DNA of 64,000 bases from contig NZ_CP085193.1 of the NCBI RefSeq assembly GCF_024298965.1, positions 6,138,001 through 6,202,000 of the forward strand, given 5' to 3'. The stretch's first letter is position 1. The number at the start of each line of letters is the position of its first letter. This document shows positions 1-64,000 of the stretch, piece by piece. Under the pieces are notes generated by a model, which made no database searches, was not told where the DNA came from, and saw nothing but the letters and a program-made list of their open reading frames with translations. A program made the translations under genes and the position numbers. Source of the stretch: Streptomyces rapamycinicus NRRL 5491. Lineage in GTDB: Bacteria; Actinomycetota; Actinomycetes; Streptomycetales; Streptomycetaceae.

Positions 1-529
1 GGCCGCCGAGCCTGGCGGCCCAGCGCGGCGCCGCGACCAGCACATGCTCCTCGTCGCACAGCGGCGTGGCGGCCAGCAGCCGCCCCCGTGGCCGGGCGGT
101 GGTGATGGCCAGGTCGTGATGGCCGGCGCCCAGCCCCTCGAACAGTTCCTCGGCGCTGCCGAAGGCGCAGCGCACCGCCAGCCCCTGGGCGACCAGGGTG
201 GTCAGCGCGGGCAGGACGCGCAGCGCGGTGAACTCCGGAGGGCCCGCGAGATGCAGGGTGCGCAGCGCCGAGCGGTCGTCCAGCCCCGTCTCGGCGATCT
301 CCACGAGGGCGTCGAGGTGCGGCGCGGCCTTGTGGGCGAGTTCGTCCCCGACGGTGGTGGGGACGACGCCGCGCGCCGTACGGAGGAACAGAGGGCGGCC
401 GAGCTGCCGCTCCAGGGTGCGTATCTGGCCGGTGACGGCGGGCTGGGAGAGCCCGAGCAGCCCGGCGGCGCGGGTGAAGGACCCGGCGCGGTGAACCGCG
501 ACAAAGGTGCGTAAGAGGGCCAGATCCAT
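1..529 (-). CDS. LysR-family transcriptional regulator (partial, C-terminus beyond window)
   Basis: Read leftward from ATG at 529, the first 176 residues form an N-terminal LysR winged helix-turn-helix (about residues 3-60, with SQPAVTGQIRTLE in the recognition region) followed by the start of the effector-binding domain. The reading frame is still open at the left edge. Codon 6 is TTA (positions 514-512), the rare leucine codon read by the bldA tRNA in Streptomyces, so translation may depend on development. Upstream, around 571-590, an AT-rich stretch contains ATAAATAT and flanking CTAT/ATAG arms, a plausible promoter plus LysR T-N11-A box. Target unknown; the gene is not obviously divergent to a dedicated partner inside the window. 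Confidence 0.9.
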   Translation of the reverse strand, partial: MDLALLRTFVAVHRAGSFTRAAGLLGLSQPAVTGQIRTLERQLGRPLFLRTARGVVPTTVGDELAHKAAPHLDALVEIAETGLDDRSALRTLHLAGPPEFTALRVLPALTTLVAQGLAVRCAFGSAEELFEGLGAGHHDLAITTARPRGRLLAATPLCDEEHVLVAAPRWAARLGG

Positions 530-643
530 GCGGTTCCCCTCGCCTCGTCGCGCCCCGCACGCATGCCAACTATAAATATGCCGATAGGTCCATGTCGCTA
601 CTGTGATTGGACACTGACGCTGAGTCAACTAGCCTTGTTCGAG

Positions 644-704
644 CGGTTCTCCACGAGGAGAACCGGGGCGTCTCAAGCCACGAGGGGGGAGGCTTGAGAC
701 GCCC
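644..704 (-). terminator. Two abutting hairpins after the cystathionine-lyase-type gene
   Basis: A perfect 14-bp stem (666-679 with 691-704) has an 11-nt loop containing six consecutive G on the + strand. It is directly followed by a perfect 9-bp stem (644-652 with 657-665, loop ACGA). The larger one begins 23 bp after the stop codon at 727 and is a likely terminator for the leftward operon. There is no T-run, which is normal for Streptomyces terminators. The remaining bases of 530-727 hold the LysR promoter region and no gene. Confidence 0.6.
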
Positions 705-726
705 GCACAGGCATACCCGCCCGCTT

Positions 727-1941
727 TCAGCCATCCGCCCCGGTGCTCGCCGTGCCCGATGCCGGGGCCGTGCCCGATGCCGGGGCCGTGCCCGATACCG
801 CGTCCGTGCCGGATGCCGTATCGAGCGCCCGCAGCACATCGGCGATCAGATCGTCCGAGTCCTCCGCGCCCACCGAGAAGCGGATGAAACCCTCGGGCAC
901 CGCGTCGCCGCCCCACCGTCCGCGCCGTTCCGCCGTGGAGCGCACCCCGCCGAAGCTGGTGGCGTCGTCCACCAGCCGCAACGCCGTCAGAAAGCGCTCC
1001 GCGTGCTCCTTGTCCGGCAGCGTGAAGGAGACCACACAGCCGAAGCGCCCGCCGCGCATCTGCCGGGCCGCCACCCGGTGGGAGGGATCGGTCGGCAGTC
1101 CGGGGTGGCGCAGCCCGGTGATCTCGGGGCGGTCGCGCAGCGTCTCGGCGAGGGCCAGGGCGGTCGCCGCCTGGCGGTCGACGCGCAGTTGGAGGGTGGC
1201 CAGGGAGCGGTGGGCGAGCCATGCCTCCATGGGGCCGGGGATCGCGCCCACCGTCTTGCGCCAGGCCCGCACCTGAGCGGCGAGCTGTGGATCGCGGCAG
1301 GTCACATAGCCGAGCAGCACATCGCCATGGCCGGTGAGCGCCTTGGTGCCGCTCGCCACGGCGAAGTCCGCGCCGAGTTCCAGCGGGCGCTGGCCGAGCG
1401 GGGTGGCGAGGGTGTTGTCGACGGCTGCCAGCGCGCCCCGGGCGTGCGCCGCCTCGGCGAGCCGGCGGATGTCGCAGACGTCCAGTCCGGGATTGGACGG
1501 GGTTTCCAGCCACAGCAGCTTCGTCCGGTCGCCCAGCGCCTCCAGGGCGGCCAGCTGGGCGTCCTCGCCGGTCGGGGCGGTGCGCACGGTGACCCCGTAG
1601 CCCGCCAGCCGCTCGATCAGCGCCGGGAGCAGCTGATAGCCGTCGGACGGCAGGACGGCCGCGTCGCCCTGGCGCAGTTGCGAGAGCAGTACGGCCGAGA
1701 TCGCGCCCATACCGGAGGAGAAGACGACCGTCTCGGCGTCGGTGCCCGGCGACTCCAGCTCGCTGATCGCCCGCTCCAGCAGGGACCAGGTGGGGTTGGC
1801 GTCCCGGCCGTAGGTGTAGGGGCCGACGGCGTCGCCGGGGAGGTGGTAGTGGGCGGCGAAGACCGGGCCCGGCAGCGTCGGCTCGTACGCCTCGGCCTCG
1901 GGCAGTCCGGCCCGTACGGTGCGGGTGCCGTCGCCGGTCAT
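727..1941 (-). CDS. Cystathionine gamma-lyase/synthase family PLP enzyme
   Basis: 404 aa, Cys/Met-metabolism PLP-dependent family (trans-sulfuration enzymes that eliminate or replace the gamma substituent of cystathionine-like substrates). Visible motifs: YTYGRDANPT near residues 42-51, VFSSGMGA at 73-80, ETPSNP near 146-151, and the PLP lysine K200 in SGTKALTGH. Start ATG at 1941 overlaps the stop of the upstream phosphatase gene as ATGA, so the two are translationally coupled. The last ~28 residues are a degenerate ASGT repeat encoded by an 18-bp tandem repeat (about 745-800). This tail is not part of the catalytic fold. Annotated as cystathionine gamma-lyase in relatives as far as I recall; exact substrate not decidable from sequence. 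Confidence 0.9.
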   Translation of the reverse strand: MTGDGTRTVRAGLPEAEAYEPTLPGPVFAAHYHLPGDAVGPYTYGRDANPTWSLLERAISELESPGTDAETVVFSSGMGAISAVLLSQLRQGDAAVLPSDGYQLLPALIERLAGYGVTVRTAPTGEDAQLAALEALGDRTKLLWLETPSNPGLDVCDIRRLAEAAHARGALAAVDNTLATPLGQRPLELGADFAVASGTKALTGHGDVLLGYVTCRDPQLAAQVRAWRKTVGAIPGPMEAWLAHRSLATLQLRVDRQAATALALAETLRDRPEITGLRHPGLPTDPSHRVAARQMRGGRFGCVVSFTLPDKEHAERFLTALRLVDDATSFGGVRSTAERRGRWGGDAVPEGFIRFSVGAEDSDDLIADVLRALDTASGTDAVSGTAPASGTAPASGTASTGADG

Positions 1942-2546
1942 GCGGACTCCTTCCCCGCGCCCGGGCCATCGGCGGCCGACGCGTGCTCGACGGTGGCGCT
2001 CTCCGCGCCCTTCTCCGCGCCGTTCTCCGCGCCCTTCTCCGGTGCGTCGACGGCCCCGGCGACCGCGTCCAGCAGCCCGCCGCTCGCGGCCTCGACCATC
2101 TCCAGGCACTCCTCGAAGTCGTCCAGCCCGCCGAAGTACGGGTCCGGCACATCGAGGCCGCCCAGCGCGTCGTGGTCCGCGTCCGGGTCGTAGCTCCGCA
2201 GCAGCCGCACCTTCGCGGCGTCGTGCGGGGTGGGCGCGAGCGCGCGCAGCTCATGCAGATGGCCGCTGTCCAGGGCGATCACCAGATCGAGGCGGTCGAA
2301 CCACTCGACCCGGAACTGGCGCGCGATGTGATCCTGCTCATAGCCGTGGGCGGTCAGTACGTCGATGGCGCGGCGGTCGGCCCCGTCGCCCTCGTGCCAG
2401 GGCCCGGTGCCCGCGCTGTCCACCTCGACGAGGCCGTCAAGACCGGCCTCCACGGCATGGGCGCGGAAGACGGATTCGGCCATCGGCGAGCGGCATATGT
2501 TGCCGGTGCAGACAAAGCAGACACGGTAGGGCGACGGGTCTCTCAT
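1938..2546 (-). CDS. Low-molecular-weight protein-tyrosine phosphatase
   Basis: 202 aa from ATG 2546 (preceded by GGAAGG); ATG codons at 2558/2555 are alternatives. The P-loop CX5R is C13-TGNIC-R19, with the following SPMAE typical of LMW-PTPs. The acid loop DPYFGG lies near residue 130. It dephosphorylates phosphotyrosine in small cytosolic proteins; a Streptomyces homologue, PtpA, influences secondary metabolism (established for S. coelicolor, not shown here). The last ~35 residues are a charged EKGAENGAEKGAES-like repeat outside the usual ~160-aa fold. Coupled by a 4-bp overlap to the downstream PLP enzyme. Confidence 0.92.
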   Translation of the reverse strand: MRDPSPYRVCFVCTGNICRSPMAESVFRAHAVEAGLDGLVEVDSAGTGPWHEGDGADRRAIDVLTAHGYEQDHIARQFRVEWFDRLDLVIALDSGHLHELRALAPTPHDAAKVRLLRSYDPDADHDALGGLDVPDPYFGGLDDFEECLEMVEAASGGLLDAVAGAVDAPEKGAENGAEKGAESATVEHASAADGPGAGKESA

Positions 2547-2570
2547 GCCTTCCATCATCTCCGGCCGTGA

Positions 2571-2951
2571 TCAGTCCTTGTCATCGGGCAGCACGACATG
2601 CAGGGCCCACGCGACTATGGAGACGATCAGGCCACCGAGCACCGCCGTGCCGAAGCCGTCGACGTCGAAGCTCAGGTCCAGCTTTCCGGCCAGCCAGGAG
2701 GTCAACAACAGCATCAGGGCGTTGATCACCAGCGTGATCAGCCCGAGGGTCAGGATGAACAGCGGGAAGGCCAGCAGCTTGACGATCGGCTTGACCACCA
2801 CGTTCACCACGCCGAAGACCAGCGCCACGAGAATGAGGGTGAGCGCTTGGCGGCCGGTGTTGTCACCGGTCAGCGTGATGTCCTTGAGCAGCCAGATGGC
2901 GACGCCGAGGGCGCCGGCGTTCGCGATCGTCTTGACGAGAAAATTCTTCAT
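2571..2951 (-). CDS. Phage-holin-family (YvlD-type) membrane protein
   Basis: 126 aa with four predicted membrane segments (about residues 10-25, 35-55, 60-90, 105-122), matching the PF04020 pattern of small four-helix membrane proteins such as Bacillus YvlD. The family name reflects distant holin similarity; bacterial chromosomal members are not lysis proteins. It ends 25 bp upstream of the phosphatase start and so may be the first gene of that operon. A role in envelope stress is known for YvlD relatives, but nothing here shows it directly. Confidence 0.8.
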   Translation of the reverse strand: MKNFLVKTIANAGALGVAIWLLKDITLTGDNTGRQALTLILVALVFGVVNVVVKPIVKLLAFPLFILTLGLITLVINALMLLLTSWLAGKLDLSFDVDGFGTAVLGGLIVSIVAWALHVVLPDDKD

Positions 2952-3028
2952 GGTTGAGATCGTCGCAGACAGGCCCCGGCGCAGGCAGGGGCACCGTAGG
3001 CATGGGTCAGGCAGGGGTGGAGAGGCGA

Positions 3029-3346
3029 ATGAAGGCGTTCCGGCTGGATGAGCTGGAGGCGGAGCGGGCCGCGAACGACGGCGCGTATCTGCAGTTCCTG
3101 CGGGAGCGGAACATGTCCGTGGGGCTGTACGCGCTGAACGCGGGCCAGGCCGACCCGCAGTCGCCGCACGGCCAGGACGAGGTGTACGTCGTGATGAGCG
3201 GCCGGGCGTCGGTCACGGTGGGGATGGAGACGACACAGGTGGCGCGGGGCAGTGTGGTGTACGTCCCGGCGGGGGCGGCGCACAAGTTCCACCACATCAC
3301 CGAGGATCTGCGGGTGCTGGTGGTGTTCTCGCCCCCGGAGAGCTGA
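3029..3346 (+). CDS. Cupin-domain protein
   Basis: 105 aa from ATG 3029, chosen because GGAGAGG lies 3 nt upstream; an in-frame ATG at 2954 would add 25 low-quality residues. It is a single conserved beta-barrel. Motif 1 HGQDE (H47, Q49, E51) and motif 2 with H85 (and H88/H89) give a likely 3-His/1-Glu-type metal site. Small stand-alone cupins of this kind are sugar isomerases, dioxygenases or binding proteins; the substrate cannot be told. Divergently placed from the holin-like gene with ~75 bp between starts. Confidence 0.85.
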   Translation: MKAFRLDELEAERAANDGAYLQFLRERNMSVGLYALNAGQADPQSPHGQDEVYVVMSGRASVTVGMETTQVARGSVVYVPAGAAHKFHHITEDLRVLVVFSPPES

Positions 3347-3506
3347 GGCCGGCTGAGGCCGTCCCACCGGTCCCGTAGGGGTCCGGTCAGGGGAGGACGG
3401 GGGGCGCGGACCGCCCGCGCGCCTCCGTCCCGTCCTAGCATCGACGGCAGGGAAGACCGGCCGTCGGCGTCCGGACCCACGGCTCGGAGAGAAAGCAGGG
3501 AGTCAC

Positions 3507-3701
3507 GTGACCACGAAGGGGATATTCCAGGGCTTGCCGTGGTGGGTGACCTGGATCGCGATACCGGTCCTCGTCCTCGCCGTGTTCGGCGGCCTGATCA
3601 TGAGCGTGATCGGGTTCGTGGTGAGCCTCGTCTTCAAGGCGCTGCTGCTGGTGGTGCTGATCGCCGGGCTGATCTACGTCGTACGGAAGTTCACTTCCTG
3701 A
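3507..3701 (+). CDS. Small membrane protein, DUF5326 type
   Basis: 64 aa, GTG start at 3507 with GGGAG upstream. It consists almost entirely of two hydrophobic segments (about 11-33 and 36-58) with a positively charged C-terminus. This size and sequence type is a Streptomyces-conserved small membrane protein usually labelled DUF5326. Function unknown. Confidence 0.8.
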   Translation: MTTKGIFQGLPWWVTWIAIPVLVLAVFGGLIMSVIGFVVSLVFKALLLVVLIAGLIYVVRKFTS

Positions 3702-4153
3702 CCCGCCGCGCGGCGCCCGCCGCGTCACCCAGGGCCTGACGCGTCCCCGCAGGCCATGAGGGATCCTTCCGCGCGCGGATACGCCGCGCGGGGGATACCG
3801 CCGGGGCGGGAGCACCGCCCGGCGCCACCCCTGCCGTTACAGTGCGAGTCCTCGGCGTTCTTCCTTCGGCGTCTGCCTCGCAACAACACCCCGGGGGTGC
3901 CTGTTGACGACAGCGATCTTCGATACGGCCGGTGCGCCGGCCCCGATCTCCCGCCCACCGGGCCCGCGCCGTCCGCGCCGCCCGGCCCCGCGGGTCTCCT
4001 CACGGCAACACTGGCCATTTTCGTTCCCTCACACGAGGCAAACCGACTCCGCACCGCAATCGAGTCGCTACGCTCCAGAGTCGGCGAAGCGCAAACAACC
4101 CGGGGCGGCGAACGATGCGTGAGATGCGTGACACAGTTCAGGCGGAAGTGACG
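3702..4153. other. Intergenic region upstream of ssgA-like gene
   Basis: About 450 bp without a convincing gene. It holds a hairpin of CCGCGCG/CGCGCGG arms near 3768-3790 (possible terminator of the small membrane protein gene). From ~3840 it has a lower-GC stretch that probably carries the ssgA promoter. No IclR-type ssgR gene is present here, although ssgR adjoins ssgA in S. coelicolor as I recall it. Confidence 0.5.
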
Positions 4154-4561
4154 ATGACCTTCCTGGTCTCGCAGGATCTCTCCTTCCGGATCCCGGTCGA
4201 GCTGTCCTACGACAGCGGCGACCCCTATGCCGTCGAGATCACCTTCCATTTGCCCGGTGACGCGCCGGTGAGCTGGGCCTTCGCGCGGGAGCTGCTGCTG
4301 GACGGGTTGAGCAAACCCACCGGCGAGGGGGATGTGCGCATCGCCCCCGCCTCCCCCGAGGGGCTTTCGGACGTCTTCATCAGACTCCAAGTGGGTTGTG
4401 AACGGGCCCTGTTCCGGGCCGGGGCCGCTCCACTGGTGGCCTTCCTCGACCGGACGGACCGAGTGGTGCCTTTCGGCCAGGAGCCGGCGGCCTGTGACCC
4501 GGTCGGCGACCTCGACGCCGAACTCCACCGCATCCTGGCCGAGGACCGGTACGCGGGCTGA
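4154..4561 (+). CDS. ssgA: SsgA-like sporulation/cell-division protein
   Basis: 135 aa from ATG 4154 (GGAAG 8 nt upstream). Starts at 4125 or 4116 would add 10-13 residues (MRDTVQAEV...) and cannot be excluded. SsgA-like proteins are actinomycete-specific and place septa in sporulating hyphae by recruiting SsgB and FtsZ. The order of conserved blocks FRIPVEL, DPYAVEITFHLPGDAPVSWAF, RELLLDG, GDVRI, RALFRAG and FLDRTD matches SsgA more closely than SsgB. The C-terminus LHRILAED also fits. Context next to yibE/F and thiC is the ssgA locus of Streptomyces as I recall it. Confidence 0.85.
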   Translation: MTFLVSQDLSFRIPVELSYDSGDPYAVEITFHLPGDAPVSWAFARELLLDGLSKPTGEGDVRIAPASPEGLSDVFIRLQVGCERALFRAGAAPLVAFLDRTDRVVPFGQEPAACDPVGDLDAELHRILAEDRYAG

Positions 4562-4633
4562 GAGCCGGACGCGCGGCGGGCCGAGGGCCGGTGCCGTGCC
4601 GTGGCCGAGCTGACGGGCAGCCCGCCCATCGCC

Positions 4634-6109
4634 TCAGCGCCCCTTCGCCCGGCGGCGCCGCCCGCGTCCGCCCCGGCCGGTCCGGGCCGCCTGGGGCGCC
4701 TGGGCTGCCTGGGTCGCCTGGGCGCTGCCCGCGTCGGCCATCCGCTCCGCGCCGCCGTTCGCCGCCGGGGCGCGGTCCGCGGAGACCACGAGCACGGCCA
4801 GCGCGGTGGTCACCGGCACCGAGGCGACGAGTCCGATGCTGCCCACCAGCGTCCGTACGATCTCCTGCGCGACGATCTCGCTCGTGGCGACCGTGCCCAC
4901 CCCGCTGTCCGCGATGGAGAACAGCAGCAGCAGCGGAAGCGAAGCGCCCGCGTACGCCAGCACGAGGGTGTTCACGACGGAGGCGATGTGGTCCCGCCCG
5001 ATCCGCATCGCCGCCCCGTAGAGCTTGCGCCGGGACGTGGTCGGGTCCGCGTCCCTCAGCTCCCACACCGCCGAGGTCTGGGTGACCGTCACATCGTCCA
5101 GCACGCCCAGCGAGCCGATGATCACGCCCGCGAGCAGCAGCCCCTGTATCTCGATGTTCGGATAGAGGCCGTGCACCAGTCCGGTCTGGTCGTCCGTGTT
5201 GCCGGTCAGGCTCGCCCAGCCGATGAACAGCGAGCCCAGCACCCCGATCAGCAGCAGTGACACCAGTGTGCCGAGCACGGCGACCGATGTACGCGCCGTC
5301 AGCCCATGGCACATGTACAGCGCGAGAAGCATGATCGCGCTGCCCCCGACGACCGCGACCACCAGCGGATTGGAACCCTGGAGTATCGCCGGGAGGATGA
5401 ACAGCGTCAGCACCCCGAAGCTGATCGCCAGCGCCACCAGCGCGAACACCCCGCGCAGCCGCCCCACCACCACGACCGCGAGCGCGAACAGCCCCGCCAG
5501 CAGCGCCATCGGCATCGACCGGTCGACATCGGACACGGAGTACTGCAGTTCCTTGGGCGCCTTGGGGGCGTACGCCAGCTTCAGCTCCTGCCCGGCGCTG
5601 AAGTGACGCGAGGCGTTGGGCTGGACGATTTCGGGGAACGTGCGGCCCTTGTCCTTGCCCGAGGTGACCTCGATCGTGGCCTTCTCGCAGACGCTCTTCT
5701 TCCCGCCCTGCCCAGGGCTCCCACCCTGACCCGCGCCGCCGCTCTGCCCGGCGGCGCCGTCCTGGCCGGGCTCGGTGGGCGCCTGCGGCTGGGCGTTCAC
5801 ATCGGCGCAGTTCACCTCCTCGACCTTCACCACCCGTCCGGCCACGGTCGTCTGGTCGAAGCCGAGGCCGCTGCGGCCGTGCGCCTTGTGGTCGGGTGTG
5901 CCGCCCGGCCAGAGCACGATCAGACCGGCCACGACGGCGACGGTGAAGGGGATGAGCACCGCCGCGATGATCTTGCGGAGGCGCGCGGAGACAGGGGTGG
6001 CGGGGCCATGGCCGTGGGAGTGGCCATGGGAATGTCCGTGGCCGTGGCCAGGAGCCTGATCGGAGGGGTGGGGCTGCTCGGGCGGGTGGTCCTGCTGGAT
6101 GGCGGTCAC
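4634..6109 (-). CDS. YibE/F-family multi-pass membrane protein
   Basis: 491 aa. The N-terminal ~35 cytosolic residues contain a histidine-rich run (GHGHGHSHGHSHGHG), then one membrane anchor (about 46-68), an extracytoplasmic domain of ~120 residues, and seven to eight further membrane helices typical of YibE/F (PF07907), with the family's LGVLDDVTVTQ segment. The C-terminus is an Ala/Gln/Arg tail. YibE/F proteins are uncharacterised putative transporters; the His-rich segment suggests divalent-metal binding, but this is inference. Divergent from thiC, convergent with ssgA. Confidence 0.85.
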   Translation of the reverse strand: MTAIQQDHPPEQPHPSDQAPGHGHGHSHGHSHGHGPATPVSARLRKIIAAVLIPFTVAVVAGLIVLWPGGTPDHKAHGRSGLGFDQTTVAGRVVKVEEVNCADVNAQPQAPTEPGQDGAAGQSGGAGQGGSPGQGGKKSVCEKATIEVTSGKDKGRTFPEIVQPNASRHFSAGQELKLAYAPKAPKELQYSVSDVDRSMPMALLAGLFALAVVVVGRLRGVFALVALAISFGVLTLFILPAILQGSNPLVVAVVGGSAIMLLALYMCHGLTARTSVAVLGTLVSLLLIGVLGSLFIGWASLTGNTDDQTGLVHGLYPNIEIQGLLLAGVIIGSLGVLDDVTVTQTSAVWELRDADPTTSRRKLYGAAMRIGRDHIASVVNTLVLAYAGASLPLLLLFSIADSGVGTVATSEIVAQEIVRTLVGSIGLVASVPVTTALAVLVVSADRAPAANGGAERMADAGSAQATQAAQAPQAARTGRGGRGRRRRAKGR

Positions 6110-6150
6110 GGTCGCATCATCGCAAGAGACGTGGGCCCTCTGTTCAGCGC

Positions 6151-6159
6151 TGTGGATAA
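6151..6159 (-). other. DnaA box (perfect TTATCCACA on the minus strand)
   Basis: The + strand reads TGTGGATAA, an exact DnaA recognition 9-mer. It sits alone between the yibE/F and thiC starts, so it may be a regulatory or titration site or chance. Confidence 0.45.
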
Positions 6160-6195
6160 ACCGTTAGCGTGGTGCCGAACCTTTGCAATCGCGGG

Positions 6196-8060
<1,865 letters not shown>

Positions 8061-8143
8061 GACGCGAACGCGTGGGCCGAGATCGCGGGTGGATCCCGGC
8101 AAAGTAACGCCTGCGGGTTGAACCAGGCGATACGCTGCGGGGC

Positions 8144-8185
8144 GGGTCCGAAGCCGCAACTTCGTTTTGCGACTTCGGACCCTTT
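8144..8185. terminator. Bidirectional terminator between thiC and the Bro-N gene
   Basis: Inverted repeat GGGTCCGAAG (8144-8153) with CTTCGGACCC (8173-8182). CCGCAA/TTGCG inner pairing extends the stem, and TTT follows on the + strand. It lies between convergent stops at 8060 and 8195. Confidence 0.85.
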
Positions 8186-8194
8186 CCCGTGCGA

Positions 8195-9067
8195 CTAAGC
8201 GGGCGGAAGCTCAGCCACGTAGACCGGGTTGCCGTTGTCCGTCAGCCCGTTCTGACGGATGCAGCGGTGCTTCTGGAGAAAGCGCAGACAGTCGTGCACC
8301 CGCTGCCGGGTGAGCCCCGTCTTGGCCGCGAGCGTCTCCAGTGAGTGGCCGACCCGGCCGGCTTCCGCCAGCGTGGGAAGGATGTAGACGGCCACCGCCC
8401 ACACATCCTCGGTGATGCTCAGCCGGGCCTTCCACTGTGCGAACAGGTCCTCCGTCCTGAGCCTCAGCTCCCGCGTGTCCGCCTCGGGCTCCGCGTCCGG
8501 TCGGCAGCCCAGAGCGTCGAGGATCTGTGACCATGCCTGCTCGGACCGGTGCAGGGAATCCAGTACCTCCGTATGGAAGCGCTCGGTCCGCATCTCCAGT
8601 CGGACGATCGCGTCCACGAGCTCGCTCGGTGGAGTGGGGCGGGAGGCCTCGGAGACCTCCAGCTCGTATGAGCCCTCGCGCTGGACGGTGGCGATCACCC
8701 TTGAGACCCACTGTTTGAAGGGCAGGCACGCTGGTTTGGTGCAGCCGTTCACCAGGAGGATAAGTCCTTCGAGATCGACGAGCTGCAAGTCTCGGCGCCA
8801 TTCCCTACCTGCGGGAATGCTGAGACTGTGACTGGAAGTCACAGTCTCAAGAGACTCTCGCCGATCTTCCGGCACATGGTCGAGCAGAGCCTTTCGCGTC
8901 GTGGTGTAGCCGAGCTCTCGGCACACATCGGCAGCGGGGAACCAGTGCTCCCCGTTGGGCAGGGTCAACCTCCGGACCCGGGCCCCCGTGGCCGCGTAGA
9001 CGAAGTCGTTGACGTCCATGGCGTCGTGCCGGGCGGATGGGCCCGGCGGTGTGTTGTGTTTGCGCAT
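8195..9067 (-). CDS. Bro-N (phage antirepressor-type) protein with C-terminal winged helix
   Basis: 290 aa; ATG 9067 has an excellent GGAGGTGAT ribosome site. Residues ~25-130 fit the BRO-N fold of phage antirepressors: FPAADVCRELGYTTTRKALLDHV, then LVDLEGLILLVNGCTKP and FKQWVSRVIATVQREGSYE. A helical linker follows. Residues ~205-290 form a winged helix-turn-helix (LAAKTGLTRQRVHDCLRFLQKH). Known Bro-N proteins bind DNA or repressors; the Streptomyces chromosomal versions are uncharacterised. No phage genes surround it. GC and codon use match its neighbours apart from a few AT-richer codons. Confidence 0.8.
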   Translation of the reverse strand: MRKHNTPPGPSARHDAMDVNDFVYAATGARVRRLTLPNGEHWFPAADVCRELGYTTTRKALLDHVPEDRRESLETVTSSHSLSIPAGREWRRDLQLVDLEGLILLVNGCTKPACLPFKQWVSRVIATVQREGSYELEVSEASRPTPPSELVDAIVRLEMRTERFHTEVLDSLHRSEQAWSQILDALGCRPDAEPEADTRELRLRTEDLFAQWKARLSITEDVWAVAVYILPTLAEAGRVGHSLETLAAKTGLTRQRVHDCLRFLQKHRCIRQNGLTDNGNPVYVAELPPA

Positions 9068-9211
9068 TCGCGCATCACCTCCACCAACGGACGCTAAACG
9101 TCACCGCCCATCAATTCCCCCGAATGGGCGGAAGTTCGCTCGATTGGTTGGTAATCGATCAATCTGATGACGAATCGCCCACCAGTGCGAGTGAGTCTTA
9201 CTCTCCGGCGT

Positions 9212-10366
9212 TCATGCGGTGAGTGCGGCGACGACCCGATTGGTCATGTCCTCCTGTGTGGTCAGTGGCGTCGGGGTGTACGACAGGACGAAGCGGAGGC
9301 CCAGGTCGCGGGTGGTGAACATGCGGGTGCGGTAGCCGGCGGTCTCGCCGGTCTTGCCCCAGAACGTCACGCCGTTCACGGTGGCCGTCTGGAGGCCCAG
9401 GCTGTAGCGGGCGGGGCTGCCGTCCAGCATGCGTACGGAGTCCGGGGGCAGGGTGAAGAGCTTGTCCAGGGCGTGCGGCGGCAGCAACGCGCCGGAGAAC
9501 AGGGCCTGCTGGAAGCGGAACAGGTCGTCGACGGTCGAGACCAGTTCGCCTTCACCCCAGGCGGAGGACTGGTTGTACACGGTGACATCGCGCAGCGAGC
9601 CGTCGGTCATCCGCAGATAGCCGTGCACATGCGGGCCGTGGAGACGGGGGTCCTGGCCCGGCAGCAGGGTTCGGGTCAGGCCCAGCGGGTGCAGGACGCG
9701 GGTCTGGATCTCCTGGCCGTAGGGGCGGGCGGTCAGCTTCTCGATGAGCAGGGCGAGCAGCACATAGTTGATGCCCCGGTACTCCTGTTTGGTGCCCGGG
9801 GCGAACTTGAGCGGATCGTGCGTCACCGTCTCGACCCACTCCCGCGGCGTCCACCGGTCCCATCGGTGCCGCAGGACCGCTTCCGGGGTGCTGTCGTCCG
9901 GAATTCCCCGGTGGTCGGGGAGTCCACTGGTGTGGTTGAGCAACTGGGCCACGGTGATGCGGCGGGCGAAGGCGGAAGGAAGCAGGTCCGGGAGGTAGCG
10001 CCCGATGGTGGCGTCGAGCTCCACCCGGCGCTCGGTGCACAGCTGAAGGACCACGGTGGCCACGAACGCCTTGGTGACGCTGCCGGCGCGGAACCGGTCG
10101 TCCGGGTACACGGCCCGTCCGCTCGCGATGTCCGCCGTCCCCGCCGTGCCGTACCAGCGGTCTCCCCGGCGGTCGACGCGCAGTTGGGCCGAGGTGGCGG
10201 GCGGGTGGCCGAGATCGCTGATCGCGGCCTGGAGGGCGGCGTCGTCGGACGCGGTGGCCGATGCGGTGGTCCTCGTCGCCGCGCGGACGCCGGTGCTCCC
10301 GGCCACGGCCAGCAGCGTCCCGGCCGCGCAACCGCCCATGAGGGTACGTCGGGTCAAGGAAGTCAT
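9212..10366 (-). CDS. Tat-exported serine hydrolase (beta-lactamase/DD-peptidase family)
   Basis: 384 aa from ATG 10366 (the longer ATG at 10423 lacks a ribosome site). N-terminal LTRRTLMGG followed by a hydrophobic stretch and VRAA is a twin-arginine signal. Serine/lysine motif SVTK at 96-99 and late KTG-type motif (GKTGETAGY near residue 340) match class C beta-lactamase/D-alanyl-D-alanine carboxypeptidase relatives. The second motif, normally YxN, reads Y196-R-G198. HTSGLP and EYRGINYVLLALLIEKL are typical of the family. Likely extracytoplasmic peptidase, esterase or beta-lactamase-like; true substrate unknown. Confidence 0.85.
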   Translation of the reverse strand: MTSLTRRTLMGGCAAGTLLAVAGSTGVRAATRTTASATASDDAALQAAISDLGHPPATSAQLRVDRRGDRWYGTAGTADIASGRAVYPDDRFRAGSVTKAFVATVVLQLCTERRVELDATIGRYLPDLLPSAFARRITVAQLLNHTSGLPDHRGIPDDSTPEAVLRHRWDRWTPREWVETVTHDPLKFAPGTKQEYRGINYVLLALLIEKLTARPYGQEIQTRVLHPLGLTRTLLPGQDPRLHGPHVHGYLRMTDGSLRDVTVYNQSSAWGEGELVSTVDDLFRFQQALFSGALLPPHALDKLFTLPPDSVRMLDGSPARYSLGLQTATVNGVTFWGKTGETAGYRTRMFTTRDLGLRFVLSYTPTPLTTQEDMTNRVVAALTA

Positions 10367-10502
10367 GGTCAGCCATGCTGCCGGGGCCGCAGCGCCCGGC
10401 CATCCGGGATGACCCGCACGCACACCCGGACCGTACCCGGAGCCGTACCCGCGCCCGCGCCCGTACCGGACCCCGAGCCCAGATCACAACTCCAGACAGG
10501 CC

Positions 10503-11351
10503 CTAGTCCGGCTGGTGCTCCGGTCCGCCGTAGTCGGGGCTGGTGTAGTCCGGGCTGCTGTAGCGGGGACGGGCCTTGGGACCTTCGCCGTCGGTGCTGA
10601 AGCCGGGGCGGCTGTAGCCGAGGTGCGGGGTGCGGCTGACCGCCTCGGGGTTGATCGGGACGTACGCGGACGGGGACGGGGCCGAAGGGTTGGCCAGGGC
10701 CTCGCGGAGGAACGGCAGGATGCCGCGCTCCAGCAGGGCATCGCGCCAGACCTCTCGGGCGCGGTCCACCTCCTCCAGCCGCTCGCTGCGCGCCTCGCCG
10801 CGGATAGCGCTGGAGCCGTTGCGCAGCGCGGTCAGGAGCAGTCCGACGGCGGCGATCAGGATGGCCGCGGCGGTCAGCGCGGCGAAGAACCAGCCCGCGG
10901 TGACCATCGGCTGGGCGATGGACGGGGCCGGGTCGAGGACGTTGAGGACGTAGCCGACGATGAGGAAGATGATCGCGGCGGTGCCGGCGAGCACCGGGGC
11001 CAGCACCGCGAGCATGGCCACGAGCCCCGCCCCCGCGGCGTCCTGCATCGCGCCGGCGAGTCCCACCGTGCCGTCCGGCTGCTCGCGCTCGCCCACGTCC
11101 CCGGCGAGCGGGAAGAGCGGGGCGGGCTCGCGCAGTCTGGCGCGAGTCTCGCGGTAGGTCTGGTACTCGTCGGCCGCGCATGCCGCTATCGCGGTCGATG
11201 CCCCGAGCGCCATCGTGCGCAGCTGCTCGGCAGTGAGCCGCTGCCCGATACCGCTGAGGTCCGGGCGACGGTCCGCGGTGCGCAGTGCCTCGTCGAGAAC
11301 CCGCTCGAACTCCGGGCGGTCCTCGGTCAGCAGGTGCGGAGCGCTTTTCAT
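10503..11351 (-). CDS. Membrane protein of unknown function
   Basis: 282 aa. Residues 1-75 are soluble and helical, ~108-138 and ~150-176 are two membrane hairpins, and the C-terminal ~100 residues are soluble. The end of the protein carries a short YSSPDYTSPDYGG repeat rich in Tyr and Pro. No known domain recognised. Leftward, after the metallophosphoesterase gene with ~190 bp between, so probably its own promoter. Confidence 0.75.
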   Translation of the reverse strand: MKSAPHLLTEDRPEFERVLDEALRTADRRPDLSGIGQRLTAEQLRTMALGASTAIAACAADEYQTYRETRARLREPAPLFPLAGDVGEREQPDGTVGLAGAMQDAAGAGLVAMLAVLAPVLAGTAAIIFLIVGYVLNVLDPAPSIAQPMVTAGWFFAALTAAAILIAAVGLLLTALRNGSSAIRGEARSERLEEVDRAREVWRDALLERGILPFLREALANPSAPSPSAYVPINPEAVSRTPHLGYSRPGFSTDGEGPKARPRYSSPDYTSPDYGGPEHQPD

Positions 11352-11542
11352 GGTGCATCCCCCGATGCTCCGTAGGGCCGTGACGACCGGCTTTCGCCGG
11401 GCAGTCGGGCGGAAACGGAGGAGAGCCTGCGACGGATAAGCCGATGGTAGAGCCGATCCGGCGCGGGGTGACAGCAAGTTTCCCGAATTGCTCCCGCGCC
11501 GGTGAAACCCTCTATCTGCCCCGAGCGGCGTCCGCTGAATCC

Positions 11543-12802
11543 TCAGTTCGCCAGGGGAAGTTGAACGACCAGCAGTTTTCCGGCCATGGTGATGCCGCCG
11601 TCCATGGCCACCGCGAGATTGTCCGCGTAGACATGCGGGCCCTCGACCGCGGGCGCGCCGCCGTCCTCGCCGTCCTCGGAGCCCACCTCGCCGAGCAGAT
11701 ACGGGATCGGGCTGTGGCCGTGGACGATGCGCTCTCCGCCGTAGGTGTCGAGCAATTCGCGGGCCGCCGTGGGTCCGGCGTCCTCGTCGCGGAAGGCGAA
11801 CCGCTTGGTGAATTTGCGGAACAGGTCCCAGCACTCGTCGGCGTCGCTGCGCTGCAGCGTCTCGGTGACGGTGTCGTTGACGGCCTCGATCGAGTCGCCG
11901 TACTCCAGATAGGCGGTGGTGTCGGAGTGGACGAGCAGATGGCCGTCCTCCTCCGCCATCGCGTCCAGCCGGGACATCCACTGGAGGTGGTGGTCCTCGA
12001 GCCGCTCCATATCGGTGCGCTGGCCGCCGTTGAGCAGCCAGGCCGCCTGGAAGGAGGCCGTCCCGGCACCGGAGTTGACCGGCGTGTCACCGAATCGCTT
12101 GGCGCCGATCAGCAGCAGCTCGTGATTGCCCATCAGCGCCTTGCAGTAGCCGCCCGCGGCGGCGGCCTCGGCGGAGAGCTGCATGACCAGGTCGATGACG
12201 CCGATGCCGTCCGGGCCGCGGTCGGTGAAGTCGCCGAGGAACCACAACCGGGCGTTCCCCGCGGACCAGTTGCCCTTGGCGTCGATCAGGCCTTCGGCGG
12301 CGAGCGCCTCGCGCAGCTCCTCGTGGTAGCCGTGGACGTCGCCGACGACGTACAGCGGTCCGGGGCCCTCGTCCTGGGCCAGCGGGCCGTCCTCGGGCTC
12401 GGGTACCGGGGCGAGCGCCACGGTGGGGCGGTCCTGCGGCGGGACGAGTGGGGTGTCCGGGATGGTGTGCCCCGGCCCCAGGATCGGGAGCCGCTCGGTC
12501 GGGGTGTACTCGGCGGGCAGGGGCAGGGGCGCGTCCGGCGCGGGCGCCCCGGGAGCCGGTGCGCCGGTAGCAGGCCCCCCGGGCGCCGGTGCGCCCGGAG
12601 CGGGTGCGCCGGGCGCGGGCTCCTCGGGCGCGGGCGTGGGCTGCGGCACGGGCGCGGCGGTGCCCGGCGCGGCGGGCGCGGACCCGGGCGGCACGGCTCC
12701 GGGCGCGACCATGCCGGGCGGGGTGTACGCCCCGTACGCGAGCACAGGAGGGATCGCAGCCGTGGTCCCTGCCGTGGCTTCCAGACCGGCCCCCTGAGTC
12801 AT
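11543..12802 (-). CDS. Metallophosphoesterase with Pro/Ala-rich N-terminus
   Basis: 419 aa from ATG 12802 (GGAGGGG 4 nt upstream decides the start over 12817/12928). Calcineurin-like phosphatase signatures: GDVHG 154-158, GDFTDRG 190-196, GNHE 225-228, with later metal-binding HSDT and VHGHSPI. These motifs place it among Ser/Thr-protein-phosphatase-like enzymes. The first ~145 residues are low complexity, with repeated GAPAP units at ~64-90, like a flexible surface or spacer. No signal peptide seen. A -10-like TATGAT lies ~90 bp upstream on the minus strand. Physiological substrate unknown. Confidence 0.88.
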   Translation of the reverse strand: MTQGAGLEATAGTTAAIPPVLAYGAYTPPGMVAPGAVPPGSAPAAPGTAAPVPQPTPAPEEPAPGAPAPGAPAPGGPATGAPAPGAPAPDAPLPLPAEYTPTERLPILGPGHTIPDTPLVPPQDRPTVALAPVPEPEDGPLAQDEGPGPLYVVGDVHGYHEELREALAAEGLIDAKGNWSAGNARLWFLGDFTDRGPDGIGVIDLVMQLSAEAAAAGGYCKALMGNHELLLIGAKRFGDTPVNSGAGTASFQAAWLLNGGQRTDMERLEDHHLQWMSRLDAMAEEDGHLLVHSDTTAYLEYGDSIEAVNDTVTETLQRSDADECWDLFRKFTKRFAFRDEDAGPTAARELLDTYGGERIVHGHSPIPYLLGEVGSEDGEDGGAPAVEGPHVYADNLAVAMDGGITMAGKLLVVQLPLAN

Positions 12803-13033
12803 CGACCCCTCCACCATCACGCCGCCGTGCCACCTTGTGGACCTTGCCTGGTCGACGGCGGTCCGCGGTGTCGTCCGCCCATCATAGGAATGACCGTGAG
12901 GGCTTGTGACGCACCAGGGTGCCGTCAATCGCTGCTCGCTCCTGCTTCGTCGGACTTTTATCCCGGATTGGCCCAGTAGGGGAAGCCCATTGGCCCCAGG
13001 TCCTCCTCGGGTAATCCTTGAGTCACCCTCAGG

Positions 13034-14134
13034 TCAGCCTCCAGCGCGGCTGCGCGGGGCGCTGACCGTCGTACGCGGCGGACGGCGCTGTGAGGACGTC
13101 CGCACCATCAATTCGGTGGGTATGACCTGCTCAACGGGCTGGTCGGTGTCAAGGCCCTCGATGGCGTCGATGAGCAACTGGACGACCGCCGTGCCGATCC
13201 GGCGGGGTTTGAGTGAGAGGGTCGTGATGGGCGGCTCGGTGGTGCGGTAGACGGTCGATTCGCTGCAGCACACCAGCAGCAGATCTTCGGGGACCCGCAG
13301 TCCGTAGCGGCGGGCGGCGGCGAGCAGATCGGTGCCGTTGGGGTCGAAGAGGCCGTAGACCGCGTCGGGGCGGTCCGGGCGCGCGAGCAGCCGGTCGGCC
13401 GCGACGGCACCGGCACAAGGGTCGTGGGCCGGGTACGCCTCATAGACCGGATCCTGTCCCACCCGTTCGCACCACCGCAGGTACGCCGTGGTGGACAGCC
13501 GGGTGTAGGTGTCGGTGGAGGTCCCGGTGAGCAGTCCGATCCGGCGGGCGCCGGCCTCGGCGAAATGGTCGAGCAGTCCCAGCACCGCCGCCTCGTGGTC
13601 GTTGTCGACCCAGGCGGTGACGGGGAGGGCGCCGGCGGGGCGGCCGTCGCTGACGACGGGGATGCCCTGGCGTAAGAGCTCGGTGACGACCGGATCGTGG
13701 TCGGAGGGGTCGATCACCACGGTGCCGTCGAGGGCGACGTTGGACCACACGTCGTGGCGGGAGGTGGCGGGGAGGATGACGAGGGCGTAGCCGCGGGCCA
13801 GCGCGGCGGAGGTGGCGGCCCGCGCCATCTCGGCGAAGTAGGCGAACTCGGTGAAGGTGAAAGGTTCATCCCCGTACGTGGTCACGGTCAGGCCGATGAG
13901 GCCGGACTTGCCGGTACGGAGCGTGCGGGCCGCTGCGGACGGGCGATAGCCCAGCCGCTCGGCGACCTCGCGGACATGGCGGCGGGTGGCCTCCGGGAGC
14001 CGGCCCTTGCCGTTGAGCGCGTCGGAGACGGTCGTGATGGAGACCCCGGCGGCGGCGGCCACGTCCCGGATGCCCGCCCGCCCTAACCGGCGGCCGGCCG
14101 ACCGGCTCACCTGGTGCTTCCCTGCTGCTGTCAT
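13034..14134 (-). CDS. LacI-family transcriptional regulator with two TTA codons
   Basis: 366 aa from ATG 14134. N-terminal HTH with hinge (GIRDVAAAAGVSITTVSDALNG at ~21-42, VREVAERLGYRPSAAARTLR) followed by a periplasmic-binding-protein-like sugar-sensing domain. Leu17 (14086-14084) and Leu154 (13675-13673) are encoded by TTA, so the protein should be made only when the bldA tRNA is available. That is established for TTA genes in Streptomyces and inferred for this gene. No transporter or sugar gene is adjacent, so its targets are likely elsewhere. TACTAT nine nt before the ATG could be a -10 for a nearly leaderless transcript. Confidence 0.9.
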   Translation of the reverse strand: MTAAGKHQVSRSAGRRLGRAGIRDVAAAAGVSITTVSDALNGKGRLPEATRRHVREVAERLGYRPSAAARTLRTGKSGLIGLTVTTYGDEPFTFTEFAYFAEMARAATSAALARGYALVILPATSRHDVWSNVALDGTVVIDPSDHDPVVTELLRQGIPVVSDGRPAGALPVTAWVDNDHEAAVLGLLDHFAEAGARRIGLLTGTSTDTYTRLSTTAYLRWCERVGQDPVYEAYPAHDPCAGAVAADRLLARPDRPDAVYGLFDPNGTDLLAAARRYGLRVPEDLLLVCCSESTVYRTTEPPITTLSLKPRRIGTAVVQLLIDAIEGLDTDQPVEQVIPTELMVRTSSQRRPPRTTVSAPRSRAGG

Positions 14135-14539
14135 GGCCAGCCGATAGTAGGGCGCGGGTGGGAGGGTTGCGCGATTCCGCCATCGGTATTCGGAAGGCAC
14201 GTTTCTGCATGAGCGCCTTCCCCAATTCCCTTGGAAGTGAAGCCAGTTGGGGGTTCAACCGGGCCTCTGATCGCCCCTGGCATATCCACGCCTGGTGATT
14301 GATACATGTCTCGAAGAGGTCTCAACTCACCTGCACGGGTGATGCGCGCCACGGCGCTCGCCACCGGCGCGCGCGAAAACGCGGGGCGCTCCCCCCGGTG
14401 GGTACGCGGGCGCCGGGGGCGGATACGCGGCGGCGCCCGACGGGTACGCGAGACGGGGGAATCCTCATAAGGTGTGCAGTATTGCCGTGTGCGAACGCTG
14501 TGCACGGCCCGAGTCAGGATGGGTCGAGGAGGACTGTCG
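14135..14539. other. Divergent intergenic region (LacI regulator / aminotransferase)
   Basis: About 400 bp with no gene. It contains an inverted repeat GGAAGGC/GCCTTCC (14192-14198 with 14215-14221), a possible autoregulatory site, and the promoter of the hisC-type gene. Otherwise nothing recognised. Confidence 0.5.
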
Positions 14540-15619
14540 GTGACCGAGAAGAGCCCCAAGCTGCGCGCCGCGCTGGACGGCATCCCGACGTACAAGCCCG
14601 GGAAGCCGGCCGCCACGGGCGGCCCCCTGGCCTTCAAGCTCTCCTCCAACGAGAACCCCTATCCGCCGCTGGCCGGGGTGCTGGAGACGGCCGCGAACGC
14701 CGCCGCCTCCTTCAACCGCTACCCGGACCTCGCCTGCACCGCGCTGATCGCCGAGCTGGCGAGCCGGTTCGACGTACCGCTTGAGCATCTGGCCGCCGGG
14801 ACCGGCTCGGTCGGCGTGGCCCAGCAGCTGGTCCAGTCCACGGCGGGGCCGGGCGATGAGGTGATCTACGCCTGGCGGTCCTTCGAGGCATATCCGATCA
14901 TCACTCAGATCGCCGGGGCGACGTCGGTGCGGGTCCCGCTGAACGACGCCGAGGAGCACGACCTGGAGGCGATGGCCGACGCCATCACCGACCGCACCCG
15001 GCTGATTTTCGTCTGTAACCCCAACAACCCGACCAGCACCGTGGTGGGCCGGGCCCAGCTGGAGCGGTTCCTGGACCGGGTGCCGTCCGATGTGCTGGTG
15101 GTGCTGGACGAGGCGTACATCGAGTTCATCCGGGACGAGCGGGTCCCCAACGGGATCGATCTCTACCGGGACCGGCCGAATGTGTGTGTGCTGCGCACCT
15201 TCTCCAAGGCGTACGGCCTGGCCGGGCTGCGGGTCGGCTTCGCGATCGCCCATGAGCCGGTGGCGGCGGCGCTGCGCAAGACCGCGGTGCCGTTCGGCGT
15301 CAGCCAGCTCGCCCAGGACGCGGCGGTGGCCTCGCTGCGCAGCGAGGACGCGCTGCGCGAGCGGGTGGACGCGCTGGTCACCGAGCGGGGCCGGGTGTGG
15401 GAGGCGCTGACCGCCCAGGGGTGGACGGTCCCGGACTCGCAGGCGAACTTCGTCTGGCTGCGGCTGGGGGAGCGCACGGCCGACTTCGCGGCGGTGTGCG
15501 AGGCGGCCGGCGTGGTGATCCGTCCGTTCCCGGGTGAGGGCGTGCGGGTGACCATCGGCGAGCGCGAGGCGAACGAGATCTTCCTGCGGACGGCGGAGGA
15601 GTACCGCAAGGAGCTCTGA
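14540..15619 (+). CDS. hisC: Histidinol-phosphate/aromatic aminotransferase
   Basis: 359 aa from GTG 14540 (GAGGAGG 9 nt upstream). Class I/II PLP aminotransferase with N-terminal [27 protein letters not shown] and PLP lysine K223 in [15 protein letters not shown]. HisC transfers the amino group between glutamate and histidinol phosphate. It stands alone, away from a his operon, and close relatives (Pat) act as aromatic aminotransferases, so hisC2/pat is equally possible. It is followed 190 bp later by the cyd operon, but the Rex operator between suggests separate transcription. Confidence 0.85.
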
Positions 15620-15746
15620 GCCCTTGGCAAGGGCGTCGCCAGGGGCCCAACGGCCCTTCCGAGAGGCGCGCAGCATACCCATACGTGTCCCATTCGCCCC
15701 CTACCACCCCCGGTGGGAGGGGGCGAAGCCATGTGCGTATCATTGC

Positions 15747-15770
15747 TTGTGAATGTGAATACGTTCACAA
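15747..15770. promoter_or_regulatory. Rex operator upstream of cydA, with doubled left half-site
   Basis: The 18-mer at 15753-15770 reads TGTGAA-TACG-TTCACA plus flanking A/A, matching the Rex operator TTGTGAANNNNTTCACAA at all but the first base. A second left half-site TTGTGAA abuts it at 15747-15753, so two left arms share one right arm. In S. coelicolor, Rex represses cydABCD when NADH/NAD+ is low (established). The cydA start is 42 nt downstream. Confidence 0.92.
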
Positions 15771-15811
15771 GCTCGCTCCGCGGGCAGGCACGACCGTAAG
15801 GAGAGATTCAG

Positions 15812-17446
15812 GTGAATCTGGCTCTGGCGCCGGAGACGCTGGCCCGGTGGCAGTTCGGCATCACGACCGTCTACCACTTCCTCTTCGTGCCGCTGACGAT
15901 CTCTCTCGCCGCGATCACGGCGGGTCTGGAGACCGCCTGGGTCCGCACCGGCAAGGAGAAGTACTTCCATGCCACCAAGTTCTGGGGAAAGCTCTTCCTG
16001 ATCAACATCGCGATGGGCGTGGTCACCGGCATCGTGCAGGAGTTCCAGTTCGGCATGAACTGGTCGGACTACTCCCGCTTCGTCGGTGATGTCTTCGGCG
16101 CCCCGCTCGCGATGGAGGCCCTGCTGGCCTTCTTCTTCGAGTCCACCTTCATAGGTCTGTGGATCTTCGGCTGGGACAAGCTGCCCAAGAAGATCCACTG
16201 CGCCTGCATCTGGATCGTCTCGCTCGGCACGATCCTCTCGTCGTACTTCATCCTGGCCGCCAACTCCTGGATGCAGCACCCGACCGGCTACACCATCGAC
16301 AAGGCCACCGGAAAGGCCCAGCTCACCGACATCTGGGCGGTGCTGACCCAGAACACCACCCTGGTCGTGGTATTCCACACACTGACCGCGGCCTTCCTCA
16401 CCGGCGCCGCCTTCATCATCGGGATCTCCTCCTTCCATCTGCTGCGGGCCAAGCGCCGCCGGGAGCGCGGCGAGGAGCTGGGCGAGCAGCGGAAGAAGCA
16501 GATCGGGGCGATGCGGGCCTCGCTGCGGGTGGGTCTGGTGGTCGCGGTCATCGCGGGGCTCGGTACGGCGATCAGCGGTGACCAGCTCGGCAAGGTGATG
16601 TTCGAGCAGCAGCCGATGAAGATGGCGGCGGCCGAGGCCCTCTGGGACACCCAGGCGCCCGCGCCCTTCTCGGTCTTCGCCGTCGGCGATGTCGGCAAGG
16701 GGCACAACAGCGTCGAGCTGGAGGTCCCCGGGGTGCTCTCCTTCCTGGCGCACAGCAACTTCACCGACTCCGTCCCCGGTATCAATGACATCGCCCAGCG
16801 GGAGGCCGACGCCTACGGCGGCCAGCCCGATGACTACATCCCCAGCATCTTCATGACCTTCTGGGGCTTCCGGCTGATGATCGGCTTCGGGATGACCTCG
16901 TTCGTCGCCGGGCTGATCGGGCTGTGGACGACCCGCCGCAAGCGATGGCTGGCGCCCGCGTTCCGCACCGGCTCGGACGAGGTGCCCCGGCTCATGCTCA
17001 CCAAGAAGCGCGAGCTGAGTCCGCTGCTGTCCACCTGGTCCTGGCGGATCTCCATCCTCACCATGGGCTTTCCGCTGATCGCCAACTCCTTCGGCTGGAT
17101 CTTCACCGAGATGGGCCGGCAGCCATGGGCGGTCTACGGGCTGATGAAGACCGCCGACGCGGTCTCCCCCGGCGTCAGCCGGACCGAGGTGCTGATCTCG
17201 CTCGGCGTCTTCACGCTGCTGTACGGGGTGCTCGCGGTCATCGAGGTGCGGCTGCTGACCAAGTACGCCAAGGCCGGACCGGACACCGACGAGAAGCCGC
17301 CCGCCAAGGACCCGAAGCTGCGGCTGCCGTCGAGCGGCCCGGGCGGCCCAGGCGGTCGCGGCGGTCCGGGTGGTCCTGGCAGTCCGGACGGCGGGGCCTC
17401 CGCCGAGGACGAGGACGCCGACAAGCCGCTGACCTTCGCGTACTGA
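15812..17446 (+). CDS. cydA: Cytochrome bd ubiquinol oxidase subunit I
   Basis: 544 aa, GTG start with AGGAGAG upstream. Membrane subunit carrying haems b558, b595 and d, which oxidises quinol and reduces oxygen at high affinity. Visible family residues: H22 in VYHFLF (haem ligand region), the QEFQFGMNWSDYSRFVGDVFG block, the short Q-loop around 250-330, RLMIGFGM with the axial-Met candidate, and GWIFTEMGRQPW. The C-terminal ~50 residues are a Gly/Pro-rich tail (GGPGGRGGPGGPG) not found in the enteric enzyme. First gene of cydA-cydB-cydCD. Confidence 0.97.
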   Translation: MNLALAPETLARWQFGITTVYHFLFVPLTISLAAITAGLETAWVRTGKEKYFHATKFWGKLFLINIAMGVVTGIVQEFQFGMNWSDYSRFVGDVFGAPLAMEALLAFFFESTFIGLWIFGWDKLPKKIHCACIWIVSLGTILSSYFILAANSWMQHPTGYTIDKATGKAQLTDIWAVLTQNTTLVVVFHTLTAAFLTGAAFIIGISSFHLLRAKRRRERGEELGEQRKKQIGAMRASLRVGLVVAVIAGLGTAISGDQLGKVMFEQQPMKMAAAEALWDTQAPAPFSVFAVGDVGKGHNSVELEVPGVLSFLAHSNFTDSVPGINDIAQREADAYGGQPDDYIPSIFMTFWGFRLMIGFGMTSFVAGLIGLWTTRRKRWLAPAFRTGSDEVPRLMLTKKRELSPLLSTWSWRISILTMGFPLIANSFGWIFTEMGRQPWAVYGLMKTADAVSPGVSRTEVLISLGVFTLLYGVLAVIEVRLLTKYAKAGPDTDEKPPAKDPKLRLPSSGPGGPGGRGGPGGPGSPDGGASAEDEDADKPLTFAY

Positions 17447-17474
17447 CGGCCGTAGAGGATCACCGGAGAGGATC

Positions 17475-18476
17475 ATGCACCTTCACGACTTCTGGTTCCT
17501 GCTGATCGCCTTCCTGTGGACGGGCTACTTCTTCCTGGAGGGCTTCGACTTCGGCATCGGCGTGCTGACCAAGCTGCTCGCCCGCGACCGCACCGAGCGC
17601 CGGGTCCTGATCAACACGATCGGGCCGGTGTGGGACGGCAACGAGGTCTGGCTGATCACGGCGGGCGGGGCGACCTTCGCCGCCTTCCCCGACTGGTACG
17701 CGACGCTCTTCAGCGGCTTCTATCTGCCGCTGCTGGCCATCCTCGTCTGCCTGATCCTGCGCGGTGTCGCCTTCGAGTACCGGCACAAGCGCCCCGAGGA
17801 CCGCTGGCAGCGCAACTGGGAGCATGCGATCTTCTGGTGCTCGCTGCTGCCCGCGTTCCTCTGGGGAGCGATCTTCGCCAATCTGGTGCACGGGGTGCCG
17901 ATCGGCCGGGACGGGAACTACGCGGGCGGTCCGTCGGATCTGATCACGCCGTACGCCCTGCTGGGCGGGGTGGTCACGCTGGTGCTGTTCACCTTCCACG
18001 GCGCCGTCTTCGCCGCGCTCAAGACGGACGGGGACATCCGGACCAGGGCGCGGCGGTACGCGGCCCGGCTCGGTCTGGCCACCGCCGTGGTCGCGGTGCC
18101 GTTCCTCGTCTGGACGCAGGGCGACAGCGGGAACGCCCGCAGCCTGGTGGCCGTCGTCATCGCCGTTCTGGCGCTGGCCGCGGCGCTGATCATGAACCAG
18201 CGGGGGCGTGAGGGATGGGCGTTCGGGCTGTCCGGGGTGGCCGTCGCGGCGGCCGTCGCGATGCTCTTCCTGGCGCTCTTCCCCGAGGTCATGCCCTCCT
18301 CGCTGGACCCGGCGTGGAGCCTGACGGCGGCGAACGCCGCCTCCAGCCCCTACCCGCTCAAGATCATGACGTGGGTCGGCGCCATCATGATGCCGCTGAT
18401 CATGGCCTACCAGGCGTGGACGTACTGGGTCTTCCGTAAGCGCATCGGCACCCGGCACATCCCCGCCGCCCACTGA
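17475..18476 (+). CDS. cydB: Cytochrome bd ubiquinol oxidase subunit II
   Basis: 333 aa, ATG start 28 bp after cydA. Eight or nine membrane segments. N-terminal FLWTGYFFLEGFDFGIG and RRVLINTIGPVWDGNEVWL are diagnostic of CydB, which pairs with CydA to form the oxidase core. Operon position and short spacing indicate co-transcription under the Rex operator. Confidence 0.97.
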   Translation: MHLHDFWFLLIAFLWTGYFFLEGFDFGIGVLTKLLARDRTERRVLINTIGPVWDGNEVWLITAGGATFAAFPDWYATLFSGFYLPLLAILVCLILRGVAFEYRHKRPEDRWQRNWEHAIFWCSLLPAFLWGAIFANLVHGVPIGRDGNYAGGPSDLITPYALLGGVVTLVLFTFHGAVFAALKTDGDIRTRARRYAARLGLATAVVAVPFLVWTQGDSGNARSLVAVVIAVLALAAALIMNQRGREGWAFGLSGVAVAAAVAMLFLALFPEVMPSSLDPAWSLTAANAASSPYPLKIMTWVGAIMMPLIMAYQAWTYWVFRKRIGTRHIPAAH

Positions 18477-18486
18477 CACGGGTGCG

Positions 18487-21400
18487 GTGTTTCACGTGAA
18501 ACCAATCGACCCCCGGCTGCTGCGGTACGCACGGGCCACCCGCTTCTTCCTCGCCGCCTCCGTGGCGCTGGGCCTGGCCGGGGCGGGACTGGTCATCGCG
18601 CAGGCGATGCTGATCGCCGAGATCGTGGTGGGCGCCTTCCAGCGGGGCGACGGCGTGACGGCGCTGACGCTTCCGCTGGGGCTGCTGGCGCTGGTCGCCG
18701 TCGGCCGGGCGGCTGTCTCCTGGCTGACCGAACTGGCCGCCCATCGGGCCGGTGCGGCGGTCAAGTCGGAGCTGCGGCTGCGGCTGCTGGAGCGGGCCGT
18801 ACGGCTCGGGCCGAGCTGGCTGGACTCCCGGCGGACCGGTGAACTCACCACCCTCGCCACCCGGGGCATCGACGCCCTGGACAACTACTTCGCGCGCTAT
18901 CTGCCCCAGTTGGGGCTGGCCGTGGTGGTGCCGGTGGCGGTGCTCGCCCGGATCGTCACCGCGGACTGGATCTCCGCGCTGATCATCGTCGCCACGCTGC
19001 CGCTGATCCCGCTGTTCATGATGCTCATCGGCTGGGCCACCCAGTCCCGGATGGATCGTCAGTGGCGGCTGCTGTCCCGGCTGTCCGGGCACTTCCTCGA
19101 TGTCGTAGCCGGGCTGCCCACTCTGAAGGTCTTCGGGCGGGCCAAGGCCCAGGCCGCCTCGATCCGTGCGATCACGGGCGACTACCGGCGGGCCACGCTC
19201 AAGACGCTGCGGCTGGCCTTTCTGTCCTCCCTGGCCCTGGAGCTGCTGTCCACGGTGTCGGTCGCGCTGGTCGCGGTCGACATCGGAATGCGGCTGGTGC
19301 ACGGGGAGATGGACCTCTTCACCGGACTGGTGGTGCTGGTGCTCGCCCCCGAGGCGTATCTGCCGCTGCGGCAGGTGGGCGCGCAGTACCACGCGGCGGC
19401 GGAGGGGCTGACGGCGGCGGACGAGGTGTTCGCGGTGCTGGAGCGCGAGCCCGCTGGGACGGGCGGCGCGCCCGCCCCCGACGCCCGGGGAGCCGCGCTG
19501 GCGTTGGACGGGCTGGTGGTCCGCCACTCCGGGCGTACCGAACCGTCCCTCGTCCGGACCTCGTTCGAGATCCGCCCGGGGGAGACGGTCGCCGTCGTGG
19601 GCCCCAGCGGCGCCGGGAAGTCGACCCTGCTGAACGCCGTGCTGGGCTTCGCCGCGCCGCACGAGGGCCGGGTGCTGATCGGGGACCGGGACCTGGCATC
19701 CCTGGACCCGGAGAGCTGGCGGCGCCAGATCGCCTGGGTGCCCCAGCGCCCGTACCTCTTCGCCGGGACGATCGCGGAGAACGTCCGGCTGGCCCGGCCG
19801 GACGCCGACGACGAGGCGGTACGAGCCGCCCTGCGCGACGCGGACGCGCTGCGTTTCGTCTCCGCGCTGCCGGACGGGCTCGAGACCCGGCTGGGCGAGA
19901 TGGGCGCCGGACTCTCCGCGGGCCAACGCCAGCGGATCGCCCTGGCCCGTGCCTTCCTGGCCGACCGCCCGGTGCTGCTCCTGGACGAGCCGACGGCGAA
20001 CCTGGACGGCGAGACGGAGGCGTCCGTCGTCGAGGCGGTGCGTCGGCTCGCCGCGGGCCGCACGGTCCTCCTGGTCGTCCACCGCCCGGCACTGCTGCCG
20101 CTGGCGGACCGGGTGCTGCGTCTGCCGGGGCCGGGGCGGGGCTCTGGGGCTGCTGGCCCTGGTGGGTCGGCGGCAGCAGCGCCCGGGGTCGAGCGCGCGT
20201 CGGCGGCGGACGTCGTACGCGGTTCTGGTGGGCTGCGCCCGCTGCCCGTGGATCCGCCCGCGTCGGTGGTGGACGGCGCGCGCGCGGCTGAGCGCCCGCG
20301 CGCGGGGGCGCGTGAGTCCGCGCCGGAGGCGTCTGCGGGTACGTACGGGCCGACGGCGGGCACGGGACCGGGCAGGCGGCTGAGCGAGGTACGGCGCGGG
20401 CCGGACGGCACGGGTCTGAGTGCGTCGGGTGGCCCAGCAGCGTCGCAGGGCGCGGCCGCGTCGTCGCGCGGCTCGGCCACCCGCCCCCGCCGGGGCGCTC
20501 TGGCGCGGGTGCGGGGGGCCGCGCGTGGCGGGCGGGGGCGGTTTGGGCTGGCGTTGTTGCTCGGGAGCCTCGCCCTGCTGAGCACGGTCGGGCTGATGGC
20601 CGTGTCCGGGTGGCTGATCTCGCGGGCCGCGCAGCAGCCGCCCGTGCTCTATCTGATGGTGGCGGTCACCGCGACCCGGGCGTTCGGGATCGGCCGGGCC
20701 GTCTTCCGCTACGCCGAGCGCCTGGTCTCGCACGACGCCGTACTGCGGGTGCTGGCCGAGCTGCGGGTCGCCGTCTACCGGAGGCTGGAGCGGCTGGCGC
20801 CCGCCGGGCTCGGCCGGACGCGCCGCGGCGATCTGCTCTCCCGGCTGGTGGCCGATGTGGACACCGTGCAGGACTACTTCCTGCGCTGGCTGCTGCCCGT
20901 CGCCACCGCCCTGACCGTCGGCGCGGCCTCGGTGGGCTTCCTCACCTGGGTGCTGCCCGAGGCCGGGGCCGTACTGGCGGCGGGGCTGCTGGTGGCGGGG
21001 GTCGTGGTGCCCGCCGTGTCCGGGGCGCTCGCGCGGCGCGCGGAACGGCGGCTGGCACCGGCGCGCGGTGCTCTGTCGGCGCAGGTCGTGGACCTGCTGG
21101 CGGGGACCGCCGAGTTGACCGTCGCGGGCGCGCTGCCGCGCCGGCTGGACGCGCTGCGCCGGGCCGACGGGGTGCTCACCCGGATCGCCCGGCGGACGGC
21201 GGCCGCCGCCGGTACGGGCGCCGGGCTGTCCGCGCTGGTCTGCGGTCTTACCGTGGCGGCCGCGGCGTGGGTGGGGGTTCCGGCCGTGGCGGACGGCCGG
21301 ATCCACGGGGTGTGGCTGGCGGTCGTGGTGCTGACTCCGCTCGCCGCCTTCGAGGCCGTCGCGGGGCTGCCGCTCGCGGTGCAGCACCGACAGCGGGTGC

Positions 21401-22278
21401 GGCGGGCCGCGGAGCGGGTGTACGAGGTGCTGGACGAGCCGATTCCGGTGCGTGAGCCCGACGAGGCGGGTCGAGATGGGGCGGGTCGCGAGGAGGTGGT
21501 GCGCGAGGAGGCGCCGAGTGCGCCGTATCCGCTGGTGCTGCACGGGATCACCGCCCGCCACCCGGGGCAGGCCGTCCCCGCCCTGGACGGATTCGGGCTG
21601 GAGTTGCGCCCGGGCCGCCGGGTCGCGGTTGTCGGACCGTCCGGGGCGGGCAAGACCACCCTCGCCCAGGTACTGCTCCGCTTCCTGGACACCGAGGGCG
21701 GCACGTACACCCTGGCGGGCCGGAACGCCGCCGCCCTGGACGGGGACGCGGTGCGGCGACTGGTCGGCCTCTGCGCCCAGGACGCCCATGTGTTCGACAG
21801 CTCGCTGCGCGAGAACCTGCGGCTGGCGCGCCCCGGCGCGAGCGATGACGACCTGCGCGCGGCACTGGCCGCGGCCCGGCTGCTGGACTGGGTGGACGGG
21901 CTGCCGGACGGCCTGGACACGCTCGTCGGCGAGCAGGGCGCACGGCTCTCCGGCGGCCAGCGGCAGCGGCTGGCGCTGGCCCGCGCGCTGCTGGCGGACT
22001 TCCCCGTACTGGTCCTGGACGAGCCCGCCGAGCACCTGGACCTGCCCACGGCTGACGCCCTGACCGCCGACCTGCTGTCGGCGACCCAGGGACACACCAC
22101 CGTCCTGATCACCCACCGGCTGGCGGGCCTGGGCGCGGTGGACGAGGTGATCGTCCTCGACGGCGGCCGCGCCGTCCAGCGCGGGACGTACGCGGAACTG
22201 GCCTCGGCCGACGGCCCATTCCGCCGGATGCTGGAGCGCGAGGCGGTGGAGGGCGGGGCCCTGGTGGGTGCCGGGTAG
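18487..22278 (+). CDS. cydCD: Fused CydD-CydC ABC exporter for cytochrome bd assembly
   Basis: 1263 aa: TMD1 (about 20-320), NBD1 with Walker A at 372-380 (GPSGAGKST), LSAGQ signature and LLLDEP. Then a ~130-residue Ala/Gly/Pro/Arg linker (about 545-675), TMD2 (about 690-960), and NBD2 with Walker A at 1050-1058, LSGGQ and LVLDEP. In E. coli CydD and CydC are separate and export cysteine/glutathione needed for haem-d oxidase assembly; actinomycetes fuse them. The GTG start is 10 bp after cydB. A second GTG at 18496 lies inside the parS site and gives a 1260-aa protein; both start choices are weak in ribosome-site terms. Confidence 0.93.
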   Translation: MFHVKPIDPRLLRYARATRFFLAASVALGLAGAGLVIAQAMLIAEIVVGAFQRGDGVTALTLPLGLLALVAVGRAAVSWLTELAAHRAGAAVKSELRLRLLERAVRLGPSWLDSRRTGELTTLATRGIDALDNYFARYLPQLGLAVVVPVAVLARIVTADWISALIIVATLPLIPLFMMLIGWATQSRMDRQWRLLSRLSGHFLDVVAGLPTLKVFGRAKAQAASIRAITGDYRRATLKTLRLAFLSSLALELLSTVSVALVAVDIGMRLVHGEMDLFTGLVVLVLAPEAYLPLRQVGAQYHAAAEGLTAADEVFAVLEREPAGTGGAPAPDARGAALALDGLVVRHSGRTEPSLVRTSFEIRPGETVAVVGPSGAGKSTLLNAVLGFAAPHEGRVLIGDRDLASLDPESWRRQIAWVPQRPYLFAGTIAENVRLARPDADDEAVRAALRDADALRFVSALPDGLETRLGEMGAGLSAGQRQRIALARAFLADRPVLLLDEPTANLDGETEASVVEAVRRLAAGRTVLLVVHRPALLPLADRVLRLPGPGRGSGAAGPGGSAAAAPGVERASAADVVRGSGGLRPLPVDPPASVVDGARAAERPRAGARESAPEASAGTYGPTAGTGPGRRLSEVRRGPDGTGLSASGGPAASQGAAASSRGSATRPRRGALARVRGAARGGRGRFGLALLLGSLALLSTVGLMAVSGWLISRAAQQPPVLYLMVAVTATRAFGIGRAVFRYAERLVSHDAVLRVLAELRVAVYRRLERLAPAGLGRTRRGDLLSRLVADVDTVQDYFLRWLLPVATALTVGAASVGFLTWVLPEAGAVLAAGLLVAGVVVPAVSGALARRAERRLAPARGALSAQVVDLLAGTAELTVAGALPRRLDALRRADGVLTRIARRTAAAAGTGAGLSALVCGLTVAAAAWVGVPAVADGRIHGVWLAVVVLTPLAAFEAVAGLPLAVQHRQRVRRAAERVYEVLDEPIPVREPDEAGRDGAGREEVVREEAPSAPYPLVLHGITARHPGQAVPALDGFGLELRPGRRVAVVGPSGAGKTTLAQVLLRFLDTEGGTYTLAGRNAAALDGDAVRRLVGLCAQDAHVFDSSLRENLRLARPGASDDDLRAALAAARLLDWVDGLPDGLDTLVGEQGARLSGGQRQRLALARALLADFPVLVLDEPAEHLDLPTADALTADLLSATQGHTTVLITHRLAGLGAVDEVIVLDGGRAVQRGTYAELASADGPFRRMLEREAVEGGALVGAG
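18489..18502. other. parS centromere site (ParB binding), exact consensus
   Basis: GTTTCACGTGAAAC, the exact 14-bp Streptomyces parS palindrome, lies across the first codons of cydCD (encoding FHVK). ParB nucleates on such sites around oriC to compact and segregate chromosomes during sporulation septation (established for S. coelicolor). No other copy was seen in the window. Confidence 0.92.
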
Positions 22279-22797
22279 CCGGGTGTGGGTCAGGGCCCGT
22301 CCGGCGGAGCTTGACGCCTGCGGCGGGCCCCTTTCCCCTCCCCGCCCCTTCCCTCAACTGGGGCTCCGCCCCAGACCCCGAGGGGCATGCGATGCCTGGT
22401 GCGCACCCCCGGCACCGCTGGGGGCGTCCCCCGCACCGGACGAGCGGGCTTGCGGCGCCTGCCGCCGCCCCGGAGTCCAGGGGCGAAGCCCTCGCGTGGT
22501 CCACCGGACACTCCGTGGGGCCCGCGAAGATCCGCCGGACAACCACTGGCCCACGCCGGGGCTGCCCAGCGCCCACCGGCACTCCGCGCGGGAGCGCCGT
22601 ATCACGCATCCCGGCCCCGCGTGATCCGCTGGACAACCTCCGGGGGGTCGCAGGCACGCGGCCGGACAGGGGCATGAGCTGCCGCATGGGTCGGCCCTGG
22701 CCCGTGTGGGCCGCCCCACGGCACCTCCGAAGCGGCGGAAACGGTGCCCAGCGCTCACAACAGGGCGTTTACCTGCGGCATTCATTAGGCTCGACGC
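22279..22797. other. Intergenic region after cydCD with hairpin
   Basis: About 520 bp with no gene supported by codon bias. A CTGGGGC/GCCCCAG hairpin (22358-22364 with 22368-22374, 3-nt loop) lies ~80 bp after the stop and could terminate the cyd operon. The surrounding Pro/Arg-rich shadow frames look like spacer DNA. The last ~40 bp carry the leaderless promoter of the sensor kinase. Confidence 0.55.
22786..22791 (+). promoter_or_regulatory. -10 element TAGGCT for a probably leaderless kinase mRNA
   Basis: TAGGCT ends 6 nt before the ATG at 22798 and no Shine-Dalgarno is present, so transcription should begin at or next to the start codon. The same arrangement occurs at 26879 and 38598. Confidence 0.5.
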
Positions 22798-24507
22798 ATG
22801 GCGGCCGCTGCCCCCTCCCCCGACCCCCTGGATGTGGCCGCGGAGGCGACCCGCGGTCTGCGGGGGCTGTCCACCGAGCTCACGGCGCGCCTGCCGCGGC
22901 TGCTGGAGGCGATGCGCTCGCTCGGCACCGGGCCGGACGCGCACACCGTCCTCGACCGGATCGTCCGCACCGCGGCCGAGCTGGTGGGCGCGCGCCGGGC
23001 AGCGATCGGGGTGCACCGCACCGAGGGCGACGCCGCCGCCGCGAGCCAGGGCCTGGCCGATGTGGTCACGTACGGCGTGACGGAGGCCGACCGGGAGCGG
23101 TGCGCGGAGCTGCTCGCCGACGCGTGCCGCACCGGAACGCCCACGGCCGCCGAGCCGCCGGGCCCGTCCCAGCCGCCAGGCCCCTCCCAGCCGTCGAGCG
23201 CGTATCTCACCGTTCCGCTGCGCGTCGGGGAGGAGATCTTCGGCGTCCTCTGTCTCGCGGAGAAGCGGGACGGTGGTCCGTTCACCGACTCCGACCGGCA
23301 TCTGGTCGAGGTGCTGGCGACCGAGGCGGGGATCGCCATCGGCCACACCCGTGTCCAGGGGGCCACCCGGCAGCGTGAGCGCTGGATCGAGGGGTCGGTG
23401 GCCGTGACCCAGGCGGTGCTGTCCGGAGGCGCCGGGGACGGACCGGCCGTGGTCGCAGAGAAGGCCCGGGAGCTCGCGGACGCGGCGGTGGGCATCGTGC
23501 TGCTGCCGGAGGACGGCGATGACGGGCTGAAGGCCGTGGCGGTGGCCGCCGATGAGCGGTCCGGGCTGCTCGGCGCGGTACTTCCGGCCCGCTCTCCGGC
23601 CGTGCCGAGGCTGCTGGCCGGGCAGCCGGTCCTCATCGAGGACCCGGCCGCCGATCCGCTGCTCGGCACCGGCGTCCCCGGGCGCTACGGACCGAGCATG
23701 ATGGTGCCGCTGAGCAGCGGGGACCGGGTGTTCGGCGTGCTGGCCACCGCGCGGGAGCGCGACGCCGACCCGTTCACCGCCACCGAGCGCACCCTGGCCG
23801 CCCAGTTCGCGGCGCAGGCGGCGGTCGCGCTGGTGCTCGCCGAGGCGCAGCACGACCGGGAGCGGCTCGCGGTCCTCGAGGAGCGCGACCGGATCGCCCG
23901 CGACCTCCACGACCTCGTCGTCCAGCGGCTCTTCGCGACCGGGATGCTGCTGGAGGGCGCGGAGCGCCAGTCGGACGCACCGGAGGTACGGGAGCGGATC
24001 GAGCGGGCCGTCGAGGAGCTGGGCGCCACCATCCAGGAGGTACGGACGGCGATCTTCGCGCTGCAGCAGACTCCGCCCGAGACCCCGCCCGGGCTGCGCG
24101 GCCGGGTATTGCGGGAGGTCAGGGCGGCCGCCGTGCCGCTGGGCTTCCAGCCGTCGCTGACCTTCGTGGGCCCGGTGGACGACCTGGTCGTGTCCGTGAC
24201 CGGCGCCCATCTCGTCGCGGCACTGCGCGAGTCGCTGTCCAATGCCTTCCGGCATGCCCGGGCCGAGCGGATCGAGGTGGTCGTGGACGCCACCACCCGG
24301 CTCGCGGACGGACGGCCTGCGGTCCGGCTGACGGTCGCGGACGACGGGGTGGGGGTGCCCGCGGACGGGCGGCGCAGCGGTCTGGCCAACCTGGCACGGC
24401 GGGCCGAGGCGCTGGGCGGATCGAGCACCTTCTGCCCCGGCCTCGGGGAGGACGGCCGCGGCACGGCAGTGGTGTGGGAGGCACCCCTGCCGAGCGAGGA
24501 CGCCTGA
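22798..24507 (+). CDS. GAF-domain sensor histidine kinase (DevS-like)
   Basis: 569 aa, soluble. Two tandem GAF domains (about 35-190 and 205-360) separated by a Pro-rich insert near residue 120. HisKA_3 dimerisation helix with phospho-acceptor H371 in ARDLHDLVVQRLFATGMLLEG. HATPase_c with ESLSNAFRHARA (N box) and DDGVGVP plus SGLANLARRAEALGG. This is the architecture of the DevS/DosT type, in which GAF may bind haem or another ligand; no haem ligand can be assigned from sequence. No response-regulator gene is adjacent, so it is an orphan here. Confidence 0.92.
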   Translation: MAAAAPSPDPLDVAAEATRGLRGLSTELTARLPRLLEAMRSLGTGPDAHTVLDRIVRTAAELVGARRAAIGVHRTEGDAAAASQGLADVVTYGVTEADRERCAELLADACRTGTPTAAEPPGPSQPPGPSQPSSAYLTVPLRVGEEIFGVLCLAEKRDGGPFTDSDRHLVEVLATEAGIAIGHTRVQGATRQRERWIEGSVAVTQAVLSGGAGDGPAVVAEKARELADAAVGIVLLPEDGDDGLKAVAVAADERSGLLGAVLPARSPAVPRLLAGQPVLIEDPAADPLLGTGVPGRYGPSMMVPLSSGDRVFGVLATARERDADPFTATERTLAAQFAAQAAVALVLAEAQHDRERLAVLEERDRIARDLHDLVVQRLFATGMLLEGAERQSDAPEVRERIERAVEELGATIQEVRTAIFALQQTPPETPPGLRGRVLREVRAAAVPLGFQPSLTFVGPVDDLVVSVTGAHLVAALRESLSNAFRHARAERIEVVVDATTRLADGRPAVRLTVADDGVGVPADGRRSGLANLARRAEALGGSSTFCPGLGEDGRGTAVVWEAPLPSEDA

Positions 24508-24868
24508 GGCGCGGCTCCCTGGTGAGGGAGCCTGAGGGCAACTGCCTGCCGAGCCGGGGGCGAGCCCGGGCCCTGAGGCGCTGTTGCCGGGCGAAGGTGC
24601 CTGTGGGGCCGCTGTCGAGCCGAGGGTTTGACCGGCCGGTGGCCGGGCTGGGGCCCGGCGGGGTGCTGGGCCGGTGACAGGGGGCCGTGGGGCGGGGGTT
24701 GTCGCCCGGCCGGCCCAACGGCTCACCTACGCGGGCCAACTAGCGCCTCGTCAGAGTGCGGGTCGTGGTGGCCGACGGTGGGATGAGGCTCGCGGGCCGT
24801 TCGGTCCTTCGTATCCCATCGCACTCCGCGACAGATGTTGGCCCGACCGCGGGGAAGGAAGTCATGAC
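24508..24868. other. Intergenic region between kinase and secreted protein genes
   Basis: About 360 bp without a gene. GC-rich irregular inverted repeats after the kinase stop and the promoter of the secreted protein; nothing more recognised. Confidence 0.45.
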
Positions 24869-25717
24869 GTGAACAGCCAGAGTCCCACTCCCAAGCGATC
24901 CCGGACGCGTCGCCGGGTTCTGTTCGCCTCCGTCGCGGCAGTCGCCGCCGTCTCCAGCCAGATGCTGACCATGTCTCCCGCGGCGCAGGCGGATGACCCC
25001 ACGGGCGGTGGCCCCGGTCGTCCCAAGCCGCCGAGGCCGCCGGCCATCATCCACGGGATCCAGGAGTTCACCACGGACGGCACCTTCACGCCTCCCGCGG
25101 GTGTCACCTCGGTGCACATCCAGGCGTGGGGAGCGGGCGGTGGTGGCGGCGGTGGCGGCGGCGGTGCCACCGCCACGCTGACGGGTACCGGCGGCACCGG
25201 CGGCGGCGGCGGATCCGGCGGCTTCACCTGGTGTGTCATCCCGGTGACGCCGTTCGCCACCTACACGGTGGACCTGGGCACCGGTGGCACCGTCGGGACC
25301 CTTGGACCGGGTGGTGCCGCGGGCGGCAACCCCGGCTCGGCGGGTGGAACCGGTGGCAACGGCGGCACGACGACTCTGACCTCCGTGGCCGGCACCCAGC
25401 TCGCCGCCACGGGCGGCACCGGCGGCACGGGCGGTGGCGGTGGCACGGCTGCCCCCGGCACCCCGGGCACCGGCGGCACCGGCGGCACCGGTGCCTGCAA
25501 CAGCCTCTCCGTGGTGAACCGCAGCGGTGAGAACGGCGCGAGCGGCGCCGACGGCGGCGAGGGCGGCGACGCGGTCGACGGCATCGTCGAGCTGCCCCCG
25601 ACGAACAGCAGCGCGGGCGGCGACGGCGGCGTCGGCGGCCCCGGCGGCAACACCCCCGGCTCCAACGGTGCCCCCGGCACCGCCGGTGGCAACGGCTACG
25701 CGGTCATCTTCTGGTAA
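24869..25717 (+). CDS. Secreted glycine-rich protein
   Basis: 282 aa from GTG 24869 (GGAAGGAAG upstream decides the start). Residues 1-~42 are a long signal peptide (KRSRTRRRVLF, hydrophobic core, PAAQA cleavage region), then a Pro-rich stretch. Residues ~65-110 (GIQEFTTDGTFTPPAGVTSVHIQAWGAGG) form the beta-rich N-cap of the bacterial Gly-rich/tail-fibre-like domain. The remainder is GGTGGTGG- and GTPGTGG-type repeat, probably a polyglycine-II-like or surface structure, ending NGYAVIFW. Only two cysteines (in FTWCVIP and TGACNS). Role unknown; cell-surface or matrix protein is inference. Confidence 0.85.
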   Translation: MNSQSPTPKRSRTRRRVLFASVAAVAAVSSQMLTMSPAAQADDPTGGGPGRPKPPRPPAIIHGIQEFTTDGTFTPPAGVTSVHIQAWGAGGGGGGGGGGATATLTGTGGTGGGGGSGGFTWCVIPVTPFATYTVDLGTGGTVGTLGPGGAAGGNPGSAGGTGGNGGTTTLTSVAGTQLAATGGTGGTGGGGGTAAPGTPGTGGTGGTGACNSLSVVNRSGENGASGADGGEGGDAVDGIVELPPTNSSAGGDGGVGGPGGNTPGSNGAPGTAGGNGYAVIFW

Positions 25718-25812
25718 GACCCCCGGTCAGGCGAACCGCCCCCCAGGCCCTCACGGTGCCCGGGGGGCGGTGTCAACCCGGGGCGGCGTCGAGGGGAGAA
25801 GGGGGCGCGTGC

Positions 25813-26685
25813 CTAACCCGCCAGGATCCGCTCGATGACGACGGCGACGCCGTCCTCGGTGTTGGCGCCCGTGCGGTGGGTGGTCGCGGCGAGCACATCC
25901 GGGTGGGCGTTGGCCATCGCGTACGAGGTGCCCGCCCACATCAGCATCTCCAGGTCGTTGGGCATGTCCCCGAACGCCACGACCTCAGAGGCCGAGATCC
26001 CGCGCTCGGCACAGCACCGGGCCAGGGTGCTGGCCTTGCTGACCCCGAGACCACTGACCTCCAGCAGGGCGGACGGGCTGGAGCGGGTGAAGTCGCCGTA
26101 GGCCCCGGCGACCGTGCGGGCCAGCTGGAGGAAGCTGTCGGGCGCCAGTTCGGGGTGGTGGGCGAGCAGCTTGAGGACCGGCATGTCGGCGTGCGCGAAT
26201 CCGTCGTGGAGCAGCTTCTCGGCGGGCGCGACGACCGCGCCCGGGTCGAGGTGGAAGGGCGGGTACTGCGGTTCGTAGAAGATCCCGCCGCTGCGCTCGA
26301 CCGCGAAGGACGTGCCCGGGGCCGCCTCGCGCAGCGCCGCCACGATGGTGAGGGCCCGGTCGGTGGCGAGCGGACGGACCTCGACCGGCAGCCCGCCCTG
26401 GTGCAGATCGACCACGGCGGCGCCATTGGCGCAGATCGCCAGGCCGTGGCCGTGCACATGGGCGCTGACGACGTCCATCCAGCGGGCCGGGCGGCCGGTG
26501 ACGAAGAACACCTCGATGCCCGCCCGCTCGGCCGCCGCGAGCGCCGTCACGGTGCGGTCGGAGACCGTCTTGTCGTCCCGCAGCAGGGTGCCGTCGAGGT
26601 CGGTGGCGATCAGCCGGGGCCGGGCCGGGGCGGGGCGGAAACGCTCTGGGGCCGGGGTGTTCGGCCGGTCGGTCGCAGGAGTCAC
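25813..26685 (-). CDS. HAD superfamily (Cof-type, subclass IIB) phosphatase
   Basis: 290 aa from GTG 26685, 9 nt after GGGAGG; ATG 26694 abuts that site and ATG 26715 lacks one. Core motifs: [10 protein letters not shown] (nucleophile and acid aspartates), FVTGRP (motif II), a lysine in VSKAS (motif III) and FGDMPND (motif IV). Cof-type enzymes hydrolyse sugar phosphates, FMN or pyridoxal phosphate in the cytosol; specificity not readable. A paralogue lies at 40372-41202. Divergent from the LLM oxidoreductase; the shared intergenic region has phased 10-bp repeats. Confidence 0.9.
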   Translation of the reverse strand: MTPATDRPNTPAPERFRPAPARPRLIATDLDGTLLRDDKTVSDRTVTALAAAERAGIEVFFVTGRPARWMDVVSAHVHGHGLAICANGAAVVDLHQGGLPVEVRPLATDRALTIVAALREAAPGTSFAVERSGGIFYEPQYPPFHLDPGAVVAPAEKLLHDGFAHADMPVLKLLAHHPELAPDSFLQLARTVAGAYGDFTRSSPSALLEVSGLGVSKASTLARCCAERGISASEVVAFGDMPNDLEMLMWAGTSYAMANAHPDVLAATTHRTGANTEDGVAVVIERILAG

Positions 26686-26800
26686 GGCAACCATCCTCCC
26701 GCATATGCCACTCATCGATGAGGGCACGGTGCTGGGGTGGGCCGCTCGGGTGCGCGCCTGCTCGGGTGTGCTTGCTCCGGTGAGCTCGCCCGGGCGTCCC

Positions 26801-26859
26801 GTCGGTACGGCTCGGTACGGGCCGGTACGCGTCAGTACGTCCCGGACGGCTCGGTACGG
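26801..26859. repeat. Helically phased 10-bp direct repeats (CTCGGTACGG family)
   Basis: Successive blocks at 26801, 26811, 26821, 26831, (9-bp) 26841 and 26850 read GTCGGTACGG, CTCGGTACGG, GCCGGTACGC, GTCAGTACGT, CCCGGACGG and CTCGGTACGG. Spacing equals one helical turn. The array ends 20 bp before the -10 of the LLM gene and lies ~115 bp upstream of the HAD start. The same unit recurs at 36851-36900. Confidence 0.85.
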
Positions 26860-26878
26860 CGTTGTCACCCCCACCGCT

Positions 26879-26884
26879 TAGGCT
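26879..26884 (+). promoter_or_regulatory. -10 element TAGGCT for a probably leaderless LLM gene
   Basis: TAGGCT followed by CGCGGT and then ATG 26891. Same 6-nt spacing as at 22786, no ribosome site. Confidence 0.5.
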
Positions 26885-26890
26885 CGCGGT

Positions 26891-27805
26891 ATGCGAGTGA
26901 GCACCGTGATCCTGCCCATCCACCGTTGGTCCGAGGGCGGCCGGAAGACATGGCAGCGCGCCGAGGAGCTGGGTTTCCACGCCGCGTACACCTATGACCA
27001 CCTGTCCTGGCGCAGCTTCCGCGACGGCCCCTGGTTCGGGGCGGTCCCCACGCTGACGGCGGCCGCCGCGGCGACCTCGCGGCTGCGCCTGGGCACCCTC
27101 GTCACCTCCCCGAACTTCCGGCATCCGGTGACGCTGGCCAAGGAGCTGATCACGCTGGACGACGTGTCCGGCGGGCGGATCACCCTCGGCATCGGCGCGG
27201 GCGGCTCCGGCTTCGACGCGACGACGCTGCTGCGCGGCGGCGAGGAGCCGTGGTCGCCCCGGGAGCGGGCGGACCGGTTCGGCGAGTTCGTCGACCTGCT
27301 CGACCGGCTGCTGACGCACGACGCGGTGACGTACGAGGGCACGCACTACAGCGCGCAGGAGGCGCGCGACATCCCCGGCTGTGTGCAGCGGCCGCGGCTG
27401 CCGTTCGCGGTGGCCGCCACCGGTCCGCGCGGGCTGCGGCTCGCGGCGCGGTACGGCCAGGCGTGGGTGACCACGGGCGATCCGAAGATCTCCGAGACGG
27501 GCACCCCGGCCGATTCGCTGGCCGCCATCGGCGGCCAGATCGACCGGCTGGGCAAGGCGTGCGCGGAGGCCGGGCGGGACACCGGCGACCTCGACAAGAT
27601 CTTTCTCACCGGCTTCACCCCGGCTGGCACAGGGCCGCTGAGCTCGGTGGACGCCTTCGTGGACTTTGCCGGACGCCATGCCGAGCTGGGCATCGAGGAG
27701 ATCGTGCTGCACTGGCCGATCCCCGATTCGATCTTCGCTGCCGACCTCGGGGTCTTCGAGAAGATCGCCACGGACGGCGCGGCCCAGATAGCGCGGCCCA
27801 GATAG
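26891..27805 (+). CDS. LLM-class flavin/F420-dependent oxidoreductase
   Basis: 304 aa, bacterial-luciferase-like TIM barrel. Features: AEELGFHAAYTYDHLSW (N-terminal barrel), RLRLGTLVTSPNFRHPVTLAKELITLDDVSGGR (the family's signature), ITLGIGAGGSGFDA, and GPRGLRLAARYGQAWVTTG near the cofactor phosphate site. These enzymes use FMNH2 or coenzyme F420; which one cannot be said. Substrate unknown. Confidence 0.9.
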   Translation: MRVSTVILPIHRWSEGGRKTWQRAEELGFHAAYTYDHLSWRSFRDGPWFGAVPTLTAAAAATSRLRLGTLVTSPNFRHPVTLAKELITLDDVSGGRITLGIGAGGSGFDATTLLRGGEEPWSPRERADRFGEFVDLLDRLLTHDAVTYEGTHYSAQEARDIPGCVQRPRLPFAVAATGPRGLRLAARYGQAWVTTGDPKISETGTPADSLAAIGGQIDRLGKACAEAGRDTGDLDKIFLTGFTPAGTGPLSSVDAFVDFAGRHAELGIEEIVLHWPIPDSIFAADLGVFEKIATDGAAQIARPR

Positions 27806-27930
27806 CCGGGTAAGCGGCGCGGGCCGGACAGCTCGCCGGAGAAAGGGCGACAGCGCGCGGCGCGGATCGCCCGATAAGCGGCAGAATCGGGTATAGAGCC
27901 TTTGGCGTCGCGTCACTGGGGAGGCATCCC

Positions 27931-28839
27931 ATGCCGCATACCCGCTATGCCCCGGACCGTGGGCTGACCACGCGCATGGTCACGACGATGTTCTTCATCG
28001 GGCTGCTCTATGTGGTCTTCATCGGTGTGCTGCTCGCCGTGTTCAAGGGCGCCTGGCCGCTGATCGTGATCATCGCGGGAGGGTTGTTCGTGGCGCAGTT
28101 CTGGTTCAGCGACCGGATCGCGGCGTTCAGCATGGGCGCCCGGGAGGTCACCCCGCAGCAGGCCCCCGAGCTGCACGGCGCGGTGGACCGGCTGTGCGCG
28201 CTCGCGGACATGCCCAAGCCCCGGGTGGCCATCGCCGACACCGATGTGCCGAACGCCTTCGCCACCGGCCGCAATCAGCGCAACGCGCTGGTGTGCGCCA
28301 CCACGGGCCTGCTGCGGCGGCTGGAGCCGGAGGAGCTGGAGGGCGTGCTCGCCCATGAGCTGTCGCATGTGGCGCACCGCGATGTGGCGGTCATGACGAT
28401 CGCCTCCTTCCTCGGTGTGCTGGCGGGCATCATGACCCGCGCGGCGCTGTGGGGCGGGCTCAGCCGGGGCAGCCGTAACAACAACGTGGGCATCGCGGTG
28501 CTGCTCATCCCGCTGATCAGCGCCGTGGTCTACGCGATCAGCTTCCTGCTGACCCGGCTGCTGTCCCGCTATCGCGAGCTGTCCGCCGACCGCGCCGGTG
28601 CGTTGCTGACCGGGCGGCCCTCGGCGCTCGCCGCCGCGCTCACCAAGGTGACGGGGCAGATGGCCCGGATCCCGACCCGGGACCTGCGCAAGGTCGAGCC
28701 GTACAACGCGTTCTTCTTCGCGCCCGCGCTCTCCGGTGAGAGCGTCAGCCGGCTGTTCTCCTCGCATCCGACGCTGGAGCGGCGGCTCGACCAGCTCGCC
28801 CGCATCTCCACCCAGCTGGGCCAGGCGGGAAGGGGCTGA
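27931..28839 (+). CDS. htpX: Zinc metalloprotease HtpX (M48B)
   Basis: 302 aa with two N-terminal membrane segments (about 20-55), catalytic zinc motif H142-E143-LS-H146 within LAHELSHVAH, two further membrane segments (about 150-165, 185-215) and the third-ligand region SRYRELSADRAGA. HtpX degrades misfolded membrane proteins from the cytosolic face. GGGGAGG precedes the ATG. It is followed after 3 bp by pspAB, so the two are one operon. Confidence 0.95.
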   Translation: MPHTRYAPDRGLTTRMVTTMFFIGLLYVVFIGVLLAVFKGAWPLIVIIAGGLFVAQFWFSDRIAAFSMGAREVTPQQAPELHGAVDRLCALADMPKPRVAIADTDVPNAFATGRNQRNALVCATTGLLRRLEPEELEGVLAHELSHVAHRDVAVMTIASFLGVLAGIMTRAALWGGLSRGSRNNNVGIAVLLIPLISAVVYAISFLLTRLLSRYRELSADRAGALLTGRPSALAAALTKVTGQMARIPTRDLRKVEPYNAFFFAPALSGESVSRLFSSHPTLERRLDQLARISTQLGQAGRG

Positions 28840-28842
28840 GGC

Positions 28843-29427
28843 ATGAGGCTGCTGGACGCCATCCTGGGCCGCACCAAACCGGTGCGCCCCGACCTCGACC
28901 GGCTCTTCGGGCTCCCGGGAGCCGCGGTCAGCCTGGAGGCGGGGGCCGGGTTCACCCCGACCGGCCGGGGCTCGGTCTGCTTCGCGAGTGTGGAGGGCGG
29001 CGCCTTCTTCCAGCTCCAGCGGGATGTGCGGGAGCTGCTGGACGCGGACACGGACCGGGGCGGGGTGCCCGTGGAGTTCAGCCAGGACGCGTACGGCTAC
29101 ACCTGGCTGCTGGCCCGGCAGCGGCCGGACGACGTGGCCTCGCTGGTGAACGATCTGCACGCGGTCAATTCGCTGCTCCAGGACGGGGGCTTCGGCCCCC
29201 AGCTGCTGTGCTCGCTGATCGGCTTCCAGGACACGGCGGGGCGTTCGCTCGCGCTGGTGTACCTCTACAAGCGCGGCACCTTCTACCCGTTCGCGCCGCT
29301 GCCGGGCGCCGCGGAGAAGCGGGACAACGCGCTGGAGCTCCAGATGCGGGCGCTGCTCGGAGACGATCTGCGGATCGAGGAGGACCTGAGCCGCTGGTTC
29401 CCGGTCTGGGGCGCACCGGGTCTCTGA
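28843..29427 (+). CDS. pspAB: PspA-associated protein PspAB
   Basis: 194 aa, soluble, no membrane segment. N-terminal MRLLDAILGRTKPVRPDLDRLF and C-terminal LEEDLSRWFPVWG blocks fit the PspAB family, which co-occurs with PspA and HtpX in actinobacteria. Molecular role not established. The 3-bp gap to htpX and the matching rightward direction point to a shared envelope-stress function. Confidence 0.88.
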   Translation: MRLLDAILGRTKPVRPDLDRLFGLPGAAVSLEAGAGFTPTGRGSVCFASVEGGAFFQLQRDVRELLDADTDRGGVPVEFSQDAYGYTWLLARQRPDDVASLVNDLHAVNSLLQDGGFGPQLLCSLIGFQDTAGRSLALVYLYKRGTFYPFAPLPGAAEKRDNALELQMRALLGDDLRIEEDLSRWFPVWGAPGL

Positions 29428-29438
29428 CGTTCCCGTTC

Positions 29439-29471
29439 CCGGCCGGAAGGTCCGACTCCGGCCGGTCGTTT
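29439..29471 (+). terminator. Rho-independent-type terminator after pspAB
   Basis: CCGGCCGGA (29439-29447) pairs with TCCGGCCGG (29457-29465), 9-nt loop, followed by TCGTTTTC; 12 bp after the pspAB stop. Confidence 0.85.
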
Positions 29472-29627
29472 TCGTACCTTCCCCTCCCCGAGTTTTCGTA
29501 ACTCCCCCTCCCCGAAGGGGAATCCACGCGCCGGGCGGTGCGTCAGGCATAGGACCGGGCTCGCAGGGCACCTTCTACCTTCGACATCGCACGACGGAAT
29601 GTGGCCTGACGCCCGGGGGAGGGTCAA

Positions 29628-30191
29628 ATGAGTTACTTGCGCGGATTCATGCCATGGATCGCCCTCGCGATCGTGTCCACGCTGGGCTGGCAGTGGGGCG
29701 CCCTGGCCGGGCTGGCGCTGGGTGCGGCGCTGCTGATCCGGGCCCGTCGGGCGGGCCTGGCCGCCGACGCCCTCATCCTCGAGTGCAGCACGGTGGCCTT
29801 CTTCACCGCGCTGACGGTCTTCGCCTTCGCCCGCCCCGACAGTGGACTCAAGGACTACGTCGGCGCGCTGGCGCTGGGCTGGCTGGCCGTCACCGCCTGG
29901 ACGACGCTCGCCGTGGGGCGGCCCTTCACCACCGGTATCGCCCGGCGCCAGGCACCGCCCGAGGTGTGGGACACCTATGCGTTCAGGCATATCAATGTGG
30001 TGATCACCCGGGCCTGGGCCACCGCCTTCACCCTCTCCGCCGCGGCCATGGTCGTGGTCGTCTCCGCCGGTCTGGGCGTGGTGGCGGCGCTGGCGGCGCA
30101 GTTCGCCGGGTTCGTCCTTCCGGCCCTGTTCACCGCGTGGTACCCAGGATGGGCGCGGTCCCGGCTGGCTCCCGCGGCACATCGGGCATAA
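29628..30191 (+). CDS. Integral membrane protein of unknown function
   Basis: 187 aa, five predicted membrane helices (about 8-23, 25-40, 50-68, 78-95, 125-165 as a pair) and no recognised motif beyond a central basic loop (GIARRQAPPEVWDTYAFRHIN). GGGGGAGGG precedes the ATG. Reminiscent of intracellular-septation-protein-A-like small membrane proteins, but only in topology. It precedes the ABC exporter operon by ~115 bp, so co-transcription is possible. Confidence 0.75.
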   Translation: MSYLRGFMPWIALAIVSTLGWQWGALAGLALGAALLIRARRAGLAADALILECSTVAFFTALTVFAFARPDSGLKDYVGALALGWLAVTAWTTLAVGRPFTTGIARRQAPPEVWDTYAFRHINVVITRAWATAFTLSAAAMVVVVSAGLGVVAALAAQFAGFVLPALFTAWYPGWARSRLAPAAHRA

Positions 30192-30306
30192 GCCCCCGGA
30201 CCGGCTGTGGATACCCTCGGTAATCCCCTCCGGTCGGGGTCTGTCCCCTACGGGCGCGTCAGACCCGAGGACGAGGTGAATCCCACCGTCTGGAGTGACG
30301 CCGCCT

Positions 30307-31383
30307 GTGTCTCACACCACTACCGTCGAACACGTGACTGTGATCGCCACCGAAAGTCTGAGCAAGCGGTTCCCCCGCGTCACCGCGCTCGACCGGTTGT
30401 CCGTCGACATCGCACCAGGGGTCACCGGCCTGGTGGGTGCCAACGGCGCCGGTAAGTCCACGCTGATCAAGATCCTGCTCGGGTTGTCCCCCGCCAGCGA
30501 GGGCCGCGCTTCCGTGCTCGGCCTCGATGTGGCGAAGGACGGCAGCGCCATCCGCGAAAGCGTCGGCTACATGCCCGAGCACGACTGTCTGCCGCCCGAT
30601 GTCTCGGCCACCGAGTTCGTCGTCCACATGGCGCGCATGTCCGGGCTGCCGCCCTCCGCGGCCCGTGAGCGCACGGCCGACACCCTGCGCCACGTCGGGC
30701 TGTACGAGGAGCGGTACCGCCCCATGGGCGGCTACTCCACGGGTATGAAGCAGCGGGTCAAGCTGGCCCAGGCGCTGGTGCACGACCCGCGCCTGGTGCT
30801 GCTGGACGAGCCGACCAACGGACTGGACCCGGTCGGCCGAGACGAGATGCTCGGGCTGATCCGCCGCGTGCACACCGACTTCGGCATCTCGGTCCTGGTC
30901 ACCTCGCATCTGCTCGGCGAGCTGGAGCGCACCTGCGACCACGTCGTGGTCATCGACGGCGGCAAGCTGCTCCGCTCCAGCTCCACCAGTGACTTCACGC
31001 AGGCCACGGCCTCCCTCGCGGTCGAGGTGACCGACACCGCCGACCACCCGGACGGCACCACGGCGCTGCGCACCGCGCTCGACCGGGCCGGGCTCACCGT
31101 CCAGCCCGCCGGCCGCGGCGCCGACGGATCGCCCGGCTCCGACCATGTGCTGCTGGTCGACGTCGCGGGCGAGGAGACGTACGACACGGTCCGCGACACC
31201 ATCGCCGGCCTCGGCCTCGGCCTGGTCCGCATGGAGCAGCGCCGCCACCGCATCGCGGAGATCTTCCGGTCCGACGACGAGGACGCGAACGCCGCGGAGG
31301 ACGCGAACGCCGCGGAGGCCGTGGACGTCGCGAACGCCGCCGCAAGCGCACACGGGAACGGAGGTGCCGTCGATGCCGCCTGA
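30307..31383 (+). CDS. ABC transporter ATP-binding protein (ABC-2 exporter 1)
   Basis: 358 aa from GTG 30307 (GGAG 11 nt upstream); GTG 30295 and 30334 are alternatives. Walker A GANGAGKST at 44-52, signature YSTGMKQRVKLAQAL, Walker B LVLLDEPTNGLDP, H-loop VTSHLL. The ~130-residue C-terminal extension ends in a near-perfect duplication of EDANAAEDANAAEA. Its stop overlaps the next gene's start by 11 bp. With the following permease it forms an exporter of unknown substrate. Confidence 0.95.
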   Translation: MSHTTTVEHVTVIATESLSKRFPRVTALDRLSVDIAPGVTGLVGANGAGKSTLIKILLGLSPASEGRASVLGLDVAKDGSAIRESVGYMPEHDCLPPDVSATEFVVHMARMSGLPPSAARERTADTLRHVGLYEERYRPMGGYSTGMKQRVKLAQALVHDPRLVLLDEPTNGLDPVGRDEMLGLIRRVHTDFGISVLVTSHLLGELERTCDHVVVIDGGKLLRSSSTSDFTQATASLAVEVTDTADHPDGTTALRTALDRAGLTVQPAGRGADGSPGSDHVLLVDVAGEETYDTVRDTIAGLGLGLVRMEQRRHRIAEIFRSDDEDANAAEDANAAEAVDVANAAASAHGNGGAVDAA

Positions 31384-32272
31384 GACCGTGACCCAGCAGC
31401 GCGCCGACGTCATTCACAACATCGGCTACCGCCACTACGAGGGCCCGCGCCTCGGCCGCGCCTACGCCCGCCGCTCGCTCTTCTCCCAGAGCCTGCGCGG
31501 CGCGTACGGCCTCGGCCGCTCGGCCAAGTCCAAGGTCGCGCCGATGCTGCTGTTCGCCGTGATGTGCATGCCCGCCGCGATCATCGTCGCGGTGGCCATC
31601 GCCACCAGCGCGGACGAGCTGCCCGTCAAGTACACCCGCTACGCGATCATGCTGCAGGCCGTCATCGGCCTCTACACCGCTTCGCAGGCGCCGCAGTCCG
31701 TCTCCCGGGACCTCCGCTTCAAGACGGTCCCGCTCTACTTCTCGCGGCCCATCGAAACGATGGACTACGTGGTGGCCAAGTTCGCCGCCATGGCCTCCGC
31801 GCTGTTCATCCTCACCGGCGCGCCCCTGCTGATCCTCTACGCCGGGGCACTGCTCGCCAAGCTGGACTTCGCCGATCAGACGAAGGGCTTCGCACAAGGA
31901 CTGGTCTCCGTGGTTCTGCTCTCGCTCCTCTTCGCCGGCATCAGCCTGGTCGTCGCCGCGCTCACCCCGCGCCGCGGCTTCGGCGTCGCCGCCGTCATCG
32001 CCCTGCTGACCATCTCCTACGGCGCGGTGTCCGCCGTCCAGGCCATCGCCTGGGACCAGGGCAACACCGGCCCGGTGAGCTGGATCGGGCTGTTCTCGCC
32101 GATCACCATCATCGACGGGGTGCAGACGGCGTTCCTCGGTGCCACCTCCTCCTTCCCCGGCGGGGTCGGCCCCGGCACCGGGACCGGGCTCGTCTACGTC
32201 CTCGTTCTCCTCGGCCTGATCGCCGGCTCGTACGGGCTGCTGATGCGCCGCTACCGAAAGGTCGGCCTGTGA
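31373..32272 (+). CDS. ABC-2 type permease (exporter 1)
   Basis: 299 aa from ATG 31373, ribosome site GGAGG inside the end of the ATPase gene. Conserved N-terminal NIGYRHYEGPRLGRAYARRSLF, then six membrane helices (about 55-75, 92-105, 135-155, 170-195, 205-225, 260-285). Stop overlaps the next start as GTGA. Partner of the preceding ATPase. Confidence 0.9.
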   Translation: MPPETVTQQRADVIHNIGYRHYEGPRLGRAYARRSLFSQSLRGAYGLGRSAKSKVAPMLLFAVMCMPAAIIVAVAIATSADELPVKYTRYAIMLQAVIGLYTASQAPQSVSRDLRFKTVPLYFSRPIETMDYVVAKFAAMASALFILTGAPLLILYAGALLAKLDFADQTKGFAQGLVSVVLLSLLFAGISLVVAALTPRRGFGVAAVIALLTISYGAVSAVQAIAWDQGNTGPVSWIGLFSPITIIDGVQTAFLGATSSFPGGVGPGTGTGLVYVLVLLGLIAGSYGLLMRRYRKVGL

Positions 32273-33195
32273 CCACGATCGCCATCGACAACGTCTCCCG
32301 CTGGTTCGGGAACGTCGTGGCCGTCAACGACGTGACCATGGACATCGGCCCCGGTGTCACCGGGCTCCTCGGCCCCAACGGCGCCGGCAAGTCCACCCTC
32401 ATCAACATGATGGGCGGCTTCCTGGCCCCCTCCACCGGGTCCGTGACCCTCGACGGCAGCCCGATCTGGCGCAATGAGCAGGCGTACCGCCACATCGGGA
32501 TCGTCCCCGAGCGGGAGGCGATGTACGACTTCCTCACCGGCCGCGAGTTCGTGATCGCCAACGCCGAACTGCACGGGCTGCCCGATCCGCGCGCCGCCGC
32601 CCGTAAGGCGCTCGACACCGTCGAGATGGACTACGCGGGCTCCCGGAAGATCGCCACGTACAGCAAGGGCATGCGCCAGCGCGTGAAGATGGCCTCCGCG
32701 CTGGTGCACGAGCCGTCGGTGCTCCTCCTGGACGAGCCGTTCAACGGCATGGACCCCCGGCAGCGGATGCAGCTGATGGATCTGCTGCGGCGGATGGGCG
32801 CCGAGGGCCGCACCGTGCTGTTCTCCTCGCACATCCTCGAGGAGGTCGAGCAACTGGCGGCGCACATCGAGGTGATCGTCGCTGGGCGGCACGCCGCCTC
32901 CGGCGACTTCCGCAAGATCCGCCGGCTGATGACGGACCGGCCGCACCGCTATCTCGTCCGGTCCAGCGACGACCGCGCGCTCGCGGCCGCCCTGATCGCC
33001 GACCCGTCGACCACCGGTATCGAGGTCGACGCGAGCACCGGCGTCGACGGCGGGCTGCACATCCAGGCGGTGGACTTCGCCCGCTTCACCGAACTGCTGC
33101 CCCGGGTCGCCCGTGACCAGGGGATCCGACTCCTCACGGTCTCGCCCTCCGACGAGTCCCTGGAGAGCGTCTTCTCCTACCTCGTCGCGGCCTGA
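32269..33195 (+). CDS. ABC transporter ATP-binding protein (ABC-2 exporter 2)
   Basis: 308 aa, GTG start overlapping the upstream stop by 4 bp. Walker A GPNGAGKST at 35-43, signature YSKGMRQRVKMASAL, Walker B VLLLDEPFNGMDP, H-loop FSSHIL. Second ATPase of the four-gene operon; its own permease follows 15 bp later. Confidence 0.95.
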   Translation: MTTIAIDNVSRWFGNVVAVNDVTMDIGPGVTGLLGPNGAGKSTLINMMGGFLAPSTGSVTLDGSPIWRNEQAYRHIGIVPEREAMYDFLTGREFVIANAELHGLPDPRAAARKALDTVEMDYAGSRKIATYSKGMRQRVKMASALVHEPSVLLLDEPFNGMDPRQRMQLMDLLRRMGAEGRTVLFSSHILEEVEQLAAHIEVIVAGRHAASGDFRKIRRLMTDRPHRYLVRSSDDRALAAALIADPSTTGIEVDASTGVDGGLHIQAVDFARFTELLPRVARDQGIRLLTVSPSDESLESVFSYLVAA

Positions 33196-33210
33196 AAGGA
33201 GCCCACAGCG

Positions 33211-33939
33211 ATGTCCTCGCTCTACCACCCCACCGTCGCGCGGCTCACCTACCGGGCCCTGCTCGGCCGCCGCCGTGCGCTGATCCTCTTCACCCTCCCC
33301 GGGCTACTGCTGATCATCTCGCTCGCCGTACGGCTGCTGACCGGCGCGGACGACGACACGGCCGACGCGATCCTCGGCGGCTTCGCGATGGCCACCATGG
33401 TCCCGCTGATCGGCGTGATCGCCGGTACGGGCGCGATCGGCCCGGAGATCGACGACGGCTCGGTCATCTATCTGCTGGCCAAGCCGGTGAAGCGGCCGAC
33501 GATCATCGTCACCAAGCTGATCGTGGCGATCGGCGTCACGGTCGCCTTCTCCGCGATCCCCACCCTGCTCGCGGGCTTCGTGCTGAACGGCAACGCGAAC
33601 CAGCTGGCCGTCGGCTACGCCGTCGCCGCCGCCGTGGCCTCCGTCGCCTACAGCGCGGTCTTCCTGCTGCTGGGCACCGTGACCAGGCACGCGGTGATCG
33701 CGGGACTGGTCTACGCCCTGGTCTGGGAGACCTTCTTCGGCAGCCTGGTCGCCGGGGCCCGCAAGCTCAGCGTGCAGCAGTGGGCGCTGGCACTCGCGCA
33801 GAAGGTCGCGGACGGCGATGTGATCACGTCGGACGTCGGCCTGGCGACCGGCGTCATCCTGCTGCTGGCCGTGACCGTGGGCGCGACCTGGTACGCGGGC
33901 CGCAAGCTGCGCACGCTGACCCTCGCGGGGGAGGAGTGA
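33211..33939 (+). CDS. ABC-2 type permease (exporter 2)
   Basis: 242 aa, six membrane helices, with the characteristic segment DDGSVIYLLAKPVKRPTIIVTKL after the second helix. AAGGAG precedes the ATG. Completes the alternation ATPase-permease-ATPase-permease. The ABC cluster ends at the shared terminator 34053-34093. Confidence 0.9.
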   Translation: MSSLYHPTVARLTYRALLGRRRALILFTLPGLLLIISLAVRLLTGADDDTADAILGGFAMATMVPLIGVIAGTGAIGPEIDDGSVIYLLAKPVKRPTIIVTKLIVAIGVTVAFSAIPTLLAGFVLNGNANQLAVGYAVAAAVASVAYSAVFLLLGTVTRHAVIAGLVYALVWETFFGSLVAGARKLSVQQWALALAQKVADGDVITSDVGLATGVILLLAVTVGATWYAGRKLRTLTLAGEE

Positions 33940-34052
33940 CCACCGGAGTGACCAGCGGCGCGAGGTGATGCCCGCAGGGGTCGCCCAGCGGTCTGTGCAC
34001 GCCTTACGGTCGCCATCGCGCCGGAGCGGCGGAGCGGCCGCAGATCGTCTGC

Positions 34053-34093
34053 GCGGTGGCGGCGGTCGTCGGAATGACGGCCGCCGCCACCGC
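34053..34093. terminator. Bidirectional terminator between ABC operon and MFS gene
   Basis: Perfect 13-bp stem GCGGTGGCGGCGG (34053-34065) with CCGCCGCCACCGC (34081-34093), 15-nt loop, between convergent stops. Confidence 0.8.
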
Positions 34094-34119
34094 GTGTCCG
34101 GGGCCGCGCCGGCCACCGC

Positions 34120-35427
34120 TCAGGACCGGATCCTGCGGTCGCGGCCCGCGCCCAGGCCCAGCACCGCCAGCGCCCCGCACACCGCCAGCATCAGCGTCAG
34201 CGGCAGCGCCCAGCCGCCGGTGGTCTGGTGCACCACGCCGAGCGCCAGCGGGCCCACCGCGGCCAGCAGATAGCCCCAGGTCTGCGCCATGCCGGAGAGC
34301 CGCGCCGAGGTGTGGGCGTCCCCGGTCCGCAGCACCATCATGGTCAGCGCGAGACCCACGGACCCGCCCTGCCCGACGCCGATCAGCGCCGCCCACACCC
34401 ACGCCCCGGCGACGGGAGCCACCAGCAGGCCCGCGATACCGGCGCCCATCAGCGCCGCGACGGCGACGGCCAGCGTCCGCTGGGAGCGCATCCGCCCGGC
34501 GAGGGTGGGCACCACGAACGAACCGACCATCTGCAGCATCGTGCTGAACGCGAAGACCAGCCCGGCCGCGCTCTTGCTCATGCCGTGGTCGGTGAAGATC
34601 GTCGGCATCCAGGCGATGCAGACGTACGCGATCGACGACTGCAGCCCCATGAAGAGCGTGACCTGCCAGGCCAGCGTGGAACGGCTCAGCCGCGACCCCG
34701 CGTCCGGCGCCGTCCTCGCGGGCGTCGTCCTCACCGGCGTCGCCGCGGGCTCGCCGTGGTGCGTGCCACGCCGCGCGAGCACCGTCTGCGGTATCCAGAC
34801 CAGCGCCGCGACCGCCGCCAGCAGCGACCACGAGGCGAGCGAACCCCGCCAGCCGCCGAGCGCGTTCTCCAGGGGTACGGCGGAGGCGGCGGAGACCGTC
34901 GCCCCGCCGATCATCGAGGTGGTGTAGAGCGCGGTCATCCCGGCGGCCCGGTGCGGGAAGTCCCGCTTGACCAGGCCCGGCATCAGCACATTGAGGAACG
35001 CGATCCCGCTGCCGACGAGGGCGCCCCCGGCGAAGAGCGCCATCACGGGCGGCGCCACCCGCAGCAGTATGCCGCCGAGCAGCAGCACCAGCGCGCTCAG
35101 CAGCACCGCCTCGGTGCCCCAGCGCCGGGCGAGCCGGGGCGCGAAGGGCGAGGCCAGACCCATGAAGATCAGCGGAATGGTGGTGACCAGGCTGCCCGTG
35201 GTCGCGGACAGCCCGAAGTGGCCGCTGATCTCGCCGAGGAGCGGGGAAACCCCGGCGAGCGCGGCCCGCATGTTGAGCGACGCCAGCACGATGCCGACCA
35301 GGAGAAGCGCGGGATGGGCCCGCAGGGTCCGCCGCGCGGCGGTCACCTCGGGGGTCGGCCGCAGATCCGTCTCGGCGTCCACGAGCAGCGGCTCGGCCTC
35401 GGGGCCGGGGGTGTGCGGGCGTGGCAA
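34120..35427 (-). CDS. MFS transporter, CynX/NimT type
   Basis: 435 aa from a TTG start at 35427 with GGAG 6 nt upstream; no ATG/GTG in frame is better placed. Twelve membrane helices. The first loop region VLASLNMRAALAGVSPLLGEI and RLARRWGTE match the cyanate/2-nitroimidazole transporter group (CynX/NimT). Substrate not known for most members. Its stop faces the ABC operon; 65 bp separate it from the upstream FadR-type regulator, which likely controls it or is co-transcribed. Confidence 0.88.
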   Translation of the reverse strand: MPRPHTPGPEAEPLLVDAETDLRPTPEVTAARRTLRAHPALLLVGIVLASLNMRAALAGVSPLLGEISGHFGLSATTGSLVTTIPLIFMGLASPFAPRLARRWGTEAVLLSALVLLLGGILLRVAPPVMALFAGGALVGSGIAFLNVLMPGLVKRDFPHRAAGMTALYTTSMIGGATVSAASAVPLENALGGWRGSLASWSLLAAVAALVWIPQTVLARRGTHHGEPAATPVRTTPARTAPDAGSRLSRSTLAWQVTLFMGLQSSIAYVCIAWMPTIFTDHGMSKSAAGLVFAFSTMLQMVGSFVVPTLAGRMRSQRTLAVAVAALMGAGIAGLLVAPVAGAWVWAALIGVGQGGSVGLALTMMVLRTGDAHTSARLSGMAQTWGYLLAAVGPLALGVVHQTTGGWALPLTLMLAVCGALAVLGLGAGRDRRIRS

Positions 35428-35492
35428 GAAGAACTCCGTTCACGTAGTGATGAGGTGAGGCGGCCAGGCGCTACGGCCCTGCCGAGGGGGTC

Positions 35493-36203
35493 TCAGGCGG
35501 TGCCGAGCAGCGCCTCGATGGCGCGTTTGGGCGCTTCCAGCAGCGCCCGGGCCGCCGCCTCGGCGGCCGCCGGGTCGCCGGAGGCGATCGCGTCGACCAG
35601 GGCACGGTGGTCGGCGGGGACGATGCTCGGCACCTCGCGGTCGCCGAGCGAGGCCACCAGCGAGTCCCGCACCGAGCTGCTGAACCAGCCGTAGGTCGCG
35701 CTCAGCGCGGCGTTGTGCGCGGCGTCCACCACGGCGGTGTGGAACTCGAGGTCATGGGCGGCGTGCAGCTCATGGCGGCCGGCGGCGGGCCGCTCCCCGC
35801 TCCGCGCGAACGCATCGAGCGACTCCAGCGCCGCCCGCATCCGCCGCAGATCGGCGGGGCCGTGCCGGAGCGCGGCCAGCCGCGCGCCCTCCGCCTCCAG
35901 CGCGATCCGCAGCTCCAGCACATCCCGGATCCCGGCGCGCCGCACATCGCGCATGACCTCGGAAGGGTCGGTCGTGGAGATCACGAAGGTGCCTTCGCCC
36001 TGCCGGGACTGCAGCATCCCCGCGTGCACGAGGACGCGGACCGCCTCGCGGACCGTGTTCCGGCCGACCTGGAGCTGCTCGGCGAGGGCATGCTCGGTGG
36101 GCACGCGGTCCCCGACCTGCCACTCGCCCTCCCTGAGCTGCGCGCGCAACTGCTCCACCACGGTGTCGACCAGCGACCGCCGCCCCGCCGCCCGCAACGC
36201 CAT
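35493..36203 (-). CDS. FadR/GntR-family transcriptional regulator
   Basis: 236 aa from ATG 36203; GTG codons at 36221/36230 would add up to 9 residues. N-terminal GntR winged helix (VVEQLRAQLREGEWQVGDRVPTEHALAEQLQVGRNTVREAVRVLVHAG). C-terminal all-helical FCD domain with metal/ligand residues in RIALEAEGARLAA, HDLEFHTAVVDAAHN and DHRALVDAIASGD. Such regulators respond to small carboxylic acids. A TAGGAT -10 box (36250-36245) and the surrounding CAACTTG/TAGGATGA sequence may be the autoregulated promoter. Same orientation as the MFS gene 65 bp downstream. Confidence 0.9.
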   Translation of the reverse strand: MALRAAGRRSLVDTVVEQLRAQLREGEWQVGDRVPTEHALAEQLQVGRNTVREAVRVLVHAGMLQSRQGEGTFVISTTDPSEVMRDVRRAGIRDVLELRIALEAEGARLAALRHGPADLRRMRAALESLDAFARSGERPAAGRHELHAAHDLEFHTAVVDAAHNAALSATYGWFSSSVRDSLVASLGDREVPSIVPADHRALVDAIASGDPAAAEAAARALLEAPKRAIEALLGTA

Positions 36204-36313
36204 CCCTCTCGGTTCCCTCACTCGATTCACCCGGTTGCCCAGTCATCCTACAACTTGGCATGCGAAAGCCCGGTGAGCAGGCACCCCCGCCCATCGAACC
36301 CTCTCGCCTGGCC

Positions 36314-36322
36314 TGTGGATAA
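36314..36322 (-). other. DnaA box (perfect TTATCCACA on the minus strand)
   Basis: The + strand reads TGTGGATAA. It is isolated, next to a 9-bp-stem hairpin at 36332-36358 (CCCATAGGT/ACCTATGGG). Confidence 0.45.
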
Positions 36323-36324
36323 CC

Positions 36325-36730
36325 CCGATCCCCCATAGGTTCGTCTTGGACCTATGGGCCAGTAGGCCGGCTGGCCGGTCTCCTGCCCGCGCCGCCGCCT
36401 GGCGCGCCGCGCCCGCCGCTGAGCCGCCTCGGCCTTGAGCGTTGCGACGGCCCCGCGGACCTCGGCCACGTCCTCGCCGAGATCGCAGAGCCGCTCGCTC
36501 ATGGCGCAGATGACCCGCCCATGTGCGTCGAGCCGCCGGCCCATGCCGTCCAGCCGGGCGGAGACCCTGGCCATCCACGACGCCAGCTCCCGCAGCGTGG
36601 AGCCGACATCCGCCAGCCACGCCTCGACGGCGTCGAGGCGTGTGGGTACGTACCCGCCTGGCGATATCGCTGTCCCGCAGCAACATCGCCACATTGGGCA
36701 CCGCGCGGCGGGGGCGGAGGGTGAGGTGGG
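36325..36730 (-). pseudogene. Frameshifted gene remnant with coiled-coil C-terminus
   Basis: Reading leftward, one frame encodes RRAVPNVAMLLRDSDIARRVRTH (about 36715-36642) with Streptomyces-like third-position GC. The sense then continues one base over as LDAVEAWLADVGSTLREL...GRRLDAHGRV...LCDLGEDVAEVRGAVATLKAEAAQ (about 36637-36385). Skipping the T at 36641 (A on the coding strand) joins the two smoothly. Neither piece has its own start with a ribosome site, and codon bias collapses after ~36370. The joined product would be a DNA-binding-like N-terminus plus a helical coiled coil. Family not recognised. Confidence 0.5.
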
Positions 36731-36816
36731 CGTGACCCGCGTATATGGAACAACGATCCGATCGCGGGAGGGTTGCCCGCACCGCGTCGCGTTGACGGAC
36801 GTCAGTCTCAACGCCG

Positions 36817-36850
36817 CGAGGGGCGGGCGCCGTCGGGCGCCCGCCCCTCG
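36817..36850 (-). terminator. Terminator after the DHA2 MFS gene
   Basis: Perfect 15-bp stem CGAGGGGCGGGCGCC (36817-36831) with its complement (36836-36850) and a 4-nt loop, ~60 bp after the stop at 36912. Confidence 0.88.
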
Positions 36851-36900
36851 TCGTACCGCGTCGTGCCGAGCCGTACCGAGTCATGCCGAGCCGTACCGCG
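36851..36900. repeat. Second array of the 10-bp CTCGGTACGG repeat
   Basis: Five exact-spaced 10-bp blocks on the + strand: TCGTACCGCG, TCGTGCCGAG, CCGTACCGAG, TCATGCCGAG, CCGTACCGCG. On the minus strand the third reads CTCGGTACGG, identical to the unit at 26811 and 26850. It lies between the MFS stop and its terminator. Confidence 0.85.
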
Positions 36901-36911
36901 TCGGCCACCGC

Positions 36912-38456
36912 TCAGGCGTGGACCGGCTCCGGCGGGGATTTCTCGGGGGTCGGCTTCGGGGGCGTGCCGCCGGGGCCGCCGCGGACGACGGCGAGGACCA
37001 ACAGGCCCGCCGCCAGGGCCGCGATGCCCGCGATGACGCAGATGCGGTCGAGGCCGGCCGCGAACGACTCGTGGACCAGGGCGCGCGCGGCGTCCGCCCG
37101 GGCCGGGGGCGCGGCGGCGATCACGGCGTCGGCGTGGCCGCCGCTGATGGCCTCGGCGGCCTGCCCGGCGGCGCGGGCCGGAACGGTGTCGCCGCTGTCC
37201 ACCATGTCCCGCACCCGGGTCGCGAACACCGTGCCCAGGACGGCGATCCCCAGCGCATAGCCCATCTGCCGGAAGGTGTTCACCGCGCCGCTGGCCATGC
37301 CCGCCCGCTCCGGCGGGGCCGAGCCGAGGGCGGCCGAGACCAGCACCGGCATGGCCAGGCCGATCCCCACACCGGCCAGGGCCAGACCGGGGACGAAGGC
37401 GGTCCAGTCCGCGTCCGGGGTCACCATCGCCGCGTTGACCAGCGCGCCCGTGCCCACCAGCAGCAGTCCGCCGCCGAGCGCCCGACCGGGGGCGACCCGG
37501 TCCAGCAGCCGTCCGCCCGCCGCGCCGACGACCAGCGAGACGCCCGCCATCGGCGTCACCGCGAGCCCCGCCTGCACCGGGCTCATCCCCAGCACCGACT
37601 GCAGCCACAGTCCGGCGTAGGTGAGGTACGGGAAGGCCGCCGCCTGGAGCAGCAGGGCCGCCGCCATGAGCACCGCGAACGTCGGGCGGCGCATCAGCCC
37701 CAGGTCCAGCAGCGGCTGCCGCTTACCGCGCTCCAGCAGGACGAAGGCGACCAGCGCGACCGCGGCCGTCACCAGCGCGGTGACCGTGCCGGTGTCGGCC
37801 CAGCCCTCCTCGCCGCCGCGCATCAGCCCGTACGTCAGCGCCCCGGTGCACACCGTGAACGAGGCGGCGCCCGGCAAGTCGATGCGCACCCCGGCCGCGC
37901 CGCGCGACTCCTCGATGGAACGGACCGTGATCCATACCGCGATCGCCGTCAGCGGCAGATTGACCAGGAAGATCGCGCGCCAGTCGACATACTCGGTCAG
38001 CACCCCGCCCAGCACCGGGCCGACGGCCGCGGCCGCCCCGCTCGTACCGCCCCATACGCCGAAGGCGATTCCGCGGTCGCGGCCGGAGTACGTCGCCATC
38101 AGCAGCGGGGTGTTGGTGGCGAACATGGCCGCGGCCCCCACGCCCTGCACGGCGCGGGCCGCGATCAGCACCCCGGCGTCCGGTGCCAGACCGCAGACCA
38201 GGGAGGAGATCGCGAACACCGCGAGGCCGACCAGGTACAGCCGCCGCCGTCCGAAGAGGTCCGCCGCCGATCCGGCCACCATCAGCAGCGCGGCCAGCGC
38301 CAGCGCGTAGATGTCCATCACCCACTGGAGGGAGGTGAAGGACGCGTCCAGGCCCCGTGCCACCTGGGGCAGCGCGGTGTTCACGATCGTGACGTCTATC
38401 AGCAGCATGAAGTTGCCGAGGGTGATGGCGGCGAGCGGCCACCATGATCTGCGCAT
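36912..38456 (-). CDS. MFS drug exporter, DHA2 (EmrB/QacA) type
   Basis: 514 aa from ATG 38456 (GGAG 8 nt upstream; ATG-less extension to 38480 rejected). Fourteen membrane helices. MLLIDVTIVNTALPQVARGL (motif D1), LFGRRRLYLVGL (motif A) and the GPVLGGVLTEYVDWRAIFLVNLP antiporter motif C region identify DHA2. These proton-coupled exporters extrude drugs or own metabolites. Divergent (150 bp) from a tandem-AsnC regulator that probably controls it. Confidence 0.92.
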   Translation of the reverse strand: MRRSWWPLAAITLGNFMLLIDVTIVNTALPQVARGLDASFTSLQWVMDIYALALAALLMVAGSAADLFGRRRLYLVGLAVFAISSLVCGLAPDAGVLIAARAVQGVGAAAMFATNTPLLMATYSGRDRGIAFGVWGGTSGAAAAVGPVLGGVLTEYVDWRAIFLVNLPLTAIAVWITVRSIEESRGAAGVRIDLPGAASFTVCTGALTYGLMRGGEEGWADTGTVTALVTAAVALVAFVLLERGKRQPLLDLGLMRRPTFAVLMAAALLLQAAAFPYLTYAGLWLQSVLGMSPVQAGLAVTPMAGVSLVVGAAGGRLLDRVAPGRALGGGLLLVGTGALVNAAMVTPDADWTAFVPGLALAGVGIGLAMPVLVSAALGSAPPERAGMASGAVNTFRQMGYALGIAVLGTVFATRVRDMVDSGDTVPARAAGQAAEAISGGHADAVIAAAPPARADAARALVHESFAAGLDRICVIAGIAALAAGLLVLAVVRGGPGGTPPKPTPEKSPPEPVHA

Positions 38457-38609
38457 GACTGACTCCGGGATCCGGCACATTCCGACAAGGGGAGGCGGGA
38501 CCGGCCCCGAGGGCGGTTCCCGCGGCTCTTACGGTCGCCCCGACCCGACAGGTTCTCCCAGCCGGCCCCCGACCCGGCGGCGATATCCGACAGCCGCTAG
38601 CTTGGTGCG

Positions 38610-39635
38610 GTGGAATCCGACGCGTACGACGATCTGGACCGGGCGCTGGTGCACGCCCTCCAGCTCGACGGCCGGGCCCCCTTCAGCCGGCTCGCCGAGG
38701 TGCTGGGCGTCTCCGACCAGACCGTGGCCCGCCGCTACACCCGGCTGCGGACGACCGGAGCGATCCGGGTGCTGGGGCTCACCGACCCGGCGGCGGTCGG
38801 CGATGTGGTCTGGATGGTACGGGTGCGGTGCCTGCCGGACGCCGCCCTGCCGGTGGCCGAGGCGATGGCCCGGCGGCCGGACACCTCCTGGGTGTATGTG
38901 CTCTCCGACGGCACCGAGGTCGCCGCGTCGACGCGGGCGGCGTCCGGCCAGGACAGCGACGCCCTGCTGCTGCGCAAACTCCCGCAGACCCCACGGGTGG
39001 TGGGGGTGAGCGCGCACTGCGTGCTGCACGAGTACTTCGGCGGGGAGCAGAGCCTGGTCAACAAGTCCGACGCGCTGACGGCCGAGCAGATCGCTCGGCT
39101 GCGCACGCCCGCCGCGGACCGGCCGAAGGGCCCGCGCGGACCGGTGAGCGCCGGGGACCGCAAGCTGCTGGACGTCCTCGCCGGGGACGGACGGGCGCCG
39201 CTGGCCGAACTGGCCGCCGCCACCGGCTGGTCGCAGTCCACGGTGCGCCGCCGGCTGGCCGATCTGCGCGCCGACGGCACCCTGTACTTCGATGTCGACT
39301 ACTCCCACCGGCTGTTCAGCCAGGGCATCACCACCGCGATATGGCTGTCGGTACGGCCGTCGGAGCTCGCCGCCACCGGGCAGACGCTCGCGAACCACCC
39401 CGAGGTGGCGTTCGCATGTGCGACCACCGGAACGAAGAACCTGCTGGCGACCGTGGTCTGCGCCGATGTCCCGGCCCTCTACACCTATCTGACGACCCGG
39501 ATCGCCGAGCTGACCTCCGTGCGGGACATGGAGACCACCCCGATCCTCCGTCGGGTCAAGGGCCCGGGGCCGCTGCTCACCTCTCCCTCCCGGGTGCCCT
39601 GGCGGGCTCCTGAACGGCCCGTTCCGCAGCGGTAG
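38610..39635 (+). CDS. Tandem-domain Lrp/AsnC-family regulator
   Basis: 341 aa, GTG start 6 nt after a TAGCTT -10, hence probably leaderless. Two consecutive AsnC-type HTH units: LVHALQLDGRAPFSRLAEVLGVSDQTVARRYTRL (about 12-45) and LLDVLAGDGRAPLAELAAATGWSQSTVRRRLADL (about 189-222), each followed by ligand-binding-like sequence. Classical Lrp has one HTH per chain, so the gene encodes a pseudo-dimer. Position divergent to the DHA2 exporter suggests it regulates that transporter in response to an amino acid or drug. Confidence 0.88.
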   Translation: MESDAYDDLDRALVHALQLDGRAPFSRLAEVLGVSDQTVARRYTRLRTTGAIRVLGLTDPAAVGDVVWMVRVRCLPDAALPVAEAMARRPDTSWVYVLSDGTEVAASTRAASGQDSDALLLRKLPQTPRVVGVSAHCVLHEYFGGEQSLVNKSDALTAEQIARLRTPAADRPKGPRGPVSAGDRKLLDVLAGDGRAPLAELAAATGWSQSTVRRRLADLRADGTLYFDVDYSHRLFSQGITTAIWLSVRPSELAATGQTLANHPEVAFACATTGTKNLLATVVCADVPALYTYLTTRIAELTSVRDMETTPILRRVKGPGPLLTSPSRVPWRAPERPVPQR

Positions 39636-39815
39636 TTGGAGGAAACTCCGAAACTCTGGTGGTCGAACTCTGTTCATCTCTACGTCGATGTAGATCTTGA
39701 CGGTTGTCAGGGACCTGGCGAACTCTTGGCGTGCGCTGGATCACACCGCGCCGCCCCCTCCCTTGGTCACGAGCCTTTGAGGGGGTGTCAGGAGTGAAAA
39801 CGGAGGGAACCCCGA

Positions 39816-40265
39816 ATGCGTCGTCTCGTCACGAGTCTCGCCGCCACAGCCGTCACCGCGGCCGCCACCATCGCCCTGGCCGCACCCGCCCAGGCGGTCC
39901 CCGCGGACAAGCAGCAGGTCCTCGCCAGCTGGACCCAGACCAGCGCCAGCAGCTACAACACCTGGCTCGCGGCGCGGAACAACCAGGGCGCCTGGGCCTC
40001 CTACCAGTTCGACTGGTCCACCGACTACTGCAGCAGCTCCCCCGACAACCCGTTCGGCTTCCCCTTCCAGACCGCCTGCGCCCGGCACGACTTCGGCTAC
40101 CGCAACCACAAGGCGATGGGCATCTTCGACGCCAACAAGGCGCGCATCGACAGCGCCTTCTACGAGGACCTGAAGCGGGTGTGCAGCGCCTACAGCGGTG
40201 CCACCAAGACGTCGTGCGACGGCACGGCCTGGACGTACTACCAGGCGGTCAAGGTCTTCGGCTGA
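39816..40265 (+). CDS. Secreted phospholipase A2
   Basis: 149 aa. Sec signal peptide 1-27 (AAPAQA). Catalytic pair H91-D92 in CARHDFGYRNHK, and four cysteines (C72, C88 and the pair in RVCSAYSGATKTSC) for two disulfides, as in the small Streptomyces PLA2 (PF09056). It cleaves the sn-2 ester of phospholipids outside the cell, using Ca2+. GGAGGGA precedes the ATG. Monocistronic by context. Confidence 0.93.
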   Translation: MRRLVTSLAATAVTAAATIALAAPAQAVPADKQQVLASWTQTSASSYNTWLAARNNQGAWASYQFDWSTDYCSSSPDNPFGFPFQTACARHDFGYRNHKAMGIFDANKARIDSAFYEDLKRVCSAYSGATKTSCDGTAWTYYQAVKVFG

Positions 40266-40371
40266 CCATTCCGCCGCAGGTTGACCATCCCCGCCGCGGG
40301 CCGACCATCCCCGCGGCCGAGCCCGGATGCCGGGCGGTCCGCCGAGGCGGCCGCACCGGCGTCCGGCCGGT

Positions 40372-41202
40372 TCAGCCGCTCGTCGCCGCCGACGGGAAGA
40401 GCCGCTCCAGCACCACGGCGATGCCGTCCTCCGTGTTGGACGCGGTGACCTCGTCGGCGACGGCCTTGAGGTCCTGGTGCGCGTTCGCCATCGCGACCGC
40501 GTGCTCGGCCCAGCCGAACATCGGGATGTCATTGGGCATGTCGCCGAAGGCGATCGCGTCCTCCGCGGTCATCCCCAGCCGGCGCGCGGCCATCGAAAGG
40601 CCCGTGGCCTTCGTCAGCCCCAGCGGCAGCAGCTCCACCAGCCCGGTGCCGGCCATCGTCACCCCGACCAGGCCCCCGGCGGCCGTCCGGGCGGCGTCCG
40701 CGAGCGCGTCGTCGCCCAGCTCGGCGTGCTGGATGTAGAGCTTGCTGATGGGCTCCGACCACAGCTCGGCCGGCTCGGTGAACGGCACCAGGGACATCCC
40801 CTCGTGGTCCATCCGGTACCCGTCGCCGAACAGCACCTCGCCGTCCAGTCCGTCGCGGGCCGCGGCCAGGAACAGCGGGCCGATCTCCGCCTCGATCTTC
40901 TCCAGCGCCAGCAGCGCCACCTGGCGGTCCAGCGTGACGGAGGTCAGCAGCCGGTGCTCGCCCGCGTGGTAGAGCTGGGCGCCCTGGCCGCACACCGCGA
41001 GCCCCTCGTAGTCGAGGTCGTCGAGTATGTGCCGGGCCACCGGGACGGTCCGCCCGGTGACCACGATGTGGGCGGCGCCCGCCGCGGTGGCCGCGGCGAG
41101 CGCGTCACGGGTGCGCGCCGAGACGGTGTGGTCGGGGCGCAGCAGCGTCCCGTCGAGATCGGTCGCGACCAGGCGGTACGGAAGGACGTCGCCGCCGCTC
41201 AC
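40372..41202 (-). CDS. HAD superfamily (Cof-type) phosphatase
   Basis: 276 aa, GTG start overlapping the serS stop as GTGA, so it is translated from the serS mRNA. Motifs [25 protein letters not shown] and FGDMPND. Paralogue of 25813-26685 with the same [14 protein letters not shown]-terminus. Substrate unknown; coupling to a tRNA synthetase gene is conserved in Streptomyces as I recall. Confidence 0.92.
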
Positions 41203-42476
41203 CGTGCGACCGGTTCCAGGACCTCGCGTCCGCCGAGGAATGGCCGCAGTGCCTCGGGCACCCGCACCGAGCCGTCGGCCCGCTGGTGGTTCTCGAGGAT
41301 CGCGACGATGGTACGGGTGACCGCGCACAGCGTGCCGTTGAGCGTGGCCAGGGGGCGGACCCGCTTGCCCTCGCGCATCCGGATCGACAGCCGGCGCGAC
41401 TGGAACTCGGTGGTGTTGGAGGTCGAGGTCAGCTCGCGGTACTTGCCCTGAGTCGGGATCCACGCCTCGCAGTCGAACTTCCGCGTCGCCGACGAGCCCA
41501 GGTCACCCGAGGCCAGGTCGACCACCCGGAACGGCAGCTCCAGCGAGGTCAGCCACTGCTTCTCCCACTCCAGCAGCCGCTGGTGCTCGGTCTCGGCCTC
41601 CTCCGGCGTCGTGTAGACGAACATCTCGACCTTGTCGAACTGGTGCACCCGGAAGATCCCCCGGGTGTCCTTGCCGTACGACCCGGCCTCACGGCGGAAG
41701 CAGGAGGAGAACCCGGCGTAGCGCCGCGGCAGCTGGTCCGCCTCCAGGATCTCGTCCATGTGGTACGCGGCCAGCGGCACCTCGGAGGTGCCCACCAGGA
41801 AGAGGTCGTCCTTGTCGAGGTGGTAGACGTCCTCGGCGGCCTGGCCGAGGAAGCCGGTGCCCTCCATGGCCTTCGGCTTGACCAGCGCCGGGGTGAGCAT
41901 CGGGGTGAAGCCCGCCGCGGTGGCCTGTGCCATCGCCGCGTTCACCAGTGCGAACTCCAGCAGGGCGCCGATGCCGGTCAGGTAGTAGAAGCGGGAGCCG
42001 GAGACCTTGGCGCCGCGCTCGGTGTCGATCGCGCCGAGCAGCTCGCCGAGCTCCAGGTGGTCCTTGGGCGCGAAGCCCTCGGCCTCGAAGTCGCGCGGGG
42101 TGCCGACGGTCTCCAGGACGGCGAAGTCGTCCTCGCCGCCGACCGGGACCTCGGAGTGGACCAGATTGCCCAGCTGGAGCAGGAGCCGCTGGGTCTCCTC
42201 GGCGGCCACGTCCTGCTCGGCGTCGGCCGCCTTGACGGCGGCGGAGAGCTCGCCCGCCTTCTTCAGCAGCTCGGCCTTCTCGTCGCCGGAGGCCTTGGGG
42301 ATGAGCTTGCCGAGCGCCTTCTGCTCGGCACGAAGCTCGTCGAAGCGGACACTGGAGGACCTGCGCCGCTCGTCGGCGGTCAGGAGCGCGTCGACGATGC
42401 CGACGTCCTCTCCACGAGCGCGCTGGGAGGCGCGCACACGATCGGGGTCCTCACGGAGCAGGCGAAGGTCAATCAC
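41199..42476 (-). CDS. serS: Seryl-tRNA synthetase
   Basis: 425 aa, GTG start at 42476. N-terminal antiparallel coiled-coil arm (about 1-105) that contacts the tRNA-Ser long arm; class II catalytic domain with motif 2 ([25 protein letters not shown]) and motif 3 ([19 protein letters not shown]). It charges tRNA-Ser and tRNA-Sec with serine. First gene of a two-gene operon with the HAD phosphatase. One cognate tRNA gene lies at 63356. Confidence 0.98.
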
Positions 42477-43075
42477 CCCCCCAGGTTACCGGTGTGACCT
42501 CGGGTGCTCGACGCGATATTCCTTTGCGTCCTATTTTGCCCCCTTTTGGGGCTGTGGGTAAACCGGGGAATTCCTGTGACGGCCACCGTCAAGGAATGCT
42601 TCCGCATTCCCCGAAAAGGGGCAAAGAGGCGGCGCCGAGTCGACCTTCTTCCCTTGCGTGCGGGGTGAGTTGGGGGTTGGTTGTCCACAGGCCTGGGGGG
42701 AATCCCCGAAGTTATCCACAGGCTGTGTGTGAGATCTGTGGATGTCGCAGTGATCGTTGAGGGCGCCCAGATGCTCGGCGATGGATTCCCCTATCAAACC
42801 GCGTTCACACACTCCTCAAGAGAGGAATCCCTCACTCCAAAGAGTTGGTCGAGCGAATTGAGGTGACAAGTGAGTGATGTCCGTCGATGGAGATAAACGC
42901 GAAGAGTGTTGCGATGTGCCCGGTGTGCCGGATTGATGATGTCGACTTATCCCCAGCGCGAGGCGTCTGCCTGTGGATAACTTTTCCGCAGCGATTGTGT
43001 TGACGCGCTCCGGCGTGGGTCCGGGACCGCTCCGGGGCCGCTCAGGCGCGGGTCCGGGTCAGGCGCGGGTCCGGC
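42477..43075. other. Gene-free intergenic region between serS and pheA
   Basis: 600 bp, clearly AT-richer than the rest of the window, with no coding bias in any frame. It contains the serS promoter side, the DnaA-box cluster below, and direct repeats of GCGCGGGTCCGG near 43046-43075 just after the pheA stop. Confidence 0.8.
42553..42980. other. DnaA-box cluster
   Basis: Three perfect TTRTCCACA boxes: TTGTCCACA at 42681-42689 (+), TTATCCACA at 42712-42720 (+), and TGTGGATAA at 42972-42980 (-). Three near matches: TGTGGGTAA 42553-42561, TGTGGATGT 42737-42745, TTATCCCCA 42947-42955. In S. coelicolor, clusters of high-affinity DnaA boxes outside oriC (one called D78) titrate DnaA and limit initiation. 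I believe D78 lies in this gene neighbourhood but cannot verify it. Confidence 0.8.
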
Positions 43076-44011
43076 TCAGGCCCGGCCGTCCTGGCAGCGG
43101 GCCAGCCACTCCGCCGCCTCCGTGAACGCCTCGTCCGACGTCCCGTGCCGCAGCGACGCCATGTCGTCGGCCGTCACACCCGCCCGGGGGTACGAGCCCA
43201 GGAACCGCACCTTCGGGCAGATCCGCTTCAGCCCCATCAGGGCCGAGCCGACCCGCCGGTCGGAGATGTGCCCCTCACAGTCCACCGAGAAGCAGTAGCG
43301 GCCGATGCCCTCGCCGGTCGGGCGTGACTCGATCCGCATCATGTTGACCCCGCGCGCGGAGAACTCCTGGAGCAGCTCCAGCAGCGCGCCCGGGTGGTCG
43401 TCACCGAGCCAGATCACCACGGAGGTCTTGTCCGCGCCCGTCCGGGCGGCGGGCCGGGCCGGGCGTCCGGCCAGCACGAAGCGGGTCATCGCGTTCTGCG
43501 CGTCGTGGATGTCGGTGACCAGCGGGTCGAGACCGTACCTGGACGCCGCGAACTCGCCCGCGAACGCCGCGTCGTACCGCCCCTCCTGCACCAGCCGCGC
43601 GCCGTCCGCGTTCGAGGCGGCCGACTCCCATCGGGCGTCCGGGAGGTTCGCCGCCAGCCAGTTGCGCACCTGGGGCTGGGACACCGGATGCCCGGTCACC
43701 GTCTTGATGTCCGTGATCGCGGTGCCCGGCCGGACCAGCAGCGCGAAGCTGATCGACAGCAGCACCTCGCGGTAGATCATCAGCGGTTCGCCGGTGGCGA
43801 GCTCGTCGAGGGTCGCGGTGACCCCGCCCTCGACCGAGTTCTCGATGGGCACCAGGGCGGCCGCCGCGGCTCCGGAGCGCACCGCGTCGAGGGCCACCGG
43901 CACGGAGACCATCGGCACCAGCTCCCGGGTGGCGGCCTCCGGCATGGACCGCAGCGCGGCCTCGGTGAAGGTGCCCTCGGGCCCGAGGTAGGCATAGCGG
44001 CTGGCCGACAT
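43076..44011 (-). CDS. pheA: Prephenate dehydratase
   Basis: 311 aa from ATG 44011 (GGGAG 8 nt upstream; GTG 44014 adjoining). Catalytic PDT domain with AYLGPEGTFTEAAL, VPIENSVEGGV and the TRF motif (NAMTRFVLAG). C-terminal ACT domain (DDHPGALLELLQEFSARGVNMMRIESRPTG) binds phenylalanine for feedback inhibition. Converts prephenate to phenylpyruvate. No chorismate mutase domain is fused, as usual in actinomycetes. Confidence 0.97.
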   Translation of the reverse strand: MSASRYAYLGPEGTFTEAALRSMPEAATRELVPMVSVPVALDAVRSGAAAAALVPIENSVEGGVTATLDELATGEPLMIYREVLLSISFALLVRPGTAITDIKTVTGHPVSQPQVRNWLAANLPDARWESAASNADGARLVQEGRYDAAFAGEFAASRYGLDPLVTDIHDAQNAMTRFVLAGRPARPAARTGADKTSVVIWLGDDHPGALLELLQEFSARGVNMMRIESRPTGEGIGRYCFSVDCEGHISDRRVGSALMGLKRICPKVRFLGSYPRAGVTADDMASLRHGTSDEAFTEAAEWLARCQDGRA

Positions 44012-44139
44012 CACGGTCGCTCCCTGTGATCAGACGAGACCGCCACGATACCCGCGTCGGCCGGGGCCTCCGCCCCGCATGGTGGACACCCATATGGACA
44101 CCCTTGGACGCGATGCCGCGGGGCGGCTCGTCCCCTTTC

Positions 44140-45381
44140 CTATGCCTCCAAGAGTGCCTGACCCACGTACTCCCCCGGGGCGCAGCCAGGAGGCACCGCG
44201 AACAGCGCGCTGGCCTCGTGCCGCAGGAACCGCGACAGATCGTCGCCCAGGTCCAGCTTCCGCTGCACCGGCACGAACCCCTTCATCGGGTCCGCCTGCC
44301 AGGCGATGAAAAGCAGCCCGGCGTCCGGCGCCCCGTCGTCGCGGAAGCCGTCGTGGTACGAGAAGGGCCTGCGCAGCATCGCGGCGCCCTGGTTGGACGC
44401 GGGCGCCGCGACCCGTACGTGGGCGGCGCCCGCGATGGCCAGGGCACCGTTCCTGTCGACCTTGTCGAGCTGAACCGGGGTGGTCTCGGTGCCGCCGGAC
44501 AGCGGGGCGCCGTCGGACTTGCGGCGGCCGACCACCTTCTCCTGCCGCTCCAGGGAGAGGTGGTCCCAGGAGTCCAGCAGCATCCGGACGCGCCGGACGA
44601 CCGCGTAGGAACCGCCCGCCATCCATGCGGGCTCGCCCCTCTCCGGTACGAAGATCCGCCGCTCGAAGTCGTCGTCGGTCGGCTTGGGGTTGTTGGTGCC
44701 GTCGATCTGGCCCATGAGGTTGCGGGTGGTCATGGGGCGGCCGGTGGCGCCGGGGGACCGGTTGAAGCCGTTCATCTGCCAGCGCAGCCGGGCCGTGTCC
44801 GCGGCCTCGCGCTGCAGGGCGCGCAGCGCGTGGAAGGCGACCAGCGCGTCGTCGGCGGCGATCTGGATCCACAGATCGCCGTTGCTGCGCTTGGGGTCGA
44901 GCGCGTCCGAGACGAAGTCGGGGAGCGGGGCGAGCGCCTCCGGCAGCCGGTCCTCGACCCCCGCCTTGCCGAAGAAGGTCCGGCCGAAGCCGAAGGTGAC
45001 CGTAAGGGACGAGGGACCGGCGTCGAGCGCGATCCCGGTGTCATCCGGTGGGGCCTCGCCCGCCATCAGCTCCTTGGCCGTCCGAGACCAGCGGCGCAGC
45101 AGTGCGGCGGCCGCCTTACGGTTCGCACCGGGCGCCAGGTCGAAGGCGAGGAGATGGCCGTGGGCCTGGAGGGGGGTGGTGATGCCCGCCTGGCGCCTGC
45201 CGTGGAAGGGCACGGCGGTCGCGCCCAGCGAGCTGAGGGGCGCGGGGGCCTCCCGCGTCGCCTCGGACGCGTAGGCTCCGGCGGCTCCGCCGGCGACCAG
45301 TCCGGCCGCTCCGGCGGCGCCCGCCGAGCCCAGCAGACGCCGCCGGGAGATGCCGGACGAGGGTGGTTGCTCTGTGGTCAT
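44140..45381 (-). CDS. Tat-exported DyP-type haem peroxidase
   Basis: 413 aa. Twin-arginine signal SRRRLLGSAGAAGAAGLVAGG at ~11-32. DyP motif GxxDG in LMGQIDGTNNP (near residue 222) supplies the distal aspartate; the proximal haem histidine is in AGAAHVRVAAP. ATG 45381 overlaps the copC-copD stop as ATGA. DyP enzymes use H2O2 to oxidise dyes, lignin-like phenols or Mn; EfeB-type members extract haem iron. A DyP-type peroxidase with a copper-chaperone partner has been described in Streptomyces lividans, which fits this operon. Confidence 0.93.
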   Translation of the reverse strand: MTTEQPPSSGISRRRLLGSAGAAGAAGLVAGGAAGAYASEATREAPAPLSSLGATAVPFHGRRQAGITTPLQAHGHLLAFDLAPGANRKAAAALLRRWSRTAKELMAGEAPPDDTGIALDAGPSSLTVTFGFGRTFFGKAGVEDRLPEALAPLPDFVSDALDPKRSNGDLWIQIAADDALVAFHALRALQREAADTARLRWQMNGFNRSPGATGRPMTTRNLMGQIDGTNNPKPTDDDFERRIFVPERGEPAWMAGGSYAVVRRVRMLLDSWDHLSLERQEKVVGRRKSDGAPLSGGTETTPVQLDKVDRNGALAIAGAAHVRVAAPASNQGAAMLRRPFSYHDGFRDDGAPDAGLLFIAWQADPMKGFVPVQRKLDLGDDLSRFLRHEASALFAVPPGCAPGEYVGQALLEA

Positions 45382-53467: not shown

Positions 53468-54934
53468 TCAGCCGGTGAGGCGGGCCATCCACGCCTCGAC
53501 GTCATCGGCGGTCCGCGGCAGCGCGGCCGACAGCACGCGGTTGCCGTCCTCCGTCACCAGGATGTCGTCCTCGATCCGGACGCCGATGCCCCGGTACTCC
53601 TCCGGCACGGTCAGGTCGTCGGGCTGGAAGTACAGCCCTGGCTCGACCGTCAGGCACATGCCGGGCTCCAGGGTGCCGTCCACGTAGGTCTCGGTGCGGG
53701 CCGCGGCGCAGTCGTGGACGTCCATGCCGAGCATGTGGCCGGTGCCGTGCAGCGTCCAGCGGCGCTGCAGCCCCAGCTCCAGCACCCGCTCCACCGGGCC
53801 CTCGACCAGGCCCCACTCGACGAGTTTGGTGGCGAGGACGTGCTGGGCGGCGTCGTGGAAGTCGCGGTACTTCGCACCCGGCCGGACCGCGGCGATGCCC
53901 GCCTCCTGGGCCTCGTAGACCGCCTCGTAGACCTTGCGCTGCAGCGGGCTGTAGGTGCCGTTCACCGGCAGGGTACGGGTCACATCGGCGGTGTAGAGGG
54001 TGGTGGTCTCCACGCCCGCGTCCAGCAGGAGCAGATCGCCGGAGCGGACCGGGCCGTCGTTGCGCACCCAGTGCAGGGTGGTGGCGTGCGGGCCCGCGGC
54101 GGCGATGGTGCCGTAGCCGACGTCGTTGCCCTCGACCCGGGCCCGAAGGAAGAACGTTCCTTCGATATAGCGCTCCGAAGTCGCCCGCGCCTTGTCCAGA
54201 ACCTTGACGACGTCCTCGAAGCCGCGGGCCGTCGAGTCGACCGCCGCCTGCAGCTGCCCGATCTCGAACTCGTCCTTGACCAGGCGCTGCTCGCTGAGGA
54301 AGACCCGCAGCTCCTCGTCGCGCTCCCTGGTGACCTTGTCGGTCAGGGCGGCCTCAAGACCGGCGTCATGACCGCGCACGATACGGACCGGGCCGGTGGC
54401 GTCCCGGAGCTCGTCGGCCAGCTTGCGGACGTCCCTGGCGGGCAGGCCCAGCCGCTTCTCGGCCTCCGTAAGGCTGAGCCGGCGGCCGACCCACAACTCG
54501 CCCTGGCCGTCCAGCCAGAACTCGCCGTTCTCCCGGTCGGAGCGCGGCAGCAGATACAGCGTCGCGGTGTGGCCGCCGCCCGCCTCGGGCTCCAGCACCA
54601 GCACACCGTCCTCGGTCTGGTCGCCGGTGAGGTACGCGTACTCGGTCGAGGCGCGGAAGCTGTAGTCCGTGTCGTTGGAGCGCGTGCGGAGATTGCCCGC
54701 GGGGATGACCAGACGATCGCCGGGGAAGCGCGCGGAGAGCGCGGCGCGGCGGCGGGCGGTGTGCGGAGCCTGTGCGAGGGGCTCCAGGTCGTGCTGTTCG
54801 GTGTCCGCCCAGCCGGACTGCATGCTCGCGGCGAGCTCGTCGGAAACGCCTGGGTACAGGCCGTTCTTCCGCTGCTTGATGGGCTCCTCGCCTTCCGGGG
54901 TCTCCGGGGCTTCGGAAGTGGGCTCCTCGGTCAC
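53468..54934 (-). CDS. pepP: Xaa-Pro aminopeptidase (aminopeptidase P)
   Basis: 488 aa from GTG 54934, whose GAGGAGGAA ribosome site favours it over starts up to 55015. N-terminal AMP_N domain (~45-190) then the pita-bread M24B domain. Dinuclear metal ligands are visible: Asp in LLLDAGVE, Asp in TADVTRTLP, His in GTGHMLGMDVHD, Glu in TVEPGLYF and Glu in GVRIEDD. It removes N-terminal residues preceding proline in the cytosol. Confidence 0.95.
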   Translation of the reverse strand: MTEEPTSEAPETPEGEEPIKQRKNGLYPGVSDELAASMQSGWADTEQHDLEPLAQAPHTARRRAALSARFPGDRLVIPAGNLRTRSNDTDYSFRASTEYAYLTGDQTEDGVLVLEPEAGGGHTATLYLLPRSDRENGEFWLDGQGELWVGRRLSLTEAEKRLGLPARDVRKLADELRDATGPVRIVRGHDAGLEAALTDKVTRERDEELRVFLSEQRLVKDEFEIGQLQAAVDSTARGFEDVVKVLDKARATSERYIEGTFFLRARVEGNDVGYGTIAAAGPHATTLHWVRNDGPVRSGDLLLLDAGVETTTLYTADVTRTLPVNGTYSPLQRKVYEAVYEAQEAGIAAVRPGAKYRDFHDAAQHVLATKLVEWGLVEGPVERVLELGLQRRWTLHGTGHMLGMDVHDCAAARTETYVDGTLEPGMCLTVEPGLYFQPDDLTVPEEYRGIGVRIEDDILVTEDGNRVLSAALPRTADDVEAWMARLTG

Positions 54935-55168
54935 GTCTTCCTCCTCGAACTGGACCCCTCCCATCGTATGTGCGGGGCCTGATGGCCGGGAGGGCCCGAG
55001 GCGCCGGGCGACCACGGCTCCAGCGGGGGCCGTGGTCCCGCTCGAGCCGTGCCCGTAAGGAGGCCGCGCATCACTCGACGTGGGTCCCTCGCCAGCCGAC
55101 GTAGGCCGCGCGCCAGTCGACGTGGGCCACGCGTCAGCCGACGTGGGCCACGCCTCATCGGCCCTGCC
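54935..55168. repeat. Intergenic region with a four-copy 21-bp tandem repeat
   Basis: Units at 55070, 55091, 55112 and 55133 (to 55153) follow the pattern GCCAGTCGACGTGGGCCACGC with 2-6 differences each, ending 15 bp before the stop codon of the PP2C-like gene. The rest of the 235 bp holds the pepP promoter. Confidence 0.88.
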
Positions 55169-56821
55169 TCAGTCGAAGTGCGCCACCAGCAGGACGAGGT
55201 CCTCGGTGCCGTCCTCCGAGGGCCGCCCCACGGCGGTCGCCGGACCGTCGGGGAGCACCGTACGGAGCACATGGTCGGCGAAGGCGTCCGGGTCGCCGCG
55301 GACGCCCTTGGGGGCGCTCGCGGCGGCCGTGTGCAGCCGGGCGAAGGCCCGGTCCATCGGCTCCCCGGTGCGGTGGAGCAGCCCGTCGCTGTAGAAGAGG
55401 AGGGTCTCTCCGGAGGACGGCGCGACCTCCACGCTGGGCGCCTCCCAGCACGAGAGCATCCCCAGCGGCGCGGACAGGGTGGTCTCCACGAACTCGGTGC
55501 GCCGCTCCCCGGTGAGCAGCGGCGGGCAGTGCCCGGCCCCGGCCAGCACCACCTTGCGCGTCCCGGGCTCGCAGTAGGCGAAGAGAGCGGTCGCGGAGCG
55601 GGCGGGCTCGGTGAGCCGCAGCAGCAGCTCCAGGTCGGACAGTACGGCGACCGGGTCCTCGCCCTCCATCACCGCGTACGCCCGCAGCGAGGCCCGCAGC
55701 CGCCCCATCGCGACCACGGCGCTCGGCCCGGAGCCGGAGACCCCGCCCACCGAGAGCCCGAGCGCCCCGTCCGGCAGCGGCAGCGCGTCGTACCAGTCCC
55801 CGCCGCCGCGCGGACCGGGGTGGTGGCGGACGGCCAGGCGCACCCCGGGGACGCGGGGCAGCCGGGTGGGCAGCAGCTCCTCCTGGACGGTCGCGACGGC
55901 GGCGCGGGCGCGGGAGAGCTCGATCAGCCGGGCGATGTGGGCGGCGGCGTACTGGCAGTACAGGCCCACGAGATGGCGCTGGCGCTCCGCGGGCTCGGCG
56001 GGCTCGTCGTAGAGCCAGGCGGCTCCGCCGAGCCGCCCGGAGGGGCCGCCGGCGCCCATGGCGGCCGCAAGGCCGGGCGAAGGCGTGACGGCCGCGGCCG
56101 GTGCGGTATCGCGCCCGTGGCCGGTTTCGGGGAGGCGCGGGGCGTCGGTGACGCTCGTCGCTCCGGGGCCGGGGCCGGGGACGCCGGGGGCCGGGTGGTC
56201 GCCCGCGCCCGCCGGGGAGCCGGGGCCGGTGCCGTCCGTGCCGGGGGCGGGCGCGGGGATGGCGGAAAGGCCGGGCGTGGCGCGGGGGGCGGCGTGGAAC
56301 GGGTCCAACGGCACGGCGTAGCTCGCGGAGAAGCCGAGCCGCGCGGCCACCTCGCGGTGGCGCGGGTCGAGGTCGGCCTCACTGGCGATATCGGGGTGGG
56401 TCACATCGGCGCGCCGCTCGCCGCCCGGCTCGGGCAGCCCGTCCAGGAGATGGCCGGCGGAGGCGGAGCCGCGCGGGATGGTCTCGATCTGGCCGAGGTC
56501 GGCGTGGCCGAGACCGAGCCCCACGGTGATCACTGGGCCGAGCCCGTCGGCCGGTTCGAGCGCCACCAGTCCGCGCCGGGCGCCGACCAGGGACGCGCCC
56601 GCGCGCAGCAGTTCGCGCAGCGCCTCGTCGAGGGTGCCGGTCCGGACCAGCCGCTCGGTGAGCTCGTGAAGGGTGGTGAGGTCCGAGACCCAGCCCGCCA
56701 GCCGGTCCTGGACACCGGAGTTGGGCGCGGCCAGGGGCGGTGTGACGGGGTCGGCAGTTTGCGTGGGCGAGGGGAGGGAAGGATCGATTCCAGCCACTTT
56801 CGGCGCCTGGGGCGAGTTCAT
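55169..56821 (-). CDS. GAF + PP2C (SpoIIE/RsbU-type) protein with altered active site
   Basis: 550 aa. GAF domain ~45-185, a ~90-residue Pro/Gly/Ala insert (about 178-265), then a SpoIIE-type PP2C domain ~325-550. Asp residues in GGGDWYDALPLPDG and in LFYSDGLLHR and TEDLVLLV are present. The usual GDVxGHG metal motif, however, reads GGVSGSG, so one metal-ligand aspartate and the His are missing. It could still act as a sensor or pseudophosphatase in a sigma-factor switch; activity is doubtful. Promoter has an 11-bp tandem repeat. Confidence 0.85.
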   Translation of the reverse strand: MNSPQAPKVAGIDPSLPSPTQTADPVTPPLAAPNSGVQDRLAGWVSDLTTLHELTERLVRTGTLDEALRELLRAGASLVGARRGLVALEPADGLGPVITVGLGLGHADLGQIETIPRGSASAGHLLDGLPEPGGERRADVTHPDIASEADLDPRHREVAARLGFSASYAVPLDPFHAAPRATPGLSAIPAPAPGTDGTGPGSPAGAGDHPAPGVPGPGPGATSVTDAPRLPETGHGRDTAPAAAVTPSPGLAAAMGAGGPSGRLGGAAWLYDEPAEPAERQRHLVGLYCQYAAAHIARLIELSRARAAVATVQEELLPTRLPRVPGVRLAVRHHPGPRGGGDWYDALPLPDGALGLSVGGVSGSGPSAVVAMGRLRASLRAYAVMEGEDPVAVLSDLELLLRLTEPARSATALFAYCEPGTRKVVLAGAGHCPPLLTGERRTEFVETTLSAPLGMLSCWEAPSVEVAPSSGETLLFYSDGLLHRTGEPMDRAFARLHTAAASAPKGVRGDPDAFADHVLRTVLPDGPATAVGRPSEDGTEDLVLLVAHFD

Positions 56822-57402
56822 GGGCCGCTGCCTTCACCCGCCGGGTCCGGCTCGCTCAATAGCATCGCAAACCCCCTGTCGTGCTGCGCCGCTACTGTGC
56901 CGCTACTGTCTCCAGATGTACACGGAGCGCAGATGCGATGTCCAGCATTGTCCCGGTGGTCTTGTTGGTGTCTGGGGGGAATTGAACTTGGCCGAAAAAA
57001 AGTCGTTAGGCTGTCCCTTCGAGGTCGACTGACGTCGTTCGACAGCGCGTCGTCTCCACCGCGGCGGGTACACATCGGAGAAGGGGCAGGGGCAGTTCGG
57101 ATCGCCCCGGAACCCCGCGGCCGGTCCAGGCGTCATAGACCACAACGGCCGCGCCCATCCCCGAGTGGCGAGGAAGGCACCAACCGGACGGCAAGCGCCA
57201 TGCGCGCGCCACCCCTCGCCACGTTCCACGCTCGGCCCGCGGCGTGATGCGCTGCCTTGTACGCGCAGTGACTTGTGATCCACCTGCTGTGACGGGCCGA
57301 ACGATGCCGGACAGCGCCACGTAAGTCCAAGTGAAGTGCCATCTGAAGTGCGATGTAGTGCGACGGACAGCCCTCGGCGTTAACGGAAAGGAACGAGCGC
57401 TC
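56822..57402. other. Divergent intergenic region (PP2C-like / Prim-Pol)
   Basis: About 580 bp with no gene. Perfect tandem 11-mers GCCGCTACTGT at 56888-56898 and 56899-56909 lie upstream of the PP2C-like start. A possible rightward promoter TTGAAC...TAGGCT lies at 56983-57011. The remaining 390 bp leader before the Prim-Pol gene carries short GAAGTGC repeats near 57330-57350. Confidence 0.55.
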
Positions 57403-58077
57403 ATGCGCGAGATCCTCGGAAGGCGACGCAAGTTCTCGCTGCGGCGCGGCGCGCGATCGCCGCTGCTGCGCGCGGCGCTCACCTGCGCCACCGAGTGGCA
57501 GTGGCCCGTGGTCCCTGGCGTCGGACTCCGGTCCGGCGGCGGACGGCCGCGAGTGTGCGGCTGCCCCGACCCGGAATGTGCGGTTCCGGGTGGACATCCG
57601 TTCGACCCGGTTCTCCTCGCCGCCACCACGGACGCGCGCATGGTGCGCTGGTGGTGGGGCAACCGGCCCTCCGCGCCCCTCCTGCTGGCCACCGGCGGCC
57701 ACGCGCCCTGCGCGGTGAGCCTGCCCGCTGTCGCCGGGGCGCGGGCGCTGGCGGTCTTCGACCGGGCGCGTGTGCGGCTCGGCCCGGTGGTCGCCACGCC
57801 CACCCGCTGGTCGCTGCTGGTGGAGCCGTACTCCCTCGAAGACCTCGGCGAACTGCTGAGCCAGCAGGACTGGGTGCCCAGCTCGCTGCGGTTCCACGGC
57901 GAGGGCGGCTATGTCGTCCTGCCGCCGTCGCAGACCGGCTCCGGGCGGGTGCGCTGGGAGCGTCCGCCGCTGCGCCGCTCCGGGCGGCCCTGGCTGCCCC
58001 AGGTGGCCACGGTGGTGAACGCCTTGGTCGAGGCCAGCACCAGCGCGCCCGACGGAGGCAGTCGGCTCGCCTACTGA
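57403..58077 (+). CDS. Bifunctional DNA primase/polymerase (Prim-Pol)-like protein
   Basis: 224 aa from ATG 57403 (AAAGGAA upstream). It resembles the stand-alone Prim-Pol N-terminal domain proteins of Streptomyces: CGCPDPECAVPGGHPF cysteine-rich entry, DARMVRWWWGNRPSAPLLLATG, then VVATPTRWSLLVEPYSLEDLGELL and GEGGYVVLPPS. Canonical Prim-Pols synthesise primers with catalytic Asp/His residues. The DxD pair is not obvious here, so this may be a regulatory or degenerate member. No helicase or plasmid genes adjoin. Confidence 0.75.
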   Translation: MREILGRRRKFSLRRGARSPLLRAALTCATEWQWPVVPGVGLRSGGGRPRVCGCPDPECAVPGGHPFDPVLLAATTDARMVRWWWGNRPSAPLLLATGGHAPCAVSLPAVAGARALAVFDRARVRLGPVVATPTRWSLLVEPYSLEDLGELLSQQDWVPSSLRFHGEGGYVVLPPSQTGSGRVRWERPPLRRSGRPWLPQVATVVNALVEASTSAPDGGSRLAY

Positions 58078-58153
58078 GGCGGGCCCCGGGTGCGGGGGTT
58101 CGGGGGCCGCTGAGCGCGGCGGACCGCTGAGCGCGACGCTCGCGGGTGTGTGA

Positions 58154-58195
58154 GGGCTCGGAGGCCGGGGAGGCGACTTCCTGGCCTCCGAGCCC
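58154..58195 (+). terminator. Hairpin after the Prim-Pol gene
   Basis: Perfect 13-bp stem GGGCTCGGAGGCC (58154-58166) with 58183-58195, 16-nt loop, 77 bp after the stop. Confidence 0.75.
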
Positions 58196-58639
58196 GTCCT
58201 GGCTCTGGGGCCGTTCCTGGGCGCCGTTCCTGGCTCCGGGCCCGGCGTTTTTCGTGGGCACTGGGCACTGGGCACTGGGCGCTGAGGGCTTTATGCGCGA
58301 GCCAGTGCCGCGCACCGTGTGGGCACCGCTGTGCGCTGTGGGCGCCGGAGCAACTCCCTGACCAGGCCCACCAGGCCCCGGGAGCAACTTCCTCGCCGCC
58401 GACGGCAGTTGGTCCGTACCTGACCCGCCGTCCCGCGTCGCCGTCCGGACGCGGACATGGAAGCGCCCGGTCGCTGGCGACGGGGGATGCACCAGCGACC
58501 GGGCTTTTAGAACCGTAACAAGAGATCGGCCGATAGCAAATTCGATCGCGGATTTCCGGACGTCGATTTGCAGGGCGTAACAGTGAGTTGTGAGCGGCGT
58601 CACGTACCCCCGCGGCGCCCTCCGGCCGTCCGGGGGACC
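58196..58639. other. Gene-free region with a second strong hairpin and AT-rich stretch
   Basis: It contains GGGCACT repeats (58256-58282), a perfect 13-bp stem at 58465-58477/58492-58504 followed by TTTT on the + strand, and an unusually AT-rich segment (58505-58600). No coding bias. The second terminator-like hairpin has no gene to terminate and may belong to a small RNA or leader. Confidence 0.6.
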
Positions 58640-59608
58640 TCAGCTCAGGGTCACCTGACGGTTGGTGAGACCGCCCCGGGCGCGGCGCTGCTCGGGCGTC
58701 AGCGGGGCGTCGGAGGCGAGCGCCTCCGTGAGCCGTTCGGCGAGGTCCACGGCCGGCTTCTCGGTGTCCTCGGCGCTCATCCCGCGTGGCAGATCCCACA
58801 CCGGCACCGTGAGCCCATGGGCCCGGAAGGAGCCCACCAGCCGGGTGTTCTCGCCGAGCGAGGAGGCACCCGCGGCGTGCAGCCGGGCGAGCGCGTCCAG
58901 CAGCTTCTCCTCGGGGTGGGACATCACCCAGCGCAGGTGGTTCTTCTCCGGCGTCTCGCACCAGTAGGCCGCCTCCACGCCGGTGAGCCGGGCGGTGGGG
59001 ATCGCGGCCGCGTTGGCCCGTTCCAGGGACGCGGCGACCTCTCCGGTCGCGTTCGCGGCGTCCTCGAGCCAGAACTCGAACCCCTCGTGCAGGGTCGGCG
59101 AGAAATTGCCCTTCGGGTCGAGCAGATCCTGCAGCCGCGGACCGTCGCCCGGAGCCCGCTCGGCGGCCACCGGGGTGCCCGGCTCGGCGGTCAGCGCGCG
59201 GCGCAGGGTGTCGGCCAGGTCGCGACTGATGTCGCCGGAGGGCGTGTCGTTCTGGAGGCCGAGCAGCACGGTGCCGTTGTCGCGGCGCAGCGCGGGCCAC
59301 GCCATGGGCAGCACGGTCGCCAGGGTGACCGACGGAACCCCCTCGGGCAGCCCCTCGGCGAGGGTCAGCTCGACGGTCGCGGCGGGCACCAGCTCGCGCA
59401 GGGCCACCCAGTCGCATTCGCCGGGGAGCCCCTCGAAGGGGCGCTGCACCAACTCGGTGACGGCGTGTGCGGCTTCCCTGCCGTGACAGGCTTTGTAGCG
59501 ACGGCCCGAGCCGCACGGGCAGGGCTCCCGCGCGCCCACCACAGGGATCTCGCCGTTGGCGACCCGTGGGCCTGCGGCCTTCGTCTGGGGGCGGCGCTTC
59601 TTGGCCAT
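58640..59608 (-). CDS. DUF5926-family protein with SEC-C zinc motif
   Basis: 322 aa. The N-terminus has a basic start (MAKKRRPQTK) and a SEC-C metal-binding motif in REPCPCGSGRRYKACHG (CxCx8CH), like the C-terminus of SecA. The remaining ~270 residues form the actinobacterial DUF5926 domain (WPALRRDNGTVLLGL, WCETPEKNHLRWVMSHPEEKLLDALARLHAAG). Function unknown; SEC-C often docks SecB or ribosomes. The promoter carries a perfect 24-bp tandem duplication. Confidence 0.88.
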   Translation of the reverse strand: MAKKRRPQTKAAGPRVANGEIPVVGAREPCPCGSGRRYKACHGREAAHAVTELVQRPFEGLPGECDWVALRELVPAATVELTLAEGLPEGVPSVTLATVLPMAWPALRRDNGTVLLGLQNDTPSGDISRDLADTLRRALTAEPGTPVAAERAPGDGPRLQDLLDPKGNFSPTLHEGFEFWLEDAANATGEVAASLERANAAAIPTARLTGVEAAYWCETPEKNHLRWVMSHPEEKLLDALARLHAAGASSLGENTRLVGSFRAHGLTVPVWDLPRGMSAEDTEKPAVDLAERLTEALASDAPLTPEQRRARGGLTNRQVTLS

Positions 59609-59648
59609 GGTGAGGCTGTCTCCCGATCGTGCGGCTCAGGGCTTGCTC

Positions 59649-59696
59649 GTACGCCCGTGACGGTCTGCGTACGTACGCCCGTGACGGTCTGCGTAC
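59649..59696. repeat. Perfect 24-bp tandem repeat upstream of the DUF5926 gene
   Basis: Two identical 24-mers, 59649-59672 and 59673-59696, each beginning GTACGC and ending GCGTAC, so every copy is itself an inverted repeat with 12-bp spacer. They lie 41-88 bp upstream of the start codon. Confidence 0.9.
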
Positions 59697-59792
59697 GGCC
59701 GCGGCGGTGCTCTCTCACGGCGCGTACGACTCGTTTACGGGCGCGAGCCTAGCCCTTTGGCCGAACCGCGTCGGCTCCCTGAGCCGCGTCGG

Positions 59793-60506
59793 CTACGCGA
59801 GCTCGTCCAGATCGGCGAAGTCCAGCTCGCGATCGAAATCGGGGTCGATGTTCGCCTCGACATTCGAGCCGAAGCCGGAGCCCAGGTCGGCGTCGAGGTC
59901 CGAGCCGACGTTTGAGCCGAGGTCCGAGCCGAGGTCCGAGCCGAGATTCGCGTCGATACCGGCCTCGAGATGCGCGTCGAGGCCCGGACGCAGCCCGGAG
60001 GCCAGTTCCGCACCCAGGTGGGGATTCAGCTCGGGCGAGAGATCCGAGGGAATCGTGACGCGGCGGGCGAATTCGTCGTCGGGCGGGAGAAGGGCCCATA
60101 CGGTGACTTCGCCGATGTCGTCCCGCACGCCCCATTCCTCGGCCAGCGACCTGATGATGTTCAGCCCGCGGCCGCCGCGTGCGGTCACCGACGGTTTGGC
60201 CGGAAGCGGCCTTGTGGGTCCGCCGCCATCCGTCACCTCGACCGTCAGCCGGTCGTCCTCGTCGACGGTCCATGCAGCCCGGACCGTGCCGCCACCATGG
60301 TCGGAACGCCAAGGGCGGCCATGTCGCCATGCGTTGCTGAGCAGTTCTGAAAGGATCAATACAGCGTCGTCTATGACCGAATCCGATACCCCAGTCCTGC
60401 CCAAATCGATACGCATCCGCTGTCTTGCCGCGCGGACGCCCGCAGGACCATGGGGTACGGCCATGGTCGACGACGTCGGCACCTGCCGTGCCACCACCAA
60501 AGCCAC
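59793..60506 (-). CDS. Anti-sigma-type ATP-binding protein with DLGS repeat tail
   Basis: 237 aa from GTG 60506, placed after a perfect AAGGAGGT 7 nt upstream; the longer frame to 60593 is less likely. GHKL ATPase: N box LSELLSNAWRHG, G1 VTDGGGPT, G2 GGRGLNIIRSLAEEWG. After residue ~160 comes an acidic tail with repeats (DLGSDLGSNVGSDLDADLGSGFGSN), ending DPDFDRELDFADLDELA. The repeat tail is absent from RsbW-type relatives. No partner gene adjoins. Confidence 0.85.
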   Translation of the reverse strand: MALVVARQVPTSSTMAVPHGPAGVRAARQRMRIDLGRTGVSDSVIDDAVLILSELLSNAWRHGRPWRSDHGGGTVRAAWTVDEDDRLTVEVTDGGGPTRPLPAKPSVTARGGRGLNIIRSLAEEWGVRDDIGEVTVWALLPPDDEFARRVTIPSDLSPELNPHLGAELASGLRPGLDAHLEAGIDANLGSDLGSDLGSNVGSDLDADLGSGFGSNVEANIDPDFDRELDFADLDELA

Positions 60507-60646
60507 CCCCGAGACCTCCTTAGCCCCACGCCACGGGATGAATGCCCCGCGGTGCTGGAGCGGAAACCGGCCAAGTGGCATCGCGTGACGCACTTGTCAC
60601 GATCGAATACGTACCGAACGCGCCGGTGCACGCCTTGTAATGCCCA

Positions 60647-61480
60647 TTATGAGCGTCCGAGTTGGGACAGTACCTGTTTGGGGCGATTGGTGATCAGGGC
60701 GTCAACGCCCAGGCGGACGCACAATTCGACGTCCTCCGGTTCATCGACGGTCCAGACGTGCACTCGGTGCCCCTCGCGCTGCAGCCGTGACACATAGCCG
60801 GGGTGGTTCCGCACGATCCGGATGCTCGGCCCCGCGATCCGCACCCCGGGCGGCAGCTGGCCGTCCCGGTGGCGCGGCAGTATGAACTGCATCAGGTAGA
60901 CGGTGGGGATGGCGGGGGCCCCGCTGCGGATCCGGTGCAGGGAGCGCGCTGAGAAGCTCATCACACGGATGGGTGAACGTTCGCCGGGTGGCGGCGCGTC
61001 CAGGCCGAAGCGGCGCAGCAGCCCGAGCAGCCGGTCCTCCACCTGGCCCGCCCACCGGGTGGGATGCTTGGTTTCGATCGCCAGCTCGATCCGGCGTCCG
61101 GCGTCCGAGACGAGCCCCAGGAGCCGTTCCAGGGTGAGGACGGAGACGCTGTCCCGGCTGTCGCGGTCCGGCTCCTCCCTGTCGGTGGCCCGGCCCTTCC
61201 AGGAGCCGAAGTCCAAGGTCGCCAGATCGGACAGCTCCAGCGCCGAGACCGCGCCCCGGCCGTTGGAGGTGCGGTCGATGCGGCGGTCGTGCACACAGAC
61301 GAGATGGCCGTCGGCGGTCAGCCGGACATCGCACTCCAGGGCGTCGGCACCGTCCTCGATTGCCTTACGGTAGGCAGCCAGGGTGTGCTCCGGGGCGTCC
61401 TCGGAGGCCCCGCGGTGAGCGACGACGGAGACGATGTGCGGCCCGGGGCGGCCGTCCCGGGCAGGGCGCGCATAGGTCAC
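60647..61480 (-). CDS. Glycerophosphodiester phosphodiesterase
   Basis: 277 aa from GTG 61480. GDPD TIM barrel: VAHRGASEDAPEHT (catalytic His/Arg), GADALECDVRLTADGHLVCVHD (Glu/Asp metal ligands and second His), IELAIETKHPTR, and HVWTVDEPEDVELCVRLGVDALITNRP at the C-terminus. No signal peptide, so it likely hydrolyses glycerophosphodiesters in the cytosol to sn-glycerol 3-phosphate plus alcohol. Divergent from htrA. Confidence 0.93.
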   Translation of the reverse strand: MTYARPARDGRPGPHIVSVVAHRGASEDAPEHTLAAYRKAIEDGADALECDVRLTADGHLVCVHDRRIDRTSNGRGAVSALELSDLATLDFGSWKGRATDREEPDRDSRDSVSVLTLERLLGLVSDAGRRIELAIETKHPTRWAGQVEDRLLGLLRRFGLDAPPPGERSPIRVMSFSARSLHRIRSGAPAIPTVYLMQFILPRHRDGQLPPGVRIAGPSIRIVRNHPGYVSRLQREGHRVHVWTVDEPEDVELCVRLGVDALITNRPKQVLSQLGRS

Positions 61481-61639
61481 CGCGTTATGGTGCCACCGCC
61501 CGGTGCGAGCCGGTGGACGCGGCCCCATCCGTTCGTTCGCACGGAATGGCGGTGGGGCGAATTGTCCGGGATAAAGGGTGGTAGTCCGCGGGGCTGTCGC
61601 TCCTTACGGCGGTCTGACGCGCTGTGGGAAAAGCTGACG

Positions 61640-61665
61640 ACGGTAAGACGTAACGGTAAGACGTA
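61640..61665 (+). promoter_or_regulatory. Perfect 13-bp direct repeat in the htrA promoter region
   Basis: ACGGTAAGACGTA occurs twice without a gap (61640-61652 and 61653-61665), 47 bp before the start codon. Tandem direct repeats of this size are typical response-regulator sites; the regulator is unknown. Confidence 0.55.
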
Positions 61666-61711
61666 CACGCAGGCCGTCGAGGAAATCTGTCGTGCACCTG
61701 AGGAGAGAGCT

Positions 61712-63316
61712 GTGAGCACCGAGAACGAGGGCTCTGCCGTCCCGCCCGCGCCCGGGCCGCATCCGGCCCCTCCGGCGCCGCACCCGAACCCGGCGGTGCC
61801 GCCCGCGCCGGACTACGAGCCCACCGCGGGCGCCGCACCGGACGGGCCCATAGGCACGCCCGACGCCGCAGGATCGCCGGGAGCCCCCGGCCCCGCGCCG
61901 TCGGCGCCCCCCGCCCAGCCCCCGTCGACGCCCCCGCCCGCGTCACCGGCCGCTCCCGCGGCCGTCTCGGCGTCGGCCGGCGCGGGCGACGGGTCAGGCG
62001 GCGGCGCACCCGGCGCCCCGGGCCCCGGCTCGGACGCCGGGCAGTCCGGCGCGTGGTGGTCGGCCGAAGGCGGACAGCCGCACGGCGGCCAGGGCGACGG
62101 ACAGGGCGGGCAAGGAGTCCCGGGCGGACCGGACGGCCCGGGCGGACCGTGGGGGACCGCTCCCGTGCCGCCGTCCTCCGGCCCCTCCGAGCGCAAGCCC
62201 CGCGGGCTGGTCGCCGCCGTGCTGGCCGCCGTCCTGGTCGCGGGCGGCATCGGCGGCGGCATCGGCTTCTGGGCCGCCGACCGGGAGAGCGACAGCGGCG
62301 ACACCAGCACCGTCTCCGCCTACGGCAACCCCAAGACGGAGAGCCGCGCACCCGGCTCGGTGTCGAGCATCGCCAACAAGACCCTGCCCAGCGTCGTCAC
62401 CATCGAGGCCCAGGGCAACAACGGCGAGAGCGGCACCGGCACCGGCTTCGTCTACGACAAGCAGGGCCACATCCTCACCAACAACCACGTCGTCGCCTCG
62501 GCCGCCGACAACGGCAAGCTGACCGCCACCTTCTCCAACGGCAAGCGGTACACCGCCCAGGTCGTCGGCCGCGCCCAGGGCTACGACGTCGCCGTGGTCA
62601 AGCTCAAGAACGCCGCGGGCGCCAAGCTCGACCCGCTGCCCCTCGGCAACTCCGACCGGGTCGCCGTGGGCGACGCCACCGTCGCCATCGGCGCCCCCTT
62701 CGGCCTCTCCGGCACCGTCACCACCGGCATCGTGAGCGCCAAGAACCGCCCGGTCGCCTCCAGCGACGGCGGCAGCGGCAACGCCTCGTACATGAGCGCC
62801 CTCCAGACCGATGCCTCCATCAACCCGGGCAACTCCGGCGGCCCGCTGCTCAACGCGGACGGCGGCGTCATCGGCATCAACTCCGCCATCCAGTCCGCCG
62901 GCAACGGCAGCGGCCTCGGCGAGTCCCAGCAGTCCGGCAGCATCGGCCTCGGCTTCGCGATCCCGATCAACCAGGCCAAGAACGTCGCCGAGCAGCTGAT
63001 CAAGACGGGCCAGCCCGTCTACCCGGTCATCGAGGCCACGGTCAACATGAAGGACTCCACCAGCGGCGCCACCATCGCCTCCAACGGCACCGGCGGCAGC
63101 CCCGCCATCGTCCCCGGCGGCCCGGCCGACAAGGCAGGCCTCAAGTCCGGCGACGTGATCACCAAGCTCGACGACACGGTCATCGACAGCGGCCCCACCC
63201 TCATCAGCGAGATCTGGACCCACCAGCCGGGCGACAAGGTCACCCTCACCTACAAGCGCGGCGGCAAGGTGTCCAAGGTGGACGTCACCTTGGGGAAGCG
63301 CAAGGGCGACAGCTGA
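61712..63316 (+). CDS. HtrA/DegP-family membrane-anchored serine protease with PDZ domain
   Basis: 534 aa from GTG 61712 (GAGGAGAG upstream). Cytosolic Pro/Gly/Ala-rich ~160-residue N-terminus, one membrane helix (about 165-188), extracytoplasmic trypsin-like domain with triad H259, D292, S375 (in NNHVVASA, GYDVAVVKL, GNSGGPLL), and a C-terminal PDZ domain (~430-534, GLKSGDVITKLDD). HtrA proteases degrade or refold misfolded secreted proteins. The 13-bp promoter repeat would suit control by a secretion-stress two-component system such as CutRS/CssRS (inference). Confidence 0.94.
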   Translation: MSTENEGSAVPPAPGPHPAPPAPHPNPAVPPAPDYEPTAGAAPDGPIGTPDAAGSPGAPGPAPSAPPAQPPSTPPPASPAAPAAVSASAGAGDGSGGGAPGAPGPGSDAGQSGAWWSAEGGQPHGGQGDGQGGQGVPGGPDGPGGPWGTAPVPPSSGPSERKPRGLVAAVLAAVLVAGGIGGGIGFWAADRESDSGDTSTVSAYGNPKTESRAPGSVSSIANKTLPSVVTIEAQGNNGESGTGTGFVYDKQGHILTNNHVVASAADNGKLTATFSNGKRYTAQVVGRAQGYDVAVVKLKNAAGAKLDPLPLGNSDRVAVGDATVAIGAPFGLSGTVTTGIVSAKNRPVASSDGGSGNASYMSALQTDASINPGNSGGPLLNADGGVIGINSAIQSAGNGSGLGESQQSGSIGLGFAIPINQAKNVAEQLIKTGQPVYPVIEATVNMKDSTSGATIASNGTGGSPAIVPGGPADKAGLKSGDVITKLDDTVIDSGPTLISEIWTHQPGDKVTLTYKRGGKVSKVDVTLGKRKGDS

Positions 63317-63355
63317 CGCGCTAGGCTGATCCCCGCGCCATCACGAACGGCGCGG

Positions 63356-63442
63356 GGAGGCTTGCCCGAGCGGCCTAAGGGAACGGTCTTGAAAACCGTC
63401 GTGGCAGCGATGTCACCGAGGGTTCAAATCCCTCAGCCTCCG
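63356..63442 (+). tRNA. tRNA-Ser (anticodon UGA)
   Basis: 87 nt with acceptor stem GGAGGCT/AGCCTCC, anticodon loop TCTTGAAAA giving TGA, a long class-II variable arm (GTGGCAGCGATGTCAC) and T-loop GGTTCAAATCC. CCA is not encoded. It reads UCA (and wobble UCG). It starts 40 bp after the htrA stop. Confidence 0.97.
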
Positions 63443-63469
63443 CACAGGTGAGAGAACGAGCACATCAGA

Positions 63470-63497
63470 AGGGGCGCCCCGATCCAGGGGCGCCCCT
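63470..63497 (+). terminator. Terminator after tRNA-Ser
   Basis: AGGGGCGCCCC (63470-63480) pairs with GGGGCGCCCCT (63487-63497), loop GATCCA; 28 bp after the tRNA. Confidence 0.88.
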
Positions 63498-63725
63498 GTC
63501 TCGTGCCGGGCGGACGAGACGGCTGTCTGGGGCAGTGCGTACCGTTCGATGTGCTCCCGCCACATCCGGACCAGCACCGGGGGGCCGGGGCTACCGCGAG
63601 ACGTTCCGGGTGTTCCTGACAGCAACGGCGGCACGCTTTTCCGGACTAATCGATTCCTCGTGCGATTCTGGCGCGCATGGGTGATCATCTGCATACCTGA
63701 AGTCCGAACACGGAGGCGTATTTTC
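63498..63725. other. Intergenic region upstream of the ALF-repeat gene
   Basis: About 230 bp. The first half is GC-rich without coding bias. The second half (63640-63715) is lower-GC and contains the promoter and the GGAGG ribosome site of the following gene. Confidence 0.5.
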
Positions 63726-64000
63726 ATGAGACCGACGCGTGCCGTTCTGCTCGTCGTGGCCACCGCCCTGACCCCAGCCCTCCTCTTGACCGCCCCGGCG
63801 TTCGCCAGCGGTTCGGCGGCCCCGGTCACCGCCACCGTGGCGACTGTGTCCGACACACCGGTGGACGAGATGTCGGAGGACGAACTGCGTGCGGCGATCG
63901 CCGCCATCCTGGCGGACGAGGACAGCGGCCGGGGGGTCACCCGAGAGGCCAATGAGGCCCTCAACGGCACCGTGGATGACATGCGCACCTTCTTGAAGAC
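63726..64000 (+). CDS. Secreted ALF-repeat protein (partial, continues beyond window)
   Basis: The first 91 residues are visible. Sec signal peptide of ~27 residues (LLVVATALTPALLLTAPAFA). Then a Ser/Thr/Val spacer and the beginning of an ALF-type repeat with EDELRAAIAAILADEDSGRGVTREANEALNGTVDDMRTFL (central AxxAL and xFL positions). ALF repeats are short helical repeats in secreted actinobacterial proteins of unknown role. GGAGG precedes the ATG by 9 nt. Confidence 0.8.
   Translation, partial: MRPTRAVLLVVATALTPALLLTAPAFASGSAAPVTATVATVSDTPVDEMSEDELRAAIAAILADEDSGRGVTREANEALNGTVDDMRTFLK

Follow-up and report, generated by a model that had tools for sequence, protein, structure and literature searches.

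The window, as we call the whole 64,000-nucleotide stretch of DNA that was analysed, comes from a chromosome of 12.47 Mb assembled as a single contig, whose nearest named relatives are Streptomyces. Between pheA and serS it carries a cluster of DnaA boxes in a gap of 599 bp (42477-43075), which is free of genes, as the first-pass annotation had it, apart from unsupported open frames. The features of the locus, in window coordinates, are the following.

41199..42476, minus strand: serS, seryl-tRNA synthetase (Pfam PF02403 and PF00587)
42553..42561, minus strand: weak box TTACCCACA near serS, with one mismatch, outside the conserved set
42681..42689, plus strand: DnaA box D, TTGTCCACA, an exact match, usually about 30 bp from C
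42712..42720, plus strand: DnaA box C, TTATCCACA, an exact match, convergent with E
42737..42745, minus strand: half box E, ACATCCACA, with the core TCCACAG invariant in most rows of the alignment
42783..42867, minus strand: conserved centre, made up of blocks conserved in 221 aligned loci, with no perfect or one-mismatch DnaA box
42940..42946, minus strand: GTCGACA element directly after B, in conserved alignment columns
42947..42955, plus strand: DnaA box B, TTATCCCCA, one mismatch, convergent with A, 25 bp start to start
42972..42980, minus strand: DnaA box A, TTATCCACA, an exact match
43076..44014, minus strand: pheA, prephenate dehydratase (Pfam PF00800 and PF01842)

The three exact TTRTCCACA boxes (A, C and D), the two with one mismatch (B and the box at 42553) and the degenerate third weak box (E) had all been picked out at first reading, and the window's remaining exact boxes are indeed just the two at 6151 and 36314. 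The AT-richness that had been ascribed to the gap holds only relative to this genome, in which the flanking genes are about 67-75% GC in 200-bp windows, and not in absolute terms, the gap as a whole being 60.6% GC and its part from D to A 55.3%. Within the window by itself, boxes with up to one mismatch were in modest excess, with 12 found against 6.2 expected and as many in one of 100 shuffles. Among 80 named loci, only seven close relatives (L031-L035, L038 and L079) have the weak box of 42553 at the corresponding position, 85 bp before serS, and the GTCGACA element is possibly a weak DnaA site. An imperfect tandem repeat with an 11-bp period occupies 43006-43071, between the pheA stop and box A.

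Box density along the chromosome

The whole genome has 74 exact boxes whereas the reversed pattern occurs 20 times, and within 100 kb of oriC there are 15 of the exact boxes where 1.2 would be expected. Only two clusters with at least three exact boxes per 500 bp were found, one with four boxes at chromosome positions 6065716-6065914 and the other with the three of the pheA-serS gap; when 74 boxes were placed at random, three fell within 300 bp in 2 of 20000 draws. The whole-chromosome scan therefore revealed a single other place as dense, rather than the many equally dense intergenic regions that the first-pass annotation had named as grounds for giving up its proposal, and there is strong support for a DnaA-box cluster near oriC. 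The sequence for the C-terminal domain of DnaA lies at 6085290-6085490, about 95 kb from the cluster, and the box array of oriC sits in the gap between dnaA and dnaN; the pheA-serS cluster, about 95 kb from that gap, is thus not itself the origin.

The four-box cluster (199 bp; L111 5716-5914) is the densest group of exact boxes in the genome and lies some 20 kb from dnaA, on the opposite side to the window. Its neighbouring genes resemble crgA and a rhomboid gene, and it may be H69 or H24. A three-box pattern derived from it matched 26 of 150 genomes of the genus, with ATCTGTGGATAA seen by eye in 24 of the 26. The sequence AGATCTGTGGAT occurs both at box E (window 42730-42743) and at this other cluster (L111 near 5753-5766); AGATCT is described, in an excerpt of PMC4285127, as an alternative site recognised by DnaA in E. 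coli.

Conserved architecture in Streptomyces

Read from pheA towards serS, the order of elements is A, B, GTCGACA, a second GTCGACAAAT, the conserved centre, E, C and D, with the second GTCGACAAAT being found in most rows and degenerate in the window. Both convergent pairs, A-B and E-C, were present with at most one mismatch per element in all 80 named Streptomyces loci, an unbiased set chosen by PheA similarity alone, and a solitary box D with at most one mismatch was present in 72 of them. The A-B spacing was 25 in 97 of 116 scored loci and 23-24 in the other 19. The E-C spacing, 25 bp counted as 9-mers, was constant in 73 of 73 and in 116 of 116 scored loci, and it is to these two scorings that the constancy refers, the E-C distance having been preset in the scoring of the 80 loci. 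Within the conserved centre CGAA and GGTTTG were 19 apart in 220 of 221 aligned loci.

A strict A-B-C pattern matched 303 of 392 genomes of the genus and its reversed control none. An E-C pattern was tried on 80 of the 89 genomes with no strict match and was present in 77, although this pattern is not specific to the locus, 23 of 30 fetched hits adjoining pheA and serS. In the family a pattern search matched 34 of 150 genomes, from 5 of 17 genera, and none of 15 genomes from the rest of the order gave a match; the pattern is so far a streptomycete trait, shared by Streptomyces and some relatives in the family. Three loci (L212, L221 and L227) have, near position 1504, another complete pair of convergent boxes spaced like E-C; where it shares a contig with the serS locus, the two are several to about 15 kb apart. 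The gene beside it in these three matches the window at 26.8-27.8 kb, and no counterpart of the pair was seen in the window. Overlapping hits of the E-C pattern on both strands were noticed by eye in 28 of the 80 genomes on which that pattern was tried.

The position of the locus is equally regular. In 40 of 40 chosen genomes (37 taken by the A-B-C pattern and three, G031, G118 and G131, by an E-C hit presumed to be the same locus) it was located 76-138 kb from dnaA, with a median of 86 kb, on the 5' side of dnaA and on the same strand. From this position and from its neighbours the locus is probably the orthologue of D78 of S. coelicolor, the cosmid D78 presumably covering SCO3961/3962 (serS, pheA). 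Both are clusters of high-affinity-type DnaA boxes close to the origin of a Streptomyces chromosome. D78 is said, in the 2006 work of Smulczyk-Krawczyszyn et al., to bind DnaA about eightfold better than oriC, and its deletion or its presence in extra copies reportedly alters initiation.

These properties would suit a titration locus, as which the cluster had first been proposed: high-affinity-type boxes would soak up DnaA, the copy number of the locus would set the free DnaA, and the spacing of the boxes would be incidental. The boxes are indeed of that type, conserved and near oriC, and the changes in initiation reported in 2006 are said to be as titration predicts. The proposal thus stands as regards a DnaA-box cluster near oriC, but titration is not favoured as a complete mechanism, because order, orientation, pair spacing, a centre conserved without perfect boxes and, as set out below, the helical phase of the gaps are all conserved, while a sponge needs only box number and affinity. 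Pure titration accounts for the number of boxes and not for the phasing, and as a full explanation it is rather unlikely.

Helical phasing of the gaps

Changes in length between B and E were inferred by parsimony on a tree of pheA and serS. For all 47 changes of 4-45 bp the nearest multiple of 10.5 bp was no more than 2.5 bp away (mean cosine 0.77, V-test p 5e-14), a count in which recombination may inflate the number of events, since they were counted on one tree, and for which the period and the tolerance were fixed after the pattern was seen. Among the named loci and the window 16 of 16 changes were in phase, as against 26 of 43 in their control. The alignment set comprised 231 loci, of which 9 were without pheA and/or serS; with the window this gave 223, and two without a scored E-C left the 221 referred to throughout. 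Some of these loci were found by sequence or by pattern, and about 54 of one batch of 80 were picked for unusual lengths.

Two neighbouring gaps of the same genomes served as controls, and they bear directly on the idea that steps of 10.5 bp are a mutational habit, the duplication of about 10 nt, with no selection on helical phase. From the pheA stop to A 63 of 103 changes were in phase (mean cosine 0.12, V-test p 0.046) and in the efeB-pheA gap 42 of 76 (mean cosine 0.05, p 0.29), so that neither shows the habit, and B to E differed from them with Fisher probabilities of 2e-8 and 2e-9. Inserts were more like their neighbours than chance, at 51% identity versus 36% for random stretches, with 8 of 110 inserts at least 80% alike to the neighbouring sequence, and duplication therefore helps to make the inserts; as the source of the phasing it is very unlikely. 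Nor is the phasing one inherited event, because inserts of 8-13 nt were found at 18 alignment sites.

The same steps were apparent in the lengths themselves. Across the 221 aligned loci the gap from B to GACAAAT was 34-36 (202 loci), 44-47 (8) or 55-56 (11); that from GACAAAT to CAAC 71-75 (146), 82-86 (61), 93-96 (11), 103-105 (2) or 31 (1); that from CAAC to CGAA 27-30 (208) or 38-39 (13); and that from GGTTTG to E 56-61 (196), 66-71 (16), 37 (8) or 25 (1). The modes are about one helical turn apart, and a count of gaps by motif only agreed in the main, with some stray values. An alignment-free count of A-C lengths in 266 genomes among the matches listed, which includes four apparent other loci (G136, G144, G169 and G562), gave 250 (6 genomes), 256-261 (205), 267-272 (46), 274 (1) and 277-279 (8), with none at 251-255 or 262-266 in those 266 genomes when the pattern permitted 249-279. 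Single rows of the alignment showed gaps of 4-6 bp (11 deletion cases) and inserts of 3-5 nt (12 cases), but these were offset by their neighbours and the net segment lengths remained in phase.

A first tree test on the total A-C length in 121 rows was weak, with 23 events of at least 4 bp and a Rayleigh p of 0.02 at 10.5 bp and 0.08 at 10. Conservation along the centre had no 10.5-bp period (p 0.68). The oriC array says little as a positive control: its sole indel of at least 4 bp is a deletion of 10 bp, which 12 of 40 genomes have at the same place and which may go back to one event.

A structured RNA or a small gene between A and C would account for the strong conservation of a gap with no known genes. 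However, an Rfam search over the gap gave 0 matches, consensus folding of 76 diverse rows paired the E-C palindrome only, and the length changes are not multiples of three, and an explanation of this kind is highly improbable.

Beyond box C phasing was weaker, with 63 of 82 changes from C to serS within 2.5 bp (mean cosine 0.43) and, in the sub-gaps, 35 of 49 from D to TTGAC and 60 of 84 from TTGAC to CACGC. Phasing is therefore not confined to the box modules, and control of serS may belong to the function. The region might even be mainly regulatory for serS, with phased DnaA and other factors controlling seryl-tRNA synthetase and so tying charging to replication. The continued, less strict phasing and the promoter-like conserved blocks near serS speak for such a role, but in 73 scored loci serS lay anywhere between 109 and 391 bp from C, whereas A and C were mostly 258-261 apart, and serS is not known to be a DnaA target. 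As the main function of the locus this is quite unlikely.

The phased gaps, the paired modules of 25 bp and the conserved centre may be new. No published report of any of the three was found in the literature searched, in which few subscription papers were covered, and they are described for the present locus as possible differences from D78.

A candidate complex restraining initiation

The reading to which we incline, with moderate confidence and from sequence and analogy, is that the locus is a site of about 300 bp, probably the D78 orthologue, at which a helically phased DnaA complex restrains initiation in the manner of E. coli datA. A DnaA pair would occupy each convergent module, A-B and E-C, in which the box starts are 25 bp apart, with a further DnaA at D, and the roughly 235 bp between the modules would be folded so that they face each other in one closed complex. 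A putative bending or wrapping protein would sit on the conserved centre, probably helping the fold. The locus would be replicated soon after oriC, and the complex would then withhold DnaA from oriC or alter its nucleotide state, and re-initiation would thereby be restrained.

Several findings in other systems bear on such a complex. In excerpts of PMC4285127 S. coelicolor DnaA is stated to bind a single box only weakly, and a change of spacing by one turn at E. coli oriC to be tolerated when a part-turn is not (Woelker and Messer 1993, as cited there). At DARS2, according to the portion of PMC4245941 that concerns it, moving the Fis site by 5 bp was worse than moving it by 10 bp, and a 5-bp shift of the IHF site was worse than 10 bp in one direction, both being harmful in the other. 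N-terminal contacts and a long domain II of S. lividans DnaA have been proposed, in an extract of PMC13270200, to link distant box clusters. Taken with these findings the phasing favours two DnaA pairs face to face across about 235 bp, which a bending partner on the conserved centre probably accompanies. The resemblance to E. coli oriC lies in the tolerance of one-turn changes and the harm of part-turn ones, but the evidence there came from experiment at an origin, and here it comes from naturally occurring variation some 95 kb away from one.

The closest functional parallels are with clusters outside origins. S. coelicolor DnaA-box clusters repress untimely initiation, and are likened to datA, according to passages of PMC4585315, PMC5742627 and PMC10950094, which cite Smulczyk-Krawczyszyn 2006, and DnaA-box clusters outside oriC in B. 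subtilis likewise repress untimely initiation (Okumura 2012, cited in a passage of PMC4585315). Like E. coli datA, the present locus is a small intergenic DnaA-box cluster outside oriC, and the minimal datA region for DDAH, the stimulated hydrolysis of DnaA-ATP, given as 262 bp in an extract of PMC5742627, is close to its A-C length. However, datA has an IHF site among its boxes, whereas no match to the IHF consensus TAANNNNTTGATW with at most two mismatches was found in 42477-43075; common descent is not claimed, and another bending protein is possible. The AdpA consensus was likewise absent from the pheA-serS gap. With DARS1 and DARS2 the locus shares a box cluster, whose activity there depends on where a bending protein is placed with respect to the boxes (PMC4245941), and the DARS core has three boxes in set spacing, with box I opposite to II and III (PMC5742627). 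The difference is that DARS raises initiation, whereas the Streptomyces cluster represses it in the passages of the citing papers.

A more specific version of the preferred reading, doubtful but possible, is that the locus acts as a switch of DnaA activity, in which two DnaA pairs would be clamped in a closed loop by an architectural protein other than IHF on the centre, and DnaA would be changed in its nucleotide state or in its oligomeric form. If this were true the locus would be no titration site but an independently made machine of the datA/DARS type. The test of indel sizes with neighbouring gaps as controls could reveal other higher-order DNA complexes from sequence alone. Streptomycetes carry many chromosomes per hyphal compartment and how re-initiation is limited in them is not settled; the phasing lets the question of sponge or machine be posed with every DnaA box intact.
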